Below are positions 1 through 64,000 of a DNA stretch of 64,000 nt, one piece after another. The position numbers and the translations under genes are program-made. This stretch comes from Mugil cephalus. Taxonomy: Eukaryota > Chordata > Actinopteri > Mugiliformes > Mugilidae. The first letter of the stretch is position 1; every line of letters begins with the position of its first letter. Location: positions 11,686,175-11,750,174 of the forward strand of contig NC_061789.1 of assembly GCF_022458985.1 (NCBI RefSeq), given 5' to 3'. Under the pieces are notes generated by a model. It was not told where the DNA came from, ran no database searches, and worked only from the letters and a program-made list of their open reading frames with translations.

Positions 1-355
1 TGATCCTGTAAAGGATCTCATTACATATTTAAAAATTTCTCCTTTTCAAGTTCCAGCAATTTGAAATCTTTTTAGAATTCAAATCAGATAAATTCCAAAT
101 GCAATCACTTTGTTTTACGTGCAATCACATAAAACAAAGTATTTTGAAAAATCTATAACAATAAGAGTAAAATTAAAACATTTGTAGTGTCAAAAATTGT
201 AAAAAAAAAAAAAAAAGAAAGAAAAAATACATATTAAATTGCATAAAGAAAATATATTTTTAATAAAATATAAAATATAAAAATATAAGAAGTAAATCAT
301 TTCAAAACCCCTAAATTCAAAATAAATCCATAATATTTAATACATTATTTCAAAT

Positions 356-381
356 AAAAAAAAAAAAAAAAAAAAAAAAAA
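356..381. repeat. Poly(A) tract
   Basis: An uninterrupted run of A of about 26 bases inside an AT-rich segment (about 160-400). It could be the tail of an old retroposed sequence, but no body of such an element is recognised upstream. Confidence 0.85.
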
Positions 382-1999
382 CATTTTCTGCAAATTCAGC
401 TTGTTCTTGGGCCAGTGGAGTCTCTCAGCCCGTCCCTGTCGCTTGAATGAAGCTCCTTTTCAAGGTGATCAGAGTTGCACGGTCTGAAAAAAACCCCAAA
501 CTGTTGGAGCTCTGCCACAGAAACAAAGCTGACGGTGACGTGACCCGGTGAAGCCTCTGATTCGCCTCAGTTCGTGTGGCAGGTAATAAAGCGGCCGCTG
601 TCGTCATCGTGCTGCAGAGAGCAAAATGTCCAGTTCTTCACAGCATGAATCAGAGCTGATAAATTATGGATTAAGTTAACATCGGCTGCGTTTGCTGCTT
701 CACGCTCCAAACAGAAGAGGAGCGTTGTTATAATACACGTCTCTCTGGTGGAAGCGACTCTGTCCAATGAATTCTGGGTTTAAGTGTAAATTGACAAGAT
801 TTCCAGTCAGTTCGGTTACACCTGTAGTTGGTGTTGACTTAACTCTAGAGTCAAAGATCTCAGCAAAACAAACTGTTGTTTTAATAAGGAAGTGAGACGA
901 TAATTCTCAGTGAACAGCTGGTTAACGTGCCTGAGAGCTGCTGCTCTTCACCTAATAGCTCGCTGTAGCTGCTCCCTCTTCCTTCACACCCTGGAAACTT
1001 TCAAAGAAAACGAGTAAAATAAGCAGTAAACCGATTTCACAATGTCACTTATTTTATTTTTTTCCAGCTAAAGCCTTTAATGTGAATCTACAGCAGCAGG
1101 AAGTTCCCAGTTAGTATAAGCTGCCATCTCTAAACCAATAAAAGTATATCAGCTTGAAACCAATAAAGCACTAACAGGAATGTATCCACAGACGTTCGTA
1201 ATAATAAAATATATACACGTATTTTCATCAAGTCGCCTTCGTGTCTGTGCATGACACAATAAAAAAAAGATTAAAAATACAATAATGTATAAGTAAAAGA
1301 AACCCCATATTCAATTTTTCTCTTAAATACCCAAAGAAAATAAAGTGTAAAGTAGTTAATAATAAGTAAATAATAAAACATTGCAGTGCTTATCATGGAC
1401 CGTGGAGGCTGCTGTGTGAACACGTGAATGAACGTCAGCGTAGTAAAGTTCATGTTGGTTTCAGAATCATAGAACAGAGAGCGGCAGAAATGTGTGAAAT
1501 GAAAGTTTATCGAAGAAGAAAGAGTTAACACTGCTGCTGTTTTTTCTTGTTGCATCCAAACATAATCCCTGGTCTGTGAGTGTGCAGCTCCGCAACGGAC
1601 TACAAACGTGGAGCGTCCGCAATTTATGGACTACAAATGCCCGCTAGAAACGGCAGATGTTTACTGAGTTTTCCTTTCTCCGTCTGTGCGGCTGTTTCCT
1701 TCTGCACTCAGCTGTGGACGTGTTTATTTATATGTTGCTTCATTTAAAGTGCGCGTAAATAAACACTTCTGGGAATTGGTTCTCGCCGGACAGATGTTAT
1801 TTCTTAATCACGTATAAATGGTTTGGGGCCGATGACAAAAAAGAGAAGTTTAAAGTTGCACGCGAAGCGACGTCGTCCGTCTCTTGGCAGAGGCTGGTTT
1901 GGCTCTAGTGGACGTACCACGCACCGGTTGCCTAGGTAACCCTCTTGGGTATTTCTCACCTCAGATGTTTCCCAGTGAAACGACGAGAACTTAATTATG

Positions 2000-2406
2000 C
2001 ACTGATCAGGCAAAACATTATGACCACCTTCTAGGGCTGCACGATTGTGGCCAAAATGACAACGACGATTATTAATCACAATTATTCATCATGTATTAAA
2101 CATCTGTATTTTTATTGCATTACTTTTACACAAACGATTTTTGTTTTTGATCAGTTTGGGATCTAGTGAATTTGGAAGTGTGTCTGTGTCGGTGTCCTGT
2201 TGAGTATGGCTGCCACCATGAAGGAGTGTCATTGCTATGGGGAGGGGGGGGGTCTGGTTTGGTCTAAGTGGGTGGTACAAGTCTAAGCAACATCCACACG
2301 AATGAATGCCAGGTCTAAAAGTTTCCCAGCAGAACACTGAACTGACACAAGATGGTCAGTGTTATTCACTTCTTCTCTCAGTGGTCATAATGTTGTGGCT
2401 GATCAG
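2000..2406. mobile_element. Mariner/Tc1-type relic with hAT-like sequence inside
   Basis: The left end (ctgatcaggcaaaacatta and following bases, from 2001) and the right end (ending at 2406) are inverted copies of one terminal repeat, agreeing at about 24 of 26 positions and including the core acattatgaccac. The sub-terminal segment before the right end (cagtgttattcacttc) is typical of a common fish mariner family. Only about 350 bases lie between the ends and no transposase frame survives, so this is an internally deleted copy. Directly after the left end, tagggctgcacgattgtgg at 2032-2050 resembles the end of a fish hAT-type element, suggesting a nested insertion. Confidence 0.65.
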
Positions 2407-4278
2407 ATGTCATTGTTGCAAAGCATTAGTTTCCACTGTGTTTTTGTTAATAGCATCATCAGCGGCCCGTCTGTGTCAACTTGACTTCCATCACAAAACA
2501 GTCGTCTTTCAAAAAAAAACTGAACTCGTGTGTAGACAGAGCAAGCAGATAGACCAGACCATTTCTAAAATACACAACTCTCTGACACGATAAAAGTAAA
2601 AACAGAATCAGGAACGTTTAAAGGACTCTGTTCTCCTTCCTGTGATTTGTCTCTGAAGTGCGGGTTGTGGTTTTTCGTGAGAGCAGTAGTAAGAAGAGAT
2701 ATGAACTGAAAGATGGATGAAAGCTCAGAAACGAATCAAACAATCTGCGCCATCCATCGTCTGCACAACTATCTGAGATGAACGCAAGTCTTATCTTCCT
2801 CGGCTAAGGTTTTGATGATGGTCCAGTTTATCAGCTCCTCAATCACTGGACTATTGAACTCTTCTCACGCTGATCCCTGAGTTTAACGGCTCAGGTTTAG
2901 TCCCAATGCTCCCTGTGTCTAACAGCCATCTTGGATACCGAGGCTCCAAACGGAGCCCCGGATCTGAACCCTCGCGAAAAAATGTTGGGCGCAGACAACT
3001 TCGAGAGGATAATAACGGTGTGGTGTTGATCACAGGTCACGGAGGATTGTCTGTATGAGCTTTATTGAGGCCAAGCCCGTTGATCCTCCCGTCATTGTCA
3101 CCCTCATCATTTCAGAATCACAGGGCTTGTTGCGGTGAGCTCCCGATCCGCTTCAGTCATTTTTCACTACGATGGATTCTCACTGGTCTGGTTTTACCTG
3201 CTCCGGTTGGGAGCCTCTGAAACACCTTCGTAAACAGCTTAAACGCCACACTGTTCGATTGAAGTTTTGCCAGAAGAATTTTCCGACGTGTTAACGTGGA
3301 AATGGCTGTTGTGCTGAATCTGACGCATGTCGATGGCAGCTTTAACCCGAGTGGTTTCTGGGAGGAACAGGAACAATGACGTGGTAATTGAAGGATTTTC
3401 GTAGCTGAAAAAGACTTAAAAACAGCTTCTACCCTCAAGCTGCTAAATGCCTCACACCAACAGCCCAAACTGTAGTGTAACATCACTATCCATCCCATCC
3501 CCTTTTTTTTTCTTTTCTTCAAAATCTTAAAGCTGCACCTTTGTTTCCATGCTAGTCAAAATGTCACGCTACATTTCAATTTCTGTGGAAACACCGTGAC
3601 TAAGACACGAGAAGTCGTGTACAGGAAAATTTTGGTGCTCAAGTGTCTTAACTCGCCGGAAGTTATCGGAACAATGTGGCCTGGCGGCTTTCGTTCCTAA
3701 GCGTCGAGGCTGCTGCCAAAAAGGACAGTGTCTATTAGGGCTAAGCACTACGACACAGTAATAAATAATAAATAAAACAGCACACGATATTACGACATAT
3801 TCATCTGCCAGGTCACAGGGTCTTTTTTGAGCGCTGGATGCCGACTGCTGCCACCTGCTGGCACCAAGAGTCATTTGCTATGAGCCCGTTGGCTGTAGTC
3901 TGTGCGGTGTGTTCAAGTGCAACTTCTGTGACCCAGATATTGGAGACTCAGCAGAGGACCTAAGAGGCCCGGAGGTGGAGAAGAGGCTCAGCTGCATTTT
4001 CCAAATATCGGAGTGACTCAGATTGACGACGTGAGCCGACCTCTGACCTCGTGTGTGGTTCGCGCTGTCAATAATATCGATTAACCACCAGACAGTATGA
4101 CAGCCGCAACCTGGCATCAGATGTACTTACTGACTGACAGACCAGGAAGAGAGTCGCTTCAGTGTCTGTGTGTGTAATTGTATCTTTCTGTGAACCAGTT
4201 TTAGTTTTAAACCAGTGGAGTGAGGAAATTTTGGCCGGTCCTCACTACTTGAGAAGTGGGTTATAGTTATGATTAGTG

Positions 4279-4301
4279 TAGGGTTAGGGTTAGGGTTAGG
4301 G
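4279..4301. repeat. Interstitial telomere-like repeat (TTAGGG)n
   Basis: Three to four head-to-tail copies of the vertebrate telomere unit TTAGGG, on the plus strand. They sit inside a longer repeat-like segment (about 4140-4520) that contains several gtcctcac / gtgagga words in opposite orientations. Copy number is low, so origin by chance or as part of a dispersed repeat is as likely as telomere healing. Confidence 0.8.
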
Positions 4302-5611
4302 CTTTTATACACACACACACAGGTTGCCTCTTGTATACGACTATCTTTGTGAGAACATTCTTTGACGTAACGCTCTCCCTAGCCCCTTATCCTAACCATA
4401 ACTTAACTGTAACCTTTACCATAAAACCAAATCTTAACCCTCAAACAGCCTTATAAAGAAGTGTCCTCACTCTGCACAAATGTCCTCAGTCCAAAACTGG
4501 TCCTCACAAAGACAGCCGTACGAGAACACAGACATGTACGTTTGTATGGCTGTGCGTGTATTCGTGTGTGTCGTACTGTTACGTGCACACCGATGTAGCA
4601 CATTTGATTCAGATTCTCATAGATCAGGGTTCACCCACGCACACACACGCACACATAAGTGATTGATTGATAGATTATTCTGTGCACGCCCCTTTCGTTA
4701 ACTACATCATGTACTGTGCTGACTCCATAAAAACATTATCCTTGGCTCCAACTGTTATGTCTTTCCTCACAGTTTCACTCCCACACCTGAAACACAAACA
4801 TAACAATCTCTAACGGAGGCCTCGGCTGCAGTTCTACTTTTAAAAAGAAAGACAAAAAAACGTGCGTGAGGACAGCTGCCTTACAGGTAAAACAGAAAGA
4901 CGATAAGTTTCCCGACTGTGTCATGAAAAGGGAACAAACCTGCCAAGGCTCCTTACATAACGGACACAAAAAACACACAAATGCGTAACGCACACAAACA
5001 CGCACACACCCAGCCAGCGTGTTGAGGCAGGCAGTGTTCAGGTGAGGCCGCTCTACGGCGTGAAGCACAAAACATTTCTGCCTATCAGTCATTTGGTTTG
5101 TGTGTTTGTGCCCAGACTTCGTGTTTCACTTCACGTCTGGTTCAAGCTTATTTTAATCTAAAGCTGGTCCCCACGAACATACAGCAACAAACCTCTGTAT
5201 GTGTGCGTGCTGTTGTCCTTTGTACCGTGAGTCATTCAGTGGAAAACAAACAGCCTGTGTGCTGTGGTCGCGTTTCTTTCTCAAGTCGTAAGGTTGGATT
5301 TGAGTTTGTTTTTTTGTCGAGAGGAGAATAACGGCGGCATGAAGCCACAGCGCACACTTCAAACATGTGAACGGTTTTCATGGAGCTCGGTCTGTGACGG
5401 CTACTGTGATCTGAAAACAACCGTGACGCCTCCTAAGACGAGCTTCAAACCACAGAAGTCCTCTCCTGAGTCATGCGATCAGAGGGTCTACAATTTACTC
5501 CTTCTAGATGATCATGTTATAAAAATAGTCCTCTGTTTGAATCTCCTAATAATGGAGGCGCTTGTGTGTGACATTTGTCTTTTTGTTCTCGTGCTCTGGT
5601 TCTTTAAGTCA

Positions 5612-6122
5612 GGGATCTTTAACGTTTTTCAGACCAAGGACCCCCAAACTGATGGAGAAATTAAGTAGGGACCCCCTACCTACTATATGTGTTCTATGTT
5701 AAGCTCGGCCTAGTCAATTATACAGGTTCAAATTTCCAACATGTGCAACAGTAGGGTGGCCATGCAACTGCCATAAACATACATACCTTTACCTTTGAAC
5801 ATGGATGAATGTAGTAGGGATGGTGAAGCTTGAGTAATATGGGGCCTCGTGATTGGATCAGCAGCGACAGGGGCGGGGCCTACTCTGTGCAGAGTAGTTG
5901 ACTGAGTGAAGTGCGGAGTGAAAGATAAGGTCGTCTGCCTCCATTTATCCCTTCACTAAAATATGTTGGATTCATGTGAATGTGCATTTAAACAAATTAA
6001 AAGTTTGGGGGGAAAATTTAAAAAACAATGTATAAAAAATGTCTGATCAACCAAAAGATTTCCCCCCGCAGTACCACCACGGACCCCTAGGGGCCACAGA
6101 CCCCCTGTTGAAGACCTATGCT
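5612..6122 (+). repeat. Dispersed GGGTCC-rich repeat, copy 1
   Basis: The left end reads like ttaacgtttttcagaccaag, followed by aaactgatggag and a cctacctactatatg block. The right end contains cggacccctaggggccacag and ccccctgttgaag. The same blocks occur in reverse orientation at 10240-10575 and in shortened form at 40328-40425. It has no coding capacity and behaves like a non-autonomous DNA element. This copy is longer than copy 2, so it may carry an insertion in the middle. Confidence 0.65.
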
Positions 6123-6750
6123 CTAAGCTCAACAGCCAATCAGAGCGACCTCGCTGAGCTGAACTGAGAAGAGTCTGACTAGTGTAGAAAACCAGTCATA
6201 GACGACACGACACCAACAAACGGCAGAACATCACCTTAGCCTTAGTTTACCGAGTAGCTCATTTCCATAGTCCGCACAGCAGAGAAGGGTTGAGGCTTGT
6301 AAATATAAGAGACAATATTCTAACATGTGAGACAGGATTAAGATGGAAGCTGTTCCTGGATCATCAGCAGAAACAAGTTGAAGAGTCTGAATCCATAACA
6401 CTGCAGAAGAAGAAATGGAAAGGAAGAGGGAGTCTGCTCTGCGTGTGGGAGCATGATTTCTTTTTTCTCTTTAGAATATGAAGTGAAAAGCTGCCCACTC
6501 ATTTACCTCTCTCTGGATGCTTTTACCTTTATCTCCCTCCTCCTCCTCCTCCTCATCCTCCTCATCTTCCTCGACCTCTCAGAGCTGCAGGTTTCCCTCG
6601 ATCAGCTTCCTGTTTGTGAAGATAGGGATTTGTGTATGAGCATGCATGTACTATGTGTGTGTCCGCAAATACATAAGAGGCTCTTTAGCACCTGTTCACA
6701 TAGCAACCAGCTCTCAACAAGACATTTGGAGAAGAGGAGTGGGAGGCAAA

Positions 6751-6787
6751 GAGAGAGAGAGAGAGAGGGAGAGAGAGGGAGAGAGAG
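6751..6787. repeat. GA microsatellite
   Basis: Imperfect (GA)n run with GGGA interruptions. It makes artificial Arg/Glu and Ser/Leu open frames on both strands. Confidence 0.9.
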
Positions 6788-7802
6788 GTGGGAGGAAGGA
6801 AAAAACACAAAGACTGAAATTAGAGGCTTCAGTCTGAGCTCCAAAACACGGAGGAAAAACCTCCAACGTCTCCAGAAAAATACAAACTCAGGCCAATTTC
6901 TTTCCAGCAGACCTTTTCTGAAGGGAAGAATTTATTGAGGCAAAAAAAAAAATCATGCTCACACTTCTTGGTGTCAGTGCAGTGTTTGCTGTGTACTAAT
7001 GTGCATCAGCAAGCCAATGCAAGAAATACAGAGATGGACAAAAATCTGAGTTATCTGGAAAAATAATTCTTAAGAGTAAGAAGGAACGACTGGAGAAGCT
7101 GCCGGGTGGAAGACTTGAGAGAATCAGATGCTCTGATGTCACGTAAAAATTCAAGGTATTGATCGCGGTGGAAGAAATGAAAGGTGTTACAGGCGAGTAC
7201 GAGACAGTGAGCATCCTGTGTAATAATATCATAACTTTATGAACCAGTCAGTCGTGATGCCAATACCAAAACAATCAATCAAATCAATACACTGACAGAC
7301 TGAAGAGTAATTAATGTGGTATACCTGTGAATATAAACGAATGAATTAATATGGCGACTGTGTAGCGAACAAACTAATTCGAAGTGAAATAGTAGTTACA
7401 TGATTGTAACCCTAGTTCTGTGTGTGCAGTCACGATTCTCTGGGGTCGTCTTCCAGACAAATGTGGTAACCGTGTAAACACTTGATCCCATCGTTTCTCT
7501 CTGGTTGAATTAAATCTATTCTCTCCGCCCATGATGAGTTTCTGGGAGAGACAGACAAGAGATAGCAAAGCAATCAGTTGTTAAAACAAGTGTTTGAAAA
7601 GACGAACAAAGCTGGAATTGAATCTAGGCAGATATGTTGGAGTCTCAATCTTTTCCATCTTCTGTTGAACGTGTTTAGTATTGTCAATAAAGTTGGAGAG
7701 AAAAGCTGCTATATTTCCAGCAGATTTGATGCTCTACGGCAGGCCCTGTCAATAAAGTTCTGAAAATTAGGCCACGCCCCCATTTGGGTGAAAGTAAACC
7801 GC

Positions 7803-7840
7803 TGGTAGTAAATATAGTAGTAAATATAGTAGTAAATACG
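7803..7840. repeat. Short tandem repeat, 12-bp unit
   Basis: The unit tagtaaatatag is repeated about three times in tandem, the last copy diverging to aaatacgc. Confidence 0.7.
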
Positions 7841-10239
7841 CGCCCCTAGTAGTCAGTGTTTATTTTGTGTTGCTAGTATTTGTCGACCGGAAAGCAGGTG
7901 AAATAGTCAGGCAGACACATAAATAATGTCGTTGCCGAGCGTCAAACACCAACGTTACTTAGAAAAACTTAGGGGTCCTATGTCCATCTAGCCTACCGAC
8001 CGAGAAATGGTTGAACAAGGTGTCATACCGGACATTTACTCTGACGTCACTGAAACGCCGGGTAATGTATGACAGCTGTCATCAATTCATAATCATTCCA
8101 TAATGTTAAATGAATAAATCATGACATAAATACAGCATGAAGCTTAGCCAACATTAAACTTTTTATTAAAAACACGCTTTACTGTAACGTAACTCTGTGC
8201 TCTGTCGTTACCGTCACTTCAGTTCAGCATCAACATTTACTACTTTATTTACTACTAATTTACTACTTTGACATTATAACTGACAACTGACAAATGGCAT
8301 GCTAAAGTTAGCATCATAATTTAAAGTGACTTTAAAGTAAAGTGTTTGCCGCACACATAAACATATCAACTGTCAGAGTCCGGCTTTCCATCTTTGTCCA
8401 CACGTTTTATGGCCTGAAGCCATAGATTTATTCATATTTTGTGCCTCTTTCTTGAGGGGAGCAGAGAAAAGAGTTTTTAACTTCTAACTTGTTCGAAGAA
8501 CAATACACAATGCAGCAACTGTTTACAGCCGTAAGGGGGTGTGGCCTTAGCAGTGATGTAAGGTTACTGTCTTCCACTGACACCACTTCTGTCCGGGGCC
8601 ACGCCCCCCGTGGCAAAAACATGGCGAAAAGTAGCAGTAAATACAGTGAGACTGGGAAAAATGTGGATTATCAGATCAAATTAAGGACAACTGGACTTGA
8701 CCATGATCCATACGAACTTACGAATGGTCCGCAAACATTAACATGTGACCAAAAATCAGTTCTCCTAATAATTATATGGACCTGATTTCAACACCAGCTG
8801 GGAAATACTATACTTATACTAAGAATGACCTTTTGGTACTTTACACAACACAGCTCCAACGGCTTTATACTAGAGTACGCCCTCATTTGGAAAAGTGGAT
8901 TAGCCTCAGTTTAAGTTTAAGTTAGTTTTACTTAATTTCAGTTATGATAAATGCAGCTAAATAAAAGATGCTAACACTAAGAGATTTACTGAGACATAAC
9001 ATTAGCCATACATTATGTAGTTTAAAGTATGGCTTCATCAAATAAATTAAATATTACCTGACACAAAATGTGAACCGCAACACCAGGTTTCTGTGCCTGG
9101 ACTCCAGTTGTCTCTCAGCATTGCAGTGATCCATTTACTTCTCGTTTCTTTTGAAATCTGTTGGTTCAGTCAAAACGCACAACAGCTCTTCCCCATTTTT
9201 TCTTGTTTAGTTTTACAGTTTAGACGGTATTAAAGCCTGCGTTTCAAATGAATACAAACATCTCATCATATCATTTTATCTGGTCTCTGGTCTGAATAAT
9301 TGATCAGGTTGTTGTATTATTGTCCTAGTAAACGAAGTCCCTTTCTGACGTTGAGGTGTTCTCTTGAACAGGCAAACACAGACTCTCATTGACGTTTTGC
9401 AGAACTAATGAAGTCGTCGTATAAGTTGATTCTGGTGTCAGTTTCACCAGAACCTTTTCTCCGCGAAGACTTTGATTTTCTTAGCAGCGCGTTGCAGCTA
9501 TCGACGTTTGTGTCGTTCAGTTCTCTCCTTCAGTGTTTTATCCCTCTCGGTGGTTGTAGGCGTTCTCTCCATCCCATTTGGATTCAGCCGGTTCCTCTCC
9601 TCCCACGTTGACACCCCATCACTCTGTTCTCGCCATCGTTTCTCTCTGCTCTGCTCTCGCTCTCTGTTTCGCTGCAGATTCATTATGATGTGAACTTTCC
9701 TGTGTCCCTCGTGTTGTTCAGGTGTCACTTGAATCATCCTGCACACTGTATAATTCAGGTGGAAATTGTCTGATAGATAGCACTCTGGACATGTAATAAT
9801 CACACAAAACTGAAAGGTTTAAAGTATATTATATGTATTTAGAGTTTATTGTAATTACAAGAGGAGATCACAGTACCTCAACACATGAAGTGGTTGAGGT
9901 ACAGAGGAACATTCATCTCTTATAGTGTTCCCTTTCTTTGATATCAGACACCCAGACAGTGTTTCCTCTTACAGGCATTCATGTCCAGTAAATCATCAGA
10001 CACGTATAGTGATTACCTCAACAGAAACACTGTGATAGCTGTTCAAAATAACACGGTAAACCATTAAGAATGAATGATCAACTAGTAACTTCACTATCTT
10101 TAATGTTTACTACTCTTTGCTAATAGATTTGAATTCCTAAGATAAAGTAAGACGAGCACTGTGACTAGACCTGATGACACACGGCATATGATAAAACACG
10201 CATTACAACGACTTCAGACTTAAGAACAAAGGCTTTAGA

Positions 10240-10575
10240 CCATAGGTTTTCAACAGGGGGTCCACGACCCCTAGGCAGTCCGCGGAGTCACTGTCAGGGG
10301 TCGCTAAATCTTTGCTTGATTTGACATTTTTATATACATTTTAATTTCCACTCACAAATTTAACATTCTTTAATTATACATTAACATGAATCCAGCATAT
10401 TTCAGTAAAGGGATAAGAGATAGCTTCATATTGAATGTAAAACGATAATAGTAATGTATATGTATAAATAGGCCGAGTTGAATATAGAACAGATATAGTA
10501 GGTAGGAGCTCTCTGCTCAATCCCTCCATCAGTTTATGGTCCTTGACCTGAAAAACGTTGAACACCGCTGCTTTA
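10240..10575 (-). repeat. Dispersed GGGTCC-rich repeat, copy 2 (inverted)
   Basis: Read on the minus strand it starts with a caacgtttttcaggtcaagg block, then aaactgatggag, cctacctactatat and ctcggcctat. It ends with the ggacccc and cctgttgaaaac blocks, in the same order as copy 1. The two copies form an inverted pair about 4 kb apart. Confidence 0.65.
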
Positions 10576-11062
10576 GACGTCACTTGAACTTGCAAACGAA
10601 GACTTGTGAGCATCTCTGACCTTCAGCACTTAATGCACTCTCGTTATGCACTCACTTTCAGAGAGAAATCTCACACTTCTTGCTGTATTACACTTCCCTG
10701 ACAGCTTTAGTCACTGACCACTATGAGACCTTTTTAAAATAAAATAATGATTGATGATCAGTTTTATTAAAACAAATCTTAATGCAAACATACAAACATG
10801 ATTCAAGATTTTAACATTCATTGTAATGTTAATGTTTGGACCTGAGCCACTCTAACTTAACTGCCTAATGATCAGAGTACTTCCTGCAGCACCTCAGTAA
10901 AACAGATGAAGTATTGATCTTTGCTGATTTCTCTCTTGTGACTCTTCTTCCTCTCTCACATTTCCCTCTTCATCCTCTCACTGTCGGCAACGTGGTGTCT
11001 CTATGGTAACCGCCTGCAGAGAGGCGGATCCCGACAGGACACACCCACTGCAGCATGCGTCT

Positions 11063-11065
<3 letters not shown>

Positions 11066-11094
<29 letters not shown>
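11066..11094. repeat. CA microsatellite
   Basis: About fourteen CA units just upstream of the first visible rapgefl1 exon. Confidence 0.92.
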
Positions 11095-11096
<2 letters not shown>

Positions 11097-11736
11097 CGCA
11101 CACTGAGCAGCAGTATGTTTTAGCAAATGTGACCACAGGTCTGTTTCAGCATCTTAAATTACAGCTGTTAGCCGAGCAGCTGCTCATTGTGGCGTCCCTT
11201 CTCGGGTCGGCGCTGCAGCTCGGCTTCATGCGTCTGTTCATGATACAGTCAGCTCCACAACACCTCTCAGATAAATGCATTCAGTCAAAGATCAGTTCAT
11301 TTTATTGTGATCTCACATTCCCAGTGTCTTTGAACGCCGGTGGTTCCTGCGCAGGCCGGATGAACCTGCGTTTTACACATTAACCAAGAACTCTGCAAAC
11401 TGTGTCGTCGGGCATATAAATAGTCAGGCGTATTTTTGGAGCTGTGCTAACAGTTAGCTAGCGAGGTTAAACACGTACAAAGGTTAGACTGACAGCCGTG
11501 TTCTTATTAGAAAGCCTTTAAGACGTCAGACACAGCAGCAGAGACCTCAGTATGTACAATGCACTCACAGTGTGTATGTATAATGCTTGCAGCCAAGTAT
11601 TCAAATGCGCGGAGTGACTCTGATTGTTCTTTTCCATATATTTGTGTTGAACTCTAAATGCAGCGTTCTGTTCCGAGAGGCGGCGTTGTGTTCAGGGACA
11701 GTCTGTACAGCTAATCTCTCTGTGTTTTGTGTGCAG

Positions 11737-14700
11737 AAACGCTGCTGGATGACTTCATGTTGACACATCCCATCTTCCTGACGGCCGACAGGCTCCAGCA
11801 AGTCCTGCTGCAGCAGTATCCTTCAGCGTCTCAGCCCTAATTACTCACGAAACACGTGATCACAGGCTGCGTTTGGTGGCGCGCGTGGCTGCATAACGCG
11901 CGTGGCTGCATAACGCTCGTCCAGGTTTGTGCATGCGTTTTCACAGGCTGTGGCTGCGTTTAGTTTGGTGGAATTCTGGGTCCAGTTTGGGAAAGCTCAG
12001 GTTTAACTCGTAGGGTATCTGCTCTGTTGGTTTGTTCTGGTGGACCTGAGGGTTGAATTTCTGCCTGCAGACGAACTCTATCTGTCCATCCGTCTGTCTG
12101 TCTGTCTTCCTCTTTATTTCAGTTTTTCTTTCTGGGAAAAGGAAGGAAGCTCCCTCCCAGATTAAAAGTCAGGACCTCGTGAGCAGATTTCCCTGAAATG
12201 TCTGTGATATCACAGAGTTATTGTTGTTTTAGCGCCACACTCAGGAGAAGCTTTACATTTTAGCTGCGCTCTAAGAAATAATCAGGTTGTTGTTTTTATG
12301 TCCCGACGCCAGAGATTTTGTGTTATCGCTTTGCTGTCTGTTGGGTTTTTGACCCTTGAGGATTCTTTGGAAATCCTTTCCTAGATCCACTATCTGCTGG
12401 ATAAGAAGCCTCTTAGTCTTAGTTCCTAAAACTGTGATTTGAACTTCTAAGAACTCATTTGAACGTTATCCAGGAGGAACCTTGAACCAACCCGAGGCAT
12501 CTCATTTTGTGTGGATTTCTAATTTCATTTGGCAGATATTTTATTTTATTTTAAGGTAGCCCCCCAGAAAAAAAAACTGCAGATCATATCAGGTGAAAAA
12601 CAGGAACCGGTAAAATAAAGTTCAGAGCAGTTTGTAGTCTGGTGGTAAGAGTAATGTAAATAAATCAGTTTTCTTTTGGCTGCAGGGAGATAATTAGAGA
12701 TAATACTCACCCAGAGGCAGGGAGAGAGAGAGAGCAGAGGGAGGGTTGTGGGAGTAGGAAGAAGAAGAAGAAGAAGAGTGGGAGGGACAGATGGACAGAA
12801 ATCCTCATCTTCCTCTGCTGCTTTCTGAAATTGTTTGGTCCATGAGACGTTCAGGGACTCGTTCAGTCTGGCAGGAACCGAGTCAAATCTTTGTGGATAA
12901 ACTTCAGTAGAGACAGCAGAGAAAAAAGCCACTCAATATTTAGACAACACAATATTTAGAAGCCGTCTAGGATTCTTCGTGTTCGTTTTTTTTTTTTTTT
13001 TTCTTCGTGTGAAGAAGAGGAAGATGGAACAATGAGCTAAATAACCGTCGTATTCCTTCAGTTATAAATTTTATATCTCTTGTTTGTATCCACTGTGCAT
13101 TGTAGGAAGTGTTTCAAATCTCAGAACATGACTTCCCCATAGAGAGGACAGACAAATAAAACTCACAGAGGAAGAAAAGCTCAAAAACAATCTGTGGTTG
13201 TGCGTGTGTGCAGTGATATGTGGGTCATCATGGCGGCGTCTTAGAGCTGCTGCTCTGTGATGCTGAAACTGCTGATTATTCTCCCTCCTGGTTTCACTAC
13301 AGACACTAGTCACCGCGCTGCTTTCTTTTTGCTGGTTTGCTTGTTTGTCGGTCGGTCGCCACACTGCAGCGAGTTGACTGTAAACGCGGTCAGAGTGAGT
13401 CCAGAGTGAGTCCAGACGTCCTGGTCAACAGAAACACGTTTCCTCCTTAACTCGAGTCTTTCCCAGATTCACTCTCGAGGGAGACGGGGGAGGCAGGGAG
13501 GTGGAAAGGAGAGACGGAGGGGAGACGGAGGGAGAGCCGAAGGGAGAGATGGACGGCGCGGAGAGGAAGCAGGCCGTGCTGAACGTGGCGTTCCGATACC
13601 TGGACACCTACAGAGAGCTGCTGCAGGAGGAGGGAGAGCGCAGCAACAGCTTCCCCAAGGTTACACAACACGCATCGCACACCACAAACACAAACGCACC
13701 TTACACCGCTTGCCCTTTGTCCCAGAGTCATAAAGAAACCGAAACTGTCGGGCCATCACAGGCGGCAGACGGTGATAATGATCTATATAACCTGCTTCAG
13801 TCTGATGAGCCACAAAGTGAAAGAAAAAGCTTAACTGACACTTAATGACACCTGATGACATCACTGCAGCGTCATGGCCGCCTGGTGGTACAGAGAAGCT
13901 AGAGGACAGGAGAACTGTGGATTAAAGGGATAAGCTTTAAGGCTTCGAGGCTTTTTTTTTTTTTGGTCGTTCCGAAGCATGTCTCACATGTGGGTATTAA
14001 TGAATAAAATATATGTGTGACTGTACAGGTATTACACATAGAGCTACACAAAAGTCTGTGTTAGGACTGTGAGTTCGCCGCCATCTTGACTGAAACTTTG
14101 TTAAAATTAATATTTTACCTGTCAAATACCTTTTTAAACTTTAATATATATTATTTTTAGCGTCCTATTTTTCTTGTATTGTACGTAGTCATGTTTCTAA
14201 GTTCGCAGCCACTGCAACAAACACAAAACTTCAATGAATGCATATATTTTCATTTTGGTTATTTTTCAACTTTTTTATTAATTTATTTATTTTTAAATCT
14301 GATGTTTAGGGTGAATTAGCAGCTAACAGATTTTAAAAAATTATAGCAAAGAAATTAAACACAGTTAAAATGTTTTTTTCGTTTCCTGGTAGTTAGCTTA
14401 GCATCAACATTAAGACGGATGATTAACTGCAAAGATGGACTTTAGTCTCATCACAATCAGAGAACAGAAACTTTCTGTTTTAAACTGAACTACTGTCATT
14501 TGTGACGTATGCAGGTCTACAAACCAGAGACATTAAGCATTATTTAAAAGTGGCTAGCTCGTATGCTAACCTTGTAAATTAGCTTCTCTTCGATACCAAA
14601 GCCAGAAACAAACAGCTTCATTTTGATAAGAGAGCAGAGACCTCAAGTAACACTGATATAAATCACCTGAAGTTAAAAAACTAAGATACTAGACTATTGT

Positions 14701-17700
14701 AGCTGTTGTTTTGATACAGATGCTGCTAATATAAAAAGTCATGTTGATGTCTTGAATTTGTAGAAAATGTCAAAAGGTCTTGATTTAACATGGAGTTATT
14801 ATTGTAGCTCGTGGAATGTTAATATTGGATTTTATCTGAATACCTTATCACCATGTTGGTGATAAAATTCCTCATGAACGTGGACTCACACCTTTTTATG
14901 ATTCATCCAGGCACGGCACAGCTCACCAGCAGATGCTCGTGTGTGAGAACATGCGTGACCTGTATTTAAATGGCGTGTATTGGTTAACTGCTTGGCCCTT
15001 TTTCGTGCAGGAGCTGTACATGTGTGCGGTTCAGGAGTTGACTCGGTATCCGGAGCTGGTGGAGGACGTCATCAAACTGCAAAGATGGACGGAGATCTTA
15101 CACTGCCCGTAAGACACAACAGTAGACGATAGTTCACAACCAACCCATACACACTCACACTGCACACCCTGAATGTTTTTCATCGTGCCAACCTCTTTGT
15201 ATGCAACGATTTTAATTGGCTTGAATTGATTGATGTTGATTTGACTCTGAGTCTGTTGGGTTAGCAACAAAACCTCAAGCCCCGTTCAAGAAAGGACTTG
15301 TAAAAGTGTCGAAACCTGATAATGATGATGATGAGAAATTATAGTTTAATGAGTTAAAACAAAAAAGCAGCATGAGAGAGAAAGAGAAACACGGAGGTGG
15401 AAGTAACCCCTTAAAAGAGGAAAGCAGCCAGTTCATGTCCTGACTTTGTGCGTCTGTGTTTGTGTTGTAGCTCTGATGAAGAGAAGGAGAGCAGGAAGAA
15501 GCAAGTTCGTCCTCTGTTCAGACACTTCAGACGCATCGACGCCTGTCTGCAGCCTAGAGAGGCCTTCAGAGGCTCCGACGAGAGTACGACACCATTAGAT
15601 ACCTGCACGCAGAAATACACACCTACCTAAATATTAGAGCTGCACGACTCTGTGTAATCTGTAAACACACACTCATCTGAAATGCAAACACACCTGTACC
15701 ATAGTCGGGGAATACAAATCACAAAGTGGCACACCCAAAACACATGCAGCTTTCATCTTTTCAGTTTCTAGTGGTGTTAGCCTAGCTTAGCGCAAAGCCA
15801 ATCAACAGAAGGACCCTGCTAGCTTTGCTTCGTAGCATCTACGACTCCATTTCATCTTCATATTTTAGCTTTTTTACTAATACGTTAGTCACCAATCCAG
15901 CCTGTAGTCTGCTGTGTTTATTTGAGTTGAACCAGAGAGCTAGCTGATGGGATGCAGGTAGGAAGTGTTGGATGCAAAATATTTCTATCATTTCTATATT
16001 ATAATTTTCTATAATTGTAATTATAGGGGACTTAGGAGCTACTTTTAAGTTTACAGGGCCAGCTATTGATAGTTAACTCTATGCTAAGCAGACCAAGAAG
16101 CTAACTTTACTTTACCCTGTGGTAATGCTAGAATGCATAGAAGCTAAATTTGAAAATAATAATATGACCTGGAAGCCAACTCTGAGCTATTAGGATCAAG
16201 CACACCAAGTTAACTGCTTGTCAATGTGAACTCAGATTAAAATTCCTTTTAGTTTGTTAGCTACATTGTTTGCCAGTATTATTAGTGTATAATGATTTTT
16301 TTTGGATGCAAAGTAATAGTCAGTACATTTTAACAGACATATTTCCAGCATTTGTTGACTAAAGAACTAGAAGGATGTCAATAAACAGTAGTATTAACTT
16401 GGAATTAGGCTAAAGTTAGCTTAAAGGCCCCTTAAAGTCATCTTATACCTCTTAAACCTCTGTAGCTCTTGAGTCAGTAAATCCCACCTGACAGTATGGA
16501 CAGGTGATTAGCATTCACCATAAATAACAACCAGATTTAGTAGTTTCTTTAAAGTGCAGTACCACCAATGTTCACCAGATGGTGCCAGAATACCCCACTC
16601 ATCCACACATAGTTGTTTTTAAGATTTCATAAGCGAACAGAATCTTTTGTACAGAACCTTTTGACAGTTCTTTTTAGGGTGAAGACATTAAAATGTTTGT
16701 GTGTGTGTTTGTGTTTCCAGTCTTCTGCAGGGTCTACACCCCGGATCATTCCTACGTCACTATCAGGAGTCGTCTGTCCTGTCGGGTCGGAGAGATTCTG
16801 GCTCTGGTTAGAGAGAAACTGCAGTACAGTGAGGACCAACCAGTTCTCCCTGGAAACCTCATACTGGTGGCCGTCACATCAGCCGGAGGTCAGGAGGCCC
16901 TCACAGTCACATTGAAAAAATAGTTTTGTCCCATTTAAAGTATTTGAAATGAGATAAATGGATGTGTGTTGTGTGTTCAGAAAAAGCAGTCTTTCGTCCC
17001 AGTGATGAGGCTGTGTTTACCACTCTGGGAGTCAACACTCACCTGTTCGCTTGTGAGCCCTCCGAGCTTGAATCCTTGGTGAGGAACTTTTTGACTGGTT
17101 GTCTGTTGCAGATTAGATTCATGGTGAAAGCATTTGTTTCAACTCTAGTGTGAAATGTCGAACTTTAGAAATACGTTTATTACAGGTGAGGTCATCATGT
17201 GGACAGTAAAAAATATTTTGAATGCTAAATAATTAAATTAAAAGCATTTAGTGTCAGATAATACATTATTATAAACACAACAAAATGGAAAGACTGCAGT
17301 TCCCTTATTATAAACAAGTGCTTGCATTGTTGTGTTGCCCCCTGTAGATTTGGAGGTTGTGTGACTTCTACATGTAATTTCCTTTTATGCTCCCCCAGCT
17401 TCCTCTTCCGGAGGAGATCCACTGGACCCCAGGTGACAGTAAACTACACGACATGTCAGCAGAGGAGGTAGCCAATCAGCTGGTGGTGTTCGACTGGGAG
17501 CTCTTCAGCTGTGTCCACGAGGTCGGTGAAGCTGTGTTGTATAGACTTTGGTCGGGCAGAGAGTAAACAACACAGTCATTCATTTTATTTCAACTAATTA
17601 CTTCGGATTTGATGGTGTTTGATGAGCAGCTGAGTCAGAGTTTACAGCTGTGTTTGTCGTTGTGGTTGTGTGCAGGTGGAGTTTGTGTGTTACGTGTTTC

Positions 17701-19470
17701 ATGGAGAGCAGTCCCGCTGGCGCCCCCTTAACCTGGAGCTGGTACTGCAGCGCTGCAGCGAAGTGCAGCACTGGGTCGCCACGGAGATCCTGCAGTGCCA
17801 GTCGCTGCCGAAGAGGATCCAGCTGCTCCGCAAGTTTATCAAGATCGCAGCACTGTGAGTCCAAACACATCTAAATCGGATCATATCTCAAATTTAAAGA
17901 AATTAGAAGACACAGGAGAGGAGAGTGTGGTAGTGACACTCATCAGTCGATGTATATTATATTTTCCAGCAGGGATGTTTTGGAGCTTGTTCAGCTTTAA
18001 ATAATATATATTGTCAGGCAAATCAAGACTTTGAAGCCTTTATGTATTAGTGTGCGTGTATTTAAGAATTAAAATCATCATTAAAGGTACGAACAGAAAT
18101 TATTATATTTATACATAATAATATAAGACCAAGAATATGTGATTACTTAGTCAAATTAGCTTGTGCTTAATACAGACTCACTGTACTAAAAATACTATAT
18201 TTCTATTAATTACAAAACAAGACACGTCTAATTCCACAGATTTGTAACTTGTTAATAATTCTGAGAGAAGAATTTTTTGTTTACATGGAAACAAACTATC
18301 GATGTCGGGGTCAGTATAGCACAGAGGAGTTAAATAGACAGATGAGATCATAATGGTTGTTAATTAAACCTGAAAGTAATAATGCAGCCTGAGAGAAAGA
18401 AGGAAGTTCTTTTCTCTGAATGAAATTGTAAAAGTCACCTTTAAAGTCTTTCCTGTGACGGAGACGTTTAACTCTGTGTTTCAGCTGTAAGCAGCAGCAG
18501 GACCTGCTGTCGTTCCTCGCTGTGGTTCTGGGTCTGGATAACCCGGCCGTCAACAGACTGCGACTCACCTGGGAGGTACGACATGTTGAAATCAAACAGA
18601 ATAAAAACTGTCCGCGCTGAAACGTTCGTCCTGAGTGAGGCTGCATTTGTTTTACTTTGGTACCGAGCTGCAGGCAACAAATACTAAACAGTGCTTAACA
18701 TTATATACGATTATAGCAGCACCAGGAATAGAAATTGTTGGAAATACTAACAATATATATGCTTCTCTTTTTGTTTTTGTTGTTCTCATTAGTAACCATG
18801 TCAGCCTTAGACCTAGTGCTCTCAGATTATTTCAATAATGAATTAAATGATATGTGTTCAGGGTCTGCCGGGGAAATTCAGGAAGCAGTTCCAGCAGTTT
18901 GAAGGGGTTGCGGTGAGTAAAACTCGCTTTTAAATTTATTTTCAAACCATAGCAGTCAGGTTTGTAACAATGAAGGCGTTCTCGTCTCATAGGACCCATC
19001 CAGGAACCACAAATCCTACAGGGATCTGATCACAAGCCTGAGACCTCCATTGATCCCCTTCACACCTCTGCTGCTCAAAGGTGAGGCTCACCTGAGCATG
19101 TTTAGTTTAGCTATGTCTACCATCGTTTTAGCTATACATACAGTACCATGATATTCTTGGGAAATGGAAGCAACACTAAACCTAAAAATGTGTCTTTGAT
19201 GTCTGTGTGTTCAGAATTTTAAGGCTGAGTTTAGTTCCTGAATAAATTAGTTAGCGAAAAGTTAGCCTACAGGCTAGTTGCCGTGTTTTTCTGCTTGAAG
19301 AAGAAGGCGTCATTATTGCTGGATCGCTTCATCATTGGATCGTTTAAAAATCCTCTGAGACTCTTGAGAACCTCCAGCTGTGGAGCAGATGTGAGGCTGC
19401 TGCAGAAATGTTAGCTCCACCCTGCTAATTAGCACTTCTGGCTAATCAGCTCCATGATAATGTTAACCTG

Positions 19471-19501
<31 letters not shown>

Positions 19502-20437
19502 CTCTTCAAAGACCCTCCTCTTAATCACTGGTGTTGATTTCTTCTTCGCTTCTTTTATCTCGTCTTCAGCTGCACTCATTAAACCCAGAAGGCTCGTTCT
19601 TCCTTCTCTGTGAGGTCCTGAACCCGGTTTTACCCCGATCCTATAACTGGTATTCACAAATAAAGGCACAGACGCAGCATGAGAGATGTATATAATATAA
19701 TAACGAGTAAAAGTAGAGGAAAGATGTGAGAGCTCTGTCTCCATAGTAACACAGCCAGAGAAAGGAGGATGGATGGATGGATGGATGGATGGATGGATGG
19801 ATGGATGGATGGATGGATGGATGGAAGTGAAACCGAAGGCCAAAAAGATGTTTTCATAATGTTTCCTGTGGCGCCCCCTGGTGGTGGTCTCCGTTTCAGA
19901 GGGAATTGTAGTTTTTACACCCGTCACATGTGTAGTTGCGACACATCATTGAACTTGTGTGTCGTGTCTCCCCGACAGACCTGACGTTTCTTCATGAGAG
20001 CTGCAAGACGTTTCACGGCGAACTCGTCAACTTTGAGAAGATGGTGAGTTCAAGTTCAGTTCGTGAACATCGTCTGAAAGCTTTACACGCACGCAAAACT
20101 GTTCCACACGTCTCCTGACCGTGTCGGTCCCTTCTTCTGTGTTTCCTCCTTGCAGCACAAAGTCGCCGAGATGGTGAGGATCATCAGACGATACAGGAGC
20201 AGTCAACTAGGTAACGCACGCGCAGAGCAGAGCCTGTTGTGGTTTTAGACCTGCTGTGACATTTGACCTCGTTCTGAATGAGCTTTTTTGTTTTCTTTCT
20301 GCTTTCTGGTAGCCATGGATACGGAGACGTCCCCCTCCCACCTGCAGACGAAGGCCTACGTCCGCCAGTTGCAGGTGATCGACAACCAAAACTTACTGTT
20401 CGACATGTCCTGCAAACTGGAGCCCAAAGACACATAG
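11737..20437 (+). CDS. rapgefl1: Rap guanine nucleotide exchange factor-like 1 (5' end missing)
   Basis: RasGEF-family protein, by homology an exchange factor or signalling protein for Rap-type small GTPases at membranes; the exchange activity of this member is not settled. Coding exons: 11737-11815, 13467-13659, 15011-15108, 15471-15583, 16721-16888, 16981-17078, 17399-17521, 17676-17854, 18485-18575, 18862-18912, 18993-19080, 19979-20043, 20156-20210, 20313-20437 (stop TAG). They join in one frame to 507 codons plus stop; human RAPGEFL1 is about 660 residues, so roughly 150 N-terminal residues are not seen. The order is a GEF N-terminal helical region, a Ras-association-like segment ([14 protein letters not shown] onward, exons 5-6) and the catalytic-type RasGEF domain ([37 protein letters not shown]). 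It ends [19 protein letters not shown], very close to the human C-terminus. The first intron is U12-type. No cyclic-nucleotide domain is seen, as expected for this member. Confidence 0.93.
11816..13466 (+). other. rapgefl1: U12-type (minor spliceosome) intron of rapgefl1
   Basis: The donor is GTATCCTTC at 11816-11824, a near-perfect U12 5' splice site (consensus RTATCCTTT). Near the 3' end TCCTTAACT at 13444-13452 matches the U12 branch-site consensus, and the AG is at 13465-13466, 16 bases after the likely branch A. Splicing here joins CA to A (Gln) in phase 2 and continues the open frame through the next exon into the conserved block [20 protein letters not shown]. No better GT donor is present before the frame stops. 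Confidence 0.88.
11881..11914. repeat. Perfect tandem duplication of a 17-bp unit
   Basis: gcgcgtggctgcataac occurs twice head to tail, with a partial third start (gctcg), inside the U12-type intron of rapgefl1. Confidence 0.9.
19471..19498. repeat. AC microsatellite
   Basis: Fourteen AC units in the rapgefl1 intron between the exons ending at 19080 and starting at 19979. Confidence 0.92.
19767..19824. repeat. (GGAT)n microsatellite
   Basis: About 14 uninterrupted copies of GGAT in the same rapgefl1 intron. It creates a spurious His-Pro-Ser-Ile repeat frame on the minus strand. Confidence 0.95.
19871..19884 (-). promoter_or_regulatory. Candidate CTCF site in a rapgefl1 intron
   Basis: GCGCCCCCTGGTGG on the plus strand is the exact reverse complement of CCACCAGGGGGCGC, the canonical CTCF core. 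It lies about 100 bases upstream of the exon beginning at 19979. Binding is inferred from the motif only. Confidence 0.6.
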
Positions 20438-21070
20438 AGGGATGGACGATAGGCGGGAGGAAGAAGAGGACCAGCGGACCTTCAAACCTCCTCTTCCTCC
20501 TGAAACAACAAGAGAAAAAAAACAACCATTTATTTTAGTTAAGGTTCAACAGACTGGACTCAAAACCTCAAAACCCAGACAGGTGACTTCTTTGTGATCC
20601 AACCTGTCTGAGGTTAAACCTAAATACTCCAAGTTATCTTTAAGGCCTAAATACTGACAAACTGTTGTCGTTTCTCTGCTGCTACAATCGCTGCGTTTGA
20701 CAAGGTCTGCAGTGCAGATCAGGATTTAAATAGAAAACAAGCGCAAATGGCGACTTACAACCTTCATCAGTCTTCGGGTTCCTAACACACAGCCAGAGTC
20801 AGAATACGTCACATTTTAATTTCTTTACAGCAGCTGAGGATGAGGCAGGAAATAGGAACTATTTAAAACTACTCCCAAGACAACAATAGTAATAATAGTA
20901 ATAATATTAATCACTCACTCCACTACGGGTTCAGAGGACATATAAAGGCAAACAATAAATACCTCATTATTAAAATAAATAAATGTATATGAATAACTAT
21001 CTTGCCGTAACTACCATTTAGAGCAAATACATGTTCTGTTAAATACCTACATTCGTTTATATATGTACAA

Positions 21071-21076
21071 AATAAA
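21071..21076 (+). terminator. rapgefl1: Candidate poly(A) signal of rapgefl1
   Basis: First AATAAA after the rapgefl1 stop codon (634 bases downstream), followed within about 60 bases by a tgtgtgtt element. Other candidates lie further downstream, so this may not be the only end. Confidence 0.45.
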
Positions 21077-24000
21077 ATTAAAGCTGAATTCATTTCTCTT
21101 ACTCCTCTGCATTTAAAGTCTAAACTGCTATTGCTGTGTGTTAGGAACCGCTGATAAGTCTGAAAACACTCGAAAGCAGCTCGGCGTCCGACCTCTGACT
21201 AGACAGAGCCCGTCGGACCTCCAGCCTCTTCTTCTGCTTCCTCACTTTCTGCACTTTTTCCTTTTTTTTCCCGCCTCCTGCGGCGGTCGGCCAATCAGAG
21301 TCCAGACAATCTCACACCTGTGCGACACCTGCGGACAGTGCAACCCTCCCTCCTGGTGACTTTCACTCAGCTTCCTTCAGGTTGAGCCGGCAGATATATC
21401 TGTGCCGGTTTAGTCCTCAGAGATCTCGTGAAGTCTTTGATTAAACGGCGCCGTCTGTACTGGAGACTCATCGATCATAATTCAGTCCATACATATCTCC
21501 AGCAGCAATCAATTACGTGATCAGAGAATTGGAAACATTTAATTTGCTTCCTTCACTGGTCACTATTGGTTTATGTCATTTTATGGACTGAACACTCAAT
21601 CAGTTTACACTAATGATAATAATAATAACAGCTGCTGCTCCGACTGTATTCATACAGTATTATTACAGCAGTGTTGTTCCTGCAGCGGCCTGCAGGGGGC
21701 AGGATTAGCTGAAAGGAAAAGCCTTTGACTGCCAGTGAAAACAATAAGCAGCTGAAGATGCACATGGAACTGGTTGGACAAACAGAACAACCTACCAGTG
21801 AACCCCCCCAGCAGCTGTCAGACTGACAGGATCGAACACTAACCTCTGAACGAGTTCCTGCAGACGAGGACACTTTTCATCTTTCGAAGACTTGAGGATG
21901 CAGAGGGGATTCTTTTCAGACAACCCACCACTTCCAGCTTTCGAATTCAAACCACCAGCTGGCTTGATAACCAGAGAGCTGCTGGACTGGTTTACAGAAA
22001 CGTCTCAGTGAGGAGGGAAAGAGCCATCCAGCTACTACAGTGAGGAGCTGAAAACATACGATGAGGACAGTAGCACTCGAGCTACAAACTGCTGCTACTC
22101 CCAGATGGTTTAAATCTCCGCAGCTGCGGAAACGAAATAAACGAATCAGTCAGGAGACTTGAAGCAGTTTTCCTGCTGGTGGATCCAGAATTTTAAAACT
22201 CTCAGACGAGTTTTCATCTATTTTTCCTTGGGAGAACACTTTTACATGAATTAAAGGACACAGACGACCTCATGGACCTGAACGTGTCTTTGACCTCTGA
22301 TCTGTTCGGCTTTCCTCTGAGGTTTAATGTGGGTGCGACGATGCATTCACTGACCGATCTACGAGGAGCTCTTAAGATGTTTTCATGGACACGGGATTGG
22401 ACAGTCTATATGCTGATGAGAGTAGAAGCTGGGTTTTCTACCAAACGATCTCTCAGTCTGAGGACGATTTTGTTTCCTGAACATTGAACGTCTCACGGTG
22501 TTTAAGGATCCAACCAGAGGGTCGGAAAACTCACGCTCACTTTAAAGGACCTGATGGCTCTTTTTTTTGTTTGTTTGTTTTGTTTTACCTGGTTTATTAA
22601 AAACTCTTATGTTGGAGTAAAAATAATGTATTAAAAATGCCTGTATGGTCCTTTTAAGTTTAAATTATTGATGATGATCAGAAGCCGATCACACTGATGA
22701 CATCACAGCCAGTCAGCTGTTTGTTGGATGACATCACGCGCGACCCAACCTTCTTTTCTCAGTTTGGATCTAACTGCTGTCACACCTGAAGGACCAATCA
22801 GCTTTAAGGAAGGGCCCGCCACCCCCAACACAGCTGCCCTCCTATTGGTCGGCTTGCGGGTCGAGGTCCGAGGCAATAACAGGAGGAAGAGAAGCTGATT
22901 GGTCGACTTCTCACGTCAACGAAGCACTTTTGCCAAACCTCAGGGCTCAGAGACACTGAGAGGTTTTGTTTACTATTTCTTCTTTCAGTATAGTTCAGTT
23001 CAGTTGTGTTTTGGATCGATTGGTTCTGTGTTTGTACAGCTGATCCGTCATATTTACTGTAACTATAGAAATCTACAGAGTTGTTGTTTTTTTAAAAATT
23101 TTTTTGCTATGACCTCCACCAGGTCTGAGGCCGGACCCTCAGTCTGAAGTCATTTTGTTCCCCTGGGGGCCACGTGGTGAAACTGGTTCTTCAGAAAAGC
23201 CTTTATGCATTAGATTAAATGAAAGATTCACTTTGAATAATTACATTATTTTAAAGATTTGCTTCTAATCATGAACCCTGCAGGCCTACATAGACAAAAA
23301 ACTGTTTCTGAATAATTAAAGGCCTGACAGAAAAGACAGAAAATAGGGCAAAATGACTCAAGACTGAGGTTTTGATTTGTTTTGTTTGGGGTTTTATTTT
23401 TTTTTTTTTGAGTGCACTGAAGAGTTTCACTCCAACATGTAAAATATATATTTTTTTCTGCTCCTTTTCAATCACTGGGAAAAAAAAAGACTTCTGTTTA
23501 CAAGATGTTGTCATGTCCCGAAAAATATACAGACATAAGCTATGTTTTTAAAGTGTAAGTTTCTGATAATAGTCAAAATATCTTGAGATAATGCTGAAGT
23601 TTTACAAAGCTCCATTCAGTTTTTTTGTTTGTTTTTGTGTGATTGGATCGAAGCTCTTCAGTCTGCGAAGAGTCTCAGAAAAGCTGTAAATGGTCTGAAA
23701 CATGTCATCTGGTCTCGGCTCTGGTGGCTCTGGTGAGACTTCATCTCCATCTGTACCATAACATCCTGTTTGTTAAAGCCCGGCCAGAAACAACGTGTCA
23801 CACACTTCAACATGTCCAACATGATCCAGCTCAGTTATCTGGATTCAGTCTTGTGACTCCTCACTAGACAAATTTACAATAATTTGTGTTTTTGAACAAC
23901 TTAAGAGTGAGTTTTTTTTTTTGTTGTTGTTTTTATTCTGGACGGGTCAGAACCTTCAAAACCTTCATCTTCTCCGTTTCGACAAAACCTTTGGAAGTAA

Positions 24001-26663
24001 ATTTTCAAAAAAAAAAAAAAAAACACAAACCTGAACGTCCCTGAAAACAAAGGCCAGATTTTAAGTTTGGACTCCATAAGTTCTTTTCAAAATTTCTAAA
24101 TGCTTCATTCTTGAGTTCAAACTTCTAAGAACTCAGAGGTTTGGTCAAAGCTCTTAACAAAATGTTAACGTTAACTCAAGATCATTAAGAGTTCAGAACA
24201 AGTCTGAATTTCCAGGAACAGAAATCAAAGTTTCCACTTCCCACAAAATCCCATCAAACTCCCAAAAACACAAAAACCAATGAGATCACACAAAGTTTGT
24301 TGAAACACCTGCTCCTGATCTGTGTCGGACGGTAACGTGAGCTCATGCTAAGAGTTCAGGATCGGAAGTAAAGGTTTTGTCAAGGCGGAGACGGCGGCGG
24401 CGGTCTACTCGGGTATAAAGTGTGAACCCAGTGAAGATTACTCGTAGATCATCTCTAGTCTAACGGTGGCTCTCTCAGGACCACTTCCTGGGTGTTGGGC
24501 GCTGTGTTATGGGTCTGGCTGTAGTTGTGGTCAGAAGCAGAGCTCTCTCATCTCCACCTAAACAGTTTCAGTCCCCGCTGACGCTTCTAAACCTCAGGCC
24601 TGAAGCAGACCTTCAGCTTTTGTGGCTCAGTCTCAGCTTCTGCCTGACGTTCTGCTGGATCCATAACTCTGGGAGACGGGCGGCCTCTTGGGTCAAGGCC
24701 GTCCGCCGCATCGCCCGTCTGAAAACACTGAAAAGTTGTGTACATACTGCAACCCTGTAAATAGGCAAATACTAACGGAGACTCTATTTTATGTATGAGA
24801 GGGAGAGAGCGGCGCTAACTCAAGGAGAAACATTTGATTTGGTGTTTTTATTTGTGAAAGTGACAGAACGCGAACGAGAGGATGAGTTTATGAATTGTAC
24901 AGTTAAATCTCTTTAAGTTTATTGGTTCTGTTTTCTATCTGAAGCTTGGGGTTCTTTATGTTCAGTTTTTTCTTTTGTACAGAAGTGGTTGTTTACATCG
25001 ATAAAATCCTTATTTCTGTGAACGTCAGACAGATGACGTGTTCGGAGCAGTCGGGTCTGAAGGGGGCGGGGCCTGCGTAATTGGCGCGTATCACAAAATA
25101 CTCAAAATATTAGAATAAAATATAGATGTTTGACACTACGTGTGGAGAATCAGTCACAAAGTAAGGGAAAGAAAATAAGACATTTAAAAATTAGTATAAT
25201 AAATGATAAAAAAATTGACTTTTTTTCAGATAAAATTTGACTTTTTTTTCCAGATAAAATTACTTAATTTAAAAATGTTGTAGTGAAGTAAAGTCACTGT
25301 ATTAATATTCATTGGTGAGAAAAAAGTGAATTTTTCAGTGCAATAATTGGCTGTAGATTTAAATAAATTATTATTATTTTTTTAAATAAAGTTTTAGGAT
25401 TAAAAGGAAAACCTAATTCAAAGAACCTTTGTAAAATTATCCTTTTATTTAAGAAAACTTAAAAGATCCTCTAGACATTTAGAATCTTTAAAGGCTTAAA
25501 ATGTTGCTGATGGAAAGTTATCGATTACACTGAATCAGAATTGCTCGATCCCGCCTCCTGCAGACTGTTGCTCCCTCTGCTGTCACACTACACACACTGA
25601 AATAAAACCTCTGGACAACAGCACGGCTTCCTGCCTCACTTCTTGTTTGAGTTTATCTGCAGCATAAACACGACAGTTTCCTAGAAAATGTTGACAACTC
25701 ATCCTGCACTCAGGGGCGTGTACTGATTTTTTTTGTGTCCAGTGAAATGCTGCCCATCCCTCTGGGTAACGTAAGACATTATTCCAGAAACGATTGCCAT
25801 CTCCTTCCTCAGTTTCCTTAATTTATGTCTTCAGTTTGTAGAGAAGTCATCGACAACAGAGAAGCTGCTACCTCCCAGTTGGTCCATGGTGGTGGCTGAA
25901 GCCTACACAGGTGAATAAAGCTGACTAATCTGAACCCACCAGGCCACTCAACTAGTGACTACAACAGAAAAACACTCCCACAGCTTAGCTAGCATAGCAT
26001 AGCATTTTGGGCCTTGGTCATGCAAAGATAATGCAGCTTGAGAATGAAAAGCTCTGCCTAATAAACAAGCCATATGAGTTCCTGTTTTGTAAGTCCTCCC
26101 TTCTGATTGGCTGTTTACTTTTTACAGAATTATTCCTTCTTGATAGAACAACATTGATCAGAACATGAAGGAGCTTGAATCTGAGTCTGAAACACCTGAA
26201 GCTGTTTGTGGCAACCCTAATGAATATTAGTGATGTGTCCAGACATGCTTGCATGTCCTGCTAATGCTACTCAAAGTTAGCCATGTTAGCACAAACATTA
26301 GCTGTTGTTAGACTAGCTACAGTCCCCAGTCTGACGAGTTGAAAACTGAAATCTCGATCTAGCCACCCTGTTAAGACAGTTGTTTTTTTGCTTGATGAGT
26401 GTAGCCTTTCAGTAAAACACCAACACACTGAACTGCAGGTACACACAATCTATTTTTGTTTTTCTATTCACCACTCTGAATATGTAACAGTTTGCTATCA
26501 TGGTAGCACAAGTGGTTTCCTGACAGCACAGTTATTATTGGCACCGACCCTGGGGGCTTTTGTTGCTGTGGAATATCTTCAAATAATTTAAAATAGTTTG
26601 TAACGATTAGAACTACTAAGGTTTAACTCCTTGTAAAACTAGAGAGGGGGCGTCCTATATCTG

Positions 26664-26680
26664 CCAGGAGGTGGCAGCAG
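26664..26680 (+). promoter_or_regulatory. CTCF-like motif
   Basis: CCAGGAGGTGGCAGCAG resembles the CTCF core in the spacer between rapgefl1 and nme2. Motif only. Confidence 0.35.
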
Positions 26681-28355
26681 ATAACACATTTAACAACTTG
26701 GCCCTGCTCTGGTTGACAACTAGTCAACATTGACATTGTTTTTGTTGATTCTCCTAACGTGATTTTGGGTCATATAATATTCTATTGGAAATGCACATTG
26801 TTCATTAAATATGAACTTTGTAAAGAAACAACTAACGTGGTCCTACCCAGATGGCTAGATCAACATTTCAGGTTTCAAGTAGTGCAACCCCGACTACTGT
26901 GGCCAGACTAAAAGGCTTGTGCTAATTGCTTATTAACTTTGATCTACATCAGCGGGTCATAAAAGTATGCCCTAGCGCATCATCAATACGCCTCTGCATA
27001 CAACCATATTCGAGGCTGTGAACTCACAATCATCACAACCAGATAAACAAGGGGCATAGCACTGGCATGGGAGGATGGTGGGGGGGGAGGGTGGGTTTAT
27101 GCCTGGCACCGTGGTCACTATGCCTGGCAGAGCCTCGGTGTGGCACGCCAAATATGGAACTGCATACAATATGCCGCTTTTCTATTTCATTTCAGCTCTA
27201 CTGTGATTTTGCTGCTAGAATGGACAGGACAATCATGTGGAGGGGGGAGGGGGGATCTCTTCTTTGAGCTGATTCGTAGGTTTATGGTTTAAAAGTCTGA
27301 CAGGACTCTGACTACAGTAACATGAGGAGAATGCAATTAAAGGAACGCTCAACATTGTTCACTCAGCTGGTTCTGCGGGTCCCATGTGTTAGGGGGTGTG
27401 GGTTTTAATTTCATCTGATAGGATAGGATAGGGTCTGACTCCTGGGAGGATGGTTTTCCATCCCTGAATAGGAAAAGGTTTATATTTAGGGTCAAATATG
27501 GGGGAAGGGTGAAGGATGGAGCTCCCTCAGATCTTATATAATACATCACACCTGCTATTTAAAGTCTGATCTGTTTATTAAGCTACAACTGAATTCATGA
27601 CAACATTAAAACAGAAAATATTTGAGGCATAGAAAAAAATAAATGATAAATAAAATAATGATTAAAATAACATAATTTTATTTAATTTTATTTATTTATT
27701 TTATTATTTATGTATTTATTAAAGACATTAAAGTGTAAAAAAATTCTGGACAAATGTATACCAACTGATCTGTGACATGATTTGTCCTCCCCTGAACTGT
27801 CACACACTCACTACAAGTCCCAGAATACACTGCTGTAGGAACCAGCCAATCAGAGCACTTTTAACCGATTGAAGTTACTGGTTACTCTGTGTTAGACTCA
27901 CTGGATTCATTTATTCATTTCAGTTTTCTGTGTTTACGATCAATACAGTAACTCTGACCTGCTCTGGACGGAGTCTCTATGGCAACAAAGACCAAATGCT
28001 CATGGGAAGTGTAGTATTTAGCCATTTAGAGTTTTCCTATTTTCAACTTCCCACTAGTCTCTCAGAACTGAAGAAGATACTCGTACGAGTGGCGAAACAT
28101 CTTCAAGAAATTCCAGTTGCATTTATTCAGTGTCTTTTTGGATTTAGCCGTTCAAGCAACAGTTTTTAAAAAGTTTTGAGATTTTTTTAAATGAATGACA
28201 CTTCAAAAAAAAATTATAACTCAAAAAGTTCATTATGTTTTTAGCCAATAAACTGACTGACCCTGAACACACACACACACAGACATATACAGATCTCTTA
28301 ATGACATACACAGATTTGACCTCTCAAAACGCACAGACATGGTTTGCCCCCTCTG

Positions 28356-28485
28356 CCCCGCCCCTTTTCTCGCCCACAGTGAAACCCTTTAAATAGAGGT
28401 ACCCTCCGGGTCTTCGGCCTTGGTGATCGCATCCCCGGCGCTGGCAGACCCTCTTCACAAGTTCTCCTCAAATCCCGAAACCAAG
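28356..28485 (+). promoter_or_regulatory. nme2: nme2 promoter and 5' noncoding exon
   Basis: A GC box (CCCCGCCCC, 28356-28364) and a TATA-like TTTAAATAG (28388-28396) precede a GC-richer stretch ending in AACCAAG followed by a consensus donor GTAAAT at 28486. The next acceptor that leads into the nme2 start codon is at 30195. I infer a noncoding first exon from roughly 28420 to 28485; the exact start is not visible. Confidence 0.6.
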
Positions 28486-28815
28486 GTAAATATATATCCC
28501 TGTGTAACTGACTGTTCAGTGACTTCAACTAGTACCACATGTGTGTTGTATGCACTTGCACTGCAGTGATGAGTAACTGAAGATGTTTGTCGTTGTGAGC
28601 CGAAGATTTACAATTTAGATTTATAATTTGAACAAAGCACAAGCTTGCACATAAAGTTTAAACCCAATGTGCTCACACTGTCTTTCTAAATACTGATTTG
28701 ATAGTTTTAATTTGTACTGCAAGGTCTATACATTGGTCGTCTTGCAGCACATGTGCTCAGTCAGACATACTTTAGATAATAAACTTGTGTGCAGAGATAT
28801 TTTCAGTTAAGTAAG

Positions 28816-28843
<28 letters not shown>
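28816..28843. repeat. Poly(A) tract
   Basis: Run of about 28 A in the first intron of nme2. Confidence 0.9.
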
Positions 28844-28846
<3 letters not shown>

Positions 28847-29980
28847 GTTTTTAATGATTTCTAAACCTGATTTAAACCCAAAGTCGTTTGGAATACATAA
28901 AAAATTCAACCACTTGAAATAGTTGAGTTGAAGTTACAGGTGTGGAGTACTGAATGTCTGTCTTCTGACATGCAGCTGTTCCAGCGTCCTTCAGTCTGTG
29001 AATGAATGAGCTCGTTTGAAATGCGAGTTGCTGCCTGTTGGTTTGTCCCAGCTGTTCTCTTCCTGCTTCTTATTTTTTGATAGGAGCAAAAACTGCTGAA
29101 CAAGAGGAGACTTAACTATTAAAATATAAATCAGTTAACTGACTTAAAAGTATTGATTGTATTCTCAGTTAAGTTTGTTTAATTTAAGTTTTTAAAATCC
29201 TGATGACTCACCCTGCACTCGGGGGCGTGTACTCAGCATCCAATGAAACACTTGTCTCCCTCATCTTGACTCTCTCAGCTCAAAACACATGCGGGTGGGG
29301 CTTACTCGGGCAATTAGAGCTGACCAATCACTGTGCCAATGTTTATAGGAACATAATCCTTCAGTTTTCTTTAAGATTTAAATGTGTGCATGTTTCAGAG
29401 GGATACATCAGCAGAACATAAACTCAAATCCATAAACTCAACCCAGACGCTGAAACATGAAGTTGTGCTGGCAGTGTCGGGTCTCTTTACACCCATCAGC
29501 CAAAATTCCTGCTTTCAGCTGCTATCGGTTTCACTCCAGCAGATTCCAGGACGCAGTAAAATTAGCAGCAGGCTGTCTGAAGCTTTGTCCAAACGTATGA
29601 GCAGGTGTCGGGTTCAGTTCCGTGCCAACGGAGGAAAAAAAATCTTGAGACAGTTCTGATTTCACATTCATATATTTAGTGCGTCTAATGAGGAGAAATT
29701 TAATATTGCCTCACGATAACGGATAACTGAGAAGTGACGAGGCGTCTTCCACATGAGACTGTAGTAGTAGACAGACAAGTCAGACAAATGTTGAGACACA
29801 AACGTTTCAGCTCACATGAAGTCTCCCTTTTCCAACTAGTTTTCTGACCAATTAGCTAAACCTTTCATCTTTAACATGACGGTTTAGTTTGACAAACAGC
29901 ACTTAAAAGCAGAAGTTTAGGTAATGGTAAATGTTTAAAAGTAAAACTACTGAGGGCAACTGAGCAGTGATGGGACGTAG

Positions 29981-29996
29981 CCAGCAGGTGGCAGCA
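29981..29996 (+). promoter_or_regulatory. CTCF-like motif upstream of the nme2 coding exons
   Basis: CCAGCAGGTGGCAGCA matches the CTCF core well and lies in intron 1 of nme2, about 200 bases before the coding exon. Occupancy is unknown. Confidence 0.4.
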
Positions 29997-30209
29997 CAGC
30001 CTCCTAACAGTACATGAACATGAATCACAAACATAGAACAAGAACCCATTTCTCTGACAGACTGTCACTTAAATTGGTGGAAACATGTGAAGACAACAAA
30101 AATATTACTGATTAAAATGATCTGTAACTTGATTTAGGGTTTGTGTGTGTGTGTGCGCGCACTATGATCACAAACTATTTCCTGCGTGTCTGCAGCCTAC
30201 TCAGCAGAC

Positions 30210-31747
30210 ATGGAGCGTACCTTCATCGCTGTTAAGCCCGATGGCGTCCAGAGAGGACTGTGTGGCGAGATCATCAAGCGTTTTGAGCATAGAGGCTTCA
30301 GGCTGGTTGCTGCCAAATTCCTGCAGGTAACCACGGCGACGGTCGATGATACGCCCTCAATGCAGAAACACTGACCCCTACAGGCAGAGACGGGAACTAC
30401 CACTGCTGCCTTATTCAATTACATGAGCGTAACTTTGTAGTTAGCTGTCAGTGATGTTAGTTGTTTCATTTCTAAAGCACAATTTCTATATAGTACAACT
30501 ATTTAACTTTGTATGACAGTATTGTAAGCTGCTCAGCAGATTTAAAGTTTCAAAATATGTGTAGGTGCTGTTAATTCAGAGCACTGAGAAACTTGTTTTA
30601 AATGGAAACAAATCAGTTTCAATTTACTGATTGATCTGTGGCTAATTGTGTGTATTTGTGTCCAGGCCTCTGAGGACCACATGAAGAAGCACTACCTGGA
30701 CCTGAAGGACATGCCTTTCTACGCTGGACTCTGCAAATACATGGCCTCTGGACCCATCCTCGCCATGGTAACACATATACACACACGTAAACATACACAG
30801 GCTCTCAGCTCATCTCTCACACCGCTGTCAGACACATATCTTTTTTATCTTTTTCCACTGCATCTGTCATCCGTCTCTGTCTCTTCACGCCCTCTTGTTT
30901 CACATCGCTGACTTCCAGCGTGACAAAGGAGACGACTCGCGTTAAAGCCTTTTCTGACAGAGGAGATTTACACCTCCATCAGTCAGACTTTATTTGAACT
31001 GTTGGCTGCAGTGAAGACAGGAGCCGCTTAAAAAAGAATTCTGCTTATGTCCGGTTACATAATAAAAATAAATAGAGGTCAAACATTTAACTGTACACAG
31101 CGATGTGCAAATGTTTTGACATGAGAATACCCTAATAGTGTCTAAGTATTTGTTATCAGTTAACTTTACAGTGTGTAGACAAAGTAGAGGAAGTTGTTTC
31201 TCATTAAGTCTAGTTTTGTACATGGCTCCAAACTTTTTTTTTTTTAATTGGGTTTGGATTAAATTAGTTTGATATATTTATTTTTACCAGTACATATATA
31301 AACTGCGTGTTGGTGATGAAACCTTTCCACAGTCCTTTATGTTGTAGTGACCACACAGGTGACAGGTGTGTTAATGTGTGTTTCAGGTGTGGGAGGGACA
31401 GAACATTGTGAAGCTGGCCAGGATGATGCTGGGTGAGACCAACCCCGCTGACTCCAAGCCCGGCAGCATCCGTGGAGACCTGTGCATCAACATCGGCAGG
31501 TGAGTGAACCATGACAGGGCAGGCTTTAAATTGAACCTGAATTGAACCTCAAGACAAGCTACAGAGGATCTGAAATGTCACGTGTCTTTAAACAGGTTTA
31601 TTGAAAATTTGAATACTCTGTTTCCTCAGGAACATCATCCACGGCAGCGACACCCTGGAGAACGCCAAGACTGAGGTCAGCCTGTGGTTCAAGGATGAGG
31701 AATTCGTCAACTACACCTCTTGCGCTCAGAGCTGGCTGTACGAGTAA
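30210..31747 (+). CDS. nme2: Nucleoside diphosphate kinase (NME2/nm23 type)
   Basis: Transfers the gamma-phosphate from nucleoside triphosphates to diphosphates through a phosphohistidine intermediate; a cytosolic hexamer in the group I family. Coding exons 30210-30326, 30666-30767, 31387-31499 and 31630-31747 join to 149 codons plus TAA; human NME2 has 152, the difference being three residues after Met1. Visible landmarks are the N-terminal [14 protein letters not shown] with the nucleotide-binding Lys (residue 9, human Lys12), [16 protein letters not shown], and the active-site motif NIIHGSD with catalytic His115 (human His118). It ends SWLYE. The start is ATG in gcagacATGG, 14 bases into the exon. 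AATAAA lies 79 bases after the stop. The gene is convergent with mbtd1, as in human. It could be any of several fish nme2 paralogues, so the symbol is family-level. Confidence 0.95.
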
Positions 31748-31825
31748 ACTACAACCTCACTTCCCCCTGCAGTCAATCCTCCGACTTGGTCCTCACCATT
31801 CAACCCCCAACATGTAGCACTTATC

Positions 31826-31831
31826 AATAAA
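31826..31831 (+). terminator. nme2: nme2 poly(A) signal
   Basis: AATAAA in the context atcaataaagtctcatg, followed by tgtctgtttctgtc, a GT-rich downstream element. It sits at the expected distance after the nme2 stop. Confidence 0.85.
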
Positions 31832-34800
31832 GTCTCATGTTAACAAAACTGTCTGTTTCTGTCACTCTCTGTTATTAGCCTTGCTAGCAGACGCAGGCTG
31901 ACTTGGTTACCATGTAAGCACAGAAAAAGTGGCTAAACATACGTGGATCTGTCTGCTATTGAAAACAGTCCCCAAGCACACATTTGGTTAAAGTGCTAAC
32001 ATGCTATCATTAGCAACATATACATCTAGAAGGACTGGTATCAACCAGGTGGCAACCTCCAGGTGAGGTTGAGCAATGAAGTCCAAAAAAAATTGCCGTT
32101 CATCGAGTGGCCGATTGAGGCTGGTTCCAAAAGGGAGCGAATCCCCCATAGACCCCCGTGTTAAAAAGCCCAACTTCACAGCATTATTAAACATGTTTAC
32201 AGGCTAGTACCAAAAAAAAACGGTGTTGGTCTCAATAGTTTATTTCATTACTCATTTCAACTGTATTGGGGGTGATTTTTTTCTAAGTTATTCATTAGTT
32301 TTTTATTATTAAGGTTCATAATTTTGCATTAATCAAGGATGTTCCCTCTGTGAGTGACTGGCGGTAGCTAACACGTAGCTGACAGTTGGGTGGGGGGGTC
32401 TCAACGTCCAGGCTGTTTTAGCTCCGCCCTAACATGACCCCTATGTCCATATTTGGAATATCCACGTATGGGCGGAGTAAAGCTCCTCCAACATGGCGAC
32501 CGTTTACGGGTTTCATTTTCAAGCTTCAGAGTCCAGTGAGTGACGTTACTATGAGTTTGTCCGTAGTATCGACCAGACAGCTGGGCATATTATATCTGTG
32601 GAACCAAATGAAAAGTCAGCACATCACTTAAGAGATAAAAAAATAATAATATTAGCATGCTAACGTGATAATGTTTATATATAAAGTATAATATTTGCAG
32701 CTTCTGCCGTGTTAGATAACATTTGATATTTAGCAGTAAACACTGAATGAAATTTACAGTTGTTTAAATAGTTAATTCAAATATTGAACAATTAAATAAA
32801 CTGATATTAGAATTAATCATTAGGTGGATAATCACCAAACTGTTGAAGAGTTGACCTATGATACACGCAGTTGTTAATATACTTCAAAGTATTCTGACAC
32901 AAATTAAAATCAGTAATGGGAACATATCTAGTAGCAGCTAAGCTAATTAGCAACTACCATGCCAATACGCAAACTAGGACAAACAAGGTCAGCATGATGT
33001 CCACCAAACATTAGCATGTTAGCCTTCTGTGATCTGCTGACTTTTCTCTCCAACACATTTTAGTCCCCGACTCAGTTGTCAAAAATGAATAAGAAACTCT
33101 ACAAATGAATCATTCAGAATTGACATCATTGAAAGTTGTTTGTCATGACAAAAATGCTGAACATTGTTCTGAGCTGATTCAGCAGTCTCCCGCTGAAGGG
33201 TCCTCTTTTTCACAAACTCAACTCCGGTAACTTCACCTATGTTGCTGTACATTTTGTCATTACCATTTAAATAATTTGACTGAAATTAGCTAATCAATTG
33301 CTAATAAGTATTCATTTCATCCCTAGACAGGACACCAATCAATCAGGTTGCAAATGACAACATGTTAGCATAAAACTGGTTCAATAAGTCCTAGCACTGA
33401 TCGACCTTGTTTCAGCAATGGACTTCAGAGTCAGCTGCACTGACTTGATATAAATCTGATGTAGAATCTGATTAGACCGAGACATCAAAGGGACATCAAA
33501 GTGAGCAAGGGTCACAGTTGGGTTGATCTTGAGAGAGGCCGCATTTAGAAGGAGGTAAATGGACACGTTTCTGGCTGAATATCAGTAACGCAACGCTGGA
33601 TGCTGACGATGAAAAAAGAGATGGTTACTCACCCATCAGCTGAATCCTACCCTCCTCAGCAGCTGAGCAGGCATCTGGTGAGCCCGTTGACCTCGGATCA
33701 ACTGGATGGTGTCCAGAGGTCCAGGAGTTAAACCCATCCACTCTTCTGTCCTCCTTCTCTTCTTACAGGCGTCGGTAGCAGATACAGAAACAGAGCTACA
33801 ACACTACCAGCTGACTCACAACTTACCATTATGCTGATGACGATCACACTCATCTTTTTAATTGCTCGGCTGCTCTCGGGCCTTTTTAGGCAAAGTCCAC
33901 CACAATCCAGTCTCAGAATTATGTCCTTGATTCAGCTCTAAATGTTTTGTCATCTCTTATAAAAAGGCATTAAATATGTGACTCTTGAAAAGTCTTGGCC
34001 TCATACAGGCGCCAGATCCTGGACCCGATCCCTTACATAAGAACATAATAAAGTCCAAGATTTGCTTCAGCTTAAAAAGGAGGACTCTGTTTGATATTTA
34101 AGAACACAAACAACAGAAACTAAAGATATCAATAAGGAGACATTCAGTCGTAACAAGGCACTGAAATGAACCACAGAAATAATACGCTGTATGTATCTAT
34201 TGCTTAAAAATGTAAAGTAAGTCTTTTTATTTCCCATCTAAATTATTTCTTCACAATCATGCTGCCAACAAATTGCACATGTATTTAAAAAAAAAAAAAA
34301 AAAAAGCTTCACAAAAGTACACAACATTTCCTCTGTCAGACATTTGTTTTGATCAGTGAACGCCACATGGACACAGTGGACATTTACAGCACTGACAGAA
34401 AGGTCTTCAGTGTGGGACACAAACATTCAATTTTTTTTTTAAATCCATTTTTTTTTAATCCAAACTGAAAAGTCTTAATTGAAATGAAGGAAATACAGAG
34501 TAAACATTATTTTCCTCATCTGAAAAGAACCAGAGAAGAACCGTGGCTGATGTGTAACTTCCTGAAAATGATTCTTTCTGAAGAACGTTTGCAGTCGTAG
34601 TCGTCTTCAAAACCGACTACATACATACAAAGTCTGTGAAAACAACCAGTGGATGGATGTTTGTATTGTAAAGGCATGCAGGCCGGGACTGATCATGAAA
34701 CTGGATCCAGATGTCCAAGACTTCATATCTCAAGACGTCCTCATTCAAAACCTCCTGCAAAAAGACCCGTTTCCCCACTGTGGACACACTGAGATATTAA

Positions 34801-37453
34801 CACCACGAACTCACGAGGAAAACGGACCAACCAAGGATTTTCGCAGCTTTCACCTTCACACTTCAGTCATTTCCTTAGTTTACAAAATCTGGCACAAATA
34901 CAAATTTCAACTTCGTCACCGGAGTCACAGACAGTTTGTCAAAATGGTTCCATAAAAACTTTATCAAACTTGACGTCCATATCATCTACAGGTAGCACCA
35001 AAATACGAAGACAGTTCACATACAAAAAGACGACAAACATGAACGGACGGCGTACCGACAGCAGTAACGGGAGCGACGTTTTAGAAAACAAGCTACGAGT
35101 TCAGGGCGCTCGCGCGTTTTATTCGGAACACATCCTCGAGTTTTTCACGTTGGACACTGCACCACTCGACTTGTGTGTCGTCTTTAGAAGTAGAAGCCCT
35201 TTTCTCTCAGGAAAGAAACGCAAAGACTTAGGGTTGTAAGATTAGTCAAGAGCTTGCTCTGCGTAGACGTTAATGAAACGTTAATGCTAAATGTTTTCGG
35301 TTAAAAATGATGGAAAAAATAATGAGTCAAACTTTCGCGTTATTGAGTAGAAATGTGGCGACTATATAACTATATGATATTAAGAATTAACAACAAGTAC
35401 TTACTGAGCACAATGAGTTTATACATATTTTTGCATTTTTGGAATGTCAAACAGAACGTTTGACAAGATAGTATCATAAAGTCAAAACTTTGACTTTATG
35501 ATACAATAATTATTACTGTTGAAAATTTGTTCTGAGTAATACAGTCAAAATCTCATACCAAGGTGAAACTACGTTAATTATTATCTTCTGTCACGGTTAT
35601 GATAAATAAGACATTTGAATATTTTTATTTCATCTACACTTTCATTTTATTTTCTTTGCAGACTCTGGCTTCCATATTTAAGATTAATATAGCATCATTA
35701 TTGGCCTCTGGATTTAGTCGTTGTACGTTTATGTAAAAATAGTATTAGTCACATTTTTTGATTATTATAGTTGAGGAGGTTGGACGTGACTTCTCTCGTC
35801 CATCCGTCATACCGTTTACTTTGTTTCATAAAAACCTGTTTGTATAATAATACTGTTGCTTTTGCTACATATACTTCAGTTGCACATCTGTTCAGTAAAA
35901 TTACACTTTCTTTTTATAACGTTAGCATCTTCATTAGACTATTTTTTTTTAAATAATTTCTGAAATAATCGGTTTCGTCAAATTCATCTAAAGATCCTTT
36001 TCATTCTTTTTCTATAGTTTTTCGTTGAGGTATCAACAGTGTGAGAGGAGATTTTTACCATTTCGACCTGTGAACTGTTAAAAGAGCATCAAAGACATGT
36101 TCAGTTCAAAGAGTGAATTCAGATTAAAGGATTATCCTGGAGTATTTAAACCTGCTGTGTTTCCATTAACGTGTCTCTACCTGTCATGGTAACGTCCCGC
36201 TGGTCTGTTTCCATGTCTAACTTTGTAGAAACTCAGCGGTTAAACATAAAGCTGTGAACCTGTGAACCTTCAAATGTCATTTCAAGGAGTAAATGGAGAC
36301 AGGAAGTCTGGATCCTGGTGGAGATCCAGCTCCACTGTCCTGGAGATAGAATTTATGAGTCTGCATCTTTAACGGACACTTGTCTTCCTCTGATCCACCT
36401 CAATCTGAAAAGACTGAACCGTGTGGAGGAAACATCAGGAGACGAGTTCCCAAAAGGGACAGAAGCTGGAGGTAGCAAAGTAGTAAAAAGCTGAAGCGGG
36501 AATCCACCTGAGCGGCAAATTTGAAAACATCGGCTCCATCTTGATCATTTTCTTCTATTGAATATATTCAATAAATATCAACAAAGAGATTCTTCTTCTT
36601 CTTCTTCTGTTATATTTCCTGCAAATGTGACGCTCCACAGCAGCAGAACCACTGTATCAATGGAGACCAGTCAGTCGGGAAAACATGTCTGGTTCTTTGT
36701 GACCACTGCAACAGAAAGTTACTCAGGAACTCTATCGTGGAAACAAACCACAGACCTCTCACACCGTTAACGAAGCTGCTTTTTCATCCTGATAAGTGGT
36801 GAGAGGTGGACACATTCATGGAAACACAACAGGTAAATATAAAGTAGAATGATTCTCTCCAGGTTCAGACTAAGCTTCTACTTCGGTGCTATTGTTTTCA
36901 TTTTATTGCAGTTCCAGTCAGAGTTTCTCTCTCTTCGTCTGCTTTTGAGCTTTCAACCAAAGGTATCGATGAACTGTCGATTGTCTAAACTTCAGCTTCG
37001 CTCAAGTCTTTTTCTTTCTTTCTTTTTTTTGTTTTTTTGTATCTGAAGCCTTCAACGTGGTTCAGGAGGCGCTAACACGTTTGCTGGTTTTTCACTCCGT
37101 GGCGACACTTGATCAATCCAGCATACACACACACGCACGCACATATATATTAACACACAGTGTTTTTAAATGAATCTCAACGAGACATTACACAGCATCA
37201 AGTCTGACCCTTGGACATTAACACGTACTACAAACAACCAGAGAGCTTGGCTTCAAGGAAAATCGTATGTTTTTTCTTTTTTTCTGCTCTGTTTTTCGTC
37301 TGATTCCTCTTCGGCAGAGTTTGTTTTGTTCTTTGAAGAGAAAAGAGAGACGGGTGGAGGGGGAGGACGGAGGAGGGAAGCTGCTGAATGATCTGAATTC
37401 GTCAGTACTGTTCAAGAGGGAGAGGTAAAGACAGAGAGGTGGGCGGACGAGGC
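31832..37453. other. mbtd1: Intergenic DNA and probable mbtd1 3' UTR
   Basis: No coding exon is recognised. The part nearest 37453 must be 3' UTR of mbtd1 read on the minus strand. Minus-strand AATAAA words occur at several places (for example 36902-36907 and near 34226), and I cannot tell which is used. The part from about 32030 to 32560 is a dispersed repeat listed separately. Confidence 0.45.
32030..32560. mobile_element. Non-autonomous dispersed element of fish type
   Basis: The block order resembles a repeat found many times in percomorph genomes as I remember it: ggtggcaacctccaggt, then cccccatagacccccgtgtt, aaacatgtttacag, tggggggtgattttttt-like sequence, acatggcgaccg and agtccagtgagtgacgt. 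There is no coding capacity. Family assignment (PIF/Harbinger-like) is from memory and not certain. Confidence 0.45.
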
Positions 37454-43983
<6,530 letters not shown>

Positions 43984-44040
43984 CAGGCCTGGTGGCGGAG
44001 GAGGACAGACAGTCTGACACCTAAACCCGCAAAAATAATC

Positions 44041-44140
44041 ATTAAACCCCAGCGGCAGACATGTCAACACAGTTAGTTAGAGTTCCAATGCGCATGCGCT
44101 GGAGCTGCAGACGCTGAGCGCTCATTGGCTGCTGGTTCTG
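44041..44140 (-). promoter_or_regulatory. mbtd1: mbtd1 promoter with NRF-1 and CCAAT motifs
   Basis: TGCGCATGCGCT at 44089-44100 is a full palindromic NRF-1 site. A CCAAT box overlaps its left side (44085-44089) and ATTGG occurs at about 44124. The region is CpG-rich, has no TATA box, and lies 60-160 bases upstream of the mbtd1 start codon, as expected for a housekeeping chromatin gene. Confidence 0.65.
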
Positions 44141-44464
44141 CTTCGTGTGATGTATTCAGATTAGATAATAAGTCCTACAACGACTCCTTCCGGCCAAACA
44201 CTAAACTACACATATTAAAAGTATCTGCACTCCTTGCGCAACTTTACATAGAAAGGTCTCAAAACCAGACAAAGACAACTAGTTTAAATATTAAGACTAA
44301 TAAACTTTTATATTTGTTAATTCAAGAAAACTAATCATTTGCACATATCAGTGTGGTGTTATAGTAAGCGAGGCCTTGTTTTCAGCGTCTGGTCCACTGT
44401 TGCAGAAATTCAGCAACTAAACGAAACAGCTGATCAGTGGTTTACTGTTGCTGGGAAGCATTTT

Positions 44465-44600
44465 AGCCTATCCCAGCTGTCATCAGGTGAAAGGTGGGGT
44501 ACGCCTTGAACACGTTGCCAGTCTATTGCAGGGCTAACACAGAGAAACAGACAGAGACATACAACCATTTACACTCAAACCTACGGCCACTTTAGAATCC
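44465..44600. repeat. Common fish dispersed repeat fragment
   Basis: cccagctgtcatcaggtgaa, ggtggggtacgcc, cagtctattgcagggctaac and acactcaaacctacggcca follow, in order, a very abundant teleost repeat as I remember it. The fragment ends at about 44600 with its usual continuation missing. It lies between mbtd1 and the keratin-like gene. Confidence 0.45.
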
Positions 44601-45110
44601 CTGTGAAACATGATGGATTCATTTCGAATCTGATTACAGGGGGGAAAAAAACATCTGTCACTCTCCCTGAAATACAATCACTGCTGACCTTTAAGGATTT
44701 GTCTTCACAAGCTTTACATTTCCAGATTCTGGCTGATGGTTTGGCCCTCCGGTTACAGGAGTCGGTGATCCAGAACAGACAGAGCAAGTGAAAACCTGCA
44801 GTCTTTTGGATTTAATGTGATGTGAGCTTAACACTAAAACATTCTCCGAGGCAGGGCTGCCATCCTGCTGGAACCTGTTGTTAATATTGCCATTTAAAGG
44901 GCAAATCAGATTATATTTGAGCTCCATCAAGTCCTGACACACCTGTGAAAAAAAAAAAAAAACACCCTGAGGGCTCATGTAGAACAGGGAGTTTAGATAG
45001 AAGCTGGAGGATGAGGTCAGCAAGACCTGCTGAAGAAGAAGAAGAATACAGAATAAACCAAAGTGTTAGAGGAGCTGTGCAGCTGGAGCAGATCATTTGA
45101 AAACACAAAT

Positions 45111-45125
45111 ATGAGTGAGGGATGA
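45111..45125 (+). other. Upstream mini-ORF overlapping the keratin-like start codon
   Basis: An ATG at 45111 opens a four-codon frame (Met-Ser-Glu-Gly-stop) whose TGA overlaps the main ATG at 45122 as ATGA. If the transcript starts upstream of 45111, ribosomes would meet this uORF first and could reinitiate at the overlapping start. The transcript start is unknown. Confidence 0.5.
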
Positions 45126-48100
45126 CTCCATGGCAGGTTCTTCGTGCGAGCAGAGCGTCCCAGGCCGCTCTGGGTTACCGTGTTCATCATGGAGCCGGAG
45201 TTTTGATGCATTACAGCGCTGCTCCTGCCGGACCTGCAGCCCCAGACAGCATCAGGAGCTTCTGTTTGTCTGGAGAGAAACGTTCACTGCAGCAGCTCAA
45301 CGGGAGGCTGGCTGCATACCTGCACCAGGTACGACATGCACAAGGCAAAAACACAATATCAGTGTCCAGAAGGATGCTGCAACTATCCATGAAGAAAAAG
45401 AAAAAAGAAATTTAATGGCTACAACATAGAAACACAACTATTCTCAATGAAGTTTTACAATACAGTACAGTAACAACAGAACATACCGAATGTTAGATAG
45501 CTTCATGATCTTTTGTATTAATAATTTTTGATTTATAATTCACATATAACGACGATGAAAGTGTTGCATTTTTAGCATGAACTTAACTTTTTGCATCTGT
45601 ACTCGGTTTCATAGTCTTTGACCCATGAGGTGGAAATACACAGAAAAAAGCATCAGTTTTATGATTTCAAAAACAGAAGTGAGTTTGAATTATTAAACAA
45701 AGAAATAACATAACCGCATTCAGAAAGTAAGTTTTATATAGAGATGGAGAGCAACAGAATTTTAAAGTAACATATTACTTTTACCACTGGATGACATGAA
45801 AGTGAGATTTACAAGTTAAGAGTGACAGATGCCTTAGTCGAGTTCTGCAAAATACTGTGCACGGTTTCATGTGAACTATTCTTTTCTTGTCTTCGTGTGT
45901 TCTAATTATCATTCTTTGATGCCTGAGATTACAAAAATTTCAACCTGATGAAAGCAGAGGCACGTCAAAATACAAAAATTAAACTAGGATATACAATGTG
46001 ACAGTTAATTATTGTTTAAACAGCTAAAAACAACATCACAGCCCGAGAACCAGGCATGTTTAATGATTCCAAAATAAAAGTGAGGAATAATTTCTAGTTA
46101 AGGAAAAAACATTTCTCACTGGAGTTGCGCTTGGACTTCTCCCAGCGGCAGAGCAAATGGAGAACTGAACTAAGCTTAAGCAAACATAAAACGCCTACTT
46201 TCTCTATGAAGTTTTGTATTGAGGACTGCATTTGTTTTATTACTTCAAACTGTTCTGGTGCATGCAGGTCCAGATTCTGGAGGCAGACAATCAGAGGCTG
46301 GAGCAGCAGATCCAGGTGGAGCTGGACAGGAAGTGTCCCAGACAGCTGAGAGAGCTGGACAAACACCTGAGGACAGTGTCCCTGCTGCAGGACCAGGTAA
46401 GAATCAATATATATGAAACCTGAATGAGGCTCTAAAGGAGACATTCAGTCCAGGGACTTGGAGATTAGTGTTCAAGATCCCAGATTGTGGATGAATTTAA
46501 TTACTTGTGAATTTTGTTTAATCAGTTTGTCTCTTTATTTATTAACAGATCAGTGAATGTCTCTCGGCCCAGGCTGAGGTGAAGCTACAGCTGCTCGAAG
46601 AAGAACTCATCGTCTACGAACTCAACATCAAGTAGGTCCCCGCAAATCCAGCCACAGCCACACGGACACAAGTAGATTCATTCCTTGATCCTCTGCTGTG
46701 TGAGCAGGTGTGAAAAGGAGCGTGAGCGGTGTGGTGATCTGGAGGCGGAGCTCAGAGACTTGAGGCTGATCGGGGAGGAGCTGAATGTCTGCACGTTGCC
46801 GGAGCTCCAGAGTCTGTTAAATGAGCTAACACGACAGAAGGTGGAGCTGCAGATACAACACCAGCAGGTAAAACAATGACACGCACCCAGAATGTTTCAA
46901 TGAACATACATGATGTTTCCCATGTACTTGTCCAGGAAATGCAGGTACTCCAGGTTCAGGTGTCAGGGGGGGTCACTGTGGAAATGCAGACTGCTGAGTC
47001 ATCAGATCTGGTCAAAGAGTTGGGTCACCTGCGACAGACGAGTGTGACACTGATCGACATGAACCAGAATGAATCCAGGTTCAACTCTCGGGTACAAATA
47101 TTTGCTGCATGCTTTTATTTTGAAATAAAGAAAACACGAGTGGGAAAAGTGTGTTTTTGTCGTATGAAACAACATTTAATCAGATCTGCTGTGTTCAGGT
47201 GATGGCCTATAACCCTCTAGTGGGATCGAGGGTCGACCAGGCCGAGCTGGAGGAGCTGAGGAGAACAGCCACCAGTCTGACAGAGGAGCTGAAACAACTG
47301 CAGAGTCTGGTGAGAATACAATACTGATCCTGCCACTGCACTGAATTAAAGCAAATACAGTATTTATTTATTTATTTAATGTACTACTGTTCAAAAACGC
47401 AACAAGGATATGCAACCGTGCAATTCTCTGTTGGCACAGGTAGTGGAATTGGATGTCTCTGGACAGGAGAAGACTGAGACATTTGTCGTGCAGCTTGTGT
47501 TTCTGCAGCAAACAGTGGACAGTCTGTGCAGAGACCTGGACTCTGTGATGCAAGCTGCAGCCCAGCAGACTATGGATCATCAGGCCCTTCTGGACGTCAA
47601 GAGCCGGCTGGAGGCAGAGATACAAGGCTACAGAAGGCTGCTGGATGGACTGGGCCACCAGGGGTATGAGACAATGAAATCCTGTAGGGTTACTGCATTT
47701 TTAACCTTTTACTAGCACTCACCTTAACTTTGCATCTCATCAGTTCTTCTGCTGAGTGTAACGTACATAGTATTAGTACTAAACTATGATTCTTACCACT
47801 TATCGTATATATACCCATGTAATGGATTACTTGACACATAAATTAATATATTAGCCAGATATTTAAATGCTGATAGTCACATATTGTTCTTGTCTTTGTG
47901 TGTCCTAACAGAGTTTCAGATCTTGCATCTACATCTGCCTGTGCTGCAACTAGTCCTCATGTATTTAGAGCAAACATAACCTCAGACAAAGCATTCAGAG
48001 TTCAAAGTGAAAATGTTAGGACAGTGGAGGTTCAGAAAGTCTCTAGAGGTCACGTCAACACGGTTGGACAAACCCAGCTCTCGCAAACAGTGATACCAAT

Positions 48101-51100
48101 ACCATCTATTAACGCTTCAGATAATGTCCATGCTAGTAAACTGCAGAACTCTTTGATTGTAGAGGATGAAATCAGCCAAGAGTTAGAAGAAAAATCTGCT
48201 GTCAAGGTTTCAACAGTGGAGATCATCCACACTCAGTTTCCCGACAGCAAACCAGAGACTTCCAAACTAGTTAACTCACTGGACGATGAAGCAGGGACAA
48301 ACATTCAAGTCGATATTACCGAAATCACTACCTATGCAGAGCCAGAAGTAAAGCAGGGATCCCATTTTGTAAAACGTGAAATCACATGTGAACCCAGCAA
48401 GCCTTCTGCTGCAGATAAAGAGACAGGAACTGTGAATTTAGGTCAGATGGATCGCACTGAAGACTCTGTCCATGCTAAGACTGAAAATCCGGCACAGACC
48501 ATGTGTTGTGGGTTGGAGACCCCATTACAGGTGTCGGAATCTGATGTTCACAGGTCAGAAATGGTTAAGGGAGAAGTCTCTGATGTGATGAATGTAATGG
48601 ATGAATGGAATATAGAAAGACAAGAACACACAGAAGGAGTGGAAGCAGAAGTTGTCCCAAAATTGAATGAGAGTTTGGGATTGTCTTGTGCATCCAATAG
48701 CGGAGACAATCTCGTAGAAGATGCAGATATGGGGTCCAGTCTTACATCCACTAGATCTAGTTGTCCAAACAATTTCGAAAATTATGATGGTACAGAGATT
48801 TTGAAGGCAGAAGTGGCCGTAGTGGAGGTAGTCCATGAGATCAGTAAGGTAAAGGTGGACGCAACAGAGCTAGATGATCTAGCAGGTCAAGAGGCATTAA
48901 ATGGATCAGCTGATTCTGGTGTGGCTTCGAGTTTCTACACCTATGAAGACTTTGCAGGTCAAAAAGAAGCTGATGTATCGATATGTCCAACAAAGCTGGA
49001 TACACAGCTGACTGCAGAAATGTGTCAGATTCCAGTTCAGAGTCCAAATGACACAAAAATGCATCCAGACTCAAATGGCTCAGAACAACATTTGAATCCA
49101 GTTGAGGCTGTGGCACTGGTGGGTGACAAGGACATGGAAAGACAAGAAAAAATGAGAGAAGAAGAAACAGAGGGTCCTTTAGTTGTCCCAAGATTGGATG
49201 TAAGTCCATCATTGTCCAATGTGTCCCCCACTGAAACAAACGCATCAAGGGAAGATACAAGGTCAGACATTGCAAAAGCTTCATCTGGTAGCACAGACAG
49301 CACTGATGTTCTAAGGACAGAAGAAACCAAAGTGACGGTAGTCAGTGGTTTCCATACCAACATGGTGAAGGTTGACCCTACTGAGTTGGTTAAAAGGTTG
49401 GCTGGTCTAGTAATTCAAGAGGCATCAAAAATATCTAAGAGTCTAACAGATTCTGGGTTGGCTCTGAGTTCTTCTGGTCCTGAAGAATTTCTGAGTACAA
49501 AAGAAGCTAAGAGCCCATCTGAGTGTCCAGATGACCCAGAAATGTATCTTCACTCAGACACATATTTACATCCAACTGAAGATGAAGCCGCTGAAACGTT
49601 GGCTGACACGTACATAGAAAGACAAGAACAAAAGGAAGAAGAAGATATATCAGAAAGTACTTTGACTTTCCCAATAATAGATCCATGTTCACTATTGTCC
49701 GACGAGTCACACCTTGAACTAAACAAATCAATGGAAGACACAGATGCAGTGTCTGGAACTGCTTTATCTAGTTGCACAGATAGCACCGATAACCATGAGG
49801 GTCCAAATGACCCAGAAATGTGTCTCAGCCCAAATGATTCAGACACCTGTTTGAGTCCTGTCGAGCTTAAGTTGTGCCCGAGTCCAAATTGTGAAGAAGA
49901 TGAAGAAGCATGCCTGAGTCTAACTGAGGCAAACACACATGTGAGACCAGTTGAGAAATATATTCTGTCAACAAGAGAGACAGGCCAGTGGTCAACACCT
50001 AGCAGAGATCAAGCTTCGCCAGATATGGCCAAGCCTGGTGAGTACACAAAAGTAATTATTTCAGAAAGTCAAAGACACGGTTTGGGTTTAAAACTATTTG
50101 AAAGTAGTGAAGGTACCAGTGTTCAGGTAAGCAGCAGACATGGAGGCTTGAGGTGTGGGGATCCAAGTCGTCAGAGTATCATAGCAGACAAAGAGGAACA
50201 GCTCGGCTTTGAAAGCTTGTATTGGAAAAGGGACAAAGACAGAGGTAGCATTCCAGATGACAATAAGCAACAAAGGCTCGATTTTGATAATGATGTGAGA
50301 AAACAGACAAACTGTGATAGGCAAGTTGTCAATAAGTCAGGTAGCAGTGAAAAAGAGTTTAACAATTCAGCGAGCTTTGCATCATCTAACAGAGGAACTA
50401 CCTTTAGAAGTCACACTAGTAATAGTGACATTGGTATAATTAGTGGTAATGAACACAGTGCTACAGCAGATGTACAGGGCAGATTCAGGCGTGGCAGTGG
50501 AGAGTGGATGGTTTATGGGGGAAGTCTGGGACGTACAAGTACCAACTTAACCAACCCAAGAAGTGAAGAATCCCTGTCAACAGATACACTCCCTGCATCA
50601 AGCCACCCAAATACAGGAAGGTTTGGCAGTAGAGGAAGTGGGGAGTGGGTACTTTACGGTGGCAACCTGAGACGTAAGAGCAGCCTGGATGGTGGCACCA
50701 GTTTATCCAGCAAGGGGAATGAAGAAAGCCCACCAGAAGGAGGGAGATTCAGCAGGAGAGGGAGTGGAGAGTGGCTGGTTTATGGAGTTAGTCTTGGAAG
50801 TAAGAACAATCTGACTAGCAGTGACGGTTTACCCAACAGAGAAAGCAAAGAATACCAGCCAACAGCTGTGAACCTACCAACAAGCCCACCCACATCAGGA
50901 AGGTTCAGCAGTGGAGGGAGTGGGGAGTGGAAAGCTTATGGCTGGAGTACTGGACGTTCAAGTAGTGCCGGTAGTGGTGGCAGTCTTAGCTCTGGTAGTG
51001 TTGTTAGGCGCAGTAGCAGTGTTGGAAGTGGTGGTAGGTTAAGCAGTTCAGGTAGCGGCAGGAGGCTCAGCGGTTCACACGGGAGCCACAGGATTAGCAG

Positions 51101-51959
51101 CTCTGGGAGAGTCTCTAGCACTGGCAGTGGTGAATGGAAGCCCGTTTACAGCTCAGCTAGTGGAAGCAAGATCAGTGTGGGGAGTGCAGCGCGACCGAGT
51201 GGAGGGAGGACAACTAGCAGCCAACGAACTCCGAGCCCTGGCGGTAGGATAGGTGTCAGTGGGGGTAGCGGTGGATGGCTGAGCTGTTCAGCAGCAGGTG
51301 GAAAGCGAATAAGCAGCACTGGGAGCGGTTCTAGACATAGCAGCACAAGTAGCAATGAGAGAATCAGCAGCAGAAGTGGAGAAAGGATCAGCAGCTCCTC
51401 AGGGTCAGGCCGGACCAATAGCACGGGGGGGAGGGTCATCAGCAGCAGCGACCGGACAATCGGTAGCACTGGCAGTGGAGCAGGGAGCAAGAAGGAGAGA
51501 ATCAGCATCTGCAAGATGGCAGCGCTGTCGATCTCAGCAGCAGGGAGGGAGAGAAGTCAGGAGCGCCGAAAACAAGCTCAGAGATCCCAACACCAACAAG
51601 CTGCTGGTAAGAACATAGTTTACATGTTACAAAACATCCATACTCTGAGATTAACTGGACCTGTGTTTCAGCCGATACTTCTGGCAGATCTTTAACAGAG
51701 CATAATCAATTCTCCGTGAAGCAACCCTAAACCAATAAACATTGTCATCTATTTTGCATGATTTCTAGAGAAAATCTGTTAATGCAAATACAGAATACTT
51801 AGATAATATATAGATAATTACATACAATTACAGGATATACAGTAATGATTTCTCTCTTCCCTTTCAGTTTCCTCACCTCTCGTGCAGCGCTGGTTGACCA
51901 CAAGTGTTGGGGTCACGAGCGCCAACTCTCAAGGTCTTGATGACATCATGCATCTCTGA
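45122..51959 (+). CDS. Type I keratin-like intermediate filament protein with giant tail
   Basis: Predicted cytoskeletal intermediate-filament protein. Coding exons 45122-45328, 46268-46396, 46549-46631, 46708-46867, 46936-47091, 47199-47309, 47440-47663, 47912-51606 and 51868-51959 join to 1618 codons plus TGA. Residues 1-50 form a short head. The rod runs from about 52 to 352, starting SLQQLNGRLAAYLHQVQILE and ending LLDVKSRLEAEIQGYRRLLD. The block QVSGGVTVEMQTAESSDLVK aligns with the type I keratin block [16 protein letters not shown] of the neighbouring gene, and intron positions and phases match that gene. The rod is divergent and an extra intron splits coil 1A. The tail (358-1618) is unlike ordinary keratin tails: an acidic Ser/Thr/Glu part with three degenerate units, then six GSGEW-type motifs and a Ser/Gly-rich end. 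Orthology to a named gene is not recognised; synemin and filensin fit poorly. The rod assignment is firm; the role of the tail is unknown. Confidence 0.87.
48612..49983 (+). repeat. Three degenerate acidic units in the keratin-like tail
   Basis: Protein-level repeat within the large tail exon. Each unit opens with (I/M)ERQE, at residues 591, 765 and 925, so the period is 174 then 160 residues. Shared blocks follow in order: a hydrophobic-Pro-Leu-Ser segment (VVPKLNESLGLS / VVPRLDVSPSLSN / FPIIDPCSLLSD), a Ser/Thr-Asp segment ending STD, a KVDATEL / KVDPTEL segment, a DSGVASS / DSGLALS segment, and an Asp-Pro-Glu-Met-type segment (NDTKMHPDS / DDPEMYLHS / NDPEMCLSP). The third copy lacks the middle blocks. 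Judged by eye. Confidence 0.65.
50478..51281 (+). repeat. Six GSGEW-type motifs in the keratin-like tail
   Basis: The motif GRF-(2-4)-GSGEW-(2)-Y-G recurs: RRGSGEWMVYGGSLGR (Gly at residue 1218), SRGSGEWVLYGGNLRR (1265), RRGSGEWLVYGVSLGS (1307), SGGSGEWKAYGWSTGR (1359), STGSGEWKPVYSS (1428) and the decayed SGGSGGWLSCS (1475). Spacing is 47, 42, 52, 69 and 47 residues. The stretches between are Ser/Gly-rich. Conservation of Trp and Tyr against a variable Ser/Gly background suggests selection on the motif. Confidence 0.8.
51734..51739 (+). terminator. Candidate intronic poly(A) signal of the keratin-like gene
   Basis: AATAAA in the last intron. If the donor at 51607 is not used, the frame reads on to a stop at 51693-51695 and this signal follows 39 bases later. 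That would give an alternative C-terminus (about 30 residues after Ala-Ala-Gly). Confidence 0.45.
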
Positions 51960-52249
51960 TTGGCTAATTGAGCTTCATCGTGCTTTAAAGGCTGCATTCA
52001 AAATCCCTTCTAAATAGTACTATGTTACAGTAAAAAAAACAAAGATATATATATATATATAAGGAAACTTAAAAACATTGCATTCTTGGATGTATTTTAT
52101 GACCCTCTGCCTAATTCTAAATTTAAAATTTCAAACCTGGTTTAAAGAGTTGGTGTTCTTTAACATTCAGCTCTGAATGTTTTTGATTCACCTTATTTTT
52201 TCTCATATATAATAATAATAAATAATAAATTTGTTAATTTTAACCCAAA

Positions 52250-52255
52250 AATAAA
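52250..52255 (+). terminator. Candidate poly(A) signal of the keratin-like gene
   Basis: AATAAA about 290 bases after the spliced stop codon, in the context cccaaaaataaagctgg. It is the clearest signal at the distal end. Confidence 0.6.
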
Positions 52256-52646
52256 GCTGGCAAATTCCCTGAGTCTTGTTTTCTTCTTGTGGTAAACTGG
52301 GTTTCTTTTGAGTCAAACTGGGAATTAATCAAACACACTAAACGCTGCTGCTGCTGAAAAATAATGAAGCAAGTCTTTTGTTGTGGAAAAAGAATACCCA
52401 AAATAGTAACACAATTAAGTATAAATAACTCCAGTATTAACACATTACAGTATCAATAATAATATTGATAATGGGGAAAAAGGTGGTTATTTAGCAAGAT
52501 GTGACTTATTCCCTTTAAACAAATGAGGTGTAACTTCTACCGATCATCAGCAGGGTGCAGTAAAACCAGAAAAGCTTTATACGAACCAGACGCTATTTCA
52601 CCTGAGCAGGTACAGTCAGTCCAGGTGAGTGTCAATTTCAATTTGA

Positions 52647-52663
52647 CCACCAGAGGGTAGCGC
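52647..52663 (+). promoter_or_regulatory. CTCF-like motif downstream of the keratin-like gene
   Basis: CCACCAGAGGGTAGCGC matches the CTCF core at most positions. Motif evidence only. Confidence 0.4.
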
Positions 52664-52852
52664 AATCACAAAGCTCAGTTTGACCGCCACCTTCGACAAC
52701 ATCGCTCTCCCTCAAGATATTTTGTGACGGTTACTAAAAGATATAGATACTGAAGACACTGATGTATGATGACCCAAAAGTCAAACAATCACTGGTCTGT
52801 GATTCATAGCCTCTTGTCTCTTGCATATGTGCATGTGAGCGTCTCGTGCTAT

Positions 52853-52885
52853 ATGGCCAAAAGTTTGTGGACAGCTTGACGCACA
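52853..52885. mobile_element. Fragment of a fish DNA-element terminus
   Basis: tatggccaaaagtttgtgga is close to the terminal sequence of a common fish Tc1/mariner-like repeat as remembered. The inverted partner is not seen downstream, so only one end is supported. Confidence 0.35.
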
Positions 52886-53536
52886 GTCTGAACGGATTCT
52901 GGCTGCAGTCCGTGGAGCAGATGTTGTAGCAGCTGCAGGGATCAACTCTCCGAACCGCAGTCAGCGTTCCAGTTCACATGCAGCAGGATTTTAAGCAGAC
53001 CAATCACACAAAACTGGGCGTTCATTTCTTCATGGTGCTGAGTGCCTCCTAAAACAGCCCTTTTCAAATGTGAACAGCTCAGCGTTTCCAGAAGAACAAC
53101 AGAACGTATCTATTTTAAAATACCGTTCCTGGTACTTTTATAGAGAACAAACAATACAGAATGTCATGGGTGAAGTGTTATCAGTAAACAGTCACATACC
53201 TATGATTAAGTTAGATCTTTGTCTTTTGTTGCAGCAGTAAACTTGCGTGAGCTGCTTGTTTATCTGACAGATCTTAGTCTCTCTTACTATTTCTCCTCCC
53301 CTTCCTGAGCGCTCCACCAAATGACAGTTTTGTGGTGACAGGTAGGTGTGGTGTGATTGACACATGTTTGGCAGCTATCAGTAAAAGTTTGGGACGCCAA
53401 AACTGGTCGGTCCCGTCAGCGTTCTTCTTTCATCGGTTTTCACTGAGCTTAAACGCAAACACATCACAGGTAAAGTTCACCTGCTGCCTTAAAAATGTGA
53501 GGAAAGTGAACCTGAAGAAAACCAATTCAAACTTGA

Positions 53537-53562
53537 AACCCTAACCCTAACCCTAACCCTAC
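53537..53562. repeat. Interstitial telomere-like repeat (CCCTAA)n
   Basis: Four copies of the telomere unit, C-rich strand on plus, opposite in orientation to the run at 4279-4301. Confidence 0.85.
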
Positions 53563-54705
53563 TTCAAAGAGCAAAGTTATAACTAATGATCACTTCTTGT
53601 TTCAACTTTATGCTGTAAGTTAAAACTATTTATTAGGTCGCATTATCCATTAAAGAAAACTCATTTTATCTTGTCAAATGAACTCACTATTTCAACTCAG
53701 ATTTTCAAGTTAGGTGTTGAAGTAAGCTTAAGTAAACTTCAGACAGATTCACCTCACATTTCATTTTGACAAATGTGACAAAGTGAAAAACAGTCATGTT
53801 GGAGTTAAGTCCTGGTAGAGAAATGGGTCCTAAAGCCAAACCATGCTGCCAGTATTTTTGCTGGTGCTGTAATACTGTGGTTTGGAGAGCCTTGTTTCAA
53901 AGATATCACAATTTACTATGAATAGCTCTGTCTATTTCTGCGAAAAACCGCTACATTCCCCAGTATTCAAATCATATCACTCCTTCTCCTGCTGTATCAC
54001 TTTTTCCAACTCAAAACTTGACATGAATCTTGACAAAACTCAAAATCAAGATGATGAAGTACTTTAAGCTCAGAAAAAAATTGAGTTCGATATCAAAAAC
54101 TTGTCATGACTATTGGAGCTAAAGAGAAGAAAAACATTTGCATAACTCAATTTACCGTGTATTAAGGAGGAATGGGTTCACGCATCATACCCTGATTTAA
54201 TACATGTGTCTCAAAAACTGAGTCTAATTTGGAGGAAAGACGCCAGAAGTGGAGAATATTTTTGTATTTTCATGAGACCTACTGGAAAATATTCTTATTT
54301 GGGAAAAGGGTGAAAATTGAACATTTGTATGTTGGTGTGGTTTGGTGCTGAGACCAGAGAATGACCAACAAACAAATAAATGAGTCTAGTATTTGAAGAG
54401 GGCTGTTTGGCCACATAGCATGGCATCATATTAAACCTTCATATGTTTTACAATCAAATGAGACTGAATTATCTTTTACTTTAGCAGACAGGGATGAATG
54501 CAAGACGACTACATTTAAAATTTAGCATATATTTAATGGGGTTTGGTGGAAAGAGGAGTTGAGAACAAAACACTTTTCTTGTATTTTCTCATGAGCTATT
54601 GCTCCGACTTGGATGAGAATAACCTTATCAATGAAACACACGATTGTCCTTTTTTTGTTTATTATTAGGACCATTAGCTTTAGTTGAGACCAAATCTAGT
54701 CTTGC

Positions 54706-54730
54706 CACACACACACACACACACACACAC
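54706..54730. repeat. CA microsatellite
   Basis: About twelve CA units followed by an A-rich stretch. Confidence 0.9.
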
Positions 54731-57242
54731 AAAAACCCCATTAAAAAAATTTCAACAAGTAAAACCAAAATCATATACAATATATAAACTTCTTTAACTT
54801 TGTCTTAAAGTTAAATTCCGTGCTTGTGTTCTTTATATAGTTGTGAATTCCACCCTGTTATTGCTCTATGCAGTTTATCCTGACATCTCTTCGTGCACTG
54901 GAGAGCAAATCTTGTGGCCTCATTTACTGCCATTTGCAGTTTTTGTCTTTCTTTGAAGAGGATGACCTAATGACATGGAAGCTCTCAAGTTCTGACAAGA
55001 CTGGAGCTTGTGTTGCATTTTCTAGTAACTGCTATGCTCCTTCCCATTTTGCGTGTTTAGTCCAGTTGAGTTGAGGATCCATCCCTGTTTGCACTACACA
55101 TCGTGTTCTACTTTTGAAAATACGCAGCGTGCAGGTCACAGAGCCATTACACAACTAAATAGTTAACAGTCTTGGAAGGGTGTGTGCTCAAACTTGTATC
55201 AACCTGACAGTGTGTTATGGCAGGTATTTCCCAAAGGCCTGTTAGAACAGAGCCTCCTGTGTCTGGGCACAGAGACATCAATCTGATGCCTGGATTCAAT
55301 ATCTGCACCAATCTCCTCTTATTCCCGTCGGGCCGGTCCTTTTGTTTGATCTCTGTGAACGCATCCCCGTTCAGTTTGCGGCCCAGCGTTAATCACTTTA
55401 TCCAAATCTCATCCGAGCGCGTAAGCGTAAAGAAAACCGGCATTCATGAAAAACAAATCCACGTGAATCACCGCAAACACGAGTCTTCAGGTTTGACACC
55501 ACGACGTATTAAAGCGGGATCAGCGTAGCCTTCAACGGCGATTAAGAGAAAAGAAAAACACGCACTTAAAAGTGAAAACAAATCTCCACAAAGTCACGAG
55601 CTGAAGTGCTTCCCTTCAATACATTTTAAGGACCGGGTGTGTCCATATACTTAAGGTCGCATAGCGTGCCCCTGTATTACACATTCAGCTGTTTTAAATT
55701 TATAATGTTATGTAGCAAATTGGATCAAAAACATGCACATCTCACCAAAATATGTTTAAAATTGAATGGAGTTTGGTGGAAAGATGACAGTTTTAGACCA
55801 TGTATTGCACCTTTTTCTGTTTTACAGAAGTTTCTGTTTTACAGAAAAAGTACAGGAATCAAGTTTTAGTTTTGTGTTTTTAGACAAAATGAACCGTGAC
55901 ATTTCCTTATTTGGTAAGAACTCTGAGCTGCAGGAGGCAAAACAGCAGAGGACAAGTAGGGACAAAAGTGTGCACAGACGAGAAGATGTTCTGTTCTTAA
56001 CTTTAGTTTCCCCTTTAAGGTAATTAAAATCATCTTCACCTGTCAAATCTACACTGTCCTAGTATTTAGGTATGTGGGTGAGGTTCTTAAAGCTTCTTAA
56101 AAACTCGGAGCTCAGGTTGTAAAAGCTCTTAAATATTTTCCTACCCTGCTGTGAACTGTCACATCACGTAGTTTTTGTGCAACAACTGTCCTGGAAAAGT
56201 CTCCAAAACTTTGACTTCACGTACGTTTTATTTTTTATTATCTTGTAGTTAAAATTCATTTGTGTTAGGCTACTCCACGTGTTCAATACTTACTAGCAAA
56301 AAAACTCTGTTCATTTTAACTCCTCCTTCTCCTCAGCTGCAAACGCAAAAGTGCAGATTCTACCCACGTTTTCCAGCTTGGTTTTCTTTCCACGTTGGAA
56401 ATGACGGCTGAATTATCTGCGCTGAATTAAAAGGCCGTAAGCAGACCCTGATGTATACTTTGGATGTAATTAACGACAGATGGTGTGAACAGTTCAGAAG
56501 TTCACCGAGAATCATTGGGATTTAAGACTTAACCCTTTGGCTGGCATTGTAACCACACAGTTGATCTTTTTTGTAGTAGTAGACATTCTCATTTTGTGCG
56601 TCTTCTAACCATTCCCAGTCATTCAGTTTGTAAAATACACAAATTTGCCCATGTGAAATTTGGCTTTTAGACTTTTTGAGCAACAGCGCTTTTAAACAGA
56701 TGAAAATAGCTCGAAAATACACATCATGCAGCTTCAGTATTTCAACATTTCAATAATGATGTGTTGAAATTCTCAATTTGCAGTGTAATGAATGGCATTT
56801 AATCGTGATTAATCATATTTCTTAGTTTAAGTGATTAACTGACAGTTCTCAGTACATAACATGATGCAGAAAATTAAAAGTGACTACAGACAGTTCAGCT
56901 TATGTTGCATCCACATCAACATTATGCTTTCTGTTTCTTGCAAAAACAATCTAGAGCTGATGTTGAATCAGGCGAGGAGAGGAGCATCAACGTGCGTGAG
57001 ATTTCATTAAAGCTGTTCAGAGAAGGAGCGACAGATGAACGGAGGCACCAATAAACAGACGGGGAGATGACAGCTGAGAGGGGAGTGAAAGACAAATAGC
57101 AGAAAGAGAAGATTTACGGGTATGGGTGAAAGCCAAGGCAATTAAAAGAAAATTCCAAGAATTCAGGCGCCACACCCAGAAAGAGTGTGGGGGGGAGGGG
57201 GTCGGGAGTGTGTTCATGTTATCTAACTGTGTGTTGAATCAG

Positions 57243-57341
57243 TTTGTTCTTTTCAAAAAACGAAGCAATTTAACTGTTAGAATGAATTTAACTGTGTGAC
57301 AATAACTGAGAAAACTGAATTAAAGTTAAAGTGAAAAGTTT
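57243..57341 (+). repeat. Duplicated segment of about 100 bp, copy A
   Basis: Shares gcaatttaactgttagaat, ataactgagaaaactgaatt and aaagttaaagtgaaaag in the same order and orientation with 57948-58048, at about 88-90 percent identity by eye. The copies begin 705 bases apart. Confidence 0.8.
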
Positions 57342-57947
57342 TTCTTTACGCCAATCACATTAAAGCCAGTGATAGCTGAGCAGAATATCGTCATGTTGAG
57401 AAACAGGTTTGAATGAATTACAGTTTTTTTTTTTTCAGAATGAACCTGGAACACTGTGAGCGTGTTGTTGAAGTTGGATGAAACATCCTGTTAAAACAAT
57501 TAGGATACATTAGAATCATAAAGGTCAGCCAGAGACAGGCACACCTGTGTATAGGCCCCGCCCCCAGTATCAGGTGAGGGCAGGTCCTCTCAGGTGACAT
57601 GTGTTATGTAAATCTTGTGCTGCAGGCGGAGGTCCTCGTAAAGGGGGCGAGCTGCTGGAGCTTGATGCTGATTGGACGCGGCGCTTTTTGCTTCGGGCTC
57701 ATTGAGTGTTTCGTTGAGAGTATGAAGTAAAAAAACAAAAAAACAAAAAAACAAAAAACAGACTGACTCAGACCCGTCACTGCCTTTAAATCTCATCCTG
57801 TGCTGACTTTTTACGCTTTCTCCATGATTATCGTTGTGTTCAAGCCTTTTATTATCTTTAATTGCTTCCCCTGTTAAAGGCACTTTGAAAAGCTCCATAT
57901 AAATAAACTATTCTTGTTTTTTTTAATCTGTTAAACCCCAGGCCTCT

Positions 57948-58048
57948 TTTGCTCCTATCAAAAAAATTAAGCAATTTAACTGTTAGAATAAACTTAATTG
58001 TGTGAGAATAACTGAGAAAACTGAATTAAAGTTAAAGTGAAAAGTTTT
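57948..58048 (+). repeat. Duplicated segment of about 100 bp, copy B
   Basis: Second copy of the segment at 57243-57341, direct orientation. Differences are scattered single bases, so the duplication is not recent. Confidence 0.8.
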
Positions 58049-58300
58049 GACGACATTCGACAAGAACGTTTTATTGGCTTTATTCACAGAGTTGTATACC
58101 TAACAACATGATCACCATTTCTCTGTGTCCACCTCCCCCTTTCCTGCCCTGTTCATGGTCTCCACCAGCTCCTGAGTTAAAAGTCTGAGTCTTGGCTGTA
58201 TTTGTAGAAGGTTAAATTGTCACAATTTGTTAAGTCAGTGCTAAGAGGGACATTTTAATATGACGGTAATCTTTCTGTTGGACGGACGTCCACCTGTCTG

Positions 58301-58331
58301 ATTATTATAATTATTATAATTATTATAATTT
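58301..58331. repeat. Tandem repeat, 9-bp unit ATTATTATA
   Basis: Slightly more than three perfect head-to-tail copies. Confidence 0.85.
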
Positions 58332-59814
58332 GACACCGTAGCTACAGCCTAAAACCCTACATAGACCGTAAAACCTCCCTAGAAATGTAGCTACATGTTG
58401 CAGCGACGCAGCCAACGGCGCAACGGCTGCGATTGGTCCGCTTGGTACTAGCATATTTCTACTTTAGCATTTCCAACTGCTTCTCCATCTCAGCAATTTT
58501 TTGAATGGTTTATTTCCATATGTTCCCATAAAGATGTAACTCATCAAGGAAACGTTAACAAAAACCGCAGGTTCGCTGTAGGTTACAGCATCTAGTCACA
58601 CAGAGGTATAAACTCCTCTTAACTGCAGCTCTCTGTACACAACGCTTTATGAGACATTACTGAAACATCTTAATGCAAACTATAAAAGCAGAAACTCATA
58701 ATTTTTTTGTGAAAGGCTGGATTCGCCCCTGTTAGTCTGCTTTTTTCCCCACAGGTGTCAATAAAGCTCCTAAAACAAAATTCCTGCTAAAATGAAATCC
58801 AACCAAAACTACCAGCTGCTCCTGAGTCACATTTATGATTCTGAGCTTTATAATGGGATTTTTGTAGCACAAACAGTAGGTAATGATTAATGAGAACCAC
58901 TTTCTTAAGATACTGGCACAAGTTGATCAAAACTTCAAGCTATGGGAACTCCTCAATCAATCTGCCAACATTAAGGTTTGTTAAAATTTACAATTTACTG
59001 CAAGTTTCCTATTTATTTCCAACAGGAAAAGACAAGTTGTTGGCTCCAACATAAAACCTCAAAGCTCCAGCAACTTGATTAATTCCCCCTTTCTCTCCCT
59101 CAACCGGTTTCAGTATCCTGAAGAAGTAAGTTGCTACTTGTTTTAAAACACACGCTCATTTTGGCCTGGGAGACAGATCTAGGAGTTGCGCCAGAGGAGA
59201 GGCCTTTTACAGGGTACATAAATCCTTTATTTGTGTCAAACACAGCTTCTCCAACTACACTAAACCTCAGCTTTCTAAAATATCCCAAACCCGAGACCAG
59301 TGCCAACAAAGTGCAGGTGATTATATTCAAATGTTCTGGCTAAAGTACTAGTCTGTGGTTTGAAACTCTAGTATTTGTTAGTGTGTAGTATTTGATGTTA
59401 AAGTTGCCCCTGAAGCTATAACAAACCTTGTGTCTCCTGTATATCTTTTTCTAAAAGGGAATTGTTTTTTTTGTCCCTACGCACACCTGCTCACAAGCTA
59501 TGGATCACAATGTGCTAAATTTCACTGAACCAGAAAAAATAAAAGTTTTCTAACTTAAATATGTTGAAAATATGGATTTCTACTGTATGTCGAGAGCTCT
59601 ACTTTGACTGTATGAGATGTTGGTGTTTTGCTGTGGTAATACTTATTATTAAAGTTTAATTTGGAGAGCCATGTACTGTACAATATTACGTGTCTAAATC
59701 TGAAAAAAGCAGTAATTTTTTTTTATTACAATTAGTCTGTGTAATTCTGTAGTATGTGTGCTTATCATATCATTATATTGTATACGTAAGTCGACAGAGG
59801 CTATGGAGTTTTTC

Positions 59815-60118
59815 TTCTGATGAAAGACATATCCAAGCTCCTTACTTTCCCAAAATATCCATTCTCCCAGAACCTGGTGGAAAAATGTGTTGTTATTACA
59901 CTTTTTCCTCAAAATTGTAGTATGTCTGCCAGAAAAACACACCACAGACACAGTGAAGCATGGTGGTCACAGCATCATGCTTTGGGGCTTTTTTTCTTCA
60001 GCTGAAATTGGGGCTTTAGTGAAAGTGGAGGAAACAATGAATTTGACAGATCTGGTACAGATCTTTGCAAAGAACAGTGGGAATATATTCCCAAGTCATG
60101 ACATTTTATAGATACTGT
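59815..60118 (+). pseudogene. Tc1-like transposase fragment, plus strand
   Basis: The translation contains VKHGGHSIMLWGFFSSAE and GALVKVEETMN, the characteristic block of Tc1 transposases around the middle of the catalytic domain. Upstream bases continue the similarity in other frames (NLVEKCVVI region). Only this central part is present, with frameshifts; no catalytic triad can be assembled. It abuts the oppositely oriented fragment that follows. Confidence 0.6.
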
Positions 60119-60149
60119 GACATATGAAATAAATGTGACACAGTTCTTC

Positions 60150-61141
60150 ATTGTGTCTGGACTACCGTAGTTTACCACATCCCAAAGGTGCTCTATTGGA
60201 TTGAGATCTGGTGACTTTGGAGGTCACTGGAGTACAACTTATTGTCACATTCAAGAAACCAGTTTGAGATGATATGAGCTTTGTGACATGGAGCATTATC
60301 CTGCTGGAAGTGGCCGCCAGAAGTACACTGTGGTCATAAAGGGAAGGACATGGTCAGCAACAATACTCAGGTAGGCTGTGGCATTTAAATGATGGTCAGA
60401 AGAAGAAAATATCCCCCACACCATTACATCCCCACCACCAGCAGCCGGACCAGCTGATACAAGGCAGGATGGATCCATGCTTTCATATTATTTACGCCAA
60501 ATTCTGATCCTGCCATCTGAATGTAACAGCTGAAATCGAGACTCGTCAGACCAGGCAACGTTTTTCCAACCTTCTTTTGTCCAGTATTGGTGAGCCTGTG
60601 TGAACTGTAGTCTCAGTTTCCTGTTCCTGACAGTAGTGACACCCGGTGTGGTCTTCTGCTGCTGTAGCCCATCTTCTTCAAGGTTCCACGTGTTGTGCGT
60701 TCAGAGATGGTATTCTACATTCCTTGGGAGTAACGAGTGGTTATTTGAGTTACTGTTGCCTTTCTATCATCCCCAACCAGTCTGCCCATTCTCCTCTGAC
60801 CTCTCACATCAACAATTTTCATCCACACAACTGTCTCTTACTGGATATTTTCTCTTTTTCAGACCATTCTCTGTAAACCCTAGAGATGGTTGTGCGTGAA
60901 AAACCCAGTAGATGAGCAGTTTCTGAAATACTCAGACCTGCCCATGTGGCACCAACAACCATACCACGTTCAAAGTCACTTAAATCCCCTTTCTTCTCCA
61001 TTCTGATACTCGGTTTGAACTTCAGCAAGTTGTCTTTATCACCTCTACATGCTTAAATGCATTGAATGGCAGCCATGTGATTGGCTGATTAGCTATTTGT
61101 GTTAACAAGCAATTGAACTGGTGTACCTAATGGCAAGTGAG
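60150..61141 (-). pseudogene. Decayed Tc1-like transposase element, minus strand
   Basis: Read from 61028 downward, the N-terminal helix-turn-helix region is intact (LSDFERGMVVGATWAGLSIS, then LLGFSRTTISRVYREW). After a stop, pieces of the catalytic domain follow in shifting frames: NVAWSDESRFQLL with the first catalytic Asp, GGGDVMVWGIFSS, QQDNAPCHKAH with the second Asp in another frame, and SPDLNPIEHLW with the Glu. At least two stops and one frameshift interrupt it, so it is dead. Sequence beyond the N-terminus (about 61115-61141, gtgtacctaatggcaagtga) matches a known fish Tc1 end; the other terminal repeat is not found. Confidence 0.75.
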
Positions 61142-62139
61142 TGAACTTTAACGTATTTAATTTTAATGTAAAAGTGACAGACCAAGGAGTTAAAACAAGT
61201 TCTGCACTGAAGCATTTCGTGAAGGTTTTACTGACCTTAAAAACACTTGTCTTGATGTCAAGTGAACATACCTGTTAGTTTCCCCTGCAGCCTGCAATCA
61301 GCAGTTTGAAATGATAGAAACTTGCCTGCAGCAGCAAAGCACTCAGATACACCCAAGTTCTTTGTAGTCAAATCGTTAAAGTTATACAGTTGGTGACACA
61401 TGAAGAGTTTTGATGATTTATATCCAATCAGTGAGTGATAAACAGATTCATTATGCTCAAGGAAAATAAGAAAAACTGTGTCACATATAGTTGTAAACTA
61501 ATCGATCTCACAGATTTCTCATCAAGAATTTAATGTAATCTCTAATTTAATCTCTCATTAAGAATTTATTTTGCATGACACATGGAGAATCTCTCTCAAG
61601 ATATATAAATTTATAAGGGCTCTCGAGAAACGTTGGCCCCTCTAGGGTTTTAACCCTGAATGGTGTTACTGACCTGAAGTCAGTATAGTCTGATGCTCCT
61701 CCTCTTATTGTCAGCTTTGTTTGCTCAAGATTAAACAGCTCATCGTGATCAAACCAGTGGTTTACTCTGTAATCCGGCATGGCCCGAGAGAGATGAGGAT
61801 TGTGTAGGTGTCACATTCTTTTTCTTTTCTAACCACCTGTTCACTTTGCCTGAAAAGGTGATTACATCTAAGTGGTCTTCACCGTGTCTGAACTGGCCCT
61901 GCAGCGTTTCCATCACCTTTAGTTCACGGATGTATGATGTGAAATAAAAGTTGGCGAGAGAATCCTGTAATTCACTGTAGAGCGTATGGGTGGATTCCAC
62001 ATTTCTCAGACACACCCAAAACCATTATGTTTTCTGCTATTTATGAGTTAAATAAGATCAGGTGTCTCCTCCCAGACTTGGCACAAGTTCACCATCTTTC
62101 CCCCCTCCTCCTCCGTCTCCTCACTTACTCCTCTAACTG

Positions 62140-62147
62140 TATAAAAG
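62140..62147 (+). promoter_or_regulatory. TATA box of the type I keratin gene
   Basis: TATAAAAG lies 82 bases before the keratin start codon, consistent with a strong TATA promoter and a 5' UTR of about 55-60 bases, usual for type I keratins. Confidence 0.8.
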
Positions 62148-62228
62148 TCAGAGAATCTCTGTACTCTACACTTTCTCCTCTTCAGCTGAAGCAGAAAGAC
62201 AGCTTCCTCATCCTCACCACAAATAAAG

Positions 62229-63909
62229 ATGATGTCCTTTTCCAGAACATCCAGGTCCAGTGGTGGAGCCTACATGGGCAGCAGTAGGTCCATGTCTGGA
62301 GCCATCGGAGGCTCTGTCAGAATGTCCTCCGGTAGCTCCTCCATGTCCATGTATGGTGGCAGCAGTGGTGGAGGTGGTGGAGCTGGCTATAGCTTCGGCT
62401 ACGGTGGTGGTGCAGGTGGAGCAGGTGGTGCTGCGTTCGGGTTTGGCGGCGGCAGTGACGGTGGCGTCGACAGCATGAGCATCTCTGTCAACAAGAAGGT
62501 CACCATGCAGAACCTGAATGACCGCCTGGCCACCTACCTGGAGAAAGTGCGCAAGCTGGAGACAGCCAACGCTGACCTGGAGCTGAAGATCAAGCAGTTC
62601 CTGGAGAGCAAGTTATCCCCATCTGCCAAAGACTACAGTGCCTACTTTAAAACCATCGCAGAGCTCCAGGGAAAGGTAGGCTCAACTTTGTTTAGTCATG
62701 TGGCCACCAACAGGAAGATGTGTGCACTCTCAGCATCATCTTTGTTATTTTTTTCTTGTTAAATTAATTTTTTCATTAATGTGTTCTCTCAGTGAAAGTG
62801 TTTTCAACTCTTTGGTCTTCTCATTAAATTGTCACGTAGTGTACTCTAAATTTTAAGTTTTATCTTCCAGATCCAGGATGCCACCAGAGTCAACGGAGGC
62901 CTCTACCTCTCCATTGACAACGCCAAGCTGGCCTCTGATGACTTCAGGATCAAGTGAGTGAAGTACTTCTTTACTGATAAAAACATATTTCTAAAATAAA
63001 TGAAATTAAAATTAGATCATGCCAATGCATTACTTTTTCTGATGTGTTTTTGGTAGCTGAACACAACCATCCTGAGCAAATGCAGAAATTAAACCTTTGT
63101 GTTCCCTACAGGTTTGAGAACGAGATGTCCATGCGCCAGTCAGTGGAGGCCGATATCGCCGGGCTCAGGAGACTCCTGGACGAACTCACTCTGGCCAGGG
63201 CCGACCTGGAGATGCAGATCGAGGGTCTGAAGGAGGAGCTGATCTTCCTCAAGAAGAACCACGAGGAGGTCAGTGATCTCTTTTGATCTTTTGTTTAAGG
63301 GGTCTGGTTTGGGGTTCAATAGGATCTGGGCTGTTTAAATCACGTTAGAATTTTGTCTCTTTACCGTATCTGTAGGAGCTGCTAGCCATGCGAACTCAAA
63401 TGAGTGGTCAGGTCAACGTGGAGGTGGACGCCACTCCAGGAGCAGACCTCAACAAGATCATAGAGGAAATAAGGGAGCAGTATGAAGCTGTCAGCGCAAA
63501 GAACCAAAAGGAGCTGGAGGCCTGGTTCCAGGCCAAGGTGAGAACAGGATTGTTATTTCTACGTTGGTTTGGTGCACACAGAAAATTTCGAAAACTTTCT
63601 GTTAAATTAGTCGTTTTTGTGCTCACATATGACTTTAAAAACAAGAAGAAGAAGTCGCCATTATAACATGAATAAATAAAATTACTGCTATTGTTTTACT
63701 AAACTTAGTGTATTGTATGTAGTGTGGTTGAATAAATGAATAGTTCTGCATGTTGTGACCATGCTGTTGTTGTTCCTCCACAGTCAGACGAACTAAACAA
63801 AGAAGTCGTCACCAGCACAGTAACTCTCCAGACAACAAAATCAGAGATCTCAGACCTCAAACGAACACTACAGGCCCTGGAGATAGAGCTACAGGCTCAG
63901 CTCAGCATG
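62229..63909 (+). CDS. Type I keratin, 5' part (continues beyond window)
   Basis: Acidic (type I) keratin that would pair with a type II keratin in epithelial intermediate filaments. Exons 62229-62675, 62871-62953, 63112-63268, 63376-63537 and 63784-63909 give 325 residues in one frame; the last donor is at 63910, so later exons (end of coil 2 and tail) lie outside the window. The head (1-85) is Gly/Ser-rich. The helix-initiation motif is [17 protein letters not shown] at about 96-111. Coil 1B contains [20 protein letters not shown] and LKKNHEE, and coil 2 contains [18 protein letters not shown]. Two start codons are in tandem (62229 and 62232); the first is listed. All landmarks are conventional. 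It cannot be assigned to one fish keratin paralogue from this part alone. Confidence 0.95.
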
Positions 63910-64000
63910 GTAAACATAACAGCACAGAAGATGTCTTTTTTTATTCACTGTTTTTCTGAGACAACACACTAAAATAATGAGCCATCTCTCTATGTGCTGC

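Follow-up and report, generated by a model that had tools for sequence, protein, structure and literature searches.

Keratin filaments usually carry short tails, and a type I keratin forms obligate heterodimers with a type II partner. Giant tails are most familiar from intermediate-filament proteins of the neurofilament/type VI branch. Filensin (BFSP1) is an intermediate-filament protein with a long tail, and thread keratin gamma combines a rod that is type I-like in trees with a type III gene structure. In the available part of the source, the tails of nestin and transitin were described to contain Glu-rich stretches and repeats, tanabin to have a 71-nt last exon after one of 4,848 nt, and the rods of type VI proteins (nestin, tanabin, synemin) to lie on three exons with two introns common with the neurofilament genes (PMC2075511). 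Phakinin (BFSP2) is tailless according to the available part of PMC11121635. A list of 23 zebrafish type I keratins has been published (PMC6778804), tail lengths not being discussed in the part of that text that was available. Among the matches listed from the open-licence literature on fish keratins and intermediate filaments, no title or abstract opening named a giant-tailed type I keratin.

Within the window from Mugil cephalus (the whole stretch of DNA analyzed, 64,000 nt), a gene at 45122–51959 was predicted to encode a short head, an intermediate-filament rod and a tail of ~1,260 residues, the bulk of which is found on one 3,695-nt exon. Like nestin/transitin/tanabin and synemin, as far as these are described in the available part of PMC2075511, it combines a rod with a repeat-bearing giant tail on one huge exon containing acidic stretches, and its small last exon resembles that of tanabin. 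However, its rod lies on seven exons with type I introns, compared to three exons in type VI genes in the same source. The likeness to type VI proteins is one of layout, not of descent. With type I keratins (clusters on C20 and C2, the type I keratin clusters of this genome, as well as human K14 and K18) the gene shares the rod profile, the helix start and end motifs, the intron pattern, the place in the tree and the position beside a cluster, but it differs from them in the giant tail, in an extra intron at column 14 and in a rod only ~28% identical on average.

Gene model and neighbourhood

The gene model was predicted from splice signals and reading frame. It contains nine exons encoding 1,618 residues, with a single terminal stop, and every intron is GT-AG:

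45122..45328, + strand: exon 1, encoding the 55-aa head and the beginning of coil 1A LQQLNGRLAAYLHQ; bounded 3′ by the extra intron (phase 0 at column 14)
46268..46396, + strand: exon 2, remaining coil 1A and linker; followed by the intron specific to type I (phase 0 at column 57)
46549..46631, + strand: exon 3, 83 nt, coil 1B; 3′ border at column 85, phase 2
46708..46867, + strand: exon 4, 160 nt, coil 1B, lacking the column-105 intron
46936..47091, + strand: exon 5, 156 nt, with the type I-like stretch VTVEMQTAESSDLVKEL; extends to 47148 in the profile alignment
47199..47309, + strand: exon 6, 111 nt; starts at 47241 in the profile alignment
47440..47663, + strand: exon 7 (224 nt), coil 2B including the helix termination motif LLDVKSRLEAEIQGYRRLLDG; rod end at ~47649
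47912..51606, + strand: exon 8, 3,695 nt, giant tail, residues 357–1588
51868..51959, + strand: exon 9, encoding the C-terminal 30 residues (the last being GLDDIMHL) followed by the stop; predicted solely from reading frame and splice sites
52217..52255, + strand: three AATAAA polyadenylation signals (52217, 52224, 52250)

A spliced profile alignment, which was independent of the earlier exon calls, reproduced five of the six rod introns to the base. The sixth was placed at 47148/47241 instead of 47091/47199 as in the model, the alignment running 57 nt beyond the donor. The start of the gene is unlike that of an ordinary type I keratin, as the usual exon 1 is divided by the extra intron.

The original prediction, that rod exons and giant-tail exon form one gene with most of the tail on a single exon of ~3.7 kb, was confirmed at the level of a model predicted from splice signals and frame, in which exons 1–7, exon 8 and exon 9 belong together. 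A decaying keratin represented by the rod exons, followed by an unrelated gene represented by the tail exon, was considered quite improbable: the 248-bp intron between exons 7 and 8 joins them in the required phase (2) with the acceptor tcctaacag, and the reading frame stays open through all seven rod exons, their splice sites being intact and the ends of the rod conserved. Such a division into two genes would fit the codon usage of the tail, which is unlike that of the rod, and the link between exons 7 and 8 is itself predicted from splice signals and frame alone. A single predicted gene is the preferred reading.

As had also been predicted, the gene lies next to a keratin cluster: at least six type I genes are found downstream on the same strand, the first of them beginning ~10 kb away. 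In mammals, KRT222 adjoins the type I cluster. KRT222 shares a type I-like rod end with this gene, but the krt222-like gene (L032, presumably so from a match by eye to human KRT222) is a separate gene on C2, and upstream of the present gene lies an MBT/FCS zinc-finger gene rather than SMARCE1; identity with KRT222 was rejected. Orthology to BFSP1 was rejected as well, because the best match to human filensin was found on C13, in a gene that we take to be a filensin relative (60% identical over the rod end), and none of the six matches at E 0.1 was the present gene. It shares a long tail with filensin but showed no match to this C13 relative. Downstream of the rod, open frames did not exceed 139 residues in any of 17 other type I loci, within the ~1–1.9 kb that were covered; an exon farther away would escape this check.

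The rod and its introns

The rod showed similarity to the Pfam Filament profile (PF00038) with 128.9 bits (E 4.3e-37; profile positions 2–309 of 313). Rod introns were found at columns 14, 57, 85, 137, and 233, all but the first of them in the phases of type I genes. The column-105 intron, present in the compared type II loci and in five type III loci, is absent, which also distinguishes the gene from thread keratin gamma with its type III introns. In a 37-row tree the type I branch including this rod had a support of 100/100, and the AU test rejected its grouping with either type II (p 0.003) or type III (p 0.002). The predicted protein is acidic, as is characteristic of type I keratins (pI 5.10 for head and rod, 5.07 for the whole protein). 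Profile, intron pattern and tree thus support the earlier assignment of the rod to type I; the accompanying claim of type I intron phases holds for columns 57, 85, 137, and 233 and fails for the extra intron, which occupies a type II site.

The rod is very divergent. Its mean identity to 15 type I rods of the Mugil cephalus genome was 0.28, the highest identity being 32% (human K14), and its branch length was 2.49 in the 37-row tree and 2.84 in a smaller tree. The best tree placed it within the K14/fish epidermal group (94/87), a placement that dropped to a weak support of 49/34 in the smaller tree, from which the other long rows were omitted.

Phakinin (BFSP2) has a type I intron pattern and a long branch within type I, similar to this gene, and it differs by being tailless, as described in the available part of PMC11121635. 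The gene could be a second member of the phakinin branch that gained a tail and acts in lens beaded filaments. The bfsp2 gene of this genome indeed has type I introns and falls on the type I branch, and grouping of the rod with BFSP2 was not rejected (p 0.245). However, the free tree separated the two, and forcing them together gave a lnL worse by 4.4. Besides, invariant columns at the rod start are retained at 13 of 13 positions in this gene compared to 10 of 13 in bfsp2, and the bfsp2 and bfsp1 relatives sit elsewhere, on C7 and C13. We consider a phakinin-like lens protein unlikely. The BFSP2 orthologue itself is the C7 gene (L058), and this identity was rejected for the present gene.

Invariant type I columns were retained at 34 of 52 positions, and these were unevenly distributed: the rod ends, including both the helix initiation and the helix termination motif, retained all 23, compared to 11 of 29 in the middle (Fisher p 9e-7). 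That the rod ends were kept while the middle drifted is a new observation of this study. Hydrophobic residues occupy 83% of 69 rod core columns. Coil 1B has gained one residue, and coil 2 (exons 5 and 6) has a net loss of seven, in steps of two and five that sum to one heptad. Since the rod is so divergent and its middle altered, entry into filaments is not certain.

The extra rod intron, at column 14 in phase 0, corresponds to the site and phase of type II keratins. This is a new observation as well, and it bears on the origin of type I and type II gene structures. The intron was missing from all 16 type I genes aligned through the region (15 keratins and bfsp2). A transfer of exon 1 and intron 1 from a type II keratin was rejected, as no DNA match of intron 1 was better than E 0.6 and exon 1 had none to type II loci.

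The match to type II in column and phase could also mean that the gene is a relic lineage, which diverged ahead of all other type I keratins and retained the column-14 intron from a common type I/II ancestor. A topology in which the remaining type I rods form a clade without this one was not rejected (p 0.11). Assuming that new introns insert at AG|G sites, of which the rod has 20 in that phase and 31 altogether, the chance of exact re-use of the site was estimated at ~1 in 20 to 1 in 31. Yet the column-14 insertion point is itself an AG|G site, and type I genes of Mugil cephalus do gain introns, as three type I keratins (L022, L023, and L033) have a different additional intron, at column 258. 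Exon 1 looks type I-like by eye, intron 1 showed no convincing match in the 41 filament loci compared, and the best tree nests the rod within type I keratins as given above, with the stated loss of support. We give little credence to such a relic lineage, and equally little to its fuller form, a pre-crown type I relic with mosaic type I/II introns and an independently evolved nestin-like tail. If it were true, the keratin network in some fish tissue would bear long side arms.

Coding evidence and architecture of the tail

The open frame of exon 8 comprises 1,272 codons, compared to a maximum of 151 in 200 shuffles of the exon. Its period-3 signal was 25.9, compared to ≤3.7 in 500 shuffles and 0.4–3.6 in seven overlapping downstream windows of equal length. 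When divided into 600-nt pieces, exon 8 reached 3.7–29.9 in its six full pieces, compared to 0.0–1.6 in 16 control pieces. A 17th control piece (5.7) overlaps the first exon of the next keratin. Against coding counts the synonymous codon-usage score of the exon in frame (−0.34 bits per codon; trained on filament rods of the same genome), which was below that of all five other frames. Third-position GC was 0.39 in the tail compared to 0.66 in the rod.

This unfavourable codon usage, the long branch and the drifted rod middle might indicate relaxed constraint, with the gene drifting toward a pseudogene. We regard this as very improbable indeed in view of 1,618 codons lacking an internal stop, of splice sites that are all intact, and of the fully retained invariant columns at the rod ends. 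A coding tail is the reading followed below.

No similarity to the tail was found in Pfam and PDB, and for these databases the original description of a giant tail resembling nothing recognised stands. Searches with exon 8 protein and DNA against the whole 635-Mb genome revealed no second copy or source sequence (the DNA search skips simple repeats), and the tail is single-copy in the Mugil cephalus genome. No relatives were found in viral contigs, prokaryote genomes and phages, collections that lack animal genomes.

The tail is bipartite, an acidic repeat part being followed by a basic Ser/Gly/Arg-rich part, which is a new observation of this study. The acidic part (residues ~357–1199) has a pI of 4.49 and contains repeats of ~160 residues; the basic end (residues 1200–1618) has a pI of 11.37 and contains five GSGEW units:

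48603..49130, + strand: tail repeat R1, residues 588–763, acidic
49131..49610, + strand: tail repeat R2, residues 764–923, acidic
49611..49958, + strand: tail repeat R3, residues 924–1039, partial
50472..51137, + strand: four GRFxxxGSGEWxxYG units and a shorter fifth (GSGEW at residues 1218, 1265, 1307, 1359, and 1428)
50949..51605, + strand: Ser/Gly/Arg-rich basic tail end (the pI is that of residues 1200–1618)

The borders of R1–R3 were set by eye and the repeats scored by pairwise alignment with shuffles. Scores of 114 (R1–R2) and 96 (R2–R3) were reached in 0 of 1000 shuffles each; the R1–R3 score of 47 was reached in 29 of 1000 and is not significant alone. Self-BLAST of the tail gave no off-diagonal match. 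Differences by codon position (60/54/69 for R1–R2 and 21/18/13 for R2–R3) showed no clear third-position excess. In the basic end, DNA identity by itself recovered four 63-nt units, all in the same frame; their differences at codon positions 1/2/3 numbered 44/29/56. The GSGEW copies picked by peptide differed at 0/0/20 positions, a pattern that proves little because the copies were chosen by their peptide.

A putative side arm on keratin filaments

Because the layout is familiar from nestin-type filament proteins, the gene product probably equips keratin filaments with long side arms, and a co-assembling keratin of this kind is the most likely product. We moderately favour the origin of the gene from the type I branch beside the type I cluster, with an assembly-competent rod and the giant tail as a keratin-filament side arm. 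From what the analysis establishes (the predicted gene anatomy, a rod of type I whose ends are conserved, a tail with an open and coding-like frame, and the architecture of that tail) we infer a pairing partner, projection, docking and regulation of the tail, and a tissue setting. The rod would pair through its conserved ends with a type II keratin as putative partner and may be incorporated into keratin filaments as a minor component. The acidic section of the tail, with its repeats, would project from the filament as a polar spacer, and the basic end with its five GSGEW units may bind a putative partner such as a neighbouring filament, the desmosomal plaque or a microtubule. This binding would probably be switched by phosphorylation; 22 RxxS sites lie within residues 1200–1618, and their number, together with the Ser/Gly/Arg content, is a weak functional indicator.

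The Gly-Ser-Arg repeat of desmoplakin binds filaments better when hypo-phosphorylated, according to the available part of PMC10404246. The Ser/Gly/Arg-rich C-terminus of the tail resembles such plakin repeats as a functional analogy only, given the lack of a Pfam or PDB match. If the proposed role is true, keratin filaments gain a long bipartite side arm, and the gene would be a convergent type I keratin case of the giant-tail layout of type VI proteins. The gene offers a test of tail length setting spacing and attachment in keratin networks.

Gene model and genomic setting

The predicted gene comprises nine exons, which together encode 1,618 residues with a single, terminal stop and GT-AG at every intron.

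Predicted exons (window positions)
45122–45328, plus strand, exon 1
46268–46396, plus strand, exon 2
46549–46631, plus strand, exon 3
46708–46867, plus strand, exon 4
46936–47091, plus strand, exon 5
47199–47309, plus strand, exon 6
47440–47663, plus strand, exon 7
47912–51606, plus strand, exon 8 (most of the tail)
51868–51959, plus strand, exon 9

An intron-aware aligner, built to match a rod profile against genomic DNA, was run on the raw sequence and recovered the rod, with five of six rod introns at bases identical to those of the original prediction. At the sixth, the aligner path runs 57 nt beyond the predicted donor. Since a phase 0 intron at profile column 191 is present in 36 of 40 filament loci of this genome (exceptions L025, L032, L055 and L056) and the predicted donor leaves a simple deletion, the predicted splice was retained, and the model at 45122–51959 stands. 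A four-codon upstream frame (ATG AGT GAG GGA TGA, 45111–45125) runs at its end into the presumed start codon (45122) and could modulate translation.

The genome examined, judged from its genes to be that of a bony fish, spans 634.8 Mb in 24 contigs, and the window lies on C20 (C20:11686175–11750174). Upstream, at about 37.9–42.9 kb on the minus strand, a gene encoding MBT repeats and an FCS zinc finger was found, which we take to be L3MBTL2-like; an NDK exon (plus strand) lies at roughly 30.6 kb. Downstream, a same-strand row of six or more type I keratin genes extends from about 62.2 kb to about C20:11793400, so the predicted proximity to a keratin cluster was confirmed. Fragments at 60488–61052 (minus strand) resemble a Tc1-type transposase; a Pfam search with 60491–60700 gave no match at E 0.01.

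Affinity of the rod

Pfam Filament spans the rod, and the top PDB matches were K14, vimentin and K10. The 40 filament loci were fetched and spliced with the same aligner. Twelve type I keratins showed exactly five introns, at columns 57, 85, 137, 191 and 233 (phases 0, 2, 0, 0 and 0). Type II keratins have introns at columns 85 (phase 2), 105, 137, 191 and 233 (all phase 0) plus one at column 14, aligned outright in L050 and L057; in L036–L039 and L042 the aligned exon starts at about column 15, as expected were exon 1 unlinked. The type III loci L041, L043, L044, L047 and L054 contain the 105 intron and lack those at 14 and 57; L055 groups with them in the tree, with different introns. The gene under study carries the type I set (191 according to the predicted model) plus a phase 0 intron at column 14, as in type II; the claim of type I intron phases thus holds for the five introns and not for the additional one. 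Fifteen type I keratins, and bfsp2 as well, have alignments that cross column 14 without an intron.

In a tree of 37 rods, the gene fell inside the 22-row type I branch (support 100/100) and within the K14/fish epidermal group (94/87), with a branch length of 2.49 and deviant composition; with the other long rows omitted, its placement within type I was weakly supported (49/34). In AU tests, trees uniting it with type II (p 0.003) or with type III (p 0.002) were rejected, and a tree uniting it with BFSP2 (p 0.245) was not. The rod was thus shown to be of type I keratin, as predicted. An early split before all other type I keratins, with an ancestral column-14 intron kept, would also account for that intron, and a position outside all other type I rods was not rejected (p 0.11). 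However, three type I keratins here, L022 and L023 (C20) and L033 (C7), have the standard five introns plus one at column 258 (phase 0), a further case of type I genes acquiring an intron in this fish; this gain slightly lowered our odds for the early split, which we regard as very improbable.

The type I rod keeps 34 of 52 columns that never vary among 15 type I rods from this genome (bfsp2 keeps 36), as assigned from the aligner path, which reads past the donor in the stretch before column 210: 13/13 at the rod start (columns 2–29), 10/10 at the rod end (columns 283–301) and 11/29 in between. As ends are generally better kept in such rods, this is read as constraint of assembly type and no more. 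Of 69 core columns, 83% hold a hydrophobic residue; the share is 87% of 67 in bfsp2 and 97–100% in L021, L029 and L053. Coil 2 has lost 2 + 5 residues, equal to one heptad, and coil 1B has gained one.

Coding status and architecture of the tail

The reading frame of exon 8 runs for 1,272 codons without a stop (longest in 200 mononucleotide shuffles, 151). Period-3 power over the exon was 25.9, compared to a maximum of 3.7 in 500 shuffles and 0.4–3.6 in seven overlapping downstream windows of the same length. Its six full 600-nt pieces gave 8.1, 10.1, 8.1, 3.7, 8.2 and 29.9, and the 95-nt remainder 0.8; 16 control pieces gave 0.0–1.6, and a 17th (61901–62500), which overlaps the first exon of the next keratin, 5.7.

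Tail repeats (protein residues; borders set by eye)
588–763, plus strand, R1
764–923, plus strand, R2, consecutive with and related to R1
924–1039, plus strand, R3, consecutive with and related to R2

R1–R2 scored 114 and R2–R3 96 (shuffle maxima 65 and 58; 0/1000 reached either), and R1–R3 47, reached by 29/1000 shuffles. Downstream, the unit GRFxxxGSGEWxxYG occurs four times, with a shorter fifth copy. Differences among the five GSGEW copies are confined to third codon positions (0/0/20), a nearly circular count as the copies were picked by peptide. When copies of the 63-nt unit were picked purely on DNA identity, the same first four came up, all in one frame, with 44/29/56 differences at codon positions 1/2/3 over six non-independent pairs, a moderate coding-like excess. 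No clear coding signal was seen in R1–R2 (60/54/69) or R2–R3 (21/18/13). As the length-matched period-3 test makes up for the weakened GSGEW test, our odds for readings other than the early split were left unchanged. Against a coding tail, a codon-usage score trained on filament rods of this genome was −0.34 bits per codon for exon 8 read in its own frame, lower than in every other frame, versus +0.33 for the rod. We read this as differing base composition of the tail; it is still a contrary result. In keeping with the codon score, third-position GC is 0.39 in 47912–51606 versus 0.66 in the rod exons; this may point to a tail of more recent origin or to a gene with low expression.

Residues 357–1199 are acidic (pI 4.49) and residues 1200–1618 basic (pI 11.37) and Ser/Gly/Arg-rich. 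The tail reached the cut-off of no Pfam family and matched no PDB sequence at E 1, in agreement with the predicted giant tail of no recognised similarity; tail protein and exon 8 DNA gave self-matches only in this genome. No open frame longer than 139 residues was found 3′ of the rod in 17 other type I loci (about 1–1.9 kb each).

Related genes and possible function

Three candidate identities were rejected, each having a gene elsewhere, presumptively named by comparison with human sequences: bfsp2, with type I introns (L058, C7), a BFSP1 relative (C13) and a krt222-like gene (L032, C2). Thread keratin gamma has type III introns, which this gene does not show. Its rod also differs from those of type VI genes, encoded on three exons according to an excerpt of PMC2075511.

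By analogy with nestin, described in part of PMC11121635 as having a short head, a long tail and co-assembly only, the protein is probably a minor co-polymer of keratin filaments, its tail projecting off the filament. The basic tail end is alike in composition to the Gly-Ser-Arg repeat of desmoplakin, whose filament binding is tuned by phosphorylation (PMC10404246, in part). Tissue, partner and regulation are what we infer.

In L058 (C7:1217800–1222300) the column-85 intron is filled with a tandem repeat open in several frames (SPINHSSITHQSLINHP...). The BFSP1 (filensin) relative at C13:15354247–15360285 contrasts with the apparent lack of a filensin orthologue in zebrafish, as stated in an excerpt of PMC8733776. 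L031, a type I keratin (C2:12602500–12607000), lies about 20 kb from L032 (C2:12625000–12628500). L024–L027, four near-identical genes for a divergent type I keratin (VPDYSCYYATISDLRAQIEKQW...), stand in tandem at C2:7306000–7343200; L025, with a stop and odd introns in the aligner path, may be a broken copy.
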